From: Verrucomicrobiaceae bacterium
GTDB lineage: Bacteria > Verrucomicrobiota > Verrucomicrobiia > Verrucomicrobiales > Verrucomicrobiaceae
Length of the DNA: 64,000 nucleotides
Assembly (NCBI GenBank): GCA_947507875.1
Contig: CANNQP010000010.1
Location: 1 to 64,000 of the forward strand
Direction: 5' to 3'
This document shows, one piece after another, positions 1 through 64,000 of the stretch. Both the position numbers and the translations under genes were made by a program. The notes beneath the pieces were generated by a model. It saw only the letters and a list, made by a program, of their open reading frames with translations, did not search any database and was not told the origin of the DNA. Position 1 is the first letter of the stretch; each line of letters starts with the position of its first letter.

Positions 1-2
1 GG

Positions 3-3000
3 GCGGCCACAGAGTTGGGCATCCGCACGGTTGGCATTTATGCGCAAGAGGACCGTTTCTGCCCGCATCGCTTCAAGGCGGACGAGGCTTACGAGCTGAA
101 CAAGGACAAGGGGCCGCTTGGGGCTTATCTCGACTACGAGGGCATCGTGGCGCTGGCCAAGGAGAAGGGCGTGGATGCGATTCATCCGGGTTATGGCTTC
201 CTGAGCGAAAATCCGGACTTTTCCCGCGCCTGCGAAAAGGCGGGCATCATTTTCATCGGGCCGGATCCGAAGATTTTGACGATGATGGGCGACAAGACGG
301 CCGCCCGCAATGTGGCGCGCAAGTTGAACGTGCCGATCCTCGAAGGCACCGACGAGCCGGTGAGCGATCGCAAGGAAGCGATCGCCGTGGCGAAGAAGAT
401 CGGCTTCCCGCTGATCATCAAGGCGGCCTTCGGCGGTGGTGGTCGCGGCATGCGCATCGTGCGTGAGGCCAAAGACCTCGAAAAACTGCTCGACGAGGCG
501 CAAACCGAGGCGGAACGCGCTTTCGGCAATGGGGCGGTCTTCCTCGAAAAATTCGTCGGCAAGGCGAAGCACATCGAGGTGCAGATTTTGGCCGACAAAC
601 ACGGCACGGTGCTGCATTTGCACGAGCGTGACTGCTCGGTGCAGCGTCGCCATCAGAAGGTGATCGAGCAGGCGCCGAGCTATGGCGTGAAGCAGGAGAT
701 CATCGACGGTCTGTGCGACGCGGCGGTGAAACTGGCCCGCGAGGTGAAGTACACGCATGCCGGCACGGTCGAGTTCCTCGTCGATCATGAGACGGGCGAG
801 TGGTATTTCATCGAGATGAATCCGCGCATCCAGGTGGAGCACACCGTGACGGAGGAGATCACCGGCATCGACATCGTGCGCAGCCAGATCCTCATCGCGC
901 AGGGCCACAAGATGCACGACGAGCCGCTCGCGCTGCCCGTGCAGGAAAAGATCGAGAAGAGCGGCTTTGCCGTGCAGTGCCGCATCACGACGGAAGATCC
1001 GGAAAACGGCTTCACGCCAGACTTTGGCAAAATTTTGACCTATCGCAGCGCCGGTGGCTTCGGCATCCGCCTCGATGGCGCGCTTGGCGCGACGAATGCG
1101 GTCATCACTCCGTATTATGACTCGATGCTGGTGAAGATGACCGTCTTTGCCCGCACGTATGAGCAGGCGCTCGACCGCATGGATCGCGGCCTGCGTGAGT
1201 TCCGCATCCGCGGCGTGAAGACGAACATCCCGTTCCTCATGAACGTGGTGCATCATCCCGATTTCCGCGCCGGACAGGCCACCACGCGCTTCATTGATAA
1301 CAATCCCGACCTGCTGAAGTTCGTCGCCCGCAAAGACCGCGCCACGAAGCTGCTCAACTACCTCGCGGACACCATCGTGAACGGCAATCCCTTCGCGAAA
1401 GGGCACAAGCCGAGCGGTCCCTTCATCGTGCCGCCGATTCCGAAGAGCGATCACCGCGTCGCTCCGGCAAAGGGCACGAAGGACCTGCTCACCGAGATGG
1501 GGCCGGAAAAGTTCTGCAAAGACTGGATCGCGAAGCAGAAGCGCCTGCTCATCACCGACACCACCATGCGTGATGCGCATCAGTCGCTGCTCGCCACCCG
1601 CATGCGCACCTTTGACATGCTCGCTGTGGCCGATGCGGTCGCACGTCGCACGCCGAACCTCTTCTCCCTCGAAATGTGGGGCGGTGCCACCTTTGACGTC
1701 ACCATGCGCTTCCTCCGCGAAGATCCGTGGGAGCGCCTGCGCCAGATCCGCGCGAAGGTGCCGAACATCCTGCTCCAGATGCTCTTCCGCGGCTCGAACG
1801 CCGTCGGCTACACGAACTACCCGGACAATGTGGTGAAGGGCTTCATCAAACATGCCGCCGAGAACGGCATGGACATCTTCCGCATCTTCGACTCGCTGAA
1901 TTACCTGCCGAACCTCAAAGCGGCCATGGAAGCGGTGCGCGAGGAGACGGGCAGCATCTGCGAAGGCACGCTCTGCTACACCGGCGACATCCTCGATCCG
2001 AAGCGCGACAAGTATGACCTCAAATACTACGTCCGCCTCGCCAAGGAGCTCGAAAAGATGGGTGCGCACATGCTTTGCATCAAAGACATGGCCGGACTCG
2101 TCCGCCCCTTTGCCGCGAAGAAGCTCGTGAAGGCGCTCAAAGATGAAGTCGGCATCCCGATTCACTTCCACACGCATGACACCAGCGGCGTGAATGCCGC
2201 CAGCATCCTCGAAGCAGCCGTTGCCGGGGTTGACGCGGTCGATGCCGCCATCGGCTCTATGTCCGGCGGCACCTCGCAGCCGAATTTGAACTCCATCGTC
2301 GCCGCCATGCAGCACACACCGCGTGACACCGGCCTCGACAGCGAGGCGTTGCAGGAGTTCAGCGACTACTGGGCTGCCGTCCGTGCTTATTATAAACCCT
2401 TCGACACCGCCGAGCCTTACGGCACCGCCGAGGTCTATCTCCACGAGATGCCCGGCGGCCAGTACACCAATCTCAAGGAGCAAGCCATCGGCATGGGCCT
2501 CGGCCCGCGCTGGCCGGAGATCGCTCACGCTTACGCCGAGGTGAACCAGCTCTGCGGCGACATCGTCAAAGTCACGCCATCGAGCAAAGTCGTCGGCGAC
2601 CTCGCCATCGAGTGCGTCGCGCGCGGTGTGAAGCCCGCGGACATCTTCAACCTCACCGGCACGAAGTGGAGCAAGGACGTCACCAGCATGTTCGAAGGCT
2701 GGCTCGGTGAACCATTCTACGGCATGGAGGCCAGCAAGGCCGCCGACAGCCGCAAGAAGTGGAACAAACTCGCCGACGCCATCGTCGGCAAGGACGGCAA
2801 ACGCATCAAAGGCCGCCCCGGCACCCACGCCGCGAAGATCAACCTCGCCGACGTCCGCGCCGAGCTGAAGGGCAAATTGAAGAAGGACCCCACCGAGGAC
2901 GATGTCTGGAGCTACCTCATGTATCCCGATGTCTTCCTGAAGTTCGCCGACTTCCGCAAGGCCCACGGCGATGTCTCCGTGCTGCCCACGCCCGCTTACT

Positions 3001-3425
3001 ACTACGGCCTGCGCGACAAGGAGGAGATCCACATCAGCCTCGAAGAGGGCAAGACGCTCTTCGTCCGCCTCCTCAACATGACCGAGCCCGACGCCGCCGG
3101 CCAGCAGACCGCCATCTTTGAGCTCAACGGCTACCCACGCCACACCACCGTCACGAACAAGGCCCTCGCCAAAAACGCCGTCACCAAAACCAAGGCCGAT
3201 CCCGCCGACAGCAGCCAGGTCGGCGCCCCCATGCCCGGCATGGTCGCCAGCATCGCCGTCAGCGTCGGTCAAAAAGTGAAGGAAGGCGAAACCCTGCTCA
3301 CGCTTGAAGCCATGAAAATGTTCGCCGCCGTCGCGTCACCGACCGCCGGCACCGTCAGCGAGATCTGCGTCAAAATCGGCGAAAGCGTCGAGAGCAAGGA
3401 TCTGCTGGTGAGGCTGGTGAAGTGA
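3..3425 (+). CDS. pyc: Pyruvate carboxylase, 5' end outside the window
   Basis: Biotin enzyme that makes oxaloacetate from pyruvate, bicarbonate and ATP (anaplerosis). The reading frame is open to the window edge and reads AATEL before the listed TTG. Family members have about 25 more N-terminal residues, so the true start lies upstream. From the listed start, a biotin carboxylase comes first (Gly-rich ATP-grasp loop FGGGGRGM near 139, EMNPRIQVEH near 267). The carboxyltransferase TIM barrel follows (DTTMRDAHQSL near 515). A PYC/OADA linker region comes next, and a biotinyl domain with the biotin lysine in EAMKM near 1099 ends the protein. All domains sit on one chain, as in the single-chain PYC form and unlike two-subunit enzymes. 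GC and codon bias are higher than in most of the window. The stop lies 14 bases before the next likely start. Confidence 0.95.
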   Translation, partial: AATELGIRTVGIYAQEDRFCPHRFKADEAYELNKDKGPLGAYLDYEGIVALAKEKGVDAIHPGYGFLSENPDFSRACEKAGIIFIGPDPKILTMMGDKTAARNVARKLNVPILEGTDEPVSDRKEAIAVAKKIGFPLIIKAAFGGGGRGMRIVREAKDLEKLLDEAQTEAERAFGNGAVFLEKFVGKAKHIEVQILADKHGTVLHLHERDCSVQRRHQKVIEQAPSYGVKQEIIDGLCDAAVKLAREVKYTHAGTVEFLVDHETGEWYFIEMNPRIQVEHTVTEEITGIDIVRSQILIAQGHKMHDEPLALPVQEKIEKSGFAVQCRITTEDPENGFTPDFGKILTYRSAGGFGIRLDGALGATNAVITPYYDSMLVKMTVFARTYEQALDRMDRGLREFRIRGVKTNIPFLMNVVHHPDFRAGQATTRFIDNNPDLLKFVARKDRATKLLNYLADTIVNGNPFAKGHKPSGPFIVPPIPKSDHRVAPAKGTKDLLTEMGPEKFCKDWIAKQKRLLITDTTMRDAHQSLLATRMRTFDMLAVADAVARRTPNLFSLEMWGGATFDVTMRFLREDPWERLRQIRAKVPNILLQMLFRGSNAVGYTNYPDNVVKGFIKHAAENGMDIFRIFDSLNYLPNLKAAMEAVREETGSICEGTLCYTGDILDPKRDKYDLKYYVRLAKELEKMGAHMLCIKDMAGLVRPFAAKKLVKALKDEVGIPIHFHTHDTSGVNAASILEAAVAGVDAVDAAIGSMSGGTSQPNLNSIVAAMQHTPRDTGLDSEALQEFSDYWAAVRAYYKPFDTAEPYGTAEVYLHEMPGGQYTNLKEQAIGMGLGPRWPEIAHAYAEVNQLCGDIVKVTPSSKVVGDLAIECVARGVKPADIFNLTGTKWSKDVTSMFEGWLGEPFYGMEASKAADSRKKWNKLADAIVGKDGKRIKGRPGTHAAKINLADVRAELKGKLKKDPTEDDVWSYLMYPDVFLKFADFRKAHGDVSVLPTPAYYYGLRDKEEIHISLEEGKTLFVRLLNMTEPDAAGQQTAIFELNGYPRHTTVTNKALAKNAVTKTKADPADSSQVGAPMPGMVASIAVSVGQKVKEGETLLTLEAMKMFAAVASPTAGTVSEICVKIGESVESKDLLVRLVK

Positions 3426-3439
3426 TATGCCAAATTAAG

Positions 3440-4348
3440 ATGATGAGCGCCAAGTCACAAAATCTCTCGATTGGGTTTGTAGCTTGGATGGACGTGCTTG
3501 GTTACAAGCAGGTCTTGTCGTCTGATCAAGGCACTGCGCTAACGGAAGAGAAAGTCGAGGTGTGGGGAAAGGTTTTCGATGTCTTGCTGAAAGCGCGAGA
3601 ACAGCAATTTGACCATGAACTGACCGAGTATTTGAAAAAGGACCGTGGTCTGTGCGAGGCTTGGTATCGCTCAACAGCATTTACCGATTCGATCGTTACA
3701 AGCGTCGATCTGTCGGAAGTTGACGATTTTGGTCAGTGGGCTCTGGAAACGCTTTTTCTGCGCAGAACTGCTTTTTTGAGTCGCTTGCTCTTTGAAGAAG
3801 GGCTGCCGATTCGTGCCGGGATCGCATATGGTCATTTTGTCCATTCTGAAGCTGGGTTTGCCGGTAGCCCATTCATCGAGGCTGAAGCATTGAGTTCCAG
3901 GTTGGAGTTGTCTGCCTGTGTATTCTCCGACGCCGCGATCGCAGAGGTTCGCCGCATCCACCGGAATCGTCCTCCTTGGGATCGCTTTGAAGCAAACTCG
4001 GTTTGGTTTCGCTACGACCGGTGCGCCTTAAAGCCAAAACCAGTTGCCCCCGTCTGTGGAGTGCTTGCTAACTCTGCCAATCCGGCATGCCCGCTCGCGA
4101 TGGCTCCAGTTTATGAGCCGATGTATGCACTAAACTTTGCATCACGCGGAGGTTTGAGGGCAACAAATGACGCAAGTGAGTTCAAAATCAACTTTTCGGG
4201 GGCCGATGCTGATTTGAAGACAATCGTTACCAGATCATTCAGCGCACACGGCAAGCCCACTCAGAAAGCATCCATTCAGGCCAAGATCCAAGAAACCGTG
4301 AAAATGTTAGAGGCTGCCCACAAGGCCTGCCCGTCGTCCTTCTCTTAG
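3440..4348 (+). CDS. Stand-alone class III nucleotide cyclase-like protein, function unknown
   Basis: I do not recognise a named family. The N-terminal half follows the outline of a class III nucleotidyl cyclase fold. WMDVLGYK near residue 15 and FTDSIV near 80 would supply the two metal-binding aspartates. LPIRAGIAYGHF near 120 and FAGSPFIEAEALSSRLE near 140 match the R-x-GI-x-G and A-x-x-LE segments. The last 130 residues look unlike a cyclase. No membrane segment or signal peptide is seen. The ORF track starts at an in-frame GTG overlapping the pyc stop. The ATG pair at 3440/3443 is more likely, although no clear ribosome binding site is visible. GC is lower than in pyc, which hints at separate origin. 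No obvious effector gene is adjacent. The cyclase reading is an inference from motif spacing. Confidence 0.6.
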   Translation: MMSAKSQNLSIGFVAWMDVLGYKQVLSSDQGTALTEEKVEVWGKVFDVLLKAREQQFDHELTEYLKKDRGLCEAWYRSTAFTDSIVTSVDLSEVDDFGQWALETLFLRRTAFLSRLLFEEGLPIRAGIAYGHFVHSEAGFAGSPFIEAEALSSRLELSACVFSDAAIAEVRRIHRNRPPWDRFEANSVWFRYDRCALKPKPVAPVCGVLANSANPACPLAMAPVYEPMYALNFASRGGLRATNDASEFKINFSGADADLKTIVTRSFSAHGKPTQKASIQAKIQETVKMLEAAHKACPSSFS

Positions 4349-4619
4349 CATGTGCCGTCACCCAAGCCCAACGGGCCTGCATCATGCAGCCTAGGAGTGC
4401 CGAGCGATAGCGAGCGCTCTCCTGGGAACTGCACCCCACACCACCCGCATTCCCGATCACGAACATCATCGGGTTTGCGTGATCCGAAGCTCGGCAGGGC
4501 CACGAATCACCGACTTACACACCTGCGGTTCCTCCAGGCAATGTGAGGGCCCACGATGTCTCCGTGGGTGCAACCCACCTGCGTCTGAAACCCGTCATTC
4601 AATTGTCATCGGTGGGGCT
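4349..4619. other. Non-coding gap between convergent genes
   Basis: This 271-base gap separates the ends of the cyclase-like gene and moeB. No ORF with recognisable protein character was found on either strand. It holds two structured stretches. One is an imperfect hairpin with a CGAGCG direct repeat near 4391-4421. The other is a pair of competing hairpins near 4550-4578, where CCCACG, CGTGGG and then CCCAC can pair alternately. Neither is followed by a T run, so neither is a typical terminator. Confidence 0.5.
4391..4421. repeat. Imperfect hairpin with CGAGCG direct repeat
   Basis: The arms AGGAGTGC and GCTCTCCT can pair with one T-T mismatch. The loop contains CGAGCG-ATAG-CGAGCG. It resembles the short structured intergenic repeats seen in verrucomicrobial genomes. 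No second copy was noticed in this window, so its repeat status is an inference. Confidence 0.35.
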
Positions 4620-5762
4620 TCAATAGATGGGCACCGTGGCATCGATGTGGTGCGACCAAGCCTGAATGCCGCCGGTGACGTTGAAGACATTGCTAAAGCC
4701 TTGGGCTTCGAGTTGGGCGACGGCTTTGGCACTGCGTCCGCCGAGTTTGCAATGAAGGTAAATGGGGATATCTCGGGGCAATTCGCCCGAGCGAGGAGCA
4801 ACCAGTGCCAGGGGGATGAGGCGTGATCCTTCTATGCGGGCGACTTGGTATTCGTCAGGCTCACGAACATCGAGGAGAAGATGCGGTTTACCTTGCTCCC
4901 GCAGTTGAGCGAGTTCTTGAACGCTGATTTCTTTCATGGTGGGCGCAGAGGAAACGTGGCAGAATTCATCGTAGTCGATGGGTTCAGTGATGGTGGGTTG
5001 GTCACCGCACACGGGGCATTCGGGGTCGCGGCGGAGCTGGAACTCACGAAAACGCATGCTCAGCGTATTCACGTGCAGCAATCGGCCGAGCAAGGGCTGA
5101 CCTAGACCAGCAATGAGCTTGATGCATTCCAGCGCCTGGAAGGTGCCAATGATGCCAGGCAGAGCGCCCAGGACACCGCCTTCGGCGCAGGTGGGCACGA
5201 GCCCCGGTGCGGGTGGGGTCGGAGACATGCAGCGGTAGCAGGGGCCGCCGAGATGAGGCGCGAAAACGGCGACCTGACCTTCAAAGCGAAGGATGCTGCC
5301 GTAGATGTTCGGCTTCTTTTGCCAAAAGCAGACATCGTTCGAGAGGTAACGCGTGGGGAAGTTATCGGTGCCGTCGATGACAACATCGTAGTGGGCGACG
5401 GTTTCCATGGCATTCTCGGCGCTAAATCGCTGAGGATGCATACAGATCTCGATGTCTGGGTTCATGCCCAGGAGGCGGTCTTTCGCTGCTTCCAACTTGG
5501 GGCGCCCTAGATCCGCCTCGGAATACAAGATCTGTCGCTGCAGATTGCTCAGTTCGACAACATCCGCGTCCACGATGCCGATGGTTCCGATGCCGGCAGC
5601 GGCGAGATAAAGGGTGGCGGGTGCACCTAACCCACCCGCCCCAATGCACAAGACGCGCGCATTCTTTAAACGCTTTTGTCCCTCCGCCCCGAATTCAGGG
5701 ATGGCGAGGTGGCGTGCGTAACGCCGATAATCGCTGGACGTTAACTCAGAGCGCAGATCCAT
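4620..5762 (-). CDS. moeB: MoeB/ThiF-type adenylyltransferase with C-terminal rhodanese domain
   Basis: E1-like enzyme that adenylates the C-terminal Gly of a MoaD/ThiS-type sulfur carrier. The fused rhodanese domain can deliver persulfide sulfur for molybdopterin, thiamine or related biosynthesis. The nucleotide-binding loop GAGGLGAP is at about 41-48. The zinc cysteines are CYRC near 174 and CPVC near 249. The catalytic-loop cysteine PTCAEGG is near 192. The rhodanese domain spans about 275-380, with active-site Cys in HCKLGGRS. This architecture matches MoeZ/MOCS3-like proteins. No carrier protein gene is in the window, so the acceptor is unknown. It starts six bases after the ispH stop on the same strand and is therefore very likely cotranscribed with ispH. 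Confidence 0.9.
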   Translation of the reverse strand: MDLRSELTSSDYRRYARHLAIPEFGAEGQKRLKNARVLCIGAGGLGAPATLYLAAAGIGTIGIVDADVVELSNLQRQILYSEADLGRPKLEAAKDRLLGMNPDIEICMHPQRFSAENAMETVAHYDVVIDGTDNFPTRYLSNDVCFWQKKPNIYGSILRFEGQVAVFAPHLGGPCYRCMSPTPPAPGLVPTCAEGGVLGALPGIIGTFQALECIKLIAGLGQPLLGRLLHVNTLSMRFREFQLRRDPECPVCGDQPTITEPIDYDEFCHVSSAPTMKEISVQELAQLREQGKPHLLLDVREPDEYQVARIEGSRLIPLALVAPRSGELPRDIPIYLHCKLGGRSAKAVAQLEAQGFSNVFNVTGGIQAWSHHIDATVPIY

Positions 5763-5768
5763 GGCGGC

Positions 5769-7013
5769 TTAGATGCCTGCTGCTTTCCAAACTTCTTGTT
5801 GGGAGACACCACGCAGCTGGAAGATGCGTAGAAGGGTGTCTTCGATGAGGTTGTTTGGGCAGGAAGCCCCTGCGGTGATGCCAATAGTCACCGCCGATGT
5901 GGTATCGGCCAACTTGCCTGAATAGCTGGTCTTTTCACATTTTAAATGCAGGTCGAAGTGCAGAATTTGCTCAAGTGAGGTGAGGCAGTCTGAGGTGCGT
6001 ATGAAAAAGGTGGGCAGATTCTGCTCTCCGATCTCAACCAAGTGGGTTGTGTTCGAACTGTTGTAGCCACCGACGACTAACAATAAATCGAGAGGCTTCT
6101 GCAATAGATCGAAGAGGCCATCCTGACGGTCCTGGGTGGCACCACAAATCGTGTCGAAGACTTGGAAGTTATCTTGGCTTCCTTCGTCACGATCTGCGAT
6201 CGCCTGTTTGAGACGACGTTGAATTTCTTCGGTCTCGGATTTTAGCATGGTGGTCTGATTTGCCACGCCAACACGACGAAGGTGTAAGTCGGGATCAAAG
6301 CCTTGGGAGCAAGCGCTTGCGGCGCTGAATCGCTTGAGGAAGGCTTCACGATCGCCGCCCTGGCGGATGTAATCGCAAACAAAATCAACATCGGCCAAAG
6401 TTAAAATAACTAGGTAGTGTCCATTGCCATCGTCCCCGAGAGCTCGGGAAGATGTCGCACGTGTTTCTTCATGGCTGGCCTTGCCATGAATGATGGAAGT
6501 GAAGCCTCCTTTGGCATAACCGCGCACACGTTTCCAAACGCTCATCACATCACCGCAGGTGGTATCCACGACCATGCAGCCTCGGGAAGAGATGATCTTC
6601 ATTAGATTGGTTTCCGCACCAAACGCGGGAACGATGACCACGTCCTCTGAGCTGAGTTTGGCCACCGCCATTTCTTGGTCCTCAATGGGGATGCTGATGA
6701 TACCCATTTCGGTCAGTTGGCGATTCACCTCTGGATTGTGAATGATTTCGCCCAGAAGAAAGACCCGTTTGTCCGCAAAGACTCGGCGAGCAGCATAGGC
6801 AAGGTCGATGGCGCGCTCGACCCCATAGCAGAAGCCAAATTCGCGGGCCAGTCTCACCGTGGTCGAACCAATCTGCAGGACGCTTCCTTGTTTTCTAACC
6901 GCTTCGACGAGGGCACTCCGGTAATGTTTTTCCACTTCAGCTTGCACGCGCTCCATAACTTCGGGCGTGCGGACGTTGACTTTACGTGGAGCGGCTGAGG
7001 GGGAGAGGGACAT
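5769..7013 (-). CDS. ispH: 4-hydroxy-3-methylbut-2-enyl diphosphate reductase, long type
   Basis: Last enzyme of the MEP pathway: a [4Fe-4S] reductase making IPP and DMAPP from HMBPP in the cytosol. The three cluster cysteines are visible in GFCYGVERA, TTCGDVMSVWKR and DTICGATQDRQ. HGKASHEE supplies a conserved His/Glu region. At 414 residues it is about 100 longer than E. coli IspH. The N-terminal extension and the GKxSHEETxAT pattern are those of the cyanobacterial/plant subfamily. The ATG at 7013 follows a strong hairpin between this gene and ldt. moeB begins six bases after its stop. Confidence 0.95.
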   Translation of the reverse strand: MSLSPSAAPRKVNVRTPEVMERVQAEVEKHYRSALVEAVRKQGSVLQIGSTTVRLAREFGFCYGVERAIDLAYAARRVFADKRVFLLGEIIHNPEVNRQLTEMGIISIPIEDQEMAVAKLSSEDVVIVPAFGAETNLMKIISSRGCMVVDTTCGDVMSVWKRVRGYAKGGFTSIIHGKASHEETRATSSRALGDDGNGHYLVILTLADVDFVCDYIRQGGDREAFLKRFSAASACSQGFDPDLHLRRVGVANQTTMLKSETEEIQRRLKQAIADRDEGSQDNFQVFDTICGATQDRQDGLFDLLQKPLDLLLVVGGYNSSNTTHLVEIGEQNLPTFFIRTSDCLTSLEQILHFDLHLKCEKTSYSGKLADTTSAVTIGITAGASCPNNLIEDTLLRIFQLRGVSQQEVWKAAGI

Positions 7014-7031
7014 GAAGTGTCGGGGTTGGAA

Positions 7032-7078
7032 AAAGCGGTGAGCGACGGAGCGAGAGCAGGGGGGGATTCTCGCTCCGT
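7032..7078 (-). terminator. Hairpin between ldt and ispH, terminator or attenuator
   Basis: ACGGAGCGAGA (7045-7055) pairs perfectly over 11 bp with TCTCGCTCCGT (7068-7078), leaving a G-rich 12-base loop. On the minus strand a CTTTTT stretch follows about 12 bases after the stem, before the ispH start. It could end the ldt transcript or set the ratio of ldt to ispH expression. Confidence 0.6.
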
Positions 7079-7090
7079 GCGAGCGGCAGA

Positions 7091-7711
7091 TTAGCGTTTG
7101 TAGAGTTGGCCCTTAGCGAGATCGTCGAAAAAACGGTCACTCATCATGTGGGCACGATCAGGATTGGGAAGCGGGTTGTCGTCAATCACGGGAAGGGTTT
7201 TGCCGATCGTGTTGTCCTCGGGATGGGAGTTGGCAATGATCAGCGGAGTGCCCACCTGGGTGAGCGAGAAGAGTTTTGCGGCTGATTTGGCGGGCAGACG
7301 AATGCAGCCGTGGGTGCAGGGGTAAGGTTTCACAAAGCCCCAATGCATTCCGTAGGCAGACTTCCACTCTTGCCAGTAAGCCATCGGATAGCCACGATCA
7401 GGCTGGCTTTGCCGACGACGGCGTGCCTCTTTGTACTGAATGCGGTAGGTGCCAGCGCCAGTAGAACCATGAGTGCCGACAGAGCATGGCGTGGCCAAAA
7501 GCACTTTGTCACCTTCCACAGCATAGACGCGTTGGGCGCTCGTGCTGACTTTTACTTTTACGGCGGAGGGATTGCTAGGCCGGATCACAGGTGGGTCGAA
7601 CTCATGGCCATACATGTGACGTGAGCCTGTGGTTTTGCAGCTACTCAGTGTGGTAGCCAGGATGATCACAGGAGTCACCAGAAGTATTCGATAAAAGATA
7701 GAAGATTTCAT
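7091..7711 (-). CDS. L,D-transpeptidase (YkuD family), probable lipoprotein
   Basis: Predicted cell-wall enzyme forming 3-3 peptidoglycan cross-links or attaching proteins to peptidoglycan. The YkuD motif is clear: a histidine in MHWGF, then THGCIRLP with the nucleophilic Cys. A Gly-rich GTHGSTGAGTYRI precedes it. The chosen start MKSSIFYR gives a hydrophobic signal sequence ending in lipobox LSSC near residue 25, implying a lipid anchor on the periplasmic side. The ORF track starts 14 codons earlier with no signal character. It lies upstream of ispH in the same direction, with a strong hairpin between. Confidence 0.85.
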   Translation of the reverse strand: MKSSIFYRILLVTPVIILATTLSSCKTTGSRHMYGHEFDPPVIRPSNPSAVKVKVSTSAQRVYAVEGDKVLLATPCSVGTHGSTGAGTYRIQYKEARRRRQSQPDRGYPMAYWQEWKSAYGMHWGFVKPYPCTHGCIRLPAKSAAKLFSLTQVGTPLIIANSHPEDNTIGKTLPVIDDNPLPNPDRAHMMSDRFFDDLAKGQLYKR

Positions 7712-7819
7712 GGGGATTTCAGTCCTAGCACGCGCAGGAAGCGGCTCCACCATTTTTCTTTTGCGATAAAGATCGCTTTGACTCGAAGAGTTTTATAGTG
7801 GGATGTTTGAAGTCTCTCC

Positions 7820-8494
7820 ATGAAAACGCTCTTGCTTTGTCTTCTGATCCCGGCCTGCTGGAACTTGATGCCTGCCTTAGGGCAGGGGACTTTGCCCACC
7901 GAGTCATCGCCCAAGAAGCCTGAGGCCGTCGCGGAAGAATGGGTGCTTTTTGATGGCAAGACTCTGGATGAATGGGAGATCGTCGATATTGGGGGCAGTG
8001 GCCAAGTCGAAGTGGAGGGTGGTCTGATGATTATCAATCAAGGAGATAGCCTGAGCGGGGTGGTCTATAAAAAAGCGGCTGAATTGCCGATGACGAATTA
8101 CGAGATCAGCCTGTCAGCCAAGCGACTCCAGGGAGTTGATTTTTTCTGTGGGCTGACTTTCCCGATTGGAAGCGAGAAGACCTGTGCGACGCTCGTCTGT
8201 GGTGGGTGGGGTGGCAGTGTAACGGGCATCAGTAGCATTGATGGAATGGATGCCAGCAACAATGCGACAGGTAGCTACCAAAAGTATGTGGACGATGTAT
8301 GGTATCAGATTCGTCTGCGCGTGACGCCCAAAAACATCTCTGTTTGGATCAATGACCATCAAGTCGTTGATCAAGACATCGAGAATCGAAAAATCGGTCT
8401 GCGTCCTGGTCCAATCGAAAGCTACCAACCTCTTGCCATCAGCACCTACAACACGACCGCAGCGATCCGGAATGTTCGGTTGAAGAAGCTCTGA
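7820..8494 (+). CDS. DUF1080 (3-keto-disaccharide hydrolase-like) secreted protein
   Basis: Single jelly-roll domain of the DUF1080 family, abundant in Verrucomicrobiota and Planctomycetes and linked to carbohydrate binding or 3-keto-glycoside hydrolysis. A signal peptide with core LLLCLLIPACWNL occupies the first 20 or so residues. The mature domain begins with WVLFDGKTLDEWEI and ends with AIRNVRLKKL, both typical of the fold. WYQIRLRVTPKNISVWIND is the conserved penultimate strand pair. The substrate cannot be read from the sequence. It is transcribed divergently from ldt. Confidence 0.8.
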   Translation: MKTLLLCLLIPACWNLMPALGQGTLPTESSPKKPEAVAEEWVLFDGKTLDEWEIVDIGGSGQVEVEGGLMIINQGDSLSGVVYKKAAELPMTNYEISLSAKRLQGVDFFCGLTFPIGSEKTCATLVCGGWGGSVTGISSIDGMDASNNATGSYQKYVDDVWYQIRLRVTPKNISVWINDHQVVDQDIENRKIGLRPGPIESYQPLAISTYNTTAAIRNVRLKKL

Positions 8495-8654
8495 GTCCTT
8501 AAGTTCAAAAGACGAGATTAAGCCGCTGAAGCTAGCTTTTTGGATAAATTGGACGTTGACCAACCTCTTCCATGTGCCACTCTCGCGGCTCTTCACGCCT
8601 CATTGAAAGCGCTTCTTTTGCCTCAATGACACAACGTGATTCACTGACAAATCC

Positions 8655-8897
8655 ATGAAAAGCGAAGGCCATCCCACCACTTACGAAACAACCATCACCT
8701 GCACTTGTGGCACAGTATATCAGACGATCTCCACGGTGCAGAATCTGCGCATTGGTATCTGCGCTGCCTGTCACCCTTTCTTCACAGGTGAACAGAGATT
8801 TGTCGATACTGCAGGCCGTGTGGATAAGTTTGCTCAGCGCTATGGTAGCACCCGCGCTCGTCGTGCTGCTCCAAAGCTGAGTGACGCGACCGCCTGA
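8655..8897 (+). CDS. rpmE: 50S ribosomal protein L31, zinc-binding type
   Basis: Small ribosomal protein on the large subunit near the central protuberance. The 80-residue chain has the bacterial L31 core with CTCG near 16-19 and CAACHPFFTG near 37-45, the Cys pattern of the zinc-containing (C+) form. FVDTAGRVDKFAQRYG is the usual C-terminal half. A short Ala/Arg-rich tail follows. A strong intrinsic terminator lies 24 bases after the stop, so it is probably monocistronic. Confidence 0.93.
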   Translation: MKSEGHPTTYETTITCTCGTVYQTISTVQNLRIGICAACHPFFTGEQRFVDTAGRVDKFAQRYGSTRARRAAPKLSDATA

Positions 8898-8920
8898 CCT
8901 AACTGGTTGATGTTTTTTAT

Positions 8921-8962
8921 CATCGCGGATGCCTCACAAGGGCTCCGCGATGTTTGTTTTTC
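8921..8962 (+). terminator. Intrinsic terminator after rpmE
   Basis: CATCGCGGA pairs perfectly with TCCGCGATG, and an inner GCC/GGC pairing extends the stem. TTTGTTTTT follows directly. It separates rpmE from ilvE. Confidence 0.85.
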
Positions 8963-8995
8963 TGATAACGTTTTTTTAACGATCTCTTTCCTGAT

Positions 8996-9886
8996 ATGGC
9001 TACCGATCCACTCATCATCTACCTTGATGGTAAACTCGTTCCTGAATCTGAGGCCAAAATCTCGGTTTTCGATCATGGCCTTCTTTATGGAGATGGCTGT
9101 TTTGAAGGCATACGCATTTACAACGGTCGTGTCTTCCGGCTGACCGAGCATCTGAAGCGCCTCTACGAAAGCGCTCGCAGCATCTGTTTGACCATCCCAA
9201 TCGACTTTGCAGAGATGGAAAAAGCCACCCTCGATACCGTGGCGGCAAACCACCTCCGTGATGGCTATATTCGGCTGGTGGTGACCCGTGGCGTGGGCTC
9301 GCTTGGCTTGAATCCCTATCAGTGCCCGAAGGCCAGTGTCATCATCATTGCCAGTGGCATTACGCTTTATCCCAAGGAGAAGTATGAGACCGGCCTGAAT
9401 TTGATCACCTGCGCTACCCGTCGGCCAGCTTCTGCTGCTCTCAGCCCTCAGGTGAAAAGCTTGAACTACCTGAACAACATCATGGCCAAGATCGAATGCA
9501 TTCAGGCTGGATGTGAAGAGGGCATCATGCTGAACGAGCAGGGCTATGTGGCCGAATGTACGGGTGACAATGTGTTCATCCTCAAAAATGGACAAATATA
9601 TACCCCGACCATCGCTAGTGGTGCTTTGAATGGAATCACCCGAATGGCAGTGATTGAGGTTATGCAGGAGATGGGACTTGCGATCCACGAGGTGACCATG
9701 ACGCGCCATGATATTTACACAGCAGATGAGTGTTTCCTCACTGGCACGGCGGCTGAGGTCATTCCTGCCGTGCAATATGACCGCCGTCCTATTGGTGATG
9801 GCAAGCCTGGTCGATTGACGACACAGATCATTGCGAATTTTAAGGCCTTGGCCAATTCCACAGGAACACCAGTTGTTTATTCCTGA
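8996..9886 (+). CDS. ilvE: Branched-chain amino-acid aminotransferase
   Basis: PLP-dependent class IV aminotransferase that interconverts Leu/Ile/Val with their 2-oxo acids. The N-terminal IYLDGKLVPESEAK and VFDHGLLYGDGCFEGIR are diagnostic. The Schiff-base lysine is in VKSLNYLNN. NEQGYVAECTGDNVF and TASGALNGITR-like segments complete the cofactor site, and the C-terminal ECFLTGTAAEVIP is typical of IlvE. At 296 residues it has normal length. A D-amino-acid transaminase or aminodeoxychorismate lyase is possible but less likely. It is flanked on both sides by intrinsic terminators. Confidence 0.88.
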   Translation: MATDPLIIYLDGKLVPESEAKISVFDHGLLYGDGCFEGIRIYNGRVFRLTEHLKRLYESARSICLTIPIDFAEMEKATLDTVAANHLRDGYIRLVVTRGVGSLGLNPYQCPKASVIIIASGITLYPKEKYETGLNLITCATRRPASAALSPQVKSLNYLNNIMAKIECIQAGCEEGIMLNEQGYVAECTGDNVFILKNGQIYTPTIASGALNGITRMAVIEVMQEMGLAIHEVTMTRHDIYTADECFLTGTAAEVIPAVQYDRRPIGDGKPGRLTTQIIANFKALANSTGTPVVYS

Positions 9887-9911
9887 TTCCCGTCATTCAT
9901 CCTTCTGATTA

Positions 9912-9948
9912 GGCTCGTCTCCTAAAGCTGGAGGCGGGCCTTTTTTTT
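9912..9948 (+). terminator. Intrinsic terminator after ilvE
   Basis: GGCTCGTCTCC and GGAGGCGGGCC form an 11-bp stem with two G-U pairs, a 7-base loop and eight T residues directly after. Confidence 0.92.
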
Positions 9949-10020
9949 GCACAAAGGGTCGTGAATTGGATAATTCTGAAAAACTAGGCTCATGGTGCCG
10001 TTGGTTATGCCAACTTTGCC

Positions 10021-12522
10021 ATGCGCTCCTTCGCCATTCTTACTTTTCTAGCTTTCTCACTCACGGCGGAGGCCGCGCCCAGCGCGAAAGAAGCTGCCCT
10101 GAAAATTGACACTCTTCTCCAGCGAGACTGGAAAAAGTCAGGTCTCCAGGGTAACCCGGAACTCGATGACAATACATTTGTCCGGCGTATCTACCTAGAC
10201 ATCATTGGGCGCATTCCAACAACCCGTGAGGTTGAGACTTTTCTTGCATCAGATGTCATCGACAAGCGCTCCAAGTTGATTGACCAGCTGCTCGCGTCTG
10301 AAGGCTATGTTCAGCACATCTACAACTATTGGGCAGACGTGCTTCGAGTGACTTCGAATGGTAACCAAACTGGTGCGATCACGGGCTCAGCTTACATGAA
10401 CTTTGTGAAGGAGAGTCTGCGGAAAAACCAACCCTATGATCAGTTCGTGCGCGACATGGTGGCAGCTCAGGGAAAAGCTTGGGAAACAGGTGCCATCGGG
10501 TACTACATGCGTGATCGTGGTATGCCGCTGGATAACATGGCTAACACAGTGCGTGTTTTCCTCGGCACTCGCATCGAATGCGCACAATGCCACAACCATC
10601 CCTTTGATAAGTGGAGTCAAATGCAGTTCTATCAGATGGCGGCCTTCACCTATGGCATCGAGACTCAAGATTACTATGGTGGTACCGTGGGCGAAGTTCG
10701 TGATTACCTGCGCGAGATGGAAGAGGCTGCTACGAAAGCGATACCAGAACCGAAGCGCCCTCAGCGCCCCGAGCGTCCGAAAATCAAGGGTCAGGTCAGC
10801 AAAGAAGAACGCCAGAAACTCGAGAAACAGTATGCGGATGCTTGGCAAAGACACTTGGTAGCTGAAAAAAACTATCAAGCTGAGTACAAGGCCTATCGAG
10901 CCAAGGTGGAGGAGATGCGTCAAAAAGTCCGCAAGGAGCAGCGTAGCTTCCAAGAGCCCATGAATGACATTCGTGACACGATGCGCTATACAAGTGTCAG
11001 TACTCGGGATCGGAAATTGACGCTGCCTCACGATTACCAATATTCCGACGCCAAGCCAAAGTCGGTCGTGGGGGCAGGGACGATGATGGGGCACGAGTGT
11101 GTGACCCAACCTGGCGAGACACCTTTGCAGGCTTACGCGCGCTGGATGTCCTCCAAAGACAATCCTCGATTCACTAAGGTTATTGTAAACCGCTTGTGGA
11201 AGAAGGCGTTTGGCCTCGCTTTGATTGAACCGCTGGATGAGCTGATGGACGGCACTGTGCCCATGATCCCCGAATTGCAGATGCACTTGGAAGGCCTGAT
11301 GAAGGAGTTAAACTACGACATGAAGGCCTACCTTCGGGTGCTTTACAATACGAGCGCTTATCAGCGCCAGGTCACTCGTGAAGAGGTGGCACCTGGCATG
11401 GTTTATCATTTTACCGGTCCTGTCCTGCGTCGGATGAGTGCTGAACAGATGTGGGATAGCTTTGTCACACTGATCAATCCCAATCCTGACATGATCAATG
11501 CCAGTGCTCGGGAACAGATTGAACAGCGGATCCTCCAGGCCAAAAAAAATGCAGATGGGATCGAGTCATTGACGGTTGAGGAAGCCTATCAAGGCATGAA
11601 AGTCGCAGCGGAAGTGTATGGCAAAAATCGAGAGCGCACTGATGCCAAGCAAAAGCTTTATTTGGAGGCTCGCATGAATCAAAAAGCGTTGCAGGAAGAA
11701 TACGAGGCGCTGAAGCCTGGTCCTGAGCGTGAAGCCATGGAAAAGAAAGTCACTGAGGCACGTCAAAAAGTCGATCAACTTCGTCGTGAGGTGAATGATA
11801 TTCAAAACGAAGGTCGCCGCCTAACCATGTCAGAAGTGATCGTGCCTGGTCACAAAAAGCTCTATGAGAAAGTCACGGGGAAGCCTTACTTGAATGCTTC
11901 TTTAACCAAAAATAGCGCTGACCCTACGACTGAGGTGCCGAGCATGATGGCGGGTGATGGCATGATGATGGCCAACGGGGTGAAAGCTGAACGCGTGAAC
12001 ATTCCAGGCTATGACCGGAAAGAGCTGAGCCTAGAAGAGCGCAAAGCTGAAGAACTGCAGCGGCAAGAAGCTTATCGTGAAGAAGCTGCTTATTACCGTA
12101 TTCCTGAAAAGCAGCATCGAGATTATTTTCGGGTTCGTGCTCAGCAGTCACGGGATTATTTGCGCTCTGCGGAGTTAGAGAGCCCAGCGCCTCGTGGGCA
12201 TCCCTTGCGTGACTTTGGCCAGAGTGACCGCGAGACCATCGAGAATGCCAACTATGACGCCAGTGTGCCTCAGAGCCTATTCATGATGAATGGCAATCTG
12301 ATGCCAAACATCTTGAGCAAGTACAGCCAGCTTATGCTTGCCATCAGTAAGGCTCATTATCCTGACGATAAACTGGAGGCGGCATACAAGGCGATCCTGG
12401 CTCGCAAACCGACTGCCAAAGAAAAGGAAGCTTGGTCCAAAGCCCAGGATTCAGGGGTAAATGCCATTGAGGATCTCATCTACGCTCTTCTGAACACGCA
12501 GCAGTTTATCTTCATTCAGTAG
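10021..12522 (+). CDS. DUF1549/DUF1553 secreted cytochrome-like protein
   Basis: Planctomycete-verrucomicrobial family of unknown reaction, commonly next to DUF1501 genes as here. The signal peptide MRSFAILTFLAFSLTAEAA is followed by a DUF1549 region (RRIYLDIIGRIPTTREVE). A CAQCHNHPFD segment near 190 contains a CxxCH that could bind heme c. A charged Lys/Glu/Arg-rich helical section from about 235 to 310 looks like a coiled coil. DUF1553 follows (RFTKVIVNRLWKKAFG) and a second charged section spans about 500-600. The end PTAKEKEAW...LLNTQQFIFIQ is typical of the family. It probably acts in the periplasm. The next gene starts 32 bases downstream and the two families are normally partners. Confidence 0.85.
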   Translation: MRSFAILTFLAFSLTAEAAPSAKEAALKIDTLLQRDWKKSGLQGNPELDDNTFVRRIYLDIIGRIPTTREVETFLASDVIDKRSKLIDQLLASEGYVQHIYNYWADVLRVTSNGNQTGAITGSAYMNFVKESLRKNQPYDQFVRDMVAAQGKAWETGAIGYYMRDRGMPLDNMANTVRVFLGTRIECAQCHNHPFDKWSQMQFYQMAAFTYGIETQDYYGGTVGEVRDYLREMEEAATKAIPEPKRPQRPERPKIKGQVSKEERQKLEKQYADAWQRHLVAEKNYQAEYKAYRAKVEEMRQKVRKEQRSFQEPMNDIRDTMRYTSVSTRDRKLTLPHDYQYSDAKPKSVVGAGTMMGHECVTQPGETPLQAYARWMSSKDNPRFTKVIVNRLWKKAFGLALIEPLDELMDGTVPMIPELQMHLEGLMKELNYDMKAYLRVLYNTSAYQRQVTREEVAPGMVYHFTGPVLRRMSAEQMWDSFVTLINPNPDMINASAREQIEQRILQAKKNADGIESLTVEEAYQGMKVAAEVYGKNRERTDAKQKLYLEARMNQKALQEEYEALKPGPEREAMEKKVTEARQKVDQLRREVNDIQNEGRRLTMSEVIVPGHKKLYEKVTGKPYLNASLTKNSADPTTEVPSMMAGDGMMMANGVKAERVNIPGYDRKELSLEERKAEELQRQEAYREEAAYYRIPEKQHRDYFRVRAQQSRDYLRSAELESPAPRGHPLRDFGQSDRETIENANYDASVPQSLFMMNGNLMPNILSKYSQLMLAISKAHYPDDKLEAAYKAILARKPTAKEKEAWSKAQDSGVNAIEDLIYALLNTQQFIFIQ

Positions 12523-12554
12523 GGCCCCATTTGGTTCCAAACTCTCAAACTAGC

Positions 12555-13874
12555 ATGATCATGAAACAAGAACTCGCCTCTAAGCTCCTTCGTTCTGGAG
12601 AAATCAACCGCCGCGATTTCGCGGCCAAGACGGCATCTTCTCTCCTCGGAGTTGGCCTTCTCGGTCAGTCGATGTCCAATCGCTCTTTTGCGGCCTTTGA
12701 GCATTCCTCAAAGCTCAAGCAGATCGCTACGGCCAAAAATGTCATCTACCTCTACATGAGTGGTGGCCAAACGCATCTCGACACCTGGGATCCAAAGCCC
12801 GGCACAGAGACAGGCGGACCAACCAAGGCAATTAAAACCAGCGCGGACGGAGTACAGATCGCTGAAAACCTGCCTCTGACTGCACAGCAAATGCACCATG
12901 GCACTGTCATCCGCTCGCTCTCATCCACTCAGGGTGCGCATGAGCAGGGAAATTACATGATGCACACCAGTTATGAGCTGCGTGGCACCATTCGACATCC
13001 TGGCATGGGGGCCTGGTTGAATGTCTTTCAAGGTGGTGGCAACAGCACCCTGCCTAACTACGTTTATATCGGCAACGACAGTCGCCATCCCGGAGCAGGC
13101 TTTTTCCCAGCAGCGCAGGCCCCGCTGTTCGTGAACAATCCAGAGGCAGGTCTCAAAAACGTAAAAATCCAACCTGGTCTGAGCGAGGAGAAATTCAGCG
13201 CACGCCTGAAATTGGCTGATGCGCTTGACGCGGACTTCCGCAGCACGTTCAAGCACCGCAACGTCAAGGCCTATGCTGACATGTATGATGATGCGATTGC
13301 GATGATGAAATCAGAGGATTTGAAGGCCTTTGATCTCACTGAAGAGGCTGCTGAACTGCGCACCGCTTATGGCCGCGAGGCCTTCGGTCAGGGGTGCCTG
13401 TTGGCGCGTCGTCTCGTGGAAAGAGGTGTCCGCTTTGTCGAAGTCTCACTCGGAGGTTGGGACACTCACAACGCAAACTTTGTCCGTGTGCCTGAGTTAT
13501 GCGAGACTTTGGACAAGGGGCTTTCGACACTTCTTTCAGACCTTCACAATCGCGGCTTGCTCCAGGACACTCTGGTGGTGCTGACCACAGAGTTTGGTCG
13601 CACGCCGGAGATCAATCAGAACGTTGGACGTGACCACTATCCCAAAGCTTTCTCTGCCGCCATGTGGGGTGGTGGTGTGAAGGGGGGATATGTTCATGGT
13701 CAGACCGATGCTACAGGTCGCGAAGTGGTCGCTGATAAGGTGAAGATCGAGGACATGAATGCCACGATTGCTTATGCTCTTGGGTTGCCGCTGGATCAGA
13801 TCATCTATAGTCCTAGCAAGCGTCCTTTCACCATCGCTGACAAAGGACAGCCAGTGACGAGTCTCTTCGCCTAA
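12555..13874 (+). CDS. DUF1501 protein with Tat-type signal
   Basis: Sulfatase-fold-related DUF1501 protein, function not established. The ATG at 12555 gives a natural N-terminus (MIMKQELASKLL). The ORF track begins at an upstream TTG. INRRDFAAKTASSLLGVG resembles a twin-arginine export signal. The core has VIYLYMSGGQTHLDTWDPKP, GNYMMHTSYELRG, FVEVSLGGWDTH and VLTTEFGRTPEIN, all hallmarks of the family. Conserved His and Asp residues in the last segments suggest a metal site. It sits directly behind the DUF1549/1553 gene and before the BPSS1187-type hydrolase, suggesting one secreted catabolic unit. Confidence 0.85.
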   Translation: MIMKQELASKLLRSGEINRRDFAAKTASSLLGVGLLGQSMSNRSFAAFEHSSKLKQIATAKNVIYLYMSGGQTHLDTWDPKPGTETGGPTKAIKTSADGVQIAENLPLTAQQMHHGTVIRSLSSTQGAHEQGNYMMHTSYELRGTIRHPGMGAWLNVFQGGGNSTLPNYVYIGNDSRHPGAGFFPAAQAPLFVNNPEAGLKNVKIQPGLSEEKFSARLKLADALDADFRSTFKHRNVKAYADMYDDAIAMMKSEDLKAFDLTEEAAELRTAYGREAFGQGCLLARRLVERGVRFVEVSLGGWDTHNANFVRVPELCETLDKGLSTLLSDLHNRGLLQDTLVVLTTEFGRTPEINQNVGRDHYPKAFSAAMWGGGVKGGYVHGQTDATGREVVADKVKIEDMNATIAYALGLPLDQIIYSPSKRPFTIADKGQPVTSLFA

Positions 13875-13898
13875 AAAAGTCTGCGTCATTCATGCTTC

Positions 13899-13928
13899 GG
13901 GTGCCAGCAACCTCATTGACTGGCACCT
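13899..13928 (+). terminator. Hairpin after DUF1501 gene, weak terminator candidate
   Basis: GGTGCCAG pairs perfectly with CTGGCACC across a 12-base loop, about 25 bases after the stop. No T run follows, so it may stabilise the mRNA 3' end or reduce readthrough instead of terminating. Confidence 0.4.
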
Positions 13929-14014
13929 GTCTCGCATGCAAGGCCTGCTTTTTTGAACTTGGTTTCTTTCTTGGCATGGAAGAGTTCACTCTTTTTCATT
14001 CCGATCCCTTTTCT

Positions 14015-15070
14015 ATGCGTCGCTTCTTCACTTGGTTTGGTTGTTTCACCTGCATGGCTGTGTTGGCGAACGCGCAGGGTGATCTACGTTTTTCGGATTC
14101 TCAGCCTCAGCGTTATTTGTTCAAGGCACGTGCCAGTCAAATTGACCCTTTGGCACGTGAGCATCCTGAGATTGAGTTTGTCTTTGAGAAAAAGGGTAAG
14201 CCTGCGGACGAGGAAAATGCAGCGGTCGATACACGCATTCCACCACGTGGACGTTTGGTGATCTGGCTCATGGGGCACAGTGGACCTCTGTTCGAGCGAC
14301 TGAATGCGTATGGTCTGCATGCCATTCAGGTGCATTATGCGAATGGTTGGTTCGGCAAGTTCGGCAAAGAGCCACCGCCTGAGGATGATTTGTTTTTGGG
14401 AAAAATTCGTCTCGAAGCCGCCACGGGAGAGGATTTCAGTGATGCCATCCAGATTCCGAAGCCGGATGGTATGGCCGGACGCGCTCTAAAATTCGTGCAA
14501 TGGTTGGCTCGTGAGAATCCACAAGGTCGCTGGGATTACTTTCTGAATGAGCAACGAGATGCTCTGCGTTGGGATCGTGTCATTGTCTCGGGGGCTTCCC
14601 ATGGCAGTACCACGGCGGCGCGATTTGCCAAACATCAAGCTGTGGATCGTGTCGTGATGTTCTGCGGTCCACGGGATCAGTATGAGACCTGGCAGGGTTT
14701 GCCTTCAGCCACCGAGGCGAAGCGATTCTTTGGGTTTAGTCATGTGCTGGATGGAGGCTGGACCCATGATCATTACTGCCGCTCATGGCAGCTGCTGGGT
14801 TTGGCACAGTTCGGCCCCATTGTGGATGTGGATCAAACGCCTGCGCCTTATGTTAACTCGCGTCGCCTGGCCACGGCGGCGGATGTTAAAGGAGACGCCA
14901 AGAAGGCTCACTCCTGTGTGGTGCCAGGCAGTGGCTCGATCAAGGCGGCGGACGGCAGCTTTGTCCATGAGGCGGTTTGGAAGTATCTCTACACCCATCC
15001 CGTGGATCAGGTCGGCCTGCCGGTTGCGGCGGATGCAGACTGCGAAATGGACCTGCGTGGGAAGCGATGA
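14015..15070 (+). CDS. Secreted alpha/beta hydrolase, BPSS1187 family
   Basis: Predicted serine hydrolase of the BPSS1187-type family; substrate unknown. The ATG at 14015 gives a signal peptide (MRRFFTWFGCFTCMAVLANAQG). The ORF track begins 41 codons upstream without one. A beta-strand and turn RLVIWLMGHSG lies near 85-95. The nucleophile elbow VIVSGASHGSTTAARF has Ser in G-x-S-x-G-like geometry (GASHGS). DHYCRSWQLLG is characteristic of the family. The acid residue and catalytic His cannot be assigned with confidence. It follows the DUF1549/DUF1501 pair with a hairpin in the gap, so coupling is uncertain. Confidence 0.75.
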   Translation: MRRFFTWFGCFTCMAVLANAQGDLRFSDSQPQRYLFKARASQIDPLAREHPEIEFVFEKKGKPADEENAAVDTRIPPRGRLVIWLMGHSGPLFERLNAYGLHAIQVHYANGWFGKFGKEPPPEDDLFLGKIRLEAATGEDFSDAIQIPKPDGMAGRALKFVQWLARENPQGRWDYFLNEQRDALRWDRVIVSGASHGSTTAARFAKHQAVDRVVMFCGPRDQYETWQGLPSATEAKRFFGFSHVLDGGWTHDHYCRSWQLLGLAQFGPIVDVDQTPAPYVNSRRLATAADVKGDAKKAHSCVVPGSGSIKAADGSFVHEAVWKYLYTHPVDQVGLPVAADADCEMDLRGKR

Positions 15071-15139
15071 GCTAGCCTTTCCTTGGGAGGATCTCCACAG
15101 GAGTTGCACAGCTCCACCAGCCGGGTAGATAGCGCCCCC

Positions 15140-15955
15140 ATGTCGTCCGCCCCCGCCAATCGCATTGATGCTCGTTTCTCTCAGCTAAAAACTACCGGCA
15201 AGAAGGCTTTCGTGGCTTATGTCTGTGCGGGTGATCCAACGCTTGAGGCGACGATCGACATCGTGGTGGCTCTTGAAAAAGCGGGCGTGGATGTCGTTGA
15301 GCTAGGCGTTCCTTTCTCGGACCCTCTTGCAGATGGAATTGTCAATCAAATGGCAGCGGACCGTGCGCTGAAGGCGGGTGCCACCATGCCAAAAGTGCTT
15401 GAGATGATTCGTCAGCTACGCAGGCGAAGTCAGGTTCCTCTGGTACTCTTCACCTACCTGAATCCTGTTTATGCATACGGCTTTGAGCGGTTTCACCATG
15501 ATGCGGCTCATGCAGGAGCCGATGGGGTCCTCGTGCTCGATTTGCCGCCCGATGAAGCTGCGGAAAATCCTGAGCTCAAGGCGACGAATGAACTCAGGCA
15601 CATTCAGCTTATCGCCCCTACCACGCCGCCAGCTCGGATTGCTAGCATCGCAAAAAGTGCTGAAGGTTTCGTGTATTACGTCAGCCGCCTTGGCGTGACG
15701 GGAGCACAGGTCGAGATCGCGACAGGTATTGGTGAGCAAGTCGCGGCCATTCAGGCAGTGACAGAGGTGCCCGTTTGCGTCGGATTTGGCGTCTCGAATC
15801 CCGAGCAGGCGGCCACGGTAGCCAGCATGGCCGATGGCGTCGTGGTGGGCAGCGCCATTGTGAAGTTGATCGAGAAAAAAGGTGACTGCGCGGATCTTCC
15901 CCAGCAGCTAGAGGCCTTCGTGAAGCCCCTGGTGGACGCCGTTCACGCTCTCTGA
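15140..15955 (+). CDS. trpA: Tryptophan synthase alpha chain
   Basis: Cleaves indole-3-glycerol phosphate to indole and glyceraldehyde 3-phosphate; the indole is passed to TrpB. The catalytic Glu is in VVELGVPFSDPLADG and the second acid is near AYVCAGDPT. YYVSRLGVTG and VCVGFGVSNPEQA form the phosphate-binding loops. The start MSSAPANR matches family length (271 residues); the ORF track is 19 codons longer. No trpB or other trp gene is in the window, so trpA is separated from its usual partner here. Confidence 0.95.
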   Translation: MSSAPANRIDARFSQLKTTGKKAFVAYVCAGDPTLEATIDIVVALEKAGVDVVELGVPFSDPLADGIVNQMAADRALKAGATMPKVLEMIRQLRRRSQVPLVLFTYLNPVYAYGFERFHHDAAHAGADGVLVLDLPPDEAAENPELKATNELRHIQLIAPTTPPARIASIAKSAEGFVYYVSRLGVTGAQVEIATGIGEQVAAIQAVTEVPVCVGFGVSNPEQAATVASMADGVVVGSAIVKLIEKKGDCADLPQQLEAFVKPLVDAVHAL

Positions 15956-16129
15956 ATGAACGGGTCAGTGCCTAGAGACTGTTAGAACGAATTGCTGAGC
16001 CTGTTCCTTCCTTACCGAACTGGAAGTTCGTTGGATAGGGTTTGCGTTCGCGAACTTTGGTGACTGCTGACTCTGGGCGTCTTTCAGCACGTCGATGCAT
16101 GATCCGAGATGCAGAGAGGGCAGTAGGGC

Positions 16130-16927
16130 CTAAACCGCGATTTCGGCCTTAATGGCGGGGTGAGGGGCGTAGCCTTCAAGAATGAAATCTTCGTAGGTGA
16201 AAGCGAAAAGGTCTTTCACGTCCGGATTCAGCCGCATGATGGGCAGAGGACGGGGCTCGCGGGTGAGCTGGAGTCGGGCCTGGTCCAGGTGGTTCTTGTA
16301 GAGGTGCAGGTCGCCAAAGGTGTGCACGAACTCACCTGGCTTCAGATCACAAACCTGGGCCATCATGAGCACGAGTAGGCTGTAGCTGGCGATGTTGAAG
16401 GGAACGCCCAGGAACAAATCCGCGCTGCGTTGGTAGAGTTGGCAGCTCAGGCGGCCCTCTGCGACAAAGAACTGGAACAAGCAGTGGCAGGGTGGTAGCG
16501 CCATCTGATCGATGTAAGGTACATTCCAGGCACTGACGATGTGGCGGCGGCTGTACGGATTTGTTTTTAGGCTGTGGATGACCTTGCTGATTTGATCCAC
16601 GGGCTCGGCCTCGGGCGTGCCCTGCCAGCGTCGCCATTGGGCACCATACACGGGACCTAGCTCGCCGTTTTGATCTGCCCACTCGTCCCAGATCGTGACC
16701 TTGTTTTCCTGAAGGTAGCGGATGTTGGTATCTCCCTTCAGAAACCAAAGAAGCTCATGAATGATGCTGCGCAGATGCAGTTTCTTGGTGGTGACGAGAG
16801 GAAAAGTCTGGCTCAGGTCGTAGTGACTCTGTTCACCAAAGACAGAGTAGGCTCCCGTGCCGGTCCGATCTTCACGGTAGGAGCCGCGATCGAGCACCTT
16901 GCGAAGCAGGCGGTGATATTCTTCCAT
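16130..16927 (-). CDS. thyA: Thymidylate synthase
   Basis: Converts dUMP to dTMP with methylenetetrahydrofolate. It has 265 residues, close to E. coli ThyA. Recognisable segments are [14 protein letters not shown] (Arg that binds phosphate), [34 protein letters not shown] with the catalytic Cys, [19 protein letters not shown] and [12 protein letters not shown]. The family RxDRTGT and C-terminal IKAEIAV are intact. It is preceded on the same strand by rpe, with a gap of 20 bases, so cotranscription is likely. Confidence 0.96.
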
Positions 16928-16947
16928 GGGGAGATTCGTTAAAAAGG

Positions 16948-17631
16948 TTAAGCCACTGCAGCGGCCAGTTGCTTCATGGCATCGCTGGCATCTGGCGGGC
17001 CGAAAAAGGAAGTGCCACAGACAAAGAGGTTGGCTCCGTGCTTTTTGGCGATCGGCGCGGTATGGGCGTAGATTCCGCCATCGACTTCAAGATGATACTT
17101 GAGCCCGTGTAGATCGCGGTAATCCCGTGCTGCGGCGAGCTTGGGCATGGTTTCATTTTCCATGAAAGGCTGGCCTCCGAAGCCGGGCACGACGGTCATG
17201 ATCAGCAGCAAGTCGATTTGCTCCAGGTAGGGCTTGGCAACCTCAAATGGCGTGGCGGGATGCAGGGCGAGGCCGCAGTGCCTGCCTGCATCTCGAATGC
17301 GCTTCAGGGTCTCGGCCATCGAGGTTTGGTAGTTCGCTTCGACGTGAAGGGTAATGTTGTCGGCACCGGCCTTGAGGAAGCGTTCGAGGTAGTGGTCAGC
17401 TCGGTGAATCATCAGATGTACATCCAGATACATCGACGTATTTTGGCGGACAGTACTGACCATTTGAGGGCCAAAGGAAATGTTATCCACGAAGGCTCCA
17501 TCCATCACATCCAGGTGCAGCCAGCGCGCGCCTGCTTGTTCAGCTCGGGAGATCTCAGCGCCGACTTGTGACCAATCCGCCGCGAGCAGAGATGGCAAGA
17601 TAAGCGATGTGTGGTGGGTGATGTTTTCCAT
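16948..17631 (-). CDS. rpe: Ribulose-phosphate 3-epimerase
   Basis: Interconverts ribulose 5-phosphate and xylulose 5-phosphate in the pentose phosphate pathway. The TIM-barrel motifs are present: [33 protein letters not shown] with metal-binding His/Asp, [30 protein letters not shown] and [16 protein letters not shown] is the best start; the ORF track adds 27 poorly conserved residues overlapping the end of rpoD. It lies between rpoD and thyA on the same strand. Confidence 0.94.
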
Positions 17632-17708
17632 CTCGGCGGATGAAGCCTCTGATAGGCCTGGGCGCAAATGAGAAATCAGCAGTTCACAGTGCTGCCACCG
17701 CCCTTCGG

Positions 17709-19592
17709 TCACTCAGCCCCGAAGAAGCCGCCGAGCTTGCGGATGCGTGTGGGATGGCGGAGCTTCCGCAGGGCTTTGGCTTCGATCTGACGGATGCGCT
17801 CCCGTGTGACGCGGAACTGCTTGCCGACTTCTTCCAGCGTGCGCCCAGCGCCGTCCACAAGACCAAATCGCTGCTCTAGAACCTCACGCTCTCGGGCACT
17901 CAAGGTATCTAACACGTCCTTCAGTTTGTCCCGAAGCAGGTTCATGGCGGTGAGTTCCATCGGGTCACGCGCTTCTTTGTCCTCAATGAAATCACCGAAC
18001 TCCGTGTCACCTTCGTTGTCACCAACCTTGGCCTGCATGGACACCGGGGTCTGGGCCATGCGTAGCACGGCATTCACGCGCTCGACGGGTAGGTGAATCT
18101 CTTCTGCGATCTCTTCCGGCGTTGGGTCACGGCCGAGTTCCTGGACCAGCTGCTTGTGCACGCGCATCAGCTTGTTGATCGTTTCGATCATGTGCACGGG
18201 GATGCGGATCGTGCGGGCTTGGTCGGCGATGCTGCGTGTGATGGCTTGGCGAATCCACCAGGTGGCGTAGGTGGAGAATTTGTAGCCGCGGCGATATTCG
18301 AATTTCTCGACGGCACGCATGAGGCCCATGTTGCCTTCTTGAATGAGGTCTAGGAAGGAGAGGCCTCGGTTGGTGTATTTTTTGGCGATAGAAATGACAA
18401 GCCGTAGGTTGGCCTCGATCATTTCGGTTTTTGCACGAGTGGCTTCTGTCACACAGCGGCGGATGTCCAAAACGTTGGTTTTGAAATCTTCCGCTTTCAG
18501 CCAGGCTTCATCTTCGAATGTTTCCAGAGCTTTTCGCGGCTCCTGCCGACGTGGGTGACTGGCGATTTCGGCTTCGATGGCTTGCAAATCCACGAGCTTC
18601 TTTTCCATCAGTGCCGTGAAATCTTCGGTGATCTTCTGCTTGAAGAAGAATTTAGCGCAAAGCTTGAAATAAGCTGTTCGGGCTTCCTGAAAGGTGGTTT
18701 GGGCTGCAGCTTTCTTCTTCTCCGCGGCTAAAGTCCGAGCTTTGTTCAGGTCACCGCACTTTTTCAGCAGGTCTTCCGCCTGCTGAATGAGAGGATTCAG
18801 CTTTTTGAAGTAAAGATCTCTTTCTTCAAACTTCCGATCAATGACAAGGCGGTCGAAGCGTTCGCGTCCGGCTTCCAGGTTGCGGGCATTGACTAAATAA
18901 GCAGTCGCTACGAAACCTGTCTGGTGCAGCGTGTCAATCAGGGCTGTCTCAGCGGTCTCGATGCGCTTGGAGATTTCGATTTCCTGCTCGCGGGTCAGCA
19001 GCGGCACTTGGCCCATTTGACGCAAATACATGCGCACTGGATCATCCAAGGTGTCAAGCTTCACCGCTTCGTCCTTGGCGTTGGCTCCGACAGCGATTTT
19101 CCCAGCTCCTGACAAAGGGGCAAGCACGCTGCTCTCGGCCGAGTCGGTGATGCGAATTTCTAGAGACCGCAGTCGGATGATGACCTCTTCAATCAAATCG
19201 GGGGTGACCAGCCCCGCCGGTAGGGCATCATTCAAGTCATCCCAGGTCAGGTGATCTTGATCTTTGGCTTGGCGGATCAGGCCACGGATACGGGACTGAA
19301 TCTCGGGTGAATTGATATCATTAACGACGGGGGCGACGGGGGCGACTTCGGCGTTTTTGCGTGGTCTGCCACGTCCACGCTTTACCAATAGCCCGTCTGC
19401 CGTAATCAGGGACTGAACTTCAGGCTTGGCGACGACGGGATGCTTACGTGGACGTCCACGTCCACGTTTCACAGGGTTTTGTGAAGCTGTTGGAGCAGAT
19501 GCAGGAACTGCCTTAGCAGCCTTGCTTTCTGCTTTAGCAGAGCTGGCCTTGCTGCTTTTGGAAGGAGGTGATTTTTTCGGACGCAAGGCCAT
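17709..19592 (-). CDS. rpoD: Primary sigma factor RpoD with two N-terminal AT-hook-like repeats
   Basis: Housekeeping sigma-70. A Lys/Ser/Ala-rich N-terminus carries two near-identical KRGRGRPRK segments at 42-50 and 71-79, the RGRP core of AT-hook DNA-binding motifs. Region 1.1-like sequence follows (about 95-150). Region 1.2 is [23 protein letters not shown] charged non-conserved region of roughly 150 residues comes next, then region 2 ([39 protein letters not shown]), region 3 and region 4 ([30 protein letters not shown]). All core regions are intact. It heads a minus-strand group with rpe and thyA downstream. The AT-hooks are seen in the sequence; their role is inference. Confidence 0.96.
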
Positions 19593-19800
19593 AGGCTACC
19601 ACAGATGGGTGGCTGCATACCCGGAGGATACAGCCGCCGTGAGGGGGAAGACAAAGTCGGGGCGCGGATTATCAGGGGAGGGCGCGCGCGGTCAAGATGT
19701 TCTTGCTGCTCAATGCAAGGTAGCGGAGCTGACACGGGGGCTGGAATTATCAAAATCTAGCCTGGGACAGGCCCCATCCTGAGGTATAGGTTGCAACTTC

Positions 19801-22089
19801 ATGTCGATGACGGAACGCGCTCCCGCTGTGCCTGCCTGGGTGAAACTTTTGGCGGACTTTCTTTCTACCCACGAGGGGGTAGAGGCTATCCACGTGGATG
19901 CGACAGCGCGTCAGGTGCGGCTGGCTACCCTAGGGCCTGTGGACTCTACGGTCCTGCAGGAGCAGCTTAACGAGGTGCTCCGGCGCTTGGAGGAAGCCGC
20001 ACCCTCCATGGCTAAGCAGAGTTCTTCGCCCTCAGGCCTCAATCTGTCTCAGGAAGCAGGGTTGATCATGCTGGCGAAGCCGGCCTGTCCCACTGCCCCG
20101 AGATTCTGGAAATGGCGCGAGTTCGAGTGGCCCGAGGCGGAGGCGATGGAGCGTCAGAGCGAGGCAGAGTGGCGCGCGCTGGCTGTGCAGGCGGGTCTCT
20201 GTGGTGCTGCACTGGTCGCTGCCTGGATGTTGGAGCGCCATTGGCCTGAGATCCCAGCGCTTTGGGCTCGGGTGTTGTTTGCTGTATCCCTCATCAGTGG
20301 CGGCTGGGATGCGGCCAAGGATGCCTGGGAGAATCTGCGTGAGCGCCGACTCGATGTTCATTTTCTGATGCTTGCGGTGGCCGCAGGAGCGGTGGCCGTT
20401 GGCGCATGGCAGGAGGGGGCCTTGCTGCTCTTCCTTTTTTCGACATCGGGCGCACTCGAGCATTACGTGCTGCACCGCACTCACCGAGAGATTCATGCGC
20501 TAACTCAGGCTGCGCCGAAGCTGGCGCGGGTGGTTTTGCCTGATGCCACTACGGAGCAGCGTGCGGTCAGCCTTTTGCGGCCTGGAGACATCGTGCAAGT
20601 CCGCCCAGCAGAACTTTTTCCTGTGGATGCCAAGATTACGCAAGGCGAGACGGCTGCCGATGAGGCAACCCTGACCGGCGAGTCCGTGCCGGTGGACAAA
20701 GGGGTGGGTGCTATGGTGTACGGCGGTACTTTGAACCTATGGGGCCTTGTTCAGGCGAAGGTCGAGCGTCCAGCAACCCAGAGTGCGCTGGCCCGGATTA
20801 TTCATCTGATTCAGACTGCACAGCAGATGCGTGCCCCCAGCCAGCGATTTACGGATCGATTTGGCACAGGTTACACGCTGGCCACGCTGGGTCTGGTGCT
20901 TTGTATGTTTTTGATCTGGTGGTTGGTGTTAAAGGTGCCTGCTTTTTCGGCGGAGCCGGGTGCGACTTCTGCCTTTTACCGGGCCATGACGCTGCTGGTG
21001 GTGATGAGCCCCTGCGCGTTGGTTTTGTCCATTCCGTCCGCCATTTTAGCCGCCATCGCCTGGGGCGCTCGGCGTGGCATTTTGTTTCGAGGGGGGGCAG
21101 CGATCGAAAAGCTTGGCGAGGTCGATACTGTAGCGATGGATAAAACGGGCACCCTCACCGAGGGCAATCTGAGGGTCACTGCGGTCGAGAGTTTCCCACC
21201 TGGGCAGGAGAAAGAGGTGTTGCGTCTGGCTGCCAGCTTGGATGCTCATTCCAATCATCCCATTGCTCATGCGATTACTCGCTATGCTCAGGCGGAAGGA
21301 TTGACGCTGGGCGAGGTTACCGGCATGCAGTCCCTCCCTGGCATGGGCCTGCGTGGAATCACGGATCGTGGCCTGACCTATGCGGGGCGGCGTGAGTTGA
21401 TCGAGCAGGGCGAGTTTTCCCAATGGTTGAAGGATGTGCCTGATGCTGCCCCAGGCTTGACGGAGGTCTGGTTGCTAAATGCCTCGGTGATGGGTCGCTT
21501 GCTGCTGCGGGATGAGATTCGCTCAGGCAGCCGTGCCGTTTTGAAAAAGCTGGCTGAAGAGGGGCTGACCACGCTCATGCTGACAGGAGATCGCCGTGCC
21601 GCTGCAGCGCAGGTCGCTCGTGATCTCGGCGTGACGGATGTACGTGCTGGCCTGCACCCTGAGGATAAGGTCTCGGTGATTCAAGAATTGACCCGCCAAG
21701 GCCACCGGGTCGCGATGGTGGGGGATGGCGTGAATGATGCGCCTAGCCTTGCTGCGGCGTATGTCAGTCTGGCCATGGGGGCGCGTGGCAGTGACGCAGC
21801 GCTGGAGCAGGCTGATGTTGTGCTGATGCAGGATAAGATTGAAAAGCTGCTCTCTGCGCGCCACATCAGTCTCTGTGCTCGGGCCATTATTCACCAAAAC
21901 CTCGTTATCTCTTTGGGCTCAGTAGCCATCATGGCCTTGGCTGCCCTAGCGGGTCTCGTACCGCTGACGTTGGGTGTGCTGACGCATGAGGGAAGTACGG
22001 TGCTGGTCTGTCTGAATAGCCTACGTCTGCTGTTTGTGAGAGAGCCTGCGAACGTCACGGCGGAGCGACCGGCCAGCCCAGTTGGTTGA
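19801..22089 (+). CDS. P1B-4 type heavy-metal ATPase (Co/Zn/Ni/Fe export)
   Basis: Inner-membrane metal pump. The metal-transport helix carries SPC (VMSPCALVLS near 403) instead of CPC, and a late helix carries HEGST (near 729). This SPC plus HEG(G/S)T combination defines the P1B-4 group (CoaT, CtpD, CzcP, PfeT). The soluble motifs are complete: TLTGES near 293, DKTGTLTEG near 446, HSNHPIAHAI near 484 and VGDGVNDAPSL near 640. The N-terminal 60 residues look like a degraded HMA domain without CxxC. No metal-responsive regulator is adjacent. The 3' end overlaps the convergent unknown gene by 35 bp. Cobalt, zinc or iron cannot be separated from sequence alone. Confidence 0.88.
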   Translation: MSMTERAPAVPAWVKLLADFLSTHEGVEAIHVDATARQVRLATLGPVDSTVLQEQLNEVLRRLEEAAPSMAKQSSSPSGLNLSQEAGLIMLAKPACPTAPRFWKWREFEWPEAEAMERQSEAEWRALAVQAGLCGAALVAAWMLERHWPEIPALWARVLFAVSLISGGWDAAKDAWENLRERRLDVHFLMLAVAAGAVAVGAWQEGALLLFLFSTSGALEHYVLHRTHREIHALTQAAPKLARVVLPDATTEQRAVSLLRPGDIVQVRPAELFPVDAKITQGETAADEATLTGESVPVDKGVGAMVYGGTLNLWGLVQAKVERPATQSALARIIHLIQTAQQMRAPSQRFTDRFGTGYTLATLGLVLCMFLIWWLVLKVPAFSAEPGATSAFYRAMTLLVVMSPCALVLSIPSAILAAIAWGARRGILFRGGAAIEKLGEVDTVAMDKTGTLTEGNLRVTAVESFPPGQEKEVLRLAASLDAHSNHPIAHAITRYAQAEGLTLGEVTGMQSLPGMGLRGITDRGLTYAGRRELIEQGEFSQWLKDVPDAAPGLTEVWLLNASVMGRLLLRDEIRSGSRAVLKKLAEEGLTTLMLTGDRRAAAAQVARDLGVTDVRAGLHPEDKVSVIQELTRQGHRVAMVGDGVNDAPSLAAAYVSLAMGARGSDAALEQADVVLMQDKIEKLLSARHISLCARAIIHQNLVISLGSVAIMALAALAGLVPLTLGVLTHEGSTVLVCLNSLRLLFVREPANVTAERPASPVG

Positions 22090-23569
22090 GCTGTTCCTTT
22101 TGGCTGGGGGACCAGGCTGTCGCATTGGCGTAAATTTGCCGCCGAGCTGCTTCTCTCACAGGTTTTTCCATGCCTGTGCGTGCTGCGGCGAGATGCTTCC
22201 AAAGTTCCAGAGTATCGCTGTCTGCGCGGACACTCGCCAGCAGAGCTGGTAATTCAGCTCGTGTGGTTGGGTCTTCCGGTGGATCGAGGTGGAGCCAAAT
22301 AAGTAAGCGCAGTCGGCGTGGGTCCTCAGCCGATAAGTCGGGTGACTCTCCCTTCAGCAGAGCTTGGTGCTCAGTCCAGCTTCCGCGCTGAACCCGCGAC
22401 CATAGTGCCTTGAGGTCATCGTTCGCGGATTGAATCTGGGAAAGCTCTCTTTGAATCCAGTGCAGGCTGTCTGTGTTCTCAGGACGTTGGACTGGTTTTT
22501 CGTTGAGAGTGGTGGGTGCTGGGGCGGAGACGGAGGGGGCCTCTACGTTGTTTTTGTTGAGATTGTAGGGGCTAATGGCGATGACGACCGCAAGGGCTGC
22601 CGCTCCTACGAGTCCGCCCATGAAGAAAGGCCAAGCATTCATCACCAGCACCTGCGGATTGGCGGAGGGAGAAGCGGTCGCGGGCGGTAGGCTTCCTTCG
22701 CCATGACCCGCCCCTATCTCGCTTCCTCCTGGAATGTTGTCCTTAGGCTCATGCTGCGCGTAGAGGGAATCCGGTGGGGTGAGAGTTTCAGAGGGAGGAC
22801 GCCGCTCATAAAGTTCACGCAAGGCAGCACGTTCCGTCGCCAGTTGCACGGCTATTTCCCACCAGCATGAGGGAACGATGGCCTGAAATAGCTCAATGCC
22901 TTCTTGGCCTGGTTTCAAATGGTCGGCTAATTCATTCAGGGCCGCTCGCTCGGTTGGGTTTTCCCATGTCCAGGATGTGCGCCGGCGTCGCAAGCGATGG
23001 TTCCAAAGTTCTCGCACCTCTTGGTTGCTTCCTCGCAGGATCCGACCCACGGCCATCCACAGCTTAGCTTCCGCGAGACTGTCTCGATGCTCCTCGGTTG
23101 CCTGGGCCTGGGCTAGATTTAGCATCTGCTCTGCTCGGGAATAGCGCATGATGGCCAGCGAGCTGGCTAGCGCCAACATCAGGTGCACTACCTCGGGATT
23201 GTGCATTTTTCCATGTGTTGCGGCCAGGGCTTCCGAAAGCTTGCTCAGACGCGTCGCATCAGCTGCTGCCACCCACTCGAAGGCCACGATCGTTGTCAGC
23301 GTCTGCTGTCCAGATGCTAGCTCGATGATGAGGTCGGGCACCCGTGTCAATGCGGCCAGCATGGCTTCACGCCCCTCAAACAATTCAGCCAGAAATTCAC
23401 TGGCTGGACCTGCCCATTCCGGTTTGACATAGGCGCGGATGCAAAACTCTGCGAAGAGCTTGTCCACGGGCTGCCCAGCCTGGAGCGCAGATTCCAGGGC
23501 CTTAGCAGGAGCCAGAAGCTCAGCAGGAAAGCTAGGATCAGGACGGGAGGCGGGAGTATCCTCGGGCAT
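22055..23569 (-). CDS. Unrecognised protein with one membrane segment
   Basis: No family recognised. The first 280 residues are helix-rich and soluble-looking, with Leu/Ala repeats of the kind seen in HEAT/TPR-like helical proteins (for example VVHLMLALASSLAIMRYSRAEQ). A Pro/Ser-rich stretch precedes a single hydrophobic segment, WPFFMGGLVGAAALAVVIAI, at about 317-336. A linker with Pro/Thr and a further 130-residue helical tail rich in Trp follow. A membrane-anchored scaffold or regulator is possible but unproven. The stop codon overlaps the end of the convergent P1B-4 ATPase. Codon usage matches the neighbours, and the ORF on the opposite strand has no protein character. Confidence 0.65.
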   Translation of the reverse strand: MPEDTPASRPDPSFPAELLAPAKALESALQAGQPVDKLFAEFCIRAYVKPEWAGPASEFLAELFEGREAMLAALTRVPDLIIELASGQQTLTTIVAFEWVAAADATRLSKLSEALAATHGKMHNPEVVHLMLALASSLAIMRYSRAEQMLNLAQAQATEEHRDSLAEAKLWMAVGRILRGSNQEVRELWNHRLRRRRTSWTWENPTERAALNELADHLKPGQEGIELFQAIVPSCWWEIAVQLATERAALRELYERRPPSETLTPPDSLYAQHEPKDNIPGGSEIGAGHGEGSLPPATASPSANPQVLVMNAWPFFMGGLVGAAALAVVIAISPYNLNKNNVEAPSVSAPAPTTLNEKPVQRPENTDSLHWIQRELSQIQSANDDLKALWSRVQRGSWTEHQALLKGESPDLSAEDPRRLRLLIWLHLDPPEDPTTRAELPALLASVRADSDTLELWKHLAAARTGMEKPVREAARRQIYANATAWSPSQKEQLNQLGWPVAPP

Positions 23570-23728
23570 TGGGTTAGCTCTAGGCCTTCTTTGGGAACTG
23601 GCAAGAGACGATAGCCACAGCCCGCATATTGCAGCATTCCATCACGGCGCATGGCTTTCACTGCCAAGCTTGAAAGAGAGCTGTCTTGGCGCACGCCTTC
23701 ATCTTATACTTCCTTCCCCTTTCTAGCC

Positions 23729-25153
23729 ATGAACCTGCTTCGCGATCTTCACGCTGAACACGCACGTTACCTGACCCGTCGTTGGTTTTTCAAAGAGTGT
23801 GGTGTGGGGATGGCCACGCTAGCTGCCATGGATCTCATGCGTGCGCAGGGAGCTAGCCAACCCGTCAGTCCGTTGGCCCAAAAACAGCCGCACCACTCCG
23901 CTCGTGCTAAGCGGGTGATTTATCTTTTCATGGGGGGCGCGCCCAGTCACCTAGAGCTTTTTGATCATAAACCAGAACTCGCCAAATGGGATGGGCAGCT
24001 GCCCCCTGCGGATCTTTTGAAAGGTTATCGAGCGGCCTTCATCAACCCAAATAGCAAGCTGCTTGGGCCCAAGTTCAAATTTGCCCGCCATGGTCAAAGT
24101 GGAGCTGAGATCAGCGAGCTACTTCCGCACACGGCAAAGATCGCCGATGACCTCACGCTCGTCCGCTCCATGAAGACGGACGCATTCAATCACGCTCCTG
24201 CGCAGATCCTGATGAGCACTGGCTCGCAGATCTTTGGTCGGCCTAGTTTTGGGGCCTGGTCACTCTATGGCTTGGGCACGGAGAACCAAGATCTGCCTGG
24301 CTACGTCGTGCTCCAAAGTGGTCAAAAAGGCGCTAGTGGCGGACTTTCAAACTTCGGCTGCGGCTTCCTGCCAACCGTCTATCAAGGCGTGCCTTTTCGC
24401 AGTAGTGGTGAGCCAGTGCTTTATCTGAGTAATCCCAAGGGGATCACTCCACAGGCCCAGCGCCAGACGCTTGATGCCCTGAAGCAGCTCAATGAGGAAC
24501 GGCTTTCCGTGATGGGTGATCCTGAAATCGCCACTCGTATCAATAGTTTCGAGCTTGCCTACCGCATGCAGCACACAGCACCGGAGATCATGGACATCTC
24601 TCAGGAGCCGCAGCACATCCTCGACCTCTATGGTGCCAAGCCCGGCCAGCCCTCCTTTGCCAACAACTGCTTGCTTGCCCGCCGATTGCTGGAACGTGGC
24701 GTCCGCTTCGTTCAGCTCTTCCATGAGGCCTGGGACCATCATGGCGGTCTCGTAGGTGGTCTGAAGCAGCAGTGCGCCCTCACCGATCAAGCCTGCGCCG
24801 CTCTAGTACGCGATTTGAAGCAGCGTGGCCTGCTGGAGGACACCCTCGTCATTTGGGGGGGCGAATTTGGTCGCACGCCCATGGTTCAGGGGGGGAGCGA
24901 TGGACGTGACCACCACCCCAATGCCTTTACCATGTGGTTCGCCGGTGGCGGCATGAGGCCAGGTACCACTCTTGGTGAGAGCGATGCCTTTGGCTTCAAT
25001 GTCACCCAGGACCCTGTTCACGTCCATGACTTGCACGCGACCCTCTTGCACCTCCTTGGCTTCGATCACACGAAGCTTACGGTGAAGTTTCAAGGCCTCG
25101 ATATGCGCCTTACCAATGTCCATGGTGAACTCGTGACAAAGTTGCTGGCGTGA
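23729..25153 (+). CDS. DUF1501 protein, second copy
   Basis: Member of the same family as the 12.5-13.9 kb gene but without an adjacent DUF1549/1553 partner. The chosen start [15 protein letters not shown] gives the usual N-terminus ending in a Tat-like [19 protein letters not shown]. The ORF track is 26 codons longer. Core motifs include [64 protein letters not shown] and [14 protein letters not shown], with [18 protein letters not shown] near the end. Probably secreted through Tat. The substrate is unknown. Confidence 0.85.
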
Positions 25154-25249
25154 GGCCAAGCTGTGCTGAGTTAGAGCGCAGGGCACGTCATAGGTTCAAC
25201 CATCGCTAAGGCATAAGGTGAATCGAAGATTAGCCTCATTGCCTTGGCC

Positions 25250-28200
25250 TCATGAAGCGAGGGCAGGAGCCTCCGGCGTTTCATCACCCGGGGACGTCTC
25301 GTCTTCGGTGTGATGCTCGACTTCGGCTGCAACTTCGGCTTCAAGCTGGAGATCCTCAGCTGCTGAGGGGGTGGCTTTTTTCCGGCGCGGTTCGCTTCCG
25401 TCCTCAGTGGTCATGCGAACGCCGACGGGTTTGGACACGCCAAACTCCTGCATGGTGACACCGTAGATGACGTCCGCACGGCCCATGGTACGCTTGTTGT
25501 GAGTAACGATGATGAACTGGGAGTTGTCGATGAAGTTGTCCAGCATCTTGAGGAAGCGAGAGATGTTGGACTCGTCCAGTGGAGCATCCAGCTCGTCCAG
25601 CACGCAGAAGGGGCTGGGCTTCACCTGATAAATGGAGAAGAGCAGGGCCACGGCGGTCATGCTGCGTTCACCGCCCGATAGCAGAGTGATGGTTTGCAGC
25701 TTTTTGCCCGGCGGCTTGGCGATGATGTCGATGCCTGACTCGAGCGGATCGCCTTCGTCGATGAGCATGAGGTCGGCCTTGGCCGTGGGGCCAAACAACT
25801 CGCGGAAATTGTTTTGAAAATTAATCCGAACTTGCTGGAAGGTTTCCGAGAACATGGTCTTCGTCGTCTCGTTGATCTTAGCGATGACTTCGAGAAGCTC
25901 TTCTTTCGACTTCACAAGGTCATTGTATTGGTTTTCCAGGAAGTTGTGCCGCTCTTCTAGCTCTTCAAATTCCTGAATGGCGTCAAGATTGACGGGTCCA
26001 ATGCTTTCAAGTTTCTGGCGCAATTCTCCGACGATCTCAGTGACAAAATCCCAGTCGGGACGCGCATCTTCTCCAGATAGGGGCATGGCATCATCTACAT
26101 CAACATCCTCCTGATCAAAGGAAGCTGTATGTTCTGGCACCTGGGAAGCTTCAGACAAATCTGTAGCTTCGCCCGCAGAAGTCTGTTCAGCTTTCCTGCC
26201 ACGGCTGCGGTTGCGTTTCTGTTCGTCGATCGTGAGTATGAGCGCGTGGTAGTCCGGCTCAAAGGCGCTGATGTGGAAGCTATAGCGTTCCTGAACTTGG
26301 TTCACGAGATTCTCTAATCTCAAGTCGACACGAGTGAGTTGAACCTCAATGCGGTTTCTGCTCTCGGTAAGGCCTTGGCTTTGCTGACGAAGCTGTACGA
26401 GCTGACTTTCCAGGGCATTCACGCGCTCAAACGCAGCGGCCCGTTCTTCTGTACGGCCGTGGAGGTGGTCTTCAATCGCGGCAACGGCTTCGCGCTGGCC
26501 TTCGACCTGTTCAGCAAAGCGGGCGTTTTCTGCCAAACTCTGCTCGATGCGGCCACGCCATGCGGCAATCTCGTTTTCAAAACGATGAATGCTATTTTCG
26601 AGTTCATGCAGGCGACTGGCCATAGGTGCCTTTTGGCGCTCGATGGCATGCAGGCTGTTTTGCTCCAAAGCCAGTGAGTTGCGAAGTTCGCTGAGACGCT
26701 CTTGAGATTCTAATTCACGCCGCAGGAAGGCTTCCATCTCGACTTCGAGCTGCTGCTCATGTTCGCGTGCTCCTTCGAGTTGCTCACGGGCGACTTTGGC
26801 CTCTTCTTGCTGCCATTGGATCTGAGCCTCGGCAGCTTGGATGCGGTTGGCGATCTGGTTTTGATCCCACTCGACGCTTTCCAGCTTGGTGACGGACTGC
26901 TGAAGCGCACGCTGCACGACCGTGACCTGACCGCTGATTTGGGAAAACTCTTCGCGAGAGCGTTGAGATTGCTCGCGGATGAGCACCTCTTCCCTCTGCA
27001 TGTCTTCCAGTTGCTGGCGTAAGGTTTCCGCTGTTTCTTCTTTTTCGAGAAGCTGGTATTCCAGGCCTTCGAGCTCCGCTTTGAGCGTGCGCACCTCTGC
27101 CTCACGACGCAGCGTCGAGGCGCCTTCTTCCTTGGTGGCGCCGCCATGGATGATGCCGTCTGCTCCAATGAATTCGCCTTTCATGGTGGCGACGGAAACA
27201 TCCCTCAAGGTGCGCTTCATGCGCAGTGCGGTGTGCAGATCCTCAACGATCAGTACATTTCCCAGCAGTCGGTCAGTGATGTCTTGCACACCAGGTTTGG
27301 CGCGCACCTTGTCGATCGCCCAGGCGATGCAGCCCTCAGGCACAAGCTGGCGATCGGGTTGCGGCCGCATTGTTAGAAAGTCTGCAGGCAGAAGAGCCGC
27401 TTTTCCTAACTTTTGTTCGGCTAGACGATCAAGAATTTGACCCGCTAGCTCGCTATCGGTCAGCAGCACAGCTTGCAAATGATCATGCAAAGCAGCTTCT
27501 ATCGGGGTGATAAATTGCGGCTCGACTTCGATGGAGGAAGCTAGGATTCCACGAATGCCGACGGAGAAGACTTCAGGGCGATCCAGCCCTTTGAGAACCT
27601 GCTGGGTCCCCTCGGCCAAACCTTCGCCTTTTTGCAGCAGTTGCTCGATGATCTCAATGCGGCTACGACGTTGCGTCAAAGCGCGCTGGAGTTCATTCAG
27701 TTGCTCCATGAGTTCATCCCGTTGACGACGTTTTTCCAAAATGTCACGGGCACAGGTTTTGGCACGTTCATCCAAGTCATTCCGATTATGCTCCAGCTCT
27801 GCGAGCATTTGCTGGAGGTGATCGAATTCGACCTGACTGGCCGCCTTGGCCTGGGCTGCATGTTGAAGGTCATGCGCGAGTGTTTCATGCCGCTGACGAT
27901 CATTGGAAATTTGGCCATTGAGGCTGTGAACGCGTGATTCGGAGGCGGCGATTTGTCCCTCGAACTGGCGGATCATCTCACGCACAGCACGGCGATCTTC
28001 ATCTAGGCGACTGCGGTCAGGAACGATGCTGTTATGCAGCGTAAGATGTTCGTTCAATGCCTGCTGTCGGGTCTCGATGGTAGAGCGTAGCATGTCCATC
28101 TGCTCATCAGCGCTAAGTAACTCGCGGCGTTGCTGTTCAAGCGTTTCTCGTCCTTGCTCGATCTGCTCTTCATTTTGGCGGATGCGCATTTGCAGCTCTT

Positions 28201-29134
28201 CATTCCGCTCATTGTTGAAGCCGATGCGTCCTTCGGCGCTCTGTAATTGGCTGCGCAGCTCCTGCATTTGCCCGCGGAGTTGATTGATCTGGGATTCAAT
28301 GCTGTGGTAGGCCTCGCGAGTCTCAAGCGCTTCGTGTTCAGCCGATTGCAGTCGGTTTTGCACCGAGTCCAGTTGCTCGGCGATCATTCGCACTTGGTTT
28401 TCGGCTTCAGATTTTTCTGCACTGAAATCGGCGTAGTGCTTGTGCGCTAGGTGTGTGTCTAGCATGCGTGAATCGTCCAGTAGCACTTGGTAGCGCCGTG
28501 CCTTGGCCGCCTGCCTTTGCAGGGAGCCCATCTGGCGCTTTACCTCAGCGATGACGTCCTGCACGCGCAGTAGGTTGGCTTCCGTATACTCGAGCTTGCG
28601 CAGGGCTTCCCGCTTCTGGCCTTTAAACTTGGTGATCCCAGCAGCTTCCTCAAAGACTGTACGACGGTCTTCGGGCTTCGAGCTTAGCAGCATGTCGATC
28701 TGGCCCTGGGCCATGATGGAGTAGGCAGCCCGCCCCACGCCCGTGCCCGCAAACAGGTCGTGAATGTCTTTGAGTCGACACACCGTGCCATTGAGGCGGT
28801 ATTCACTACGGCCATCGCGGAAGACACGGCGGCAGATAGCGACTTCATTGTAATCCACGCTCAGGGATTGCTCACAGTCCGCCATGACTAAGGTCACCTC
28901 GGCCATGCCAACGGGTTTACGCTTGTCTGTGCCGTTGAAGATAACATCAGCCATCTCTTCGCCACGCAGGGCTTTGGCTGAGGTTTCCCCCAGAACCCAG
29001 CGAATCGCATCGACGACATTCGATTTTCCACACCCGTTGGGTCCGACGATGCCAGTTACGCCTTTATGGAACTCAAAATTCGTCTTGTCCGCGAAAGATT
29101 TGAAGCCGTGGATGGTGAGGGTTTTGAGATACAT
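25250..29134 (-). CDS. smc: Chromosome segregation protein SMC, with acidic insertion
   Basis: ATPase of the SMC-ScpAB condensin complex. Walker A GPNGCGKSNVVDAIRWVLGE is near 32. Long coiled-coil arms flank a hinge at about 510-640 (VFSVGIRGILASSIEVEPQF). The ABC signature TLLSGGERSM is near 1150 and Walker B FCVLDELDAPLDESN follows. At 1294 residues it exceeds the usual 1180 or so. The extra length lies mostly in an acidic low-complexity stretch at about 976-1025, between the second coiled coil and the C-terminal head, and in a Glu-rich tail after residue 1240. No scpA or scpB is in the window. A hairpin and U run stand just upstream of the ATG. Confidence 0.95.
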   Translation of the reverse strand: MYLKTLTIHGFKSFADKTNFEFHKGVTGIVGPNGCGKSNVVDAIRWVLGETSAKALRGEEMADVIFNGTDKRKPVGMAEVTLVMADCEQSLSVDYNEVAICRRVFRDGRSEYRLNGTVCRLKDIHDLFAGTGVGRAAYSIMAQGQIDMLLSSKPEDRRTVFEEAAGITKFKGQKREALRKLEYTEANLLRVQDVIAEVKRQMGSLQRQAAKARRYQVLLDDSRMLDTHLAHKHYADFSAEKSEAENQVRMIAEQLDSVQNRLQSAEHEALETREAYHSIESQINQLRGQMQELRSQLQSAEGRIGFNNERNEELQMRIRQNEEQIEQGRETLEQQRRELLSADEQMDMLRSTIETRQQALNEHLTLHNSIVPDRSRLDEDRRAVREMIRQFEGQIAASESRVHSLNGQISNDRQRHETLAHDLQHAAQAKAASQVEFDHLQQMLAELEHNRNDLDERAKTCARDILEKRRQRDELMEQLNELQRALTQRRSRIEIIEQLLQKGEGLAEGTQQVLKGLDRPEVFSVGIRGILASSIEVEPQFITPIEAALHDHLQAVLLTDSELAGQILDRLAEQKLGKAALLPADFLTMRPQPDRQLVPEGCIAWAIDKVRAKPGVQDITDRLLGNVLIVEDLHTALRMKRTLRDVSVATMKGEFIGADGIIHGGATKEEGASTLRREAEVRTLKAELEGLEYQLLEKEETAETLRQQLEDMQREEVLIREQSQRSREEFSQISGQVTVVQRALQQSVTKLESVEWDQNQIANRIQAAEAQIQWQQEEAKVAREQLEGAREHEQQLEVEMEAFLRRELESQERLSELRNSLALEQNSLHAIERQKAPMASRLHELENSIHRFENEIAAWRGRIEQSLAENARFAEQVEGQREAVAAIEDHLHGRTEERAAAFERVNALESQLVQLRQQSQGLTESRNRIEVQLTRVDLRLENLVNQVQERYSFHISAFEPDYHALILTIDEQKRNRSRGRKAEQTSAGEATDLSEASQVPEHTASFDQEDVDVDDAMPLSGEDARPDWDFVTEIVGELRQKLESIGPVNLDAIQEFEELEERHNFLENQYNDLVKSKEELLEVIAKINETTKTMFSETFQQVRINFQNNFRELFGPTAKADLMLIDEGDPLESGIDIIAKPPGKKLQTITLLSGGERSMTAVALLFSIYQVKPSPFCVLDELDAPLDESNISRFLKMLDNFIDNSQFIIVTHNKRTMGRADVIYGVTMQEFGVSKPVGVRMTTEDGSEPRRKKATPSAAEDLQLEAEVAAEVEHHTEDETSPGDETPEAPALAS

Positions 29135-29393
29135 GGCCGGAAAAAGCTAGAAGGACAATTCTAGCAATGACTCAATTCCGAATAAGTAGGGCAAGTGGTA
29201 AGGATCAAATTTCCCTTATCTTGTGGTTAGTTAATTAAAGTTAAACAATATGTGGTTTTTTTTGGCTTCTTATCGCTGTGAATAATCCTTCAAGCTGTGA
29301 AGAAGTTTTCGGTTTCCTGCATGCGCTTCCGCCTGCGGTAAATTTCTTCTTGATGGAGGATGCCCATCCGCCGACTTCACGCTTACCTCTTTT
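29135..29393. other. AT-rich divergent intergenic region
   Basis: This 259-base region separates smc and the SpoU methyltransferase, which are transcribed divergently. It contains the smc leader hairpin, a TTAATTAA-containing AT-rich core near 29229 and a T8 run near 29255. Promoters for both genes should lie here, but no pair of -10/-35 boxes stands out clearly. ORFs crossing it have no protein character. Confidence 0.4.
29141..29165 (-). promoter_or_regulatory. Hairpin plus U5 in the smc leader
   Basis: GCTAGAA and TTCTAGC form a perfect 7-bp stem with loop TTGTCC on the minus strand, followed by CTTTTT six bases before the smc ATG. It could act as a weak attenuator or simply structure the leader. 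No minus-strand gene lies directly upstream that would need a terminator. Confidence 0.4.
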
Positions 29394-30002
29394 ATGCCGA
29401 AGCCACCCCCGCAAGCACGCCAGAATCGCCACGTTTCTCCCACCGCAGGGATGCCTCAGATTCATGAGGAGGAAGATCTTCCTGCGCTCTTGGCGGGTCA
29501 AACGGATCCACTCGTGTTAATTCTCGATTGCATCCAGGATCCGCACAACTTGGGTGCTTGTCTGCGCACAGCAGATGCAGCGGGCTGTACCTGTGTGATC
29601 ATGCCAAAGGACAAAACGGCACCGATCAGCGAGACAGTGGTGCGTGTTTCCTGTGGGGGGGCGCACAGTGTGCCTTTGGTGCGTGTGACAAATTTGGCAC
29701 GTGCCATGGAACGCCTGAAGAAACTGGGGGTATGGATTGTCGGCACGGCGGACGAGGCGAAGCAGTCGTTGCATGAGATCGACCTTAAGGGCCCCATCGC
29801 TATCGTAATGGGGGCGGAAGGAGAGGGAATGCGCCGTCTCACAGGAGAATTGTGTGATTTCTTGGCAAGAATTCCCATGGGGAAGGGAAGTCGTGTGCCC
29901 TGCCTAAATGTTTCCGTGGCCACTGGGGTTTGCCTGTTTGAAGCAGTGCGCCAAAGGCAGCCGAAGCCGCCAGCTCCTATCAAAGCGTCGCGGGTGGATT
30001 AA
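29394..30002 (+). CDS. rlmB: SpoU-type rRNA 2'-O-methyltransferase, short RlmB-like
   Basis: SPOUT methyltransferase of the TrmH/RlmB family, predicted to methylate a ribose in 23S rRNA or tRNA. All three family motifs are present: [35 protein letters not shown] and [20 protein letters not shown]. The N-terminal substrate-binding domain of about 70 residues found in E. coli RlmB is reduced to about 45, with only a short basic leader. The site specificity (G2251 or another) is therefore an inference from the family. It is divergent from smc and convergent with the aldolase gene. Confidence 0.85.
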
Positions 30003-30043
30003 GCTCATCAAGCTTCAAATTCATTACGCAAAACTCTGGTGAA

Positions 30044-30853
30044 TCATTTTGATCGATAAATGGAATCACTCGTTAGTCCTAGGCTGGATCCATCAAAATG
30101 ACTCACGAGTTTTTGAAAGGCTGAGCCTAGTTCCAAGACGTCAGCTCCTAGAGTGAAGATGCGTGTGCCTTCCGCGATCACTTCTTCTTTTTGCCCATAA
30201 AGCGAAGCGACGGCGGGATACTTGCCGTGTCTTAGCGCTGCGGCGGCAACCTTTTTCCGTGCTGCGACTACCTCGGGGTGAGTGACTTGTCCCAGTTTGC
30301 CAATTCGGTGACTATAATCTCCCGCACCGAAGAGTAACATGTCAAAACCAGGCACGGCAGCAATCTCGTCAACCCTCTCTAGTGCTTCGGGACTTTCGAT
30401 TTGAAGAATAACGAATTTTTCGCTGTTGCAGTGCTTGGCATAGTCTGCCAGCGAAACTTGGCAAAAAAGTCCATCCATGTTGCCGGCATCCAGCGCCTTT
30501 TTCCCTAGAGGATCACACCTCACCATCTCGACAATATGCCGCGCCTCATCCGCACTGCTCACATGTGGCACCATGATGCCGGTCGCGTCGCATTCGAAAG
30601 GCTTAACATACTCACTATACCCACCCTTATTCACACGTACGATGGTGTCCATGTCATGTAACTTGGCCGCACGGATTTGGTGCTCTAGGTTTAACCAATC
30701 GTTAGGTACATGTTCGTTACAAAGCCAAACGGCTGAAGCCCCAGCGAGTCCTGCAAGTTCGACGATGCGAGGATCACTCAGGTTAAGTTTTAGCACAGTG
30801 CAGTTTTGACCCTGACGCAGTTCACGCAGGATTCGGGAGGGACGAAGTCGGGG
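30044..30853 (-). CDS. HpcH/HpaI family class II aldolase
   Basis: Metal-dependent aldolase related to 2-dehydro-3-deoxyglucarate aldolase and 4-hydroxy-2-oxoheptanedioate aldolase. Family features are LSDPRIVELAGLAGASAVWL, a central MVPHVSSADEARHIVE, FVILQIESPEALERVDEI with the metal-binding Glu, and FDMLLFGAGDYSHRIG with the Asp. The start MPRLRPSRIL is preferred; the ORF track adds 12 residues. It stands alone, with no sugar-acid or aromatic catabolic neighbour to indicate the substrate. The upstream gap on its 5' side is AT-rich. Confidence 0.8.
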   Translation of the reverse strand, partial: PRLRPSRILRELRQGQNCTVLKLNLSDPRIVELAGLAGASAVWLCNEHVPNDWLNLEHQIRAAKLHDMDTIVRVNKGGYSEYVKPFECDATGIMVPHVSSADEARHIVEMVRCDPLGKKALDAGNMDGLFCQVSLADYAKHCNSEKFVILQIESPEALERVDEIAAVPGFDMLLFGAGDYSHRIGKLGQVTHPEVVAARKKVAAAALRHGKYPAVASLYGQKEEVIAEGTRIFTLGADVLELGSAFQKLVSHFDGSSLGLTSDSIYRSK

Positions 30854-30946
30854 CATAAGAATGTAGCGAGGTTGAATGACGAACGTCATTTCGGCAGAAT
30901 TACATCATGAGATTGATCAGAAGGCATTTGAGTCGCATCCCCGCTG

Positions 30947-30970
30947 ATTTATTTTTCTGAGAAAATAAAT
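30947..30970. repeat. AT-rich hairpin upstream of aldolase gene
   Basis: ATTTATTTT pairs perfectly with AAAATAAAT over 9 bp with a 6-base loop. It lies in the 260-base AT-rich gap between the divergent aldolase and small membrane protein genes. It could be part of a promoter region; a terminator role is unlikely because no gene ends here. Confidence 0.35.
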
Positions 30971-31016
30971 TAGATAAAGCGCTTAAATTATAAATTGTAG
31001 CATCGCCTCAATTTGC

Positions 31017-31047
31017 TTGATATACTGTTCACAATAGCATCTAAAAT
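31017..31047 (+). promoter_or_regulatory. Candidate sigma-70 promoter for small membrane protein
   Basis: TTGATA (31017-31022) and TAAAAT (31042-31047) are separated by 19 bases, slightly more than the usual 17. They lie about 70 bases upstream of the ATG at 31117 in an AT-rich region. Confidence 0.3.
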
Positions 31048-31116
31048 TATTAACAAAACTTGAATATATGGCTGGAGTTGACCGTTCGTTTGGTTAGAAT
31101 CCATCTCATCATCGCC

Positions 31117-31593
31117 ATGAATTCACAGCCTTTATATTTTTTAGAGCAAAAAAGTTTCAAACAGGCTCGTCCAGAAATTCGAGTTCATTGGTTTGATTAT
31201 GCTTTTTTGACAGGCGCTTTACTGTTCGTCTGCGGTGGCGCACTGTTCGCCCTAGATATGGGGTCTGCCTATCATGCTGACCAAACCTCTTGGCTTCAAA
31301 CTTTGATCGCTACTGTTCAAGATTGGCAACTTGTGGTCTGGGAACGTCTATGCACGGGGGTCCTGCTGTTTTTGGCAAGTGTGGTCAATTCGGCATTAAT
31401 GGTGGCTTTAGTCCAAGTCATGCGTCATCTTGACCGACATTTCAGTCGTTCTCTTCAGCGTCGTTGGCAGGGGTTTGGTACTCATAGAGTGGTGATTCCT
31501 TTTCATTCTCACGCTCATGTCGTGAATGAGCCGAGAAATCCGTTAAAAGCTGCTCCACTCTCAGGCTTTCTTTTGAATCCGCTGATTCGCTAA
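31117..31593 (+). CDS. Small membrane protein, unknown function
   Basis: A 158-residue protein with no recognised family. Two membrane-length hydrophobic segments are visible, YAFLTGALLFVCGGALFAL and LCTGVLLFLASVVNSALMVALV, separated by an aqueous loop with Trp and Gln (QTLIATVQDWQLVVWER). A basic, His-containing C-terminal tail of about 50 residues follows (HLDRHFSRSLQRRW) and is probably cytoplasmic. The ATG at 31117 is chosen; the TTG at 31060 in the ORF track has no support. GC is lower than in neighbouring genes. It may be real but lineage-restricted. Confidence 0.5.
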   Translation: MNSQPLYFLEQKSFKQARPEIRVHWFDYAFLTGALLFVCGGALFALDMGSAYHADQTSWLQTLIATVQDWQLVVWERLCTGVLLFLASVVNSALMVALVQVMRHLDRHFSRSLQRRWQGFGTHRVVIPFHSHAHVVNEPRNPLKAAPLSGFLLNPLIR

Positions 31594-31666
31594 GGGCAGT
31601 CTTTTTGGGCTATCGTTTTGCAATCTGATTGGCGCAAGGCCATGATGATGCTAACCGCCAGGACTC

Positions 31667-32863
31667 ATGCCTGAAACGCCTCCCCATGCCCTTGAGCAGT
31701 CACCGCCTGCTTTTGATCTGAATGCTGTCGAGACACCGGCTTTTGTCGTTGATCTTGAACTATTAAAGCGGAATCTTGAGAAGTTAGCCGACGTTCAGGA
31801 GCGTTCAGGAGCTAAAATTCTTTTGGCTCTGAAAGGTTTTGCGATGTTTAGCACCTTTGACCTCGTGCGGCAATACCTTCATGGTTGCTGCGCCAGTGGC
31901 CTGCATGAAACGCTGCTTGCTCACGAAGAGTTTCGTAAAGAAGTTCATGTCTATGCGCCTGCCTTCAAAGAGGAGGAAATGGCGAAGATCATCCCAATTG
32001 CTCATCACATCAGCTTCAATTCACCTTCCCAATGGAAACGATGGCGTCCGATGATTGAAGCGGCCCGCGCGGCGGGATTGCACGCACCGAGTCCAGGTCT
32101 GCGGGTGAACCCTGAGCACAGTGAAGTCGAGGTGAGCCTGTATGATCCGGGGTCACCCTGCTGCCGGCTTGGCACGCGGATGTCCGCCTTGCGTGATGAC
32201 GATCTTGAAGGCTTAGAGGGGTTGCATTTTCATGCACTATGTGAGCAAGATAGTGATGTGCTGGAACGAACCCTAGCAGCAGTGGAACAGCGTTTTCCGA
32301 AGCTTCTGGAACGTGTGAGTTGGGTTAACATGGGAGGAGGTCACCACATTACGCGTCGTGATTATGATGTGGAGCGATTGGTAAGGCTGATCCTAGACTT
32401 TAAGCAGCGCTGGGGGGAGAAGGAAGTTTATCTTGAGCCTGGTGAAGCGGTCGCCCTGAACACGGGATATCTCGTGGCGAGCGTCTTAGATTTTGTGGAA
32501 ACGGAAGGGATGCCAACGGCGATTCTGGATACGTCAGCTAGTGCACACATGCCAGATACCTTGGAGATGCCCTATCGTGCCCACATCATGGGATCGGGGG
32601 TGCCCGGCATTCATGCTCACACTTACCGGTTGGGCGGCATGACCTGCCTTGCTGGCGATCTCATCGGTGAATACAGCTTCCCAGAGCCTTTGAAGATCGG
32701 GCAAAAACTAGTTTTCACGGACATGGCCCATTATACCATGGTGAAGACCACGACTTTCAACGGTGTCGTGCATCCTGACTTGGATTTGTACGATCCTAAA
32801 ACAGGTGTTCTTCGCGTGGTCCGCCGCTTGGGATATGACGATTTCAAAAGAAAGCTCTCCTAA
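31667..32863 (+). CDS. nspC: Carboxynorspermidine decarboxylase
   Basis: PLP-dependent alanine-racemase-fold decarboxylase for the last step of the carboxynorspermidine/carboxyspermidine route to (nor)spermidine. Diagnostic segments are ETPAFVVDLELLKRNLE, ILLALKGFAMFSTFD with the PLP lysine, GLRVNPEHSEVEVSLYDPGSPCCRLG, FHALCEQDSD, VNMGGGHHITRRDYD, YLEPGEAVALNTGYLV and HMPDTLEMPYRAHIMG. At 398 residues it has normal length. The usual partner, carboxy(nor)spermidine dehydrogenase, is not in the window, so it is encoded elsewhere or the pair is split. Confidence 0.93.
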   Translation: MPETPPHALEQSPPAFDLNAVETPAFVVDLELLKRNLEKLADVQERSGAKILLALKGFAMFSTFDLVRQYLHGCCASGLHETLLAHEEFRKEVHVYAPAFKEEEMAKIIPIAHHISFNSPSQWKRWRPMIEAARAAGLHAPSPGLRVNPEHSEVEVSLYDPGSPCCRLGTRMSALRDDDLEGLEGLHFHALCEQDSDVLERTLAAVEQRFPKLLERVSWVNMGGGHHITRRDYDVERLVRLILDFKQRWGEKEVYLEPGEAVALNTGYLVASVLDFVETEGMPTAILDTSASAHMPDTLEMPYRAHIMGSGVPGIHAHTYRLGGMTCLAGDLIGEYSFPEPLKIGQKLVFTDMAHYTMVKTTTFNGVVHPDLDLYDPKTGVLRVVRRLGYDDFKRKLS

Positions 32864-32923
32864 TCTTGGGAGCTTCTGAACGTCCGGTCGTTCGGTGTGC
32901 GTTTCTTTCCACTCTTCTTTCTC

Positions 32924-34132
32924 ATGCACACTCAGGTTCGTTTTTCCTCCCTTTCGGCGTTAGCTTGCTCACTGGTCTTTAGCTTGTCTTGCGTTCAAGC
33001 AGAGGAGGGTTTTGTGCCCATGTTTGAGCCCAATAGTTTAGAAGGTTGGGTGAATGCCAATTGCGCGCCCGAGACCTGGAGCATCAAGGATGGGGTGGTT
33101 TCATGCACAGGATTTCCCACAGGAGCACTGCGAACAAAGCTACAGTATGAAAACTTCATCTTGGAAGCCGAATGGCGCCACCTGAGCGAGGCTGGGAATT
33201 CTGGCATTTTCGTTTGGGGCACGCCCATCAGTTCTCCTGGCGTGCCGTTTTTGCGCGGAATCGAAGTTCAGGTGCTTGATCATGGCTACCTGAAGCATCA
33301 GGATCCCGCCAAGCCGCGCTGGTTCACCACGCATGGGGATGTTTTTCCGATTCATGGAGCCACCATGAAGCCGCACGGAGAGCACAGTGGCATGCGTAGT
33401 TTCCCCAGTGAGGAGCGCAGTTTGCCGAGTCCTCAGTGGAATCATTATCGGATTGAGGCAGATGCGGGGCGTATCACCCTAGCGGTCAATGGAAAAGTCG
33501 TCAGCGGTGGCGATGATTGCAACTATCGCAAAGGCTACCTTGCGCTGGAGTCAGAAGGGGCTCCCGTAGAATTCCGCAATGTGCGTATCAAGGAACTTCC
33601 TTCGCGGCAGGTGCCTAAAGAAATGATAGCTCCGGAAGACTTGGGCTGGAGGCCTCTTTACACGGGGGTGGATTTCCGAAACTGGCGAGTTCCCGTAACC
33701 ACGCAGGATCGCTGGAAAGCGAACGATTGGCAGATCCAGCTCAGCGCAGGCCAGACGGGATCTGCCCTGTGGACAGAAGAGGATTTTGGTGATGTGGAGG
33801 TGATCTGTGATGTGTTTCTACCCAAGGATGTGGACCTGAGCAAACCTGCGGCTGGTCTTTGCGTTCGTGGGCACAGTCATCCGCTGGTCATGTTCGGTGC
33901 GGGTGGACTTGCCTCGGTTAGCCTTGGTTCAGGTCAGGTCAAACCTGGGGCATGGTATCGGATTAAAGCTGCTTTGCATGGCAGCCAGGCGCAGATTGTG
34001 ATTACAGAAAAACAAGATCTTCATCCGCAAACGTTTCGAGTAGAGTTGGAAGCTTCAGCACGTGGTCGGATAGGCTTGGCTGATCTGACTCAAGCGGTGG
34101 GCTATGCTAACCTCTTTGTGCGCAGTCTTTAG
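32924..34132 (+). CDS. Two-domain DUF1080 secreted protein
   Basis: Secreted protein with signal peptide MHTQVRFSSLSALACSLVFSLSCVQAEE. Two jelly-roll DUF1080 domains follow. The first (about 30-235) starts FVPMFEPNSLEGWVN and ends VEFRNVRIKELP. The second (about 255-400) starts GWRPLYTGVDFRNWRVP and ends ANLFVRSL. The first domain keeps family residues such as AEWRHLSEAGNSGIFVWGTP, whereas the second is more divergent. It is separated from nspC by 60 bases in the same direction but is functionally unrelated. Confidence 0.82.
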   Translation: MHTQVRFSSLSALACSLVFSLSCVQAEEGFVPMFEPNSLEGWVNANCAPETWSIKDGVVSCTGFPTGALRTKLQYENFILEAEWRHLSEAGNSGIFVWGTPISSPGVPFLRGIEVQVLDHGYLKHQDPAKPRWFTTHGDVFPIHGATMKPHGEHSGMRSFPSEERSLPSPQWNHYRIEADAGRITLAVNGKVVSGGDDCNYRKGYLALESEGAPVEFRNVRIKELPSRQVPKEMIAPEDLGWRPLYTGVDFRNWRVPVTTQDRWKANDWQIQLSAGQTGSALWTEEDFGDVEVICDVFLPKDVDLSKPAAGLCVRGHSHPLVMFGAGGLASVSLGSGQVKPGAWYRIKAALHGSQAQIVITEKQDLHPQTFRVELEASARGRIGLADLTQAVGYANLFVRSL

Positions 34133-34275
34133 GATTCTTGATCCTGCGGATCGGATAGTGAGATGTCGGCAAAGATTTCGTGCTTAGGCACCAGTTCAGG
34201 ATGACGTTTCTACTGGAATTGTCGCTGCATGCGTTCCAAGGCCGGTGGTGAGTTCACTGGCCAGAGCGATGGCGA

Positions 34276-37002
34276 TTACGGAGCTCCCTGTTCCACGCGC
34301 ATTTTTTGGAATGGCACGCTTTCTACGATGGCCAGGAACATGTCTTGGAACTTGTAGCCAGAGGACTTGGTTCGCTCGACGATTTCGTGCACAGCGGGTT
34401 TGTCGCTATAGCCTAGGCCACGACCGAGAGCGAAAGTGAGTAGATTTTCTGCCAGATTCCGCGTGAAGTCATCGCAGAGATCTTTCGCCAAAATTCCGCG
34501 CAGTTCGGCAAGGTCTTTGAATGCCTGTCCACGGACGAGTTGGCCAGAGGCATCAATCGGCTTTTTCTTTTCTTCGGTTCGGTAGCGCCCGATGGCATCA
34601 TAGTTTTCAAACGCGAAGCCGATGGGGTCCAAAAAAGCGTGGCAACCTGCACAGGAGGCGTTGGAGCGGTGCTCTGCGAGTTGTTCGCGCAGGGTGAGGT
34701 TTGAGGAACGTTCCTTCTTTTCGTCAAGCGGAGGAACCCCACCTGGAGCTGGCGGAGGTGGAGTGCCCAGGATGTTTTCCAGCAGATACTTGCCACGCTT
34801 GACGGGCGATGTCCGTGTCTGCTCTGAGGTCAAAGTCAAGATGCTGCCATGCGTCAAGATACCGCCACGCGGGGTGCCTTGAAGGGAGACTTTTTCGAAT
34901 TTGTCCCCACGCGGTCCTGGCACGCCGTAGTATTGAGCGAGCCGCTTGTCCATGAAGCTGTAATCTGCATTCAGGAACTCAATGATGCTACGGTTCTCTT
35001 GAAGGATGTATTGGAAAAAGGTTTGGCTCTCTCGCTTCATGGATTGGGCGATGCGACCATCCCATTGGGGAAAGCGTCGCGAGTCAGGAGACACAATCTC
35101 CATGTCTCGAAGCTGGAGCCACTGTCCGGCAAAGTTTTCGGTGATGGCGTAGATACGCCAATCACTCAGCATGCGTTTCAGTTCGATGGAGAGGTTTTTG
35201 CGCAGTTCGTTTTTCGCAGCGAGCTGCAACAGTCGGTCATCAGCAGGGGCAGACCAAAGAAAATAGGCGAGACGATTGGCGAGGCTGTATTCGTCGATGT
35301 CAGCGATGCCATTTTTTACAGGTCCGGTGGGTTGAGCCGAGACTCTAAATAGGAAGGAAGGCGAGACGAGCATACCCTCCAGCACGAAGCGAAGTGCGCC
35401 GAGTGGGGTTTCGCCCTCTTTCACAGCGGCATTGGCGAGTGTTTTCCATGTTTCGGCTTCTTCAGGGCGAATGGGCCGACGGAAAAGACGAGTTCCCATT
35501 TTTTCGACCAGGGTTGGCAAGTCGCTCGCCTGCACGCCTACCGGTTTTGCCACAGGGCCTTCGATCTTCACCTGGTGAACCCAGAGGTTTCGGTCTTGCT
35601 TCGTTGTGGCATCCCAAAAGTCATTCATGAACCATATCTGTAGCTCATGCGATCCAGCCGGTAAGTCTGCCTCGACATGGAACCACTGCGGTGCCTGATT
35701 TTTTGTGGTGACGGCAAAGGCTCCAATCGTCTTACCAGCGATGCGTAGCTCTGCTTTTGCAGGTTCGTCTCCAGCCTGCTGGGCACCAGCCTTGAAGGTA
35801 AATTTGTAACGTCCAGCTTCAGCAAGTTCGACAGCACGTTTCACATAACCGCCACTGGCTAGCATGATATTACCGGTGTCAGGCGCTGAGTCTCCTTCGC
35901 CCTTCGCAAAGTCTTCGCCGGTGAAAAGCACAGCAGGCAGAGCCACGGGTTTGTCGTTCAAAAGCCAGCGCAAAAATCGGCTACCGCGCGGTGGCAACAG
36001 CCCGAAGGGACCTTGAAGGGTGATTTTCTCCAAGGCGACATTGCGATCTCTTTTGCCAACATCCGGGTTGGCTGGATCGGAATGATCGTTGAGGAATGCG
36101 ACGCTGATTTTCGATTCGCCGCCATTGAGCTGGACGGTTTTGGTGATCTTTTGCCATGGGCCTTGGGTGGCCTTCCACGGGGTGCGCACGTCGTAGGTCG
36201 AGATATCTTTGCCATTCACGCGTAGCCCGATTTTGGCGGCCTCACCGCCTGATTCCGTTGCGGCCACGTGCAGTGTGACGAGGTAACTGCCTCCTACAGG
36301 CACGTTCACTTTGCCGGTCGCTTCCGCTTCCGAGTGAAACCAACGTATGCCATTCTCTTCGGACGTTTTACCTTTGCTATTCCAGAGATTTCTCGCGCCA
36401 AGTTCGACATCGACATGGTCAGGGATGGAGATGTCAAAAGCATCATCCCCAACGGCTCGCGATGCGCGCAGGTACTTTTCCATGAGCATCGGCGAGATGC
36501 TCAGTACATCACCGATGTTATCATAGCCATAGCCCGTGTCGTCAGGTGGGAATTCTTTGGCCGGCCTGGTGTCCACGGACAGCAAGTCTCGGATGGTGTT
36601 GTTGTATTCGGTGCGGTTCAGGCGGCGTGCCGTGATATGTCCAGGCTCGGGTTTCGCAGGATCAAACCAGAACACCGCATCATCAATCCAGGAGACGATT
36701 TCATCCCGCTGTTGAAGGCTGGGCTTATCTTTCTTTTCAGGCGGCATGACGTGGGTGATCAGCTGCTGTCTCACGTGGTCCCACATGACAAAGTCGGATC
36801 GCATCGAGGCATAATCACTGTGCTCGTCCATGAGAAAATTGCCCTTGTCCACGCCATCGGAATGGCAATCAAAGCAATACTGCTCCAGCATCGGCTTGAT
36901 CTTCTTCTCGAATTCTTCTTTGCCACGAGTCGATAGATCCTGCGCTGGCGAGGAGGACAGCGCGAAAAACAGAATGGAGGATAGCTGAAGTCGAACGGTC
37001 AT
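34276..37002 (-). CDS. DUF1587/DUF1592/DUF1588/DUF1585 cytochrome-like secreted protein
   Basis: Large planctomycete-verrucomicrobial secreted protein, role unproven. The start MTVRLQLSSILFFALSSSPAQD gives a signal peptide. An N-terminal PSCyt1-like domain has YCFDCHSDG (CxxCH, about residue 40), followed by a DUF1587 segment (RLNRTEYNNTIRDLL). Two carbohydrate-binding-like beta domains follow at about 190-300 and 380-470, both containing GGS/AGS...LQIWFMND-type strands. DUF1595/DUF1592 come next (RLFRRPIRPEEAETW; YSLANRLAYFLW), then DUF1588 (RGGILTHGSILTLTSEQTRTSPVKRG). A second CxxCH in CAGCHAFLDPIGFAFENYD precedes DUF1585 at the C-terminus. Two CxxCH motifs suggest heme c, which is inference. 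Confidence 0.85.
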   Translation of the reverse strand: MTVRLQLSSILFFALSSSPAQDLSTRGKEEFEKKIKPMLEQYCFDCHSDGVDKGNFLMDEHSDYASMRSDFVMWDHVRQQLITHVMPPEKKDKPSLQQRDEIVSWIDDAVFWFDPAKPEPGHITARRLNRTEYNNTIRDLLSVDTRPAKEFPPDDTGYGYDNIGDVLSISPMLMEKYLRASRAVGDDAFDISIPDHVDVELGARNLWNSKGKTSEENGIRWFHSEAEATGKVNVPVGGSYLVTLHVAATESGGEAAKIGLRVNGKDISTYDVRTPWKATQGPWQKITKTVQLNGGESKISVAFLNDHSDPANPDVGKRDRNVALEKITLQGPFGLLPPRGSRFLRWLLNDKPVALPAVLFTGEDFAKGEGDSAPDTGNIMLASGGYVKRAVELAEAGRYKFTFKAGAQQAGDEPAKAELRIAGKTIGAFAVTTKNQAPQWFHVEADLPAGSHELQIWFMNDFWDATTKQDRNLWVHQVKIEGPVAKPVGVQASDLPTLVEKMGTRLFRRPIRPEEAETWKTLANAAVKEGETPLGALRFVLEGMLVSPSFLFRVSAQPTGPVKNGIADIDEYSLANRLAYFLWSAPADDRLLQLAAKNELRKNLSIELKRMLSDWRIYAITENFAGQWLQLRDMEIVSPDSRRFPQWDGRIAQSMKRESQTFFQYILQENRSIIEFLNADYSFMDKRLAQYYGVPGPRGDKFEKVSLQGTPRGGILTHGSILTLTSEQTRTSPVKRGKYLLENILGTPPPPAPGGVPPLDEKKERSSNLTLREQLAEHRSNASCAGCHAFLDPIGFAFENYDAIGRYRTEEKKKPIDASGQLVRGQAFKDLAELRGILAKDLCDDFTRNLAENLLTFALGRGLGYSDKPAVHEIVERTKSSGYKFQDMFLAIVESVPFQKMRVEQGAP

Positions 37003-37158
37003 CGGGGGGGATAAGCGATACGCCGCCAAGCCTCGAAAAATGTCGTTCTGCAAGCGCTTTTCATCGTTTGCTCCAGGTTGAAGTTTCCTCTTTGGGCTGA
37101 TTTTTGCTCGCTTTCCCGAACGAAGGGCCTCTCAATGCTAGGGAGCATTTATTTTTTT

Positions 37159-38382
37159 ATGAAAATTGCCCTCATCACTCTTTTGCTTGCTGCATCCGTT
37201 CATGCTGCCGATTGGCCTACCTTTCGCGGGGGGGATCGCACGGATGTTTCGACGGAAATAGGACTGCTGAAGACTTGGCCAGAAGCTGGACCCAAGCTGC
37301 TGTGGATGAATCAGAACACAGGTCTTGGCTATTCGGGCTATGCTGTCTCGGGCGGTGTTCTTTACACCATGGGAGCTCGTGATGCGGTGGAGTATGTTAT
37401 CGCGGTGGATGTGGCTACGGGGAAGGAAAAATGGTCCGCAGAGGCAGGCGCGCTTTTCACCAATGGCTGGGGCGATGGTCCACGCGGCACACCAACGGTG
37501 GACGGTGATAAGGTTTATGCGCTTAGCGGCAAGGGCAATCTGGTCTGCCTGAATGCGGCTAACGGACAACCGATCTGGACTGCATCGCTAACGGACTTGG
37601 GGGGCAAAGTTCCCGGTTGGGGGTATTGCGAAAGCCCCTGGGTCGAAGGAGGCCGGGTCATGGTGACTCCTGGCGGCCCAAAGGGCACCATGGCTGCTTT
37701 TGACCAAATCACGGGTAAGCTTGTCTGGCAATCGACGGAATGGACGGACCCTGCCCAGTATTCCAGCCTCATTGCTGTCAATCACAACAACACAAGGCAG
37801 CTCATCCAGCTCACCATGCAGAGTATCGCAGGCGTCAATGCCCAAGACGGTCGCTTGCTGTGGAAGACGGACTTTCCCGGCAAAACGGCAGTCATTCCGA
37901 CCCCAATTTTTCACGATGGTCAGGTCTTTGTGGCCGCAGGCTATGGAGTTGGCTGCAAATCCGTGCGCATTGGGCCTGATCATGCAGTAGAAACGCTCTA
38001 TGAATCCACGGACATGGTGAATCACCACGGTGGTGTCGTTTTGGTGAATGGCCATCTGTATGGCTACAATGACAAAGCTGGCTGGAGCTGCCTGGATTTT
38101 AAAACCGGTCAGGTGAAATGGACCGATAAGAAAAGTCTAGGTAAAGGTGCGATTCACTGTGCGGATGGCATGCTCTACCTTTTGGAAGAACGTACTGGCA
38201 CTGCTGTGCTGATTGAGGCCAATCCCGAAGGCTGGAAAGAGTGCGGGCGCTTCACTCTCACTCCCCAGACTACGCAGCGAAATCCCAAAGGCATGATCTG
38301 GACTCACCCTGTCGTCAGTGGTGGCAAACTCTTCTTGCGCGACCAGGAATTACTCTTCTGCTTTGATGTAAAGAAGTCCTGA
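37159..38382 (+). CDS. Secreted PQQ-like beta-propeller protein
   Basis: Predicted periplasmic or outer-surface protein with a WD/PQQ-type beta-propeller. The signal peptide is MKIALITLLLAASVHA; the ORF track adds 27 residues. The mature chain starts with DWPTFRGGDRTDVS and contains repeated blades such as GVLYTMGARDAVEYVIAVDVATGKEKW, KVYALSGKGNLVCLNAANGQPIW and GRVMVTPGGPKGTMAAFDQITGKLVW. The A-x-D-x-x-T-G-K-x-x-W pattern recurs in most blades. No catalytic or PQQ-binding Cys pair is visible, so a dehydrogenase activity is unlikely. It sits upstream of a bidirectional terminator. Confidence 0.82.
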   Translation: MKIALITLLLAASVHAADWPTFRGGDRTDVSTEIGLLKTWPEAGPKLLWMNQNTGLGYSGYAVSGGVLYTMGARDAVEYVIAVDVATGKEKWSAEAGALFTNGWGDGPRGTPTVDGDKVYALSGKGNLVCLNAANGQPIWTASLTDLGGKVPGWGYCESPWVEGGRVMVTPGGPKGTMAAFDQITGKLVWQSTEWTDPAQYSSLIAVNHNNTRQLIQLTMQSIAGVNAQDGRLLWKTDFPGKTAVIPTPIFHDGQVFVAAGYGVGCKSVRIGPDHAVETLYESTDMVNHHGGVVLVNGHLYGYNDKAGWSCLDFKTGQVKWTDKKSLGKGAIHCADGMLYLLEERTGTAVLIEANPEGWKECGRFTLTPQTTQRNPKGMIWTHPVVSGGKLFLRDQELLFCFDVKKS

Positions 38383-38400
38383 GGCGATCGATTCCAAGCC

Positions 38401-38437
38401 AAAACAAAACACCGGAGGCAAGGTCGCTCCGGTGTTT
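38401..38437. terminator. Bidirectional terminator between propeller and sugar transferase genes
   Basis: ACACCGGAG pairs perfectly with CTCCGGTGT. The minus strand reads TTTTGTTTTGG after the stem and the plus strand TTTGGG, so it can end both convergent transcripts, more strongly on the minus strand. Confidence 0.8.
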
Positions 38438-38460
38438 GGGTCGCAAGAAGGCTCAACACC

Positions 38461-39909
38461 TCAAGCGCTAGCCTTGCTGGTCGTGTCTTCCTCCGGCACA
38501 GGGTCAGGCAACAACAGCGGTGTGTAGCGAGGACGTGCTTTTTCCTTTTTCAATCCACCGACCAGCACGACACGAACGGTATCCAACAGGATCAGAAGGT
38601 CAAAGATGACACCTGCGTGCTTCATGTAGTACAGATCGTACTCGAGCTTACAGCGAGCATCTTCGGTGGATGCCCCGTAGGGGTAGCAGACCTGGGCCCA
38701 GCCGGTCAGTCCAGGATGGATCATGTGCCGCTCTTGGTAGTAGGGCAGGGCATCGGCCAAGGCTTCAACGAAAGCTGGCTGCTCAGGGCGTGGACCCACG
38801 AAGGACATTTCACCGCGCAGGATGTTGAGTAGCTGTGGAATTTCATCAATGCGGTAGCGTCGAAGCAAGGCTCCACCTGGGAAGACACGATGATCTTTGG
38901 TGCCACTCGACCACTGCGGCCCGTTTTTTTCCGCATCGGTTCTCATGCTACGCAGCTTGAGGATTTGGAATTTTTTACCAAAGCGGCCGACTCGCTCTTG
39001 GCGGAAGAAAACTGAGCCCTCCGGAGAGAAAAACTTGACCAGCAGGATACCAAAAATGAGGAAGGGCGACAGCAGGATCAGCAGCACCAAGGAGGTCAAA
39101 ATATCAAAGGTTCGCTTCAGCTTGCGGAAATAAAGCTCACGAGGAGAGCTCTCCGAGTGCAGTAGCCATTCGTTCGAGACGAGATGCAGCGGCACATACT
39201 GCAAGCATTCCTCACACAGGCTGATCAGTGGGACACATGCCGTGCCGGAGTAGCGTAGCTGGCGCAGCCAAGGGCGGGCGAGCTCATCATCCATACGAGA
39301 TTCGCAGAAAACGACCCGATCTATGCGGTGTCGGGTGATGAGTTTTGCAGCATGTTTGAGGCGGCCTAACAACTCTCCGCCTGGACTGCTGCCACGGACA
39401 TCAATGCGCCCGACGACCTCAATGCCTCTCGGGGCCAAATCACGAAAACGCTGGTATTCCAACAGCTCTTCGGGCGACTCGGCGACGAAAGCAACACGCA
39501 CAGGGGCAAAGTGTTGTTTGTGAAACATCAACAAGTGATGAAGCATGAGGCTAGGCAGGCACAAAAGAGTGCCAATCGCCATGAAACCGCGTCCGATCCG
39601 AGAGCTGAAGTCCACGTAGCCAACCAGCATCACAAGAAGAAAACCCACGGCAAAGGCTCCAAGCAGGAGGAAGCCATGAGTAAAGAAGCGAGTCTTTCCC
39701 CGAGCCTCTAAGGAATAAAGCCCCAAAATGTAGGACGTAATCAACAGTCCGGACATGCCTGCCATGGAGGGCACTAGAAATTCGTCGACATTCCAGAACC
39801 CCTCAAAACGGATGTAATTGGCGATGGCAAACGATGCGATGAAGATCAACGCATCCCTGCCAGCTCGGCGAGCGATGGTAAACCAATGGGCGTTGGAGAG
39901 CGAGTTCAC
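38461..39909 (-). CDS. Exopolysaccharide polyprenyl-phosphate sugar transferase
   Basis: Initiating glycosylphosphotransferase (WbaP/EpsE-type). It would transfer sugar 1-phosphate to undecaprenyl phosphate at the inner membrane. The N-terminus has about four hydrophobic segments (DALIFIASFAIANYIRF, LLITSYILGLYSL and others). A Rossmann-like cytoplasmic domain with APRGIEVVGRIDVRG follows. A further membrane helix comes before the catalytic C-terminal region, FKILKLRSMRTDAEKNGP-type (here FQILKLRSMRTDAEK), RRYRIDEIPQLLNILRGEMSFVGPRPEQP and PGLTGWAQVCYPYG. Family motifs are complete. It may be the last gene of the minus-strand FAD-oxidoreductase/GT4 group, although a 100-base gap with its own AT-rich leader separates it. 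Confidence 0.9.
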   Translation of the reverse strand: MNSLSNAHWFTIARRAGRDALIFIASFAIANYIRFEGFWNVDEFLVPSMAGMSGLLITSYILGLYSLEARGKTRFFTHGFLLLGAFAVGFLLVMLVGYVDFSSRIGRGFMAIGTLLCLPSLMLHHLLMFHKQHFAPVRVAFVAESPEELLEYQRFRDLAPRGIEVVGRIDVRGSSPGGELLGRLKHAAKLITRHRIDRVVFCESRMDDELARPWLRQLRYSGTACVPLISLCEECLQYVPLHLVSNEWLLHSESSPRELYFRKLKRTFDILTSLVLLILLSPFLIFGILLVKFFSPEGSVFFRQERVGRFGKKFQILKLRSMRTDAEKNGPQWSSGTKDHRVFPGGALLRRYRIDEIPQLLNILRGEMSFVGPRPEQPAFVEALADALPYYQERHMIHPGLTGWAQVCYPYGASTEDARCKLEYDLYYMKHAGVIFDLLILLDTVRVVLVGGLKKEKARPRYTPLLLPDPVPEEDTTSKASA

Positions 39910-40010
39910 GTCAGGTCGGGAAAAATGGCTGCCTCGTCACAGTAACAGCATAATGCTAGGGCTAACGATGCTCTCTATCATAGTTTTTCCTTTTTAAAAA
40001 TAATACAAGC

Positions 40011-41171
40011 TCAAGCTTTGAGGGCTTTCCAGTAGAGTTGTGCGCAAGTTGGCCATGCATAGCGGCTCATGTAATCACGGAGAGTCTCCGGCTCGGGGGG
40101 ATGATGTAGGGCCTGCACCAAGGCTGTGGCGTACTCGGAAGGCTCTCGCCCAGAGACGAGATGCCCCCTGCAGGGGGCTTGCTTCAGCACTTCTCCGATG
40201 CCTCCGACGTCGGTAGTCACGAAGGCTCGTCCCGAGGCCAGTGCTTCTAGCAGCACATTTGGCACACCCTCGTTGTGGCTTGTCAGACATACCGCGTCTG
40301 CGGCACGCATGAATTGTGCCACCTCGGCTGCCCCCTTGCGCCCTGCCCAGATCAGTGCATCCTGGGCCAGCCCACATTGCTCCGCCAAGGTCGTCAGTTC
40401 CTGCTGAAGCGGCCCGCTGCCGATCAGCACCAGTCGCAGCTTTTCAGGCATGCTTTTCGCAGCTAGGGCTAGAGCGCGGATGAGCAGATCCAGGCCTTTC
40501 ACCGGTAGAAAATTGCCCACAAAAACCAGCAGCTTGCCTTCAGTGGGCAGATTCAGGGCCGCTCTGGCCTGCTGACGATCGCCAGGGTAAAAGGTGTCTG
40601 GATCAACCCCATTGTAAACCGTCTGCACCTGTGTCGCAGCGGCTCCTGCACGGATCAGGCGGTTTCTTAGATCCTCGCTGCGTGTGATGATGTGAGCTCT
40701 CTGGGCTAGCTGTAAAATGGCCTGACGACGCTGTGGCATGTCAAGGTAACGATGAACGTCTGATCCCTGAGCCACCGATACCATCGGCAGCCCGGCCAGC
40801 TCTGGTACTCGATGCACGCCACTGGCATCGGGGAAAAGCCAAGGCACTAGCAGCGCGTCAGGTTTCCAACCCTTGGGTAGCGTCGAAAGGGCTCGTCGCA
40901 CAGCGATGGCAAAAAGTCTGTCATTCAGTCCGCCCCATTTGGGCACATAGGGTGCCCACGCATAGTGCGGATGAAACACTTCATCTTCAGACCTCGCATG
41001 CAGAGGGCAGGGGGCCCCATACCATCCGCCATGGCCAGGTCGCAGGCAGAGCACACGGATATCGGCCTCAGGCTTCATCGCCCGCATGGCATGCAGCAGG
41101 GTCACATTGTCCAAGCCACGCCAGGGCTGAGTCGTGTCAGGGAAAAGATTGGAGATGAACAACAAACGCAT
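40011..41171 (-). CDS. GT4 family glycosyltransferase
   Basis: GT-B fold retaining glycosyltransferase, presumably building the polymer started by the neighbouring sugar transferase. The N-terminal domain begins MRLLFISNLFPDTTQPWRG. The donor-binding C-terminal domain carries TVYNGVDPDTFYPG, LVFVGNFLPVKGLDLLIRAL, LVLIGSGPLQQEL and the E-x7-E motif in SHNEGVPNVLLEALASGRAFVTTDVGG. It has 386 residues, normal for the family. It starts 19 bases after the stop of the FAD oxidoreductase and is likely cotranscribed with it. Sugar specificity is not visible. Confidence 0.9.
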   Translation of the reverse strand: MRLLFISNLFPDTTQPWRGLDNVTLLHAMRAMKPEADIRVLCLRPGHGGWYGAPCPLHARSEDEVFHPHYAWAPYVPKWGGLNDRLFAIAVRRALSTLPKGWKPDALLVPWLFPDASGVHRVPELAGLPMVSVAQGSDVHRYLDMPQRRQAILQLAQRAHIITRSEDLRNRLIRAGAAATQVQTVYNGVDPDTFYPGDRQQARAALNLPTEGKLLVFVGNFLPVKGLDLLIRALALAAKSMPEKLRLVLIGSGPLQQELTTLAEQCGLAQDALIWAGRKGAAEVAQFMRAADAVCLTSHNEGVPNVLLEALASGRAFVTTDVGGIGEVLKQAPCRGHLVSGREPSEYATALVQALHHPPEPETLRDYMSRYAWPTCAQLYWKALKA

Positions 41172-41190
41172 GAGGTATCATCATCAAACA

Positions 41191-42399
41191 TCATTTGCCT
41201 GCATGAGCCAGCGCCATCTGAGCAGCAGCCTGCCCCGTGGCCATGCAGGTGCCGATGACACGCACTGAAGCCAGTGCCTCATGGTCGGCGGAAAGGCAGC
41301 GTCCGGCGAAGAAGAGACCGGGCAGGGCACGCTGGCGAAGACAACCGGCCGGGATTCCTGCCGGCTCTGGGCGGTCAAAATAGCGGAACTTTGGCCCACG
41401 TGCGGTTTCTCGTTTTTCCATGGGCCAGCCTGCCAGGGCCACATCCTCAGGCTGACGCGTGCAGGAGGCCAGCATTTCTCCGGTAAGAATCACATCTCCC
41501 ACATAGCGCGCGCTTTCACGGATGCCAGCTTGTGCAGGAAAGACAGGGGGCGGGCAGTGTTGAAAATCAGCGTGCGCGCTGCGCAGAAATTGCCAGATCG
41601 CCATGCCAGCGCCACGCCCATCCATCTCTGCTTGAGCACGGCAGGCAGCATTGAGGGGGTCCCAGCCGCCGCCTCCTGCTTCCAAGTCGATCGTCATGAA
41701 GACCTCGGGCGCATAGGTTGAGTCACGAAACTGTGCGCCGAGCGCGCTCGGCGGTAGCTTCCCATCCCGAACTGCCCGAACCAGCATCGCTGCCAGTTGC
41801 AGACGCCAGCTTTCGCCATGCTGGCCGTTCACGTGAGGTAGGAGGCAGATGTAGGCGGGGCGGTAGAGCTGCTCCGGCGGGGCTTGGTCCCAATAAGCCG
41901 CGCCTAACCAGCGGGCTCCGGTCGCGTCGCCTGTTGTATCCACGATGGATCGTGCCTGGGCCCGCAGCCGATTTCCCCGGGATAGATACTCAATCTGCCA
42001 TCCATCATCGGTTGGTGTCAGCCCGCTCCATTCCGCGCCACTGAGCCGGGTCAGAGACGGCTCACGGGCGCACCATTCATCCGTCAGTGTGGCAAAAACA
42101 CTCGGGTGCTGGCGTAGCACGAACACGCGGCCCATCAGATCGGGTTGCATCTGGTGGGTACGTTCCATCATCGCCTCACCGACCTGTTGAGGAATGCCCG
42201 GATTCAGCCAGGTCCAGGGCTGAGAAGTATCAGGGTGGAAAAGGCCACAAAAGGTATGCACCCAGGCATTCACCCCCATGCCTCCCAGCATCGCTTGCCG
42301 CTCCAAGAGCAGTGTCTGTGCCCCTGCACGTGCACAAGTTAGCGCCGCGGCGAAACCCGCGCTGCCCCCTCCTGCGACGATGACATCCCAATGCTGCAT
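41191..42399 (-). CDS. FAD-dependent oxidoreductase
   Basis: FAD-dependent oxidoreductase of the FAD-oxidored (PF12831-type) family. The dinucleotide loop VIVAGGGSAGFAAALTCARAGAQTLLLE is followed by MLGGMGVNAWVHTFCGLF. The C-terminal GLFFAGRCLSADHEALASVRVIGTCMATGQAAAQMA is a typical FAD-closing segment. The start MQHWDVIVAGG is preferred; the ORF track adds 12 residues. Relatives are common in planctomycete and verrucomicrobial genomes with unknown substrates. It precedes the GT4 gene by 19 bases, so a role in modifying a cell-surface glycan is a guess from context. recD2 starts divergently about 170 bases away. Confidence 0.8.
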   Translation of the reverse strand: MQHWDVIVAGGGSAGFAAALTCARAGAQTLLLERQAMLGGMGVNAWVHTFCGLFHPDTSQPWTWLNPGIPQQVGEAMMERTHQMQPDLMGRVFVLRQHPSVFATLTDEWCAREPSLTRLSGAEWSGLTPTDDGWQIEYLSRGNRLRAQARSIVDTTGDATGARWLGAAYWDQAPPEQLYRPAYICLLPHVNGQHGESWRLQLAAMLVRAVRDGKLPPSALGAQFRDSTYAPEVFMTIDLEAGGGGWDPLNAACRAQAEMDGRGAGMAIWQFLRSAHADFQHCPPPVFPAQAGIRESARYVGDVILTGEMLASCTRQPEDVALAGWPMEKRETARGPKFRYFDRPEPAGIPAGCLRQRALPGLFFAGRCLSADHEALASVRVIGTCMATGQAAAQMALAHAGK

Positions 42400-42572
42400 G
42401 ATGGCCCGAGATACCGAAAACCTCAGCTGGTGCAAACTAGGATCAGCTTGCCTTTGCTTTGCTGTGGAGAGCGAATCCTCCCTGGCATGGTCTTGGGCTA
42501 AGTGCCCACCAAGACGCCGACCTTCATCTCGCGGCCTTGTCCTTTCGGCATCTTGCGGATAAAAAGCTCTCC

Positions 42573-44738
42573 ATGTCCACCCCCTCGGAATCCGTTCAGC
42601 TTCGCGGTCTCGTCGAGCGCGTGGCCTATCATGCGGAGGACACTGGCTACTGCATTTTGAAAGTCCTGCCCGAAGGAGCGCGTGAGCCCGTCAGTCTCGT
42701 GGGCAAAGCGCCGCGAGTGGTGGCAGGCGAGCAATTTCAGGCCGATGGAAAGTGGGAGAGCACCCGTGACTATGGTCGCCAGTTTCGGGCCGAGACGCTC
42801 AAGCTCAGCCGACCCAGCAGCATCGAGGGCATCGAGCGCTACCTGGGCTCTGGTTTGATCGAAGGCATCGGCCCTTCCTACGCCAAGCGCATCGTCGAAA
42901 AGTTCGGTTCGCGCGTTTTTGACATCATCGAAAACGAGTCCGTGAAGCTGGAGGGCGTGGAAGGCATCGGCAAAAAGCGCCGCCAAGAAATCCGTGAGTC
43001 TTGGCTGAAGCAGAAGAGCGTGCACAACATCATGCTCTTCCTGCATCAGCATGGCATTAGCTCTGCGCGAGCCCTGCGCATTCACAAAACCTACGGAGAT
43101 GAAGCGATGGCCGTGCTCACGCGCGATCCTTACCGCCTCGCGCAAGACATTCATGGCATTGGGTTTCGCACCGCCGACCAGATCGCCCGCCAAGTGGGGC
43201 TGTGTGAAGATGCGCCGGAGCGCTTGCAGGCAGGCCTGCTGCACACGCTGGACAGTGCAGCCCAGAGTGGACACACCTGCCTGCCTGAGGTGCAGCTTTT
43301 GCCCATGGCGGCAGAACTGCTTCAGAGTCCAGAGATCCAGCTCGCCGAGTCCTTGGAAAAACTGATCCGAGAGGGAAAAATCCAGCGCCATGCTCTGCAA
43401 GACACCTCCATGCTCTATCTGCCGTCCTTGCGAGCTGCTGAGCAAACCATCGCCCGTCGGCTGCAAGAGCTCATCGCCACCGCGCCCAGCTATCCGGTCA
43501 TCGATCGAACTCAGGCCCTGGCCAAGGCTGCTCAAGAAACTGGCAAGGCTTTGGCCCCTAGCCAAGAGCATGCCGTGTGCGCGGCCTTGGATCATCGTTG
43601 CCTGATCATTACCGGTGGGCCGGGGGTCGGCAAGACCACCATCCTGCGCACCGTCCTGACCGTGCTGTCTTGGGAAAAGCAAAAGCTGGTCCTTGCAGCG
43701 CCTACCGGACGTGCAGCGAAGCGACTCAGCGAAAGTACTGGGTTTGAGGCCAAGACCATGCATCGCCTGCTGGAGTATCAAGGCCCTGGTCAGTGGGGTA
43801 GGCACCGTGGCAAACCCCTGACCGGGGATGTCTTTGTGCTGGATGAATGCTCGATGATCGACACAACGCTGCTGGCTCAATTCCTCTCGGCATTGCCAGC
43901 AAACGCACATCTTCTTCTCGTCGGAGATGCTGACCAACTTCCCTCCGTCGGTCCGGGCATGGTTTTGCAGGATCTCATCGCCAGTGGCAAAGTGCCCTGC
44001 GTGCAGCTGACGGAGATTTTTCGCCAAGCGGCCAGCAGTCGTATCATCACGACCGCTCACCAGATCAATCGCGGCCAAGTGCCCGACCTGCGTCCCCTTC
44101 GGGATGCGGATTTCTTTTTCCTCGAAGCTCAGGAGCCTGAACAGATCGCCGCAACGCTGACCGACCTCGTTCAGCGTCGCTTGCCGCGCAAGTATGGTTT
44201 TGATCCTGTGCGTGACATTCAGGTCCTCACCCCCATGAATCGCGGTGAGTTGGGCACTCAGGCGTTGAATCAGCGGCTGCAACAAGCTCTCAATCCTGCC
44301 AGTGAGTTCAAGGCTGAATTGGAACGCTTTGGCATCACCTTTCGTGCGGGTGACAAGGTCATTCAGACGCACAACAATTACGACAAAGATGTCTTCAATG
44401 GCGACTTGGGGCACATCGTCAGCATCGACACCGATCCTCTGCGCGTCAGCGTCCGCTTCGATGGGGATCGTCTGGTCGAGTATGAGCCAGGAGAGCTCGA
44501 TGAACTCCAGCTCGCCTACGCGATGACCATCCACAAAAGCCAAGGAAGCGAGTTTCCCTGCGTGGTCATGCCTGTCAGCACGCAGCATTACGTTTTGCTT
44601 GAGCGCAGCCTGATCTACACAGGTCTGACCCGAGCGCGTCGATTGGCGATCCTCTTGGGCGCTCCCAAAGCGCTTGAGCTGGCCATTCGCAAGCAAGAGA
44701 GCCGCAAGCGCTGGACGGGCCTGAAGAGCTTGCTGTGA
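42573..44738 (+). CDS. recD2: RecD2-type DNA helicase
   Basis: SF1B 5'-3' DNA helicase of the RecD2 class (RecBC-independent). An N-terminal OB-like region (GYCILKVLPEGAREPVSLVG) is followed by helix-hairpin-helix elements (LIEGIGPSYAKRIVEKFG, LEGVEGIGKKRRQEIRESW). The helicase core has Walker A GGPGVGKTTILRTVL, VFVLDECSMID (motif II), LLVGDADQLPSVGPG (III), motif IV around LTEIFRQAASSRI and the C-terminal motif V/VI QLAYAMTIHKSQGSEF and YTGLTRARRLAIL. The start MSTPSESVQ gives 721 residues, near the family norm. A 732-codon antisense ORF covers nearly the whole gene and is treated as a shadow. Confidence 0.94.
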   Translation: MSTPSESVQLRGLVERVAYHAEDTGYCILKVLPEGAREPVSLVGKAPRVVAGEQFQADGKWESTRDYGRQFRAETLKLSRPSSIEGIERYLGSGLIEGIGPSYAKRIVEKFGSRVFDIIENESVKLEGVEGIGKKRRQEIRESWLKQKSVHNIMLFLHQHGISSARALRIHKTYGDEAMAVLTRDPYRLAQDIHGIGFRTADQIARQVGLCEDAPERLQAGLLHTLDSAAQSGHTCLPEVQLLPMAAELLQSPEIQLAESLEKLIREGKIQRHALQDTSMLYLPSLRAAEQTIARRLQELIATAPSYPVIDRTQALAKAAQETGKALAPSQEHAVCAALDHRCLIITGGPGVGKTTILRTVLTVLSWEKQKLVLAAPTGRAAKRLSESTGFEAKTMHRLLEYQGPGQWGRHRGKPLTGDVFVLDECSMIDTTLLAQFLSALPANAHLLLVGDADQLPSVGPGMVLQDLIASGKVPCVQLTEIFRQAASSRIITTAHQINRGQVPDLRPLRDADFFFLEAQEPEQIAATLTDLVQRRLPRKYGFDPVRDIQVLTPMNRGELGTQALNQRLQQALNPASEFKAELERFGITFRAGDKVIQTHNNYDKDVFNGDLGHIVSIDTDPLRVSVRFDGDRLVEYEPGELDELQLAYAMTIHKSQGSEFPCVVMPVSTQHYVLLERSLIYTGLTRARRLAILLGAPKALELAIRKQESRKRWTGLKSLL

Positions 44739-44801
44739 GCGGGGTTTAGCCTACCGCATCATCGCAAGACTGTTTCAGAACTTTCGTTTGCGTTGAGGTC
44801 T

Positions 44802-44823
44802 TATTTGGCTATTTCGCCAAATA
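44802..44823 (+). promoter_or_regulatory. ArsR operator candidate
   Basis: TATTTGGC-TATTTC-GCCAAATA is a perfect 8-bp inverted repeat with a 6-base spacer, ending one base before the arsR ATG. The half-sites contain the ATTTG/CAAAT pattern reported for ArsR operators. Bound repressor would occlude the translation start region, which has no visible Shine-Dalgarno sequence. Confidence 0.65.
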
Positions 44824-44824
44824 G

Positions 44825-45136
44825 ATGCCAGCCAGCCGAACAACCTCTGAAAAACGCGCCCAAGTTATCAAGGCGCTGGCTCATCCCTCGCGGCTGCTCA
44901 TTGCAGAAGCCCTGCTCGATGGTGAGCAATGCGTCTGTGATCTTCAGGAGTTGGTCGGTGCTGACATGTCCACGGTGTCCAAGCATCTGAGCCTCATGCG
45001 TTCCGCCGGAGTGCTAGTCTGTGAGAAACGCGGGCTGAACATTTATTACCGACTCGCCTGCGGCTGCCTGGGGGATTTCCTTCGCTGCGTGGACCAGATG
45101 ACCCCGGCCCGACCTCGCCAAAAATCTTGCTGCTGA
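44825..45136 (+). CDS. arsR: ArsR family arsenite-responsive repressor
   Basis: Winged-helix repressor released by As(III)/Sb(III). The metalloid site ECVCDL-like motif is at 35-40 (EQCVCDLQELV, Cys36 and Cys38). The recognition helix is in MSTVSKHLSLMRSAGVL, and the wing is EKRGLNIYYRL. Further cysteines are at 66, 79, 81, 88 and a vicinal pair at 102-103 ends the protein. It has 103 residues, typical for the family. It is followed by DUF6428, aqpS and arsC in one direction with short gaps or overlaps. A palindrome sits directly before the start. The start is fixed by the absence of an alternative ATG and by homolog length. Confidence 0.92.
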   Translation: MPASRTTSEKRAQVIKALAHPSRLLIAEALLDGEQCVCDLQELVGADMSTVSKHLSLMRSAGVLVCEKRGLNIYYRLACGCLGDFLRCVDQMTPARPRQKSCC

Positions 45137-45141
45137 TTCCC

Positions 45142-45615
45142 ATGACCATCACTGAATTCCTCTCGCATCTCCGCGCTCATGCTGAAAAACCACTCGGTCT
45201 CTTGCTGCCGGATGGCGGTAGCATTGAGCCTCACTTCCACATCACCGAAGTGGGTCATGTGATGAAGCGCTTCATCGACTGCGGGGGAACTCGCCGAACG
45301 CAGGAGACCTGCCTGCTTCAGACCTGGGTGCATGAGGATGTGGATCATCGTCTATTCGCTGGCAAGCTAGCGACCATTTTCGACCGGGCAGGGGATGTTC
45401 TGCCACATCATGATCTACCGGTGGAAGTGGAGCACGAAGACGGTGTCGTGGCGCAATTTCCCGTGGACTCTGCGCTCTTGCTCGATGGCGTGCTCTATTT
45501 CCGTTTGGGCCAAAAACACACCGACTGCCTTGCGCGTGGCATTTGTCTTCCAGGTGAGTGTGCGCCTGCCCCCAAGGCAGCTTCGGTGTGCAAGCCTGGC
45601 TCGGGCTGCTGCTAG
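45142..45615 (+). CDS. DUF6428 family protein of the ars operon
   Basis: Protein of the DUF6428 family, found with arsR genes in many bacteria; function unknown. It is 157 residues from ATG 45142, five bases after the arsR stop; the ORF track starts at an upstream TTG. The pattern LLPDGGSIEPHFHITEVGHV with two histidines and the HLxHxDVDHRLFAGKLATIF region suggest a metal or metalloid-binding alpha/beta fold. The tail CxPGxGCC (SVCKPGSGCC) is cysteine-rich like those of its operon neighbours. Placement between the sensor and the channel suggests a role in arsenite handling. Confidence 0.75.
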   Translation: MTITEFLSHLRAHAEKPLGLLLPDGGSIEPHFHITEVGHVMKRFIDCGGTRRTQETCLLQTWVHEDVDHRLFAGKLATIFDRAGDVLPHHDLPVEVEHEDGVVAQFPVDSALLLDGVLYFRLGQKHTDCLARGICLPGECAPAPKAASVCKPGSGCC

Positions 45616-45627
45616 GCCTTCATTTGT

Positions 45628-46305
45628 ATGAAACGCTATTTCTCGGAACTGCTCGGTACCTTCATCCTGCTCTTTGCAGGCACGGGAGCCATCGTCATCA
45701 ATGCCACTAGCGGTGGCACCATCACTCACGCAGGCATCGCTTTAGTCTTTGGTTTGGTGGTCATGGCCATGATCTACACCTTTGGCGACACTAGCGGGGC
45801 GCATTTGAATCCCGCTGTGACGGTCGCCTTTGCCGTCGCCGGGCGTTTTTCCTGGCGTGAGGCACCTGGATATCTGCTGTCCCAGGGCATGGGGGCTTTG
45901 CTGGCCAGTGGCTTGCTGGCGCTTCTTTTTCCCGACCTACCCGCCAAGCTGGGGGCCACGCTGCCCAGTGGTCCTGTGATGCAGAGCTTCATCCTGGAAG
46001 TCGTGCTCACCTGCATCCTCATGCTGGTGATCCTGAGCGTGTCCACCGGAGCACAGGAAAAAGGCATCACCGCTGGCATCGCCATCGGAGGCGTCATTGC
46101 GCTAGAGGCCATGTTTGCTGGACCGATCTGCGGAGCCTCCATGAATCCTGTGCGTTCCTTGGCTCCTGCCCTCGTTTCTGGGCACCTTCAGCACCTGTGG
46201 ATCTACCTGGTCGCACCGGTCGCGGGAGCTCTCGCCGCCATACCACTTTGCATCGGTTGCCGCCCAGCAGGTTGCTGCTGCCTTGCAGATTCTTCCTCCT
46301 CATGA
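45628..46305 (+). CDS. aqpS: Aquaporin-family arsenite channel (AqpS-like)
   Basis: MIP-family channel in an ars operon; the AqpS type replaces ArsB/Acr3 and lets arsenite made by ArsC leave down its gradient. Six hydrophobic segments are recognisable. The two half-helix motifs are NPA ([12 protein letters not shown] near 65) and NPV ([14 protein letters not shown] near 172). A variant second motif is also known from plant NIP5;1-type boric acid/arsenite channels. The C-terminus [16 protein letters not shown] has four cysteines, unusual for an aquaporin. The stop overlaps the arsC start as ATGA, indicating translational coupling. It starts 12 bases after the DUF6428 stop. Confidence 0.85.
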
Positions 46306-46742
46306 CACCCACCATCCTCATCCTTTGCACTGGCAATTCATGCCGCTCTCATCTTGCCGAAGGCATTCTCCGCCAAGCGCTCGGTCCTGCCTTTCAAGTG
46401 GCCAGTGCAGGCTCGAAACCAGCCGGTTATGTTCATCCGTTGGCGATCCGAGCCATGGCTGAAATCGGCATCGACATCAGCGCGCATCGTTCCAAGCACC
46501 TCGACGAGTTCCTGTCTCAGTCGGTCGAAACCGTCATCACCGTCTGTGGCAATGCGGATCAGGCCTGCCCGATGTTTCCAGGGCAGGTGAATCGCCATCA
46601 TTGGGGCTTTGATGATCCCGCCCATGCCACAGGCACGGAGGAAGAGCAGATGCAGGTCTTTCGCCGCGTGCGCGATGAGATCCGCCGTGTCTTCCAGGCT
46701 TACGCCTCGGGGCGGCTGGATCAGCAGAAAGTCGTTGCCTAA
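46302..46742 (+). CDS. arsC: Arsenate reductase, LMW-phosphatase type
   Basis: Reduces As(V) to As(III). The P-loop [13 protein letters not shown] matches the LMW phosphatase-like ArsC of Staphylococcus pI258, with nucleophilic Cys at about residue 9. The second and third redox cysteines are in [14 protein letters not shown], consistent with the thioredoxin-coupled triple-cysteine mechanism. [11 protein letters not shown] carries the catalytic Asp loop. It has 146 residues from the ATG overlapping aqpS; the ORF track begins 35 codons earlier in the aqpS coding region. It completes the operon. Confidence 0.93.
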
Positions 46743-46812
46743 TCGGCTGGGCTGGGTTCAGGGCAGAATTTTCTTCTGAAACCGAGGCCCGCCCTCGGAG
46801 TTGAAGCTCCGC

Positions 46813-47499
46813 ATGACTGCCGCTAGCATCGCCGGTCTCCTGCCCGAACTTCTCATGCCGGAACCGGAATGGTCCCCCCTCGCTTCTGCCCCCGCCCTCG
46901 GCGGGGAGGCTGCTTCGTGCGATGAGGAAAGCGTTCGTCTGATGCTGCGAGTGAAAGAGGGCGATATTCGCGCCTTCGAGCGCCTTGTCGAACTGCATCA
47001 GGGCATGGTCATTGGCACGGCCACACGCATGTTGGGCAATGTGGATGACGCTCATGACATCGCCCAACAGCTCTTTTTGCGCATTTGGAAGAGTGCACCG
47101 CGCTATGAACCCACGGCGAAGTTCACGACCTGGATGTTCACCATCCTGAGGAATCTTGTCTTCAATGAAACCCGGCGTCGTGGTCGGCGGAAGGAAGTGG
47201 CACTGGAGACCGATCCTAACAGCGATGACACTCCGCAGAGGCAATACATCGACGCCACAAGTCCTGCGCCCGACCAGCACGTGCAGCATGATGAGCTAGA
47301 ATTGGCTTTGGAGAAAGCCATCGCGGCTTTGCCGGAAAAACAGCGCCTTGCCGTTGTGCTGCGTCGTCACGAAGAAATGCCCTACGAGCAGATCTGCAAG
47401 ATCCTGAAAATGTCTCTTCCCGCGCTGAAGAGCCTGCTTTTCCGTGCTCGCTTGGAGCTGCGCAAGCACCTCGCAGGTCATTTGGGTGACCACGACTAG
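46813..47499 (+). CDS. ECF-type RNA polymerase sigma factor
   Basis: Extracytoplasmic function sigma factor. Region 2 is DIRAFERLVELHQGMVIGTATRMLGNVDDAHDIAQQLFLRIWKSAPRYEPTAKFTTWMFTILRNLVFNETRRR, and region 4 is LPEKQRLAVVLRRHEEMPYEQICKILKMSLPALKSLLFRARLELR. An N-terminal tail of about 50 residues precedes region 2. The preferred start is ATG 46813 rather than the TTG four codons upstream. No anti-sigma or zinc-finger partner is adjacent. It lies 70 bases after arsC in the same direction but is probably a separate unit. A strong hairpin follows. Confidence 0.88.
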   Translation: MTAASIAGLLPELLMPEPEWSPLASAPALGGEAASCDEESVRLMLRVKEGDIRAFERLVELHQGMVIGTATRMLGNVDDAHDIAQQLFLRIWKSAPRYEPTAKFTTWMFTILRNLVFNETRRRGRRKEVALETDPNSDDTPQRQYIDATSPAPDQHVQHDELELALEKAIAALPEKQRLAVVLRRHEEMPYEQICKILKMSLPALKSLLFRARLELRKHLAGHLGDHD

Positions 47500-47529
47500 T
47501 CCGGGGGCTTTTCTGGCCTTCGTGGGTGT

Positions 47530-47569
47530 AAAAAAAACAAGCCGTGAGGCTCAGAAGCTCCACGGCTTG
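47530..47569 (-). terminator. Intrinsic terminator for the DUF1080 gene
   Basis: CAAGCCGTG and CACGGCTTG pair perfectly, with an inner short stem. On the minus strand seven T residues follow directly, so it ends the DUF1080/gspE-direction transcript. The hairpin also lies behind the ECF sigma stop on the plus strand but without a T run there. Confidence 0.82.
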
Positions 47570-47601
47570 AGATGAGAAGGATGTTGATGAACGTCCTGAG
47601 C

Positions 47602-49053
47602 TTAGAAGCGCTTCACTTTAAAGCTGCGGAAAGCCACAGGGTCACTGTGTCCGGCAAAGCCGATGAAGCCGGAGCGGCGGTCCAGACCTTTGGGGGCATT
47701 CTTGATCTGACTGCGATCCAGTTTGTCGAGGTTCACATCCAAGATTTTGGTGCCATTCAGCGTCACCTTGATGTGCTGACCACGTACCTCGATCTCTTGG
47801 AAATTCCACTCACCCACGGGGCGCAGGTAGCCGTGTTTAGCCCCCACGCAGTGGTAAAGGCTGCCATGATACTGATATGGCTCCAAGCCCTTTTTACCTG
47901 CTGCTGCCTGCCGAGCATTGTAGCCATCGCTATCGATGACTTGCAGTTCCAGGCCATCTGAGGCGGAATGGCCACCCAGTGGGGTGCGCAGGGCGATGCC
48001 ATTGTTTCCTGCTTCAGGCAGCTTGAACTCGACACGGATGATGCCGTTTTCGAACTCTTCTTTTGTCAGCAGATCCCCACCTTTGCCTTTTTTGCATACG
48101 ATAGCGCCATCCACGACTTCGTAGTTTGCCACCGCGCCTTGCCAGTTGCTCAGGTCTTTGCCGTTCACCATTTCCACAAAGCCATCGGCCTCACGCGCAG
48201 CGAGTTCGCGATTGGCTTCTTCGGCGCTGATCTCACGAACGAAGACATTGCGCCAGCGGATCTCACTGCCGTGTGTCTGCAGCTGGATCGGACCACGGGC
48301 ATACACGGGATCTGGCATCCAGCCGTTCGGCACTGGGTTGGCTGCTGGGTTGGCTGCTGGGTTAGCGTCTTTGGCCGCATTTTTGCCATAGGCTAGGTAG
48401 CCTGCCTTGCGATTGGCGAAAAAGTTTTCCAGCGGGGCATGGTTGACGACCACCTCACCATTCAGCTTCACCGTCACCCGCTCCCCGATCATCTTGATGT
48501 CGAAGCGATTCCATTCGCCAAAGGCCTTGTCCATGCGCTTCAGAGGGTGCTTGCCTTCCTCATGCTTATTGTTCCAAAGACCGCCGGAGCCCTTGTCTGC
48601 GCCTAACTTGAATTTCGGTTCTTCGGTGTAGTCCCAGATTTGCACCTGGGGGGTGCCGCGTAGGTAGATGCCGCTATCCCCGAGTGGCAGCATCTTGTAG
48701 TCCACCCGCAGTTCGAAGTCGCTATAGTCCTTCATCGTGGTGAGGTAGAGGCCTTTGCCATCGTTCACCAGTTCACCGTTTTCGACTTTCCAGTGCGCTT
48801 TCACATGGTCGCCTTTGTCCACGCCTTTCGCGTCCAACAGACCGCCTTCGATGGAGCGGGTCTGGTAGGTCGCCTTTTCCTCGGGTGACATTTTGGCGAG
48901 ATCCATCGGGTCCTGTGTGCCCCAGCCATACCAGCCAGCGAGATTCTTGCCGTTGAACAAGGCGGTGAAGCCCCCCGGTGGGACATTCACATCATCGGCA
49001 GACGCCAGGAGGGGGAAGAGAAGTGTCGAAGCACAGAGCGCGTTTAGTTTCAT
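47602..49053 (-). CDS. Two-domain DUF1080 secreted protein
   Basis: Signal peptide MKLNALCASTLLFPLLASA (start moved 11 codons downstream of the ORF track). The first DUF1080 domain spans about 25-270 and includes GGFTALFNGKNLAGWYGWG, LRVDYKMLPLGDSGIYLRGTPQVQIWD and EWNRFDIKMIGERVTVKLNGEVVVN. The second spans about 305-480 with DGFVEMVNGKDLSNWQGA and LEPYQYHGSLYHCVGA. A linker AANPAANPAANPVPNGW between them carries a 12-base tandem repeat. The role is presumably glycan-related. It lies downstream of gspE on the same strand with 61 bases between. Confidence 0.83.
   Translation of the reverse strand: MKLNALCASTLLFPLLASADDVNVPPGGFTALFNGKNLAGWYGWGTQDPMDLAKMSPEEKATYQTRSIEGGLLDAKGVDKGDHVKAHWKVENGELVNDGKGLYLTTMKDYSDFELRVDYKMLPLGDSGIYLRGTPQVQIWDYTEEPKFKLGADKGSGGLWNNKHEEGKHPLKRMDKAFGEWNRFDIKMIGERVTVKLNGEVVVNHAPLENFFANRKAGYLAYGKNAAKDANPAANPAANPVPNGWMPDPVYARGPIQLQTHGSEIRWRNVFVREISAEEANRELAAREADGFVEMVNGKDLSNWQGAVANYEVVDGAIVCKKGKGGDLLTKEEFENGIIRVEFKLPEAGNNGIALRTPLGGHSASDGLELQVIDSDGYNARQAAAGKKGLEPYQYHGSLYHCVGAKHGYLRPVGEWNFQEIEVRGQHIKVTLNGTKILDVNLDKLDRSQIKNAPKGLDRRSGFIGFAGHSDPVAFRSFKVKRF
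48335..48366. repeat. 12-base tandem repeat in DUF1080 linker
   Basis: The unit gggttggctgct occurs twice and then in part, encoding the PAAN repeats in the interdomain linker. It is probably unstable in copy number. Confidence 0.8.
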
Positions 49054-49114
49054 GGGTGGCGCAACAGTCGTTGCCGACACGCCCATTCTTTCAAAACAGC
49101 CTCAAGTGCTTGGA

Positions 49115-50806
49115 TCATTCACTGGCAGCGGTCACGGTCATCACCTCGTCGAGGGTGGTGATGCCTTCGGCGGCTTTGCGAAAGCCGTACTGGCGCATGG
49201 GCACCATGCCGTCTTGGAGGGCTTGGGCTTTCAATTCCATGGCTGTGGCACGTAAGTTGATTTTCTCCTGGAGCTTTTCGCTCATCATGCAGATTTCCAT
49301 GATGGCGAGTCGCCCGCTGAAGCCTGTGTTGCGGCAGGAGCGACAGCCGACAGGACGGTAGAGTCGCGTTTTCCATTCCATGGGGAAGCCGATGGCTTGT
49401 AAATAGGCGTCTTCGTGGTGAGCGGCTGCTTTGCAGTGTGGGCAAAGAGTGCGGACGAGGCGCTGTGCCTGGAAAGCACGCACAGAGGACGAGACCATGA
49501 AGGGCTCGATGCCCATGTCGAGCAGGCGGGAGATGCCGCCAACGGCGTCGTTAGTGTGCAGGGTGGAGAGCACTAAGTGACCGGTCAAGGCACCACGGAT
49601 GGCGATCTCCACGGTTTCTTGGTCACGCATTTCTCCGACCATGATGACGTTCGGGTCGCCACGCAGGATGGAGCGTAGTCCGGTGGCAAACGTGAGGTCG
49701 ATCTCAGGCTTTACGGCGATCTGGATGATGCCGTCGAGCTTGTTTTCCACCGGGTCTTCGATGGTGACGATACGGCGCTCTTTGGTGTTTAGCTCTTTGA
49801 GCAAAGTATAGAGAGTCGTACTTTTGCCGGAACCCGTGGGACCCGTGATGAGGATGATGCCGTTCGGGTAGGCGATGAGTTTACGGAACTTGGCTTCGGT
49901 GTCAGCATCAAGCCCGATCGCAGCCATGTCGAACTTCTTCCGCGTGAGCAAACGGAGAGCGACAGATTCCCCATTGACGCTAGGGATGGTGGCGACGCGA
50001 ACGTCAATGGGCTCACCATCGAGTTCGAGGTTGATGCGGCCGTCTTGCGGCAGCCGGCGCTCGGCGATATCCAGATGCGCCATGATTTTCAGACGCGAGA
50101 CTAGGGAGTTTTGCAGAAGCCGCATGTTAGGTGGCACAGGCACTTCGATGAGTTTGCCATCGACTCGGTAACGGATGCGCAAATCACGTTCCAGCGGTTC
50201 GACATGAATATCGGTCGCTCGTTCCTTGAGGCCTTCACGAAAGATTTGATTCACGAAGTTCATCACGGTGGCTTCTTCGTCAGCCTCGTCGAGTACAGTG
50301 GTTTCTTGCTTCAGGTCGTCGTCCTCTTGCTGTCCTTCGCGACCTTCTAGCAGTTCCTCGAAATTTTCAGCACCGACCCCGTAGCCCTGGTGCAGAGATT
50401 CGAGGATGCGATGACGGCTAGCGATCTTCCAGTGGACGCGTTTGCGCAGTTCCTGACCGACAGCCTGGCGTGCGCTGAGATCAAAAGGGTTGTAGGTGAG
50501 CAGTACCGCCTCTTGGGTGCTGACATGTTCGGGATAGATGCGGTGACGTAGGGCGAGCTTGGCTGGGAAACGATGGTGCAGGCCCTCTTGGGGTTCTTTA
50601 TCCTCCGCGGCATAGGGCAGGCGCAAAGTTTCAGCGAGTTCAGCAAAGAACCGCTCTTCATCGACCAAGTTTGCATCCAGCACGGCTTCGATCAGCGGCT
50701 GTCTCTTGTCTGTGGCTTCATCAAGCGTGTGGCGGAGCTTGGACTGATCCCGACAACCGACTTTTTGAGCCGTAGTGAGGAGGACATCGGAAATCGTAGC
50801 GACCAT
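49115..50806 (-). CDS. gspE: GspE/PilB-type secretion or pilus ATPase
   Basis: Hexameric ATPase energising type II secretion or type IV pilus assembly. An N-terminal GspE domain (about 60-170, LVDEERFFAELAETLRLPY) precedes the ATPase. Walker A is GPTGSGKSTTLYTLL near 330; the Asp box is IEDPVENKLDG and the Walker B region VGEMRDQETVEIAIRGALTGHLVLSTLHTND. A zinc tetracysteine is seen as CPHC and CRSC near 455-500. The start MVATISDVL gives 563 residues. No gspD/F/G, pilC or pilQ genes are in the window, so which system it serves is open. Confidence 0.92.
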   Translation of the reverse strand: MVATISDVLLTTAQKVGCRDQSKLRHTLDEATDKRQPLIEAVLDANLVDEERFFAELAETLRLPYAAEDKEPQEGLHHRFPAKLALRHRIYPEHVSTQEAVLLTYNPFDLSARQAVGQELRKRVHWKIASRHRILESLHQGYGVGAENFEELLEGREGQQEDDDLKQETTVLDEADEEATVMNFVNQIFREGLKERATDIHVEPLERDLRIRYRVDGKLIEVPVPPNMRLLQNSLVSRLKIMAHLDIAERRLPQDGRINLELDGEPIDVRVATIPSVNGESVALRLLTRKKFDMAAIGLDADTEAKFRKLIAYPNGIILITGPTGSGKSTTLYTLLKELNTKERRIVTIEDPVENKLDGIIQIAVKPEIDLTFATGLRSILRGDPNVIMVGEMRDQETVEIAIRGALTGHLVLSTLHTNDAVGGISRLLDMGIEPFMVSSSVRAFQAQRLVRTLCPHCKAAAHHEDAYLQAIGFPMEWKTRLYRPVGCRSCRNTGFSGRLAIMEICMMSEKLQEKINLRATAMELKAQALQDGMVPMRQYGFRKAAEGITTLDEVMTVTAASE

Positions 50807-50905
50807 GAGAATCAAAAGAGAGCTTGAGAAAAAGAATCTGCACTGCAACGCCCTTCAGGGCATGGAGTTTCGTCAAAAGATAACGGCTAGCGGAGATGGC
50901 GTCAG

Positions 50906-51487
50906 CTAAGTTGCGCTGAAGACGAGAATTTTTAGTAAATAAAGATTCGCCGCGAGTAGCCCTAGGATCATGAATCCAAAAAGGAAAAGCAGCAGACTTA
51001 GCGCCAGCCAGAGGCGCAGGGTGCTGCGCCGCACTTCTTCCTGCCGACCTGACTGCCAGGTCTGCAAGAGTGTCAGGTTACGCAGGTTGGATTTGAAGAA
51101 GGCGGAGGCGATGGGGCCGATGGCGGGCAGTGAATCCAGAAGCGAGTTCAGCAGCATGTTGCCTCCCATGCGTGCCAGCACGGATGGGCTCACGTGACTG
51201 CGGATCGCTTCAATCAGAATAACAACCCCCCCCGCCGAAGAGAGTGCGCTACCGATGCCTGGAAAAATCGCTAGCAGAGGATCAAGGCCGATTTTGAAGT
51301 CAGTGCCAGGAATGCGGAGGAAGTCATCCAGCCACTTGGCCAGAAAGCGGGCCACTTGGGTGTCATGCCTTTGTGGTCTGCCCATCGGTTTAGCTGCGGT
51401 CTGAGCTGGGCCGTGAGGCCGCTGGATTTCATCAAGCTGGGCCTGGGGGGCAGGGGATTTCATGAACTGAGGTCGTGAAGATGGCAT
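50906..51487 (-). CDS. DUF4112 membrane protein
   Basis: Family DUF4112, function unknown. The core LAKWLDDFLRIPGTDFKIGLDPLLAIFPGIGSALSSAGGVVILIEAIRSHVSPSVLARMGGNMLLNSLLDSLPAIGPIASAFFKSNLRN is the signature domain with two hydrophobic stretches. A third hydrophobic segment, LWLALSLLLFLFGFMILGLLAANLYLL, ends the protein. The N-terminal 50 residues are Pro/Gln-rich. The start MPSSRPQF or MKSPAPQ is preferred over the longer ORF. It precedes gspE on the same strand, with about 100 bases between. Confidence 0.75.
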   Translation of the reverse strand: MPSSRPQFMKSPAPQAQLDEIQRPHGPAQTAAKPMGRPQRHDTQVARFLAKWLDDFLRIPGTDFKIGLDPLLAIFPGIGSALSSAGGVVILIEAIRSHVSPSVLARMGGNMLLNSLLDSLPAIGPIASAFFKSNLRNLTLLQTWQSGRQEEVRRSTLRLWLALSLLLFLFGFMILGLLAANLYLLKILVFSAT

Positions 51488-51648
51488 CGAAGCAGGCCCT
51501 GACAAGCTTAGCCTGAGACACATCAAAGGTTCAAGCTCATGAATGCTGCTGCTCAGTGGCACATGGAGTATTTTAGTTTCGTTCCTCTTATTGGGGCTCT
51601 TTGAAATTCAGGCTTGGCGTGGGTAGCTTCGTGTCGCTAAGAGGTTTC

Positions 51649-52989
51649 ATGGACTTTGCCAAATTTGCTTCTGAACTCTCCGCTTACGTGTGGGGGCTTC
51701 CTCTCATCACGCTACTCTTTGGCACGCATCTCTACATGACGGTACGTACTGGCTTTATTCAAAAGCACCTCGGTAAGGCCATTCGGATTTCCTTTTCTCA
51801 AGAAAAAGAGGGAGAGGGGGATGTGACGCAGTTCGGGGCTCTGATGACGGCCCTCGCTGCCACCATCGGAGCGGGCAATATCATCGGTGTCGGAGGTGCC
51901 ATCGCTACGGGTGGACCCGGTGCCGTGTTTTGGATGTGGCTCACGGGGATCTTTGGCATCGCCACCAAGTATGCTGAAGCCGTGCTCGCGGTGAAGTACC
52001 GTGTACAGATGCCCGATGGTTCCTGGGCAGGCGGGCCCATGTATGCCCTCGAGCGCGGGCTAGGGCAAAAGTGGCTGGGCATCGTCTTCGCCAGTTTCAC
52101 CTGCATCGCCGCTTTTGGCATTGGCAATATGTTTCAAGCCAACTCCGTGGTCGGCACGCTGAAGGAATGGGTCAAACCCGCGGCGGAATCAGAGGCGACG
52201 CTTCGCTGGACGGCGGGGCTCATCATGGCGGCCATCACGGCTGCGGTGACTTTGGGTGGGGTCAAAAGCATCGCGCGTTTTTGCAGCTACCTCGTTCCCA
52301 TCATGGCCGTGGGTTATGTCATCGGCTGTCTGCTGCTCTTGATCAAAAATGCGGCGCTGCTGCCTGGTGCTTTTTCAGAGATCCTTGAAGGTGCATTCAA
52401 CGGTCATGCAGCCGTCGGGGGTTTTGTCGGTGCCACGCTGCGCCAGGCGGTGCAGGCAGGCATCGCCCGGGGGCTTTTTTCGAACGAGTCAGGCCTGGGC
52501 AGCGCGCCGATTGTGGCGGCAGCCGCGCAGACGCGGAATCCGGTGCGCCAAGCGCTGGTTTCCTCTACGGCTACGTTTTGGGATACGGTTGTTGTTTGTG
52601 CGATGACCGGCCTCGTGCTGGTCAGTAGTGGTCACTGGAAGGATGGCTTGGCGAAAGAGGCCCTGACTCACGCGGCCTTTGCCGATTTGCACAGCATGGG
52701 GCCGCCCTTGTTGTTGTTTGGTCTGACGACGTTTGTTTTTTCCACCATTCTGGGCTGGAGTTACTACGGCGAGAAAGCGGCCGAGTACCTCATCGGCCCG
52801 CGCGCGGTGAAGCCTTACCGCATCCTGTGGGTCATCATGGTGCTGGTCGGTTCGGTGCAGCCTGCTGCCGCCATCATGGATTTTTCAGATGCGGCGAATG
52901 GCCTCATGGCCGTGCCGAATTTGATCTGCCTGATTTGCCTGAGCCGCGTCGTTGCCCAGGAAACCAAGGAGCATTTGAAGGACTGCTGA
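51649..52989 (+). CDS. Alanine/glycine:cation symporter (AGCS family)
   Basis: Sodium- or proton-coupled uptake of alanine or glycine across the inner membrane. Family motifs are GAGNIIGVGGAIATGGPGAVFWMW, TKYAEAVLAVKYR, GPMYALERGLG and ARGLFSNESGLGSAPIVAAAAQTRNPVRQALVSS. About 10-11 hydrophobic segments are visible. The preferred start MDFAKFASELSAYVWG removes 16 residues from the ORF track. A plus-strand hairpin with T run follows the stop inside the end of polX. Confidence 0.9.
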   Translation: MDFAKFASELSAYVWGLPLITLLFGTHLYMTVRTGFIQKHLGKAIRISFSQEKEGEGDVTQFGALMTALAATIGAGNIIGVGGAIATGGPGAVFWMWLTGIFGIATKYAEAVLAVKYRVQMPDGSWAGGPMYALERGLGQKWLGIVFASFTCIAAFGIGNMFQANSVVGTLKEWVKPAAESEATLRWTAGLIMAAITAAVTLGGVKSIARFCSYLVPIMAVGYVIGCLLLLIKNAALLPGAFSEILEGAFNGHAAVGGFVGATLRQAVQAGIARGLFSNESGLGSAPIVAAAAQTRNPVRQALVSSTATFWDTVVVCAMTGLVLVSSGHWKDGLAKEALTHAAFADLHSMGPPLLLFGLTTFVFSTILGWSYYGEKAAEYLIGPRAVKPYRILWVIMVLVGSVQPAAAIMDFSDAANGLMAVPNLICLICLSRVVAQETKEHLKDC

Positions 52990-52997
52990 GGGCTCCG

Positions 52998-53022
52998 CGG
53001 GGGACTAATGAACCCCCGTTTT
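52998..53022 (+). terminator. Intrinsic terminator after AGCS gene
   Basis: CGGGGG and CCCCCG flank ACTAATGAA and are followed by TTTT. It overlaps the last codons of the convergent polX gene. Confidence 0.6.
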
Positions 53023-54759
53023 GCGTTTCCGCAGCAGTTCGGTCTCGATGTCTTCGAGACGAAGGCAATTCACGACGTCTTGGCGTCGCAGCCAACCTTT
53101 GCGCGCTGAGCGAATGCCGAAAATGACATCCTGCAGTCCGCGCGTGCTGTGTGCGTCGGGGTTCACACTGCACTTCACGCCTTTTTCCACGGCGAGTCGC
53201 CACCAGCGCCAGTCCATGTCGAGCCGCCAGGGGCTGGCATTGAGTTCAATGATCGTGCCCGTGCGGGCTGCTGCATCGAGGATCGCTGGAAGATTCACTG
53301 CATAAGCGGGACGCTGGGCCAGCAGTCGGCCTGTGACATGCCCCAGCATGGTGACGTAGGGGTTTTCGATGGCGCGGATGATGCGTGCGGTCATCTCGGC
53401 TTCGGGCAGGTTGAACACGTTGTGAACGCTGGCCACGACGTAATCGAGCTCAGCCAGGAGATCGTCCGGGAAGTCGAGCGAACCGTCTTTGAGGATATCC
53501 ACCTCACTGCCTGTGAAGATCCGAAAGCTGCCTTCGAATTCCGCATTCAGCTTTTGGATTTCGGCGATCTGTGCGCGCAGTCTTTTTTCATCCAATCCAT
53601 TTGCCTGAAAGCTGCTGCGGCTGTGATCTGCGATGCCCAGGTATTGCAGCCCCAGGTCCATCGCTGCCTCCGCCATCTCGCGCAGGCTGGCACTGCCATC
53701 GCTAGCCGTCGTGTGGTTGTGAAAGACACCCCGCAGGTTCTCCAGCTCGATCAGGCGTGGCAATCGGCCTTTTTCAGCGGCTTCGAATTCACCTGCATTT
53801 TCCCGCAGTTCAGGCTCGATGTAATCCAGCCCGAGCAGCTGGTAGATCTGCTTTTCTTCCGCAATCTCAGCGACTTCCTCGGGCAGCGCGGCTCCAGCTT
53901 GGCTGGGTTTGAAGCCATATTCGTTCAGCGATAACCCGCGATCAAGGGCGCGCGATCGCATGACCACGTTGTGCTCTTTGCTGCCCGTGAAGTATTGCAG
54001 CGCAAAGGGAAACTCGGCGCTAGTGACGACACGCAGGTCACACTGAAGCCCACCCGGCGTATAGATGCTGGCTTTGGTATCTCCTTGAGCGATGATTTTG
54101 TCCACCTGGGGCAGGCGGACAAAGTCGGCCATGACCTCTTGCGGATGTTTGCTGGCCACCAGGAAATCGAGATCGTGAACGACTTCCTTGCCACGGCGAA
54201 AGCTGCCACAGATCTCCGCTCGTGAAACCCGCGGATGGCTGCGCAAGGTCTCTAGCAGCTCTAGGGCAAGGGCATAGACCTGATCCAATCGGAACTCGGA
54301 GGCGTGAGCCTCGCGAAAAGCGATGGCCTCCAGCAGTTTCTCCACGGTTTTTGCGCCAAAGCCGCTGAGTTGGGCTGCCTCGCCAGATTCACACACTCGC
54401 CGAAGGTCAGCTAAAGAACTCACGCCAAGCTGCGCATGCAGTGCGGCGATCTTTTTCGGACCTAGGCCTGAGATCTCGAAGAGCTCAAAGAGGCTTTCGG
54501 GGAACTCTGCCTTCAGCTTTTCAAAAAACTCCAAGCGTCCGGTGGTGGCCAGTTCATGCAGCTTGTCGCGCAAGGCATCACCAAGACCTTTGATGCCGTC
54601 CAGTGCGTTTTCCCGTGCGAGTTGCAGGATGTCGCCGGGGTGGGTTTGTACGACCTCGGCCCCAGTTTTGTAAGCACGGATTTTGAAGGGGTTTTCTCCT
54701 TTCAATTCGAGCAGGAGAGCGATGCGTTCCAGAATCTCAGCAGCTTCTTCGCGGGTCAT
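53005..54759 (-). CDS. polX: DNA polymerase/3'-5' exonuclease PolX
   Basis: Family X DNA polymerase with a PHP domain, acting in gap filling and base excision repair. An N-terminal helix-hairpin-helix region (AEVVQTHPGDILQLAR, ISGLGPKKIAAL) precedes the polymerase nucleotidyltransferase motif CGSFRRGKEVVHDLDFLVAS near 200 with its Asp pair. The C-terminal PHP domain has VFHNHTTASDGSASLREMAEAAMDLGLQYLGIADHS, HNHxxxSDG metal ligands and further Asp/His residues. The start MTREEAAEILERI gives 584 residues, close to Bacillus PolX (570). The ORF track starts 41 codons earlier. Divergent from tRNA-Val. Confidence 0.93.
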   Translation of the reverse strand: MTREEAAEILERIALLLELKGENPFKIRAYKTGAEVVQTHPGDILQLARENALDGIKGLGDALRDKLHELATTGRLEFFEKLKAEFPESLFELFEISGLGPKKIAALHAQLGVSSLADLRRVCESGEAAQLSGFGAKTVEKLLEAIAFREAHASEFRLDQVYALALELLETLRSHPRVSRAEICGSFRRGKEVVHDLDFLVASKHPQEVMADFVRLPQVDKIIAQGDTKASIYTPGGLQCDLRVVTSAEFPFALQYFTGSKEHNVVMRSRALDRGLSLNEYGFKPSQAGAALPEEVAEIAEEKQIYQLLGLDYIEPELRENAGEFEAAEKGRLPRLIELENLRGVFHNHTTASDGSASLREMAEAAMDLGLQYLGIADHSRSSFQANGLDEKRLRAQIAEIQKLNAEFEGSFRIFTGSEVDILKDGSLDFPDDLLAELDYVVASVHNVFNLPEAEMTARIIRAIENPYVTMLGHVTGRLLAQRPAYAVNLPAILDAAARTGTIIELNASPWRLDMDWRWWRLAVEKGVKCSVNPDAHSTRGLQDVIFGIRSARKGWLRRQDVVNCLRLEDIETELLRKRKTGVH

Positions 54760-54832
54760 GTCGTCAGAATGCCAAGCCGAACCATTCCTGCCAGTAGGCA
54801 TTTGCCGTTCAGGTGTGTTTTTTAAAAAAGGA

Positions 54833-54861
54833 CTGGCAATGCCCTTCAGCTCGTCTATGAA
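54833..54861 (+). promoter_or_regulatory. Candidate promoter for tRNA-Val
   Basis: CTGGCA (54833-54838) and TATGAA (54856-54861) are separated by 17 bases, each matching four of six consensus positions. A start near 54868 would give a short 5' leader before the tRNA. Confidence 0.4.
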
Positions 54862-54883
54862 CACAGCCCGTTTCCCATTCACC

Positions 54884-54958
54884 GCGCGGTTAGCTCAGCG
54901 GTAGAGCACTGCCTTCACACGGCAGGGGTCGCAGGTTCGAACCCTGCACCGCGCACCA
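54884..54958 (+). tRNA. tRNA-Val (anticodon CAC)
   Basis: The acceptor arms GCGCGGT and ACCGCGC pair fully. The D arm is GCTC/GAGC, the anticodon arm CTGCC-TTCACAC-GGCAG with CAC at 34-36, and the T arm GCAGG-TTCGAAC-CCTGC. Discriminator A is followed by a genome-encoded CCA. It decodes GUG. It is convergent with hisA, whose stop lies 21 bases downstream on the other strand. Confidence 0.95.
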
Positions 54959-54979
54959 TCTCGATGCAGATGAAATGAA

Positions 54980-55750
54980 TCACGCAGGGCGTCGATTGAA
55001 CGCAACCAAGTCCTGATAGCGAACGCCCTGTCCACCGAAAAGGTCGAGGGCGCTGCCCACGGTGGCATCGACTTTGCCATCGCTGAGTTGATGGATGTTT
55101 TCTAAGTCGGCTAAGCAGTGAATGCCGCCCGCGTAGGTCATCGGCACCGGGCTATGCTGCCCCAGGAATTCGACCAAAGCGGCATCGATGCCTTCGCACT
55201 TGCCCTCCACATCCACAGCATGAATCAAAAACTCATCGCAATGACTGGCGAGGTGCTGGAGTGACTCCGGTGTGACCTGGAGGTCCGTCAGCGTCTGCCA
55301 GCGATTCATGGCGACGGTCCAGCCGGTGGCTGTGGCTTTGCAGCTGAGGTCGATCACGAGTCGCTTTCGACCGGCGGCTGCGACCATTTTGTCCAGCCGT
55401 GTTTGGGAAAAGCGGCCATCCGTTTCGAAAAGATAGCTGGTGACGATGACGTGGCTGGCTCCCGCTTCGAGATACTCGGCGGCATTGCAGGGACGAATCC
55501 CACCCCCGATCTGGAGCCCACCCGGATAGGCGGAAAGGGCAGATTTAGCCGCTGGGTCGTTGCCTTGTCCGAGCATGATCACGTGACCTCCAGACAGCTG
55601 GTCTTGCTGATAAAGCTTGGCATACCAAGCGGCATCGCGATCGCTCACAAAGTTGGTTTTTAATCCCTGGCCCGAATCAGTGAGGGTGGACCCGACGATT
55701 TGTTTTACCTGACCGGAATGGAGATCAATGCAGGGGCGGAATCGAGTCAT
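54980..55750 (-). CDS. hisA: Phosphoribosyl isomerase HisA, eukaryotic (HIS6) type
   Basis: ProFAR isomerase, fourth step of histidine synthesis. TRFRPCIDLHSGQVKQIVG, LKTNFVSDRDAAWYAKLY, GGHVIMLGQGND, ALSAYPGGLQIGGGIR, ASHVIVTSYLF, NRWQTLTDLQVT, CDEFLIHAVDVEGKCEGID and KVDATVGSALDLFGG follow the yeast/plant HIS6 pattern, not the usual bacterial HisA. The start is ATG 55750, with an in-frame GTG two codons upstream. No other his gene is in the window. tRNA-Gln ends nine bases upstream on the same strand, so the two are probably cotranscribed. Confidence 0.92.
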   Translation of the reverse strand: MTRFRPCIDLHSGQVKQIVGSTLTDSGQGLKTNFVSDRDAAWYAKLYQQDQLSGGHVIMLGQGNDPAAKSALSAYPGGLQIGGGIRPCNAAEYLEAGASHVIVTSYLFETDGRFSQTRLDKMVAAAGRKRLVIDLSCKATATGWTVAMNRWQTLTDLQVTPESLQHLASHCDEFLIHAVDVEGKCEGIDAALVEFLGQHSPVPMTYAGGIHCLADLENIHQLSDGKVDATVGSALDLFGGQGVRYQDLVAFNRRPA

Positions 55751-55759
55751 GGTCACGAT

Positions 55760-55833
55760 TGGCTACCCCGCAAGGATTCGAACCTTGAATAAGAGATCCA
55801 AAATCTCCTGTGTTACCATTACACCACGGGGTA
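55760..55833 (-). tRNA. tRNA-Gln (anticodon TTG)
   Basis: The acceptor arms TACCCCG and CGGGGTA pair fully. The anticodon arm GGAGA-TTTTGGA-TCTCT places TTG at 34-36, and the T arm has AAGG-TTCGAAT-CCTT. Discriminator G and encoded CCA follow. It decodes CAA. The CCA end is nine bases before the hisA ATG. Confidence 0.94.
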
Positions 55834-55849
55834 ATGCGGTGAGAGGTGG

Positions 55850-55877
55850 AGAATAGAAGCACTTTGCGGCTGTGCAA
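55850..55877 (-). promoter_or_regulatory. Candidate promoter for tRNA-Gln and hisA
   Basis: On the minus strand TTGCAC and TATTCT are 16 bases apart and lie about 20 bases before the tRNA 5' end. This fits a shared promoter. Confidence 0.38.
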
Positions 55878-55912
55878 CCGATTTGGCGTATCATCTGGCA
55901 TCAAAATGCAGG

Positions 55913-57040
55913 CTAACGGGCCAAAATCCGTCGCAACATGGGCAGTGCCTGGTGCGCAGAGTGTTCCAAAAGCTCAGAAGCGCGCGCCATGGCCTCTGCC
56001 ACGGGCATTTCAGCGGGTTTGAGCGCGTGCATGGCATCAAAGTTGGCCAACAGAGCAGGGGAAGGCTCAATGGCTCCGGCAAAAGCCACGACTTTTTTGC
56101 CGAGACGGCGCGCCATCTGGGCCACGCCAAGCGGGCCTTTGCCATGCAGCGTTTGCCCATCGAGCTTGCCTTCACCCGTGATGATCAGGTCGGCCTTGGC
56201 GATTCTTTGTTCGAGTTGGATGGCTTCCGCGATCAGGTCGAAGCCACTCACCAAGTGCGCATGACCAAACACCATGAGGCCATAACCCAGGCCACCGGCA
56301 GCGCCTGCGCCAGGTGTGTTTGCCAGTTCTTGGTCTTTGACATCACGTTTCACGACTTCGGTCAGGTGCTGAAGCCGTCTCTCGTGCGCGCTGGCATCGC
56401 TGACTCCTTTCTGTGCCCCATAAACGCGCGTGCAGCCTTCTGGGCCGAGCAGAGGATTGCTCACATCGCAGGCGACCTGGATCTCCAGGCTCAATCGCGC
56501 TGCCGGGGGTAAGATTTGGCTGAGCTGGTCCAGGTCTCGAGGCATGGTCGTGATGGGCTGGCCATTGGGGTTCAAAAATCGCCAGCCCAGAGCCCTGGCC
56601 ATGCCACAGCCTGCATCGTTGGTCGCGCTCCCTCCGATGCCGATGATGAGCTGCGTGGCCCCGCGCTGAGCTGCATCCAGCATCATCAAGCCTGTACCGA
56701 AGGTGCTGGCGGTCATTGGGTCGAGCGGTCGATCACTGACCTTCGCCAAGCCAGAGGCGGCACTCATTTCCATGACAGCGAGCTTTCTGCCATCGCGCTG
56801 AATCATGCCATAGCTCGCTGGGATGGCACGGCCCTGAGCATCTTCCGTCGCTACATGCATGCGTTCGCCACCCAAGGCAGTGATCATCGCTTCCGTTGTG
56901 CCTTCACCACCATCAGCGATGGGGCAAACATCGCAGCTGACCTCCGGCAGTTGGCTTTCGAGCACACGCTTCAAGATGGCTGCCACTTCCGGAGCGGTGA
57001 GAGAGCCTTTGTATTTGTCGCTGGCGATGAGGATGCGCAT
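55913..57040 (-). CDS. Glycerate kinase (GlxK/GarK family)
   Basis: Type I glycerate 2-kinase, phosphorylating D-glycerate from glyoxylate or sugar-acid metabolism. MRILIASDKYKGSLTAPEVA is the family N-terminus. Further features are CPIADGGEGTTEAM, LIIGIGGSATNDAGCGMARALG, DVSNPLLGPEGCTRVYGAQKG, GAGAAGGLGYGLMVFG, LIITGEGKLDGQTLHGKGPLGVAQMA and the Ala-rich end. At 375 residues it is normal; the ORF track adds 51 codons that overlap the copper ATPase gene and are not coding. It is divergent from that gene, separated by about 110 bases. Confidence 0.93.
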   Translation of the reverse strand: MRILIASDKYKGSLTAPEVAAILKRVLESQLPEVSCDVCPIADGGEGTTEAMITALGGERMHVATEDAQGRAIPASYGMIQRDGRKLAVMEMSAASGLAKVSDRPLDPMTASTFGTGLMMLDAAQRGATQLIIGIGGSATNDAGCGMARALGWRFLNPNGQPITTMPRDLDQLSQILPPAARLSLEIQVACDVSNPLLGPEGCTRVYGAQKGVSDASAHERRLQHLTEVVKRDVKDQELANTPGAGAAGGLGYGLMVFGHAHLVSGFDLIAEAIQLEQRIAKADLIITGEGKLDGQTLHGKGPLGVAQMARRLGKKVVAFAGAIEPSPALLANFDAMHALKPAEMPVAEAMARASELLEHSAHQALPMLRRILAR

Positions 57041-57149
57041 GATGGCTTCGCTTATCCTGGCTGGTGTGGGATTGCCAAGGCAAATCCAGGCGCAATTCAC
57101 GCAAGAGCTGGCAAGCGAGCTGCCCTGGTTTCGCGAATGGGTGAGGCCG

Positions 57150-59504
57150 ATGTCTTCCACCTGCCACCACTGCGGCTCGCCCGTCCCTGCCAACCGTGAC
57201 GATGGCTTCTGCTGCGCGGGCTGCGTCTATGTGCATGATTTGCTGCACGAGCAGGGCCTGGATCATTTTTATGATCTGAAAGGTGCCTTGGCCCTGCCGC
57301 CGGTTTCTCCCCATAGCTTGCGTGAGAGGGATTATGAATGGCTTGTCCAGCTTGGTCAGACCGTGCTGCCCGCAGGGCAGTTGAGCTTAGCCTTGCAGGG
57401 CATTTCTTGCGTGGGTTGTGTTTGGCTCATCGAAAGGGTCTTCTCCAGGCATCCTGGTGGATTGCGGGTGAATGTGGATGTCGTGCATGGCGAGATGCTG
57501 CTGACCTATGATCCGCTACTGTTTGACCTCGTGGCTTTCGCCAAAGATCTCCAGGCCTTTGGTTACCTCGTCGGCCCGCCGCATGAGGGTAGAGAGCGAA
57601 AGCAGTCGTCCGGGCTCGAACGGCGCATGGGGGGTTGTGGGGCTTTTGCGATGAATGCGATGGCCTTCAGCCTGCCTGCCTACTTTGGTATGCCGGCGGA
57701 TTTTGCGTTTGCGGGTTGGTTTGACATGATCGCAGCCGCCTCAGCGACCTTGGCCATGCTGGTCGGAGGCAGCTATTTCATCGAGAAAGCTTGGCGCAGT
57801 CTCTCGGCGGGCCTGTTGCACATCGACACGCCGATTGCGTTGGGGATCATCGCTGCCTACGCAGGGTCCATTGGTGGCTGGGTGCTGGGCGTGGAGGGAC
57901 TGAAGTACTTCGACTTTGTGGCCATCTTCATCTTTCTGATGCTCGTCGGGCGCTGGGCCCAACAGGCCGCTGTGGAGCGGAATCGCCGGAAGCTCATGCG
58001 TGACACCTCCATCCCTGAGGTCATTTGGGTGAACGGTGAGGCTGAGCCCAAGCCGCTGCGTGTGCTGAAGGCGGGCGTGCGCTTTGTGATCAAACCTGCA
58101 CAATCCATTCCTGTGGCGAGCCGACTGATCAGCCCCAGTGCCTCGGTCAGCCTGGAATGGATCAATGGCGAAAGCGAGGCTCAGCGGCGAGGCGAAGGGC
58201 AGCTCTTGCCATCGGGGGCGCTGAACATCGGGCTGAAATCCTTGGAGGCCGAGGCTTTGGAAAGCTGGCAAGATAGCACCCTGCATCGCTTGCTGGAAGC
58301 TCGCCGTCCTGGAGAGTTTCGCGATCGAGCTCTGGAAAGACTGCTTCGTGGCTACTTGGCTGTGGTGGTTTTGGTGGGCATCGCGGGGGCTGCTGCTTGG
58401 TTGATGCAGGGCGCTGGCCTCGATGAAGCACTCCAGGTCATGATTTCCATTTTTGTGGTGTCTTGTCCCTGCGCGCTGGGCGTCGCCGTGCCACTGGCAG
58501 AGGAACTCGCTTGCGCTCGTGCGGAAAAGATGGGCGTTTTTGTCCGCTCGCTGGCGTTGTGGAAGCGCCTTCTGCGTGTGCGGCAGGTCATTTTTGACAA
58601 AACGGGCACGCTGACCCTAGAAAACCCGATGTTGGAGAATCCTGAGGTGCTGAAAAAACTGGAGGGTCAGGCCACCAGGGCGCTGAGAACCTTGGTCACC
58701 GGCAATCTGCATCCCGTCAGCCGCAGCTTGTTCGACGCCATCGGTCCGGGGGAAGCGTGCGGGGGCGCCGAAGTGCAGGAGAGGATCGGTCAGGGGCTGG
58801 CCTTCACCGATGAGGTTGGCGTGAAGTGGTCCCTGGGACGCGGTGCCGGCGTGGATGCGCTGTTGTGCCGTGATGGCCAAGCCCTGGCAGGTTTCCGTTT
58901 TCGTGATGAATTGCGCGCCGAATCGGTCGAGGAGGTGCAGGCTCTGCGCCAGAAAGGCCTGCTGGTCTCGATCCTCAGTGGAGATCGTCGCCAGAAGGTG
59001 GAAGGCATCGCCGAGCAGTTAGGCTTGGCGGCAACGCATTGGCAGGCAGAAATGAGCCCCGAAGAGAAAGCCGACTGGGTTCGCCGTCACGATGCGGAAG
59101 ACACCCTCTACATCGGCGATGGGGCAAACGATAGCCTCGCCTTTGATGCCGCGCTGTGTGCGGGCAGTCCCGTGACCGGGCGCAGCTTTTTGGAGCAAAA
59201 GGCGGACTTCTTTTTCCTGGGGCATAGCCTTCGCTTTGTTCGTGGCTTGCTGGACATCGCCCGACAGCATCGGCTGGCCACGCGCAGGGTGTTTGCCTTT
59301 TCCGTGACCTACAACATCGCCACGGTCATCGCCGGCTTGATGGGGCACCTCAGCCCACTCGCTGCTGCGATTTTGATGCCCCTCAGCTCGGTGGTAACCT
59401 TGAGCATCGTGGCTTTGACGTTTGGTCGTGCTCAGCAGGAGACCAACGACTCGGCAGCGGTTACGACCAATCCTCCGCCGTCCTTGGCGGTGGCTGTCAG
59501 CTAG
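57150..59504 (+). CDS. CcoI/FixI-type copper ATPase
   Basis: P1B ATPase predicted to supply copper during cytochrome oxidase assembly. The N-terminus (CHHCGSPVPANRDDGFCCAGC) is the zinc-ribbon-like domain found in CcoI/FixI. An HMA domain has GISCVGCVWL near 87. Membrane helices follow, with the CPC motif in SCPCALGVAVPLAEELACARA, then DKTGTLTLENP, HPVSRSLFDAIG and IGDGANDSLAFDAALCAG. The A-domain motif reads NGES where TGES is usual. The start ATG 57150 gives 784 residues; the ORF track is 97 codons longer. No cco/fix genes are nearby, so its target oxidase is elsewhere or it has another role. Confidence 0.9.
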   Translation: MSSTCHHCGSPVPANRDDGFCCAGCVYVHDLLHEQGLDHFYDLKGALALPPVSPHSLRERDYEWLVQLGQTVLPAGQLSLALQGISCVGCVWLIERVFSRHPGGLRVNVDVVHGEMLLTYDPLLFDLVAFAKDLQAFGYLVGPPHEGRERKQSSGLERRMGGCGAFAMNAMAFSLPAYFGMPADFAFAGWFDMIAAASATLAMLVGGSYFIEKAWRSLSAGLLHIDTPIALGIIAAYAGSIGGWVLGVEGLKYFDFVAIFIFLMLVGRWAQQAAVERNRRKLMRDTSIPEVIWVNGEAEPKPLRVLKAGVRFVIKPAQSIPVASRLISPSASVSLEWINGESEAQRRGEGQLLPSGALNIGLKSLEAEALESWQDSTLHRLLEARRPGEFRDRALERLLRGYLAVVVLVGIAGAAAWLMQGAGLDEALQVMISIFVVSCPCALGVAVPLAEELACARAEKMGVFVRSLALWKRLLRVRQVIFDKTGTLTLENPMLENPEVLKKLEGQATRALRTLVTGNLHPVSRSLFDAIGPGEACGGAEVQERIGQGLAFTDEVGVKWSLGRGAGVDALLCRDGQALAGFRFRDELRAESVEEVQALRQKGLLVSILSGDRRQKVEGIAEQLGLAATHWQAEMSPEEKADWVRRHDAEDTLYIGDGANDSLAFDAALCAGSPVTGRSFLEQKADFFFLGHSLRFVRGLLDIARQHRLATRRVFAFSVTYNIATVIAGLMGHLSPLAAAILMPLSSVVTLSIVALTFGRAQQETNDSAAVTTNPPPSLAVAVS

Positions 59505-59507
59505 GGG

Positions 59508-59544
59508 GGCAAAAGAAACGGGTGCGATGGAGATCGCACCCGTT
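59508..59544 (-). terminator. Intrinsic terminator after hppA
   Basis: AACGGGTGCGAT pairs perfectly over 12 bp with ATCGCACCCGTT around a GGAG loop. The minus strand then reads TTCTTTTG. It lies between convergent hppA and the copper ATPase. Confidence 0.85.
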
Positions 59545-59569
59545 GAGGCAAACCGAAGCTTTTTCGAGC

Positions 59570-61624
59570 TTACTTGAAGAAGATCGGGATCACCAAGATG
59601 GCGAGTACGTTCACGACTTTGATCATCGGGTTCACGGCCGGACCAGAAGTGTCCTTGTAGGGGTCACCGACGGTATCCCCGGTGACGGCGGCTTGGTGAG
59701 CAAAGCTGCCTTTGCCACCGTGATGACCTTCTTCGACGTATTTTTTCGCATTGTCCCATGCTCCGCCAGAGCTCGTCATCGCGATGCCCACAAAGAGACC
59801 GGTGATGATGGTGCCGATGAGCAGACCGCCCAAGGCTTCTTTACCCAGGAAGGCAACGCCGACGACAAAAACAATCGGGAGCAAGGCGGGAACGATCATC
59901 TGCTGAAGCGCAGCTTTGGTGACGATGTCCACGCATTGACCGTAATCAGGCGTGTCTTTGCCAGTCAGGATGCCGGGTTTGGCGGCGATTTGGCGGCGGA
60001 CCTCACGCACCACCGCTCCAGCGGCATTGCCGACGGCATCCATGCCAAAAGCTGTGAACAAATAGGGGAGCAAACCGCCGATGAACATGCCGATGATGAC
60101 CTGGGGATTCATCAGATCAAAGACGAGTTCTTTGATCTTCAGGAAGGCCTTCACTTCTTCCACGTAGCTGCCGAAAAGCACCATCGCTGCTAGGCCCGCT
60201 GAGGCGATGGCATAACCCTTGGTCACGGCTTTCATGGTGTTGCCCACGGCGTCGAGTTCATCGGTGATTTTGCGTACGTCTTCGGGCAGGCCCGACATGA
60301 CGGCGACACCGCCTGCGTTGTCAGTGATGGGGCCGAAGGCATCCAGGGAAACGATGATGCCACTGAGGCTGAGCATGGAGACTACCGCGATGGCGATGCC
60401 ATAAAGACCCGCGAGATCCCAGCAGGCCCAGATGGAAGCGGCAATGCAGAGCACGGGCAGAAGGGTGGCGTGGTGGCCGACGCTGATGCCTGCGATGATG
60501 TTGGTCGCGTGGCCGGTTTCGGAGGCTTTGGCGATTCGGCGGACAGGGTTGTGTGCCGTGCTGGTGAAGTAGTTGGTGATCCAAACTACGGCGAAGGTAA
60601 GGGCTAGGCCGATGAGGGCACAGTAGAAGATCGCAGAGGGAGTCACCGTCATTCCTGCCATGGTCACCGGAGCGGTGAAGATGGCCCCAGTCGCCCATTT
60701 GAACAGGATGGCGGCCACGATGCCAGAAACTGCCACTCCGCCCACCAGGGCAGGGGTGGCTTTTTGTTTGACGAAATTGACCCAAGCAATGCCGAGCAGG
60801 GAGGCCAGGATGGCCAATCCACAAAGAACGAAAGGATAGACGAGCACGGCATGATTGCCCTCAGGTGCAGTGAGGTGTCCCACCAGCACGCCGCCAATCA
60901 AGCTCACGGCATACGTTTCAAACACATCAGCCGCCATGCCCGCGCAGTCACCCACATTGTCGCCCACGTTGTCCGCGATAGTCGCGGGGTTGCGGGGGTC
61001 GTCTTCATTCAGATTCTGTTCGATTTTGCCTACCAGGTCAGCGCCCACATCGGCTGCCTTGGTGTAAATGCCACCTCCAAGACGGGCGAAGACAGAGATC
61101 AATGAGCTGCCCAACGCTAGCCCGATGAGAGAATCAATCGCGGCCTTGGTGCCAGACATTTTTTCCACCACCAAGAAGAAGATGCCGACGGAGAGCAATC
61201 CAAGAACCACCACGAGCAGGCCCGTCACGGCACCGCCGTTGAAGGCGACTTTCAGGGCGGGGTGGGCTCCTTCACGAGCGGCCCAAGCGGTTCTCACATT
61301 GGCCCTGACGGCGATCGTCATGCCAATGTATCCTGCGGCGAGAGAGCAGACAGCACCGATGACAAAACCTGCACTGGCCACACCGCCACGAACGAAATAG
61401 ACCGCCGCAAAAATGACGATGGCGATCAAGGCAATGGCCCGGATTTGGCGGTTCAGGTAGGCACTCGCCCCCTGCTGAATCGCCCCCCCGATCTCTGCCA
61501 TCTTTTCATTGCCTGCTGGGGTCGCCAAAATCTGGCGGATCAACAAAATGGCGAAGGCGAGGCCCACGAGCGCGAGCACGAGGGATATCGGAATGCCCTG
61601 AGTGAGAAGGAATGACGGATTCAC
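59570..61624 (-). CDS. hppA: Membrane-bound proton-pumping pyrophosphatase, K+-independent type
   Basis: Hydrolyses PPi and pumps H+ across the inner membrane. [56 protein letters not shown] is the catalytic stretch with many Asp/Lys residues. [17 protein letters not shown] has Lys where K+-dependent enzymes have Ala, pointing to the K+-independent H+-pumping class. [30 protein letters not shown] and the C-terminal [22 protein letters not shown] are intact. About 16 hydrophobic segments and 684 residues match the family. It ends at a strong terminator. Confidence 0.96.
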
Positions 61625-61796
61625 GGGGAGTATGGCTGGTGGCTGAGGTTGGGTGGGTTGGGAAAAGGGCGGGCGATCTTAGCGGGTCACGTTAGGCTGG
61701 CAACCGCCTTTTCATCGGGACCGGTGGCGCATGAAGCCTGTTGAGTCGAGCTAGGGATGATTGGGGCGGCAAAGGCAGGGGGCCGAGTGCGAAAAA

Positions 61797-62669
61797 TCAG
61801 CCCTTTGGGCGTGTCCAGAGCAAGGCCAAAAACAGCGGGAACTCCTGACGGGCTCGGTTTTCAGCACGGGCACGGGGTCCAGGTTGGCTTTGCTTGTGGG
61901 AATGCCATTCTTGCAGGCCAGAAAGCATGAATCCCGCTTCGAAGCCACAGCGCGTCAGTTCCTGCACACTGCGGTGGATGCTCAGGGTCGTCTCACTGTT
62001 CGCCTTTCCAGGGTGCATGACGATGGGGATCGTCAGCGTGCTGCTGTAGGCGTCGATGCGACGGTATTGAATTTTGCGCTCGTCTTCGAAGCCCCAGGCG
62101 GATTGCCGAGGTATGCGGAACGCGGGATGGTTTAGAACCCATAACATGCGACCTCCTGGCTTGAGGGTCTGATAAGCCGCTGCGCAGACTTGATCCAAGT
62201 GCTCCAGGTTTTGTAGGCAAAGGATGGCGGAGATGCCGTCGAAATCGTTTAGGCCTTGGAGCTGTGCTGCATCTCGCTCGAGATAACGGATTTTATTTCG
62301 TGCGGGATAGCTGCGTGCCTTTTCCACCAGGGAGCGCGAGGCATCTATTCCTGTGACCATGGCCCCAGAGGTGGCGAGCGCTCGTGAAAAGACCCCCTGG
62401 CCACAGCCGAGATCGAGGATTGTTTCATCCCGAGCTGGGCGCAAAAGGTCCAAGGCTTTGGGGATGACGACCTCTTGATACAATTCGGAGCCTTTCTCGC
62501 CGATAATTCGATCATACCAGTCGGCTGATTTTTCCCAAGAGGTGCCGCCTTGGCTTAGATCGCGTTTGGCGTTTGGGTTGCGTTGCGAAGCGGCAGTCGG
62601 TTTTCGGAACGGGCCTGACGGCTCATGGGGAGGGCGCTTGGAATGGCGTGGAGGGCGTTCGGGCTTCAT
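61797..62669 (-). CDS. Class I SAM-dependent methyltransferase
   Basis: Rossmann-fold methyltransferase with unknown substrate. The SAM-binding motif I is ILDLGCGQGVFSRALATSG. The acidic motif II residue is in VTGIDASRSLVEKAR, and ISAILCLQNLEHLDQV and LKPGGRMLWVLNHPAF are motifs III-IV. The N-terminus before residue 60 is basic, rich in Pro/Arg/Lys (MKPERPPRHSKRPPHEP), and may bind nucleic acid or just be a linker. The start MKPERPP is chosen 15 codons after the ORF track start. It precedes hppA on the same strand with about 170 bases between. Confidence 0.8.
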   Translation of the reverse strand: MKPERPPRHSKRPPHEPSGPFRKPTAASQRNPNAKRDLSQGGTSWEKSADWYDRIIGEKGSELYQEVVIPKALDLLRPARDETILDLGCGQGVFSRALATSGAMVTGIDASRSLVEKARSYPARNKIRYLERDAAQLQGLNDFDGISAILCLQNLEHLDQVCAAAYQTLKPGGRMLWVLNHPAFRIPRQSAWGFEDERKIQYRRIDAYSSTLTIPIVMHPGKANSETTLSIHRSVQELTRCGFEAGFMLSGLQEWHSHKQSQPGPRARAENRARQEFPLFLALLWTRPKG

Positions 62670-62807
62670 GAAAATCGTGGATGGCAGTCCTAGCGGCGTT
62701 CTCGCAGATGGCATCCGCTTTTTGGAAAGACGGTAAATGAACTCAAGGTGACAGGTCTTTTTCCTTGTGCCTGCCTCATTTGTCAGAGACGGTTGCCGCT
62801 GAAACGC

Positions 62808-63992
62808 ATGAGTTCAGAGCGCGACGTATCGGACAAAGACATTCCTTGGGGGCAAAAAAGCTCTAGCATGCTGCTATCCTTGGCTTGCTTGATCATCGTG
62901 CTGGCTGGCATGAAGCAGGCGGCTGGGGTTTTGGTGCCTGTCGTGTATGCCTTTTTCTTAGCGGTGCTCAGCTTCCCTCTCCTCCGCTGGTTGGTTCTAA
63001 AAAAGGTTCCTTCTTTTGTGGCCTTGGCCATCACGCTGCTCGTGAACCTGGGCTTCCTCGCTGGCATGATCACGCTCGCGGTGCGTTTGTTGATGAGTTT
63101 TAACAAAGATCTTCCGCGCTACATCCGTGGATTGCAGACTTACATCAATGAGTTTGCCGGTTGGCTTCAGGACAACGGTGTCACGGAGGCTAAGGTGGCG
63201 ATTGATACGCTCTTCGATTGGAATCAGCTCATTAGCTATGTCACCCAGCAAGATGTCGTGACGCGCTTGGGATCAATGCTCGGCAGCACGTTTGGCACTG
63301 TCGCCAGTTTTTTGGCGGGCCTGATCATGGTTTTGATCTTGATGATGTTCATCCTGATGGAGGCTCAGGGCACGGAACGTCGCTTGCACGCCGTGCGTCA
63401 GGCGGGTGGTCCCGACTTGAGTGGGCTTTTGCGCAGCGCCACGGATATTCAGAAGTACCTGGGGGTGAAGACCTTGATCAGTGCTCTGACGGGGGTGTTG
63501 GCCGGCGTTTGGTGCTGGTTTTTTGACCTTCAGTACCCACTGCTATGGGCGATTTTGGCCTTTGTGTTCAATTACATTCCCGCGGTGGGGTCGAGCGCGG
63601 CCAGTATCCCGGCAGTGATTGAGGCCCTGGTTCAACAAGGCACCGGCACGGCCATCGGTGTGGCGATTGGTTACGGCTTGGTCAATTTTGGCCTCGATAA
63701 TTTTGTCCAACCTCACCTTCTCGGCAGGCGCTTTGGCATTTCCGCCTTGGTGGTTGTGCTTTCGGTTGTTTTTTGGGGCTGGCTCTGGGGACCTCTTGGC
63801 ATGTTCATGGCGGTGCCACTGACCATGGTGTTCAAGGTGCTTCTGGACAATAATGACGAGTTCCGTTGGATCTCCGTGGCCATGGCTCAGAAGAAAATTC
63901 GCCACGGCGAAGTGGAGGTCGTCGGCTATGATCTAGCGGATGGCGAAATGCTCGGTGGTGGGGCCAGTACGGAAATTCCTGGTGGCCGTTGA
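62808..63992 (+). CDS. AI-2E family transporter
   Basis: Predicted membrane transporter of the AI-2E/PerM family (PF01594). About eight hydrophobic segments are seen, e.g. SMLLSLACLIIVLAGMKQAAGVLVPVVYAFFLAVLSFPLL, a long polar loop (NKDLPRYIRGLQTYINEFAGW), AILAFVFNYIPAVGSSAASIPAVIEAL and PHLLGRRFGISALVVVLSVVFWGWLWGPLGMFMAVPLTMVFKVLLD. The ATG at 62808 is preferred over the upstream GTG. The exported substrate is not known for most family members. The gene ends eight bases before the window edge. Confidence 0.88.
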   Translation: MSSERDVSDKDIPWGQKSSSMLLSLACLIIVLAGMKQAAGVLVPVVYAFFLAVLSFPLLRWLVLKKVPSFVALAITLLVNLGFLAGMITLAVRLLMSFNKDLPRYIRGLQTYINEFAGWLQDNGVTEAKVAIDTLFDWNQLISYVTQQDVVTRLGSMLGSTFGTVASFLAGLIMVLILMMFILMEAQGTERRLHAVRQAGGPDLSGLLRSATDIQKYLGVKTLISALTGVLAGVWCWFFDLQYPLLWAILAFVFNYIPAVGSSAASIPAVIEALVQQGTGTAIGVAIGYGLVNFGLDNFVQPHLLGRRFGISALVVVLSVVFWGWLWGPLGMFMAVPLTMVFKVLLDNNDEFRWISVAMAQKKIRHGEVEVVGYDLADGEMLGGGASTEIPGGR

Positions 63993-64000
63993 ATGCCCTT

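Follow-up and report, generated by a model that had tools for sequence, protein, structure and literature searches.

Analysis of a 64,000-nucleotide stretch of a Verrucomicrobiaceae contig (CANNQP010000010.1; hereafter the window) revealed a genuine arsenic operon, arsR-DUF6428-aquaporin-arsC, in which the products of the first three genes end in vicinal-cysteine tails. Judged from sequence, these tails have an even chance of being independent As(III) thiol sites within an inducible arsenate-detoxification operon, an interpretation that we prefer, in descending order, to arsenic gating of the channel, to the binding of other metals or redox activity, and to a relay of arsenite between the proteins. 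There are precedents for operons of the arsR-aqp-arsC type, for bacterial channels that resemble NIPs and for ArsRs rich in cysteine. As far as the literature searched shows, what is new is the coupled, putatively tri-thiol tail of the ars aquaporin, and the combination in DUF6428 of a universal cysteine tail with an invariant core. The features of the locus are as follows.

44802..44823, no strand assigned: operator-like dyad TATTTGGC-N6-GCCAAATA, directly 5′ of arsR
44825..45136, + strand: arsR, ArsR/SmtB repressor of 103 residues (PF01022, E 8.5e-11; NF033788, 80.6 bits, cut-off 55)
45125..45133, + strand: terminal SCC of ArsR, read directly; the CC is aligned in homologs
45142..45615, + strand: DUF6428 gene, 157 residues (PF20001, E 1.3e-38; AlphaFold2 model, pLDDT 90)
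45589..45612, + strand: DUF6428 tail C150-KPGSG-C156-C157, conservation assessed in 84 homologs
45628..46305, + strand: NIP-like aquaporin (MIP), 225 residues (PF00230, E 1.3e-45; predicted filter F41/A161/A170/R176)
46249..46281, + strand: aquaporin cysteine tail C208, C211 and C216-C218 (TM6 helix 190-211 in the AlphaFold2 model; C208/CC coupling)
46302..46742, + strand: arsC, thioredoxin-type arsenate reductase (PF01451, E 5e-21), without a cysteine tail

The four genes are closely packed. Gaps of 5 and 12 nt separate arsR from the DUF6428 gene and the latter from the aquaporin gene, respectively, and the aquaporin and arsC genes overlap by 4 nt (ATGA). The ATG at 45142 is the preferred start of the DUF6428 gene; the alternative TTG at 45127 would produce an overlap with arsR. 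The ArsC protein scored 149.7 bits with TIGR02691, which is below the cut-off of 174.3, and its translation includes the P-loop CTGNSCRS and the segment CGNADQAC that constitute the catalytic cysteine patterns of thioredoxin-type enzymes. When the whole genome was scanned with up to one mismatch allowed, the dyad 5′ of arsR yielded a single match. Relatives have the same or a similar dyad ahead of most of their CC-tail arsR genes, and the element at 44802-44823 is probably the ArsR operator. A sigma-70 promoter scan gave no match. A gene for an ECF-type sigma factor (46813-47499) is located ~70 nt 3′ of arsC on the same strand.

The tails reported in the initial annotation were all present: ArsR ends in SCC (QKSCC), DUF6428 in CKPGSGCC, and the aquaporin terminus is rich in cysteine. 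The count of four cysteines given there for the last 20 residues of the aquaporin required amendment to five (C208, C211, C216, C217, and C218). Among 375 naive open reading frames taken from the window together with 400 kb of its genome, only six specify CC within the last 20 residues, and half of them are the consecutive arsR, DUF6428, and aquaporin genes. Conservation of the tail cysteines in homologs, which had been left to be checked, was found to unequal degrees in ArsR, DUF6428, and the aquaporin. CC tails were absent from homologs of ACR3 (0/20) and ArsC (0/74). Thus, the tails mark certain proteins and are not a property of ars operons generally.

The DUF6428 protein matches PF20001 with 132.7 bits (cut-off 28.7) over residues 4–157, such that the profile reaches the last residue. 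It matches records from Verrucomicrobiaceae and Prosthecobacter (71–80% identity), and the family was detected in 113 of 240 sampled genomes of the order. In 83 of 84 homologs from three phyla, CC occurs within the last 10 residues, with conservation of 96% for C150, 96% for C156, and 94% for C157. The spacing is C-x5-CC in 38 of these homologs and C-x6-CC in 23. Bacteroidota plasmids keep the pattern, and a Shinella plasmid has a diverged form of the tail. Residues H33, E36, D46, C47, G48, and C129 in the core are invariant in the 84 proteins and C135 is retained in 99%. The AlphaFold2 model has a confident core (mean pLDDT 90) and a tail of low confidence (pLDDT ~53). Neither sequence nor structure searches identified a relative of the fold in the PDB (best E 0.07), and the best BFVD match to the model was D4P7U3, an uncharacterized phage protein. 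Forty-three DUF6428 loci were collected by family search, free of aquaporin bias. Within 3 kb, ArsR was a neighbor in 37 of these loci, ArsC in 36, an aquaporin in 16, and ACR3 in 16. We infer for DUF6428 a role as a soluble protein that binds As(III) and serves whichever exit its operon encodes. The analogy is functional and is with the metallochaperone ArsD, which is likewise small, specified by ars operons and equipped with pairs of vicinal cysteines. However, DUF6428 belongs to a different family, the ArsD family was absent among the Pfam matches of DUF6428 members, and ArsA is not a regular neighbor of DUF6428. ArsD is an established chaperone (PMC6205960). No paper that names DUF6428 was found in the literature searched. 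This apparently unstudied family nevertheless occurs in about half of the sampled genomes of the order and in ars loci of three phyla. Through the invariant core and the cysteine tail, a possible new arsenite-binding family becomes directly testable.

The viral contigs that were searched contained no relative of DUF6428. A DUF6428 gene whose product has 43% identity and ends in CGVKGCC was found at 537-972 of L203, a 595-kb uncultured metagenomic huge-phage record (LR756511.1). The gene is near the end of the record and neither ArsR, ArsC, MIP, nor ACR3 was matched within the 7 kb that was read. A second record labeled Bacteriophage sp. (L204, MT836168.1) bears ACR3, ArsR, and DUF6428 genes in an arrangement that resembles Shinella and Roseateles plasmid loci, and perhaps is bacterial DNA mislabeled as phage.

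The cysteine tail of the aquaporin is more variable. A CC tail was present in 41 of 67 ars-type channels, compared to 2 of 34 other aquaporins, and the consensus in tailed ars-type homologs is PLCxGVRxxGCCGGxC. The tree of the 67 channels requires no fewer than 12 changes of tail state, which indicates that the tail is not essential. Cys-208 was retained in 40 of 41 CC-tailed channels, but in only 8 of 26 tailless ars-type channels (p = 2.7e-9). The next best association with CC among the 205 other columns was 2.5e-5, a comparison that serves as a rough control for shared ancestry. The pore residue C168 was considered as part of the tail site and rejected, there being no association with CC (p = 0.46). 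In the AlphaFold2 model, TM6 spans residues 190–211 with C208 in its last turn, and the tail beyond TM6 is disordered. The end of TM6 is on the cytoplasmic side in aquaporins. The coupling with CC and the placement of C208 at the end of TM6 suggest that C208, C216, and C217 are one tri-thiol set. Both CC-tailed exceptions among the other aquaporins are Akkermansia-like AqpZ proteins that end in GGCCCCC (L151) and CGCCCC (L152), and the short flanks fetched for them were free of ars genes. These tails advise caution, as such termini are not unique to arsenic. In two loci (L045 and L053), a short GACGAATGA-type repeat is located at the 3′ end of the aquaporin gene where relatives carry the cysteine tail, and in L053 a repeat of this type also seems to delete the start of arsC. 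A Priestia plasmid (L088, 2632-4639) specifies an aquaporin that is 54% identical to that of the window and which adjoins an annotated radical SAM protein with an RCCLKC tail. The latter is a further example of a cysteine tail in the context of arsenic, but on an unrelated enzyme, and the plasmid aquaporin ends in HEEE without cysteines, unlike the protein in the window.

The aquaporin possesses NPA (residues 61–63) and NPV (173–175) motifs. Its best match among solved structures was plant NIP2-1 (E 9e-43), compared to ~1e-21 for AqpZ and 3.5e-18 for GlpF, so that by PDB match the channel classifies as NIP-like, with AqpZ and GlpF both more distant. The name AqpS used in the initial annotation fits in denoting an ars-operon MIP between DUF6428 and arsC, but is loose in view of this match. 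In the comparison with NIP2-1/AqpN, the alignment to NIP2-1 stops at residue 204 and the cysteine tail falls outside the aligned part. According to a passage in PMC11316224 that cites Pommerrenig 2020, NIPs have been proposed to originate from bacterial arsenic detoxification. The predicted filter F41/A161/A170/R176 (F-A-A-R) is nearly constant in the 67 ars-type channels, whereas that of other aquaporins of the order is mostly F/H/T/R. No second MIP was found in this genome, and neither ACR3 nor ArsB was matched in it. Arsenite export therefore probably depends on the aquaporin, which probably is the main As(III) exit of the cell, although the metagenome-assembled genome is ~93% complete such that an efflux pump may have escaped detection. 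In Sinorhizobium meliloti AqpS, which is specified by an arsR-aqpS-arsC-arsH operon, and in the Salinispora AqpS-ArsC fusion, a MIP channel likewise shares an ars operon with ArsC and provides a passive exit for As(III) (PMC6205960, PMC9775063). The comparison with these systems is by operon context. The operon in the window departs from them in the insertion of DUF6428, in a channel of NIP-like type that has the F-A-A-R filter and ends in a cysteine tail, and in a 4-nt overlap of the channel gene with arsC in place of a fusion. A conserved, coupled tri-thiol at the cytoplasmic mouth, if real, would bear on the question of how a passive channel gives net arsenic resistance though also admitting external arsenite.

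In the independent-site interpretation that is preferred here, ArsC would convert As(V) to As(III), which would leave passively via the aquaporin, and the tails would furnish proteins that encounter arsenite in the cytosol with separate sites for As(III) or MAs(III). DUF6428 may be a cytosolic arsenite buffer or chaperone whose core (H33, E36, D46, C47, and C129/C135) and flexible C-x5-CC tail hold arsenite until exit, and C208 with C216-C217 of the aquaporin may form a tri-thiol at the cytoplasmic channel mouth that concentrates or senses arsenite. Independent sites are favored because DUF6428 keeps its tail beside tailless partners, tailed channels occur without DUF6428, and the association between the two fades on the tree. 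The initial annotation instead envisaged that DUF6428 perhaps hands arsenite to the aquaporin. Such a relay, in which As(III) would pass by thiol exchange to the channel tail as from ArsD to ArsA, is in keeping with the adjacency of the genes, with the C-xn-CC pattern common to both tails, and with the presence of a CC tail in 33 of 45 ars-type channels beside DUF6428 compared with 8 of 22 that are not (Fisher p = 0.007). However, a phylogenetic pair test of this association gave one well-supported (starred) independent pair, and eight pairs over all branches with a sign test p of 1. Moreover, 12 of the 45 channels beside DUF6428 are without a tail, DUF6428 retains its own tail beside tailless channels (L045, L046, L053, and L113) and adjoins tailless ACR3 as often as aquaporins (16 of 43 loci each), and tailed channels also occur without a neighboring DUF6428, including in genomes G461 and G476 which gave no match to the family. 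The relay thus is supported by neither co-occurrence nor the tree test and we give it little credence. What persists of the shared As(III)-gripping tail that was suggested initially is the conservation of the tail cysteines and a coupled three-cysteine set in the aquaporin that fits an As(III) site; the shared hand-over chain does not.

Gating of the channel is the strongest competitor to independent sites, albeit improbable. As(III) from the cytosol would bind the tri-thiol where TM6 ends and thereby open or close the channel, so that arsenite produced in the cell exits and inward flow is limited. The location of C208 within the final turn of TM6 and its covariation with the tail CC are consistent with this mechanism, as is the control of yeast Fps1 gating by the cytoplasmic termini of that channel (PMC11050377). 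An ordinary arsenite channel lets in external As(III) as well, and S. meliloti AqpS indeed confers sensitivity to external arsenite (PMC6205960). Nevertheless, the tail is missing in many homologs and is disordered in the model. A composite in which As(III) bridging of C208 with C216-C217 opens the sole exit of the cell to arsenite made inside it and resists inflow through a NIP-like aquaporin, and in which DUF6428 represents a novel cytosolic family of arsenite chaperones in at least three phyla, is judged less probable than gating by itself. The tails might instead bind another soft metal or serve as redox thiols. Vicinal thiols bind many metals, and the Akkermansia-type AqpZ proteins possess CC tails without ars neighbors in the flanks that were fetched, but DUF6428 and F-A-A-R channels are strongly restricted to ars loci and the tails are rare in the genome, which makes this alternative unlikely, although it ranks above the relay. 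That the cysteines occur by chance and share no meaning is very improbable: the aquaporin tail is variable and C-terminal cysteines are frequent in ArsR proteins, but half of the six CC-tailed open reading frames are consecutive, and conservation in homologs largely refutes this explanation.

The ArsR protein contains cysteines at positions 36 and 38 (CVCDL), 66, 79 and 81 (ACGC), 87, and 102 and 103. Among ArsRs specified next to DUF6428, CC was present in the C-terminal part of 63 of 74 proteins and at the very end of 35 of 74. The As(III) repressor ArArsR of Arsenicibacter rosenii has six conserved cysteines, two N-terminal, two in the middle and two late, and the ArsR in the window is similar with the addition of C66 and C87. 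Sensing by ArArsR does not require the tail cysteines, but C41, C80, and C82 are needed (PMC11868830). On the basis of these published mutants, the ArsR tail was set aside as a sensor; by analogy, C36 with C79/C81 is more likely to be the sensing site than the terminal pair. Residue C36 matches ArArsR C41 by its CxC motif. Placed via aligned Bacteroidota ArsRs, C79/C81 are ~5 residues after the positions of the CxC pair C80/C82, a shift that makes the As(III) site analogous to that of ArArsR with identity unproven. A short C-terminal CC-x5-C peptide of AfArsR (C95, C96, and C102) binds As(III) (PMC11212059), but that is a tri-thiol site, whereas the ArsR in the window has a terminal pair without a third cysteine nearby. 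Two main ArsR layouts were discerned, ACxCL plus a terminal CC, as in the window, and SCCPGP, each with a different operator dyad. The second operator, CGTAAC(G)-spacer-(C)GTTACG, was found 5′ of arsR in L055, L063, and L074, in each case paired with the SCCPGP class.
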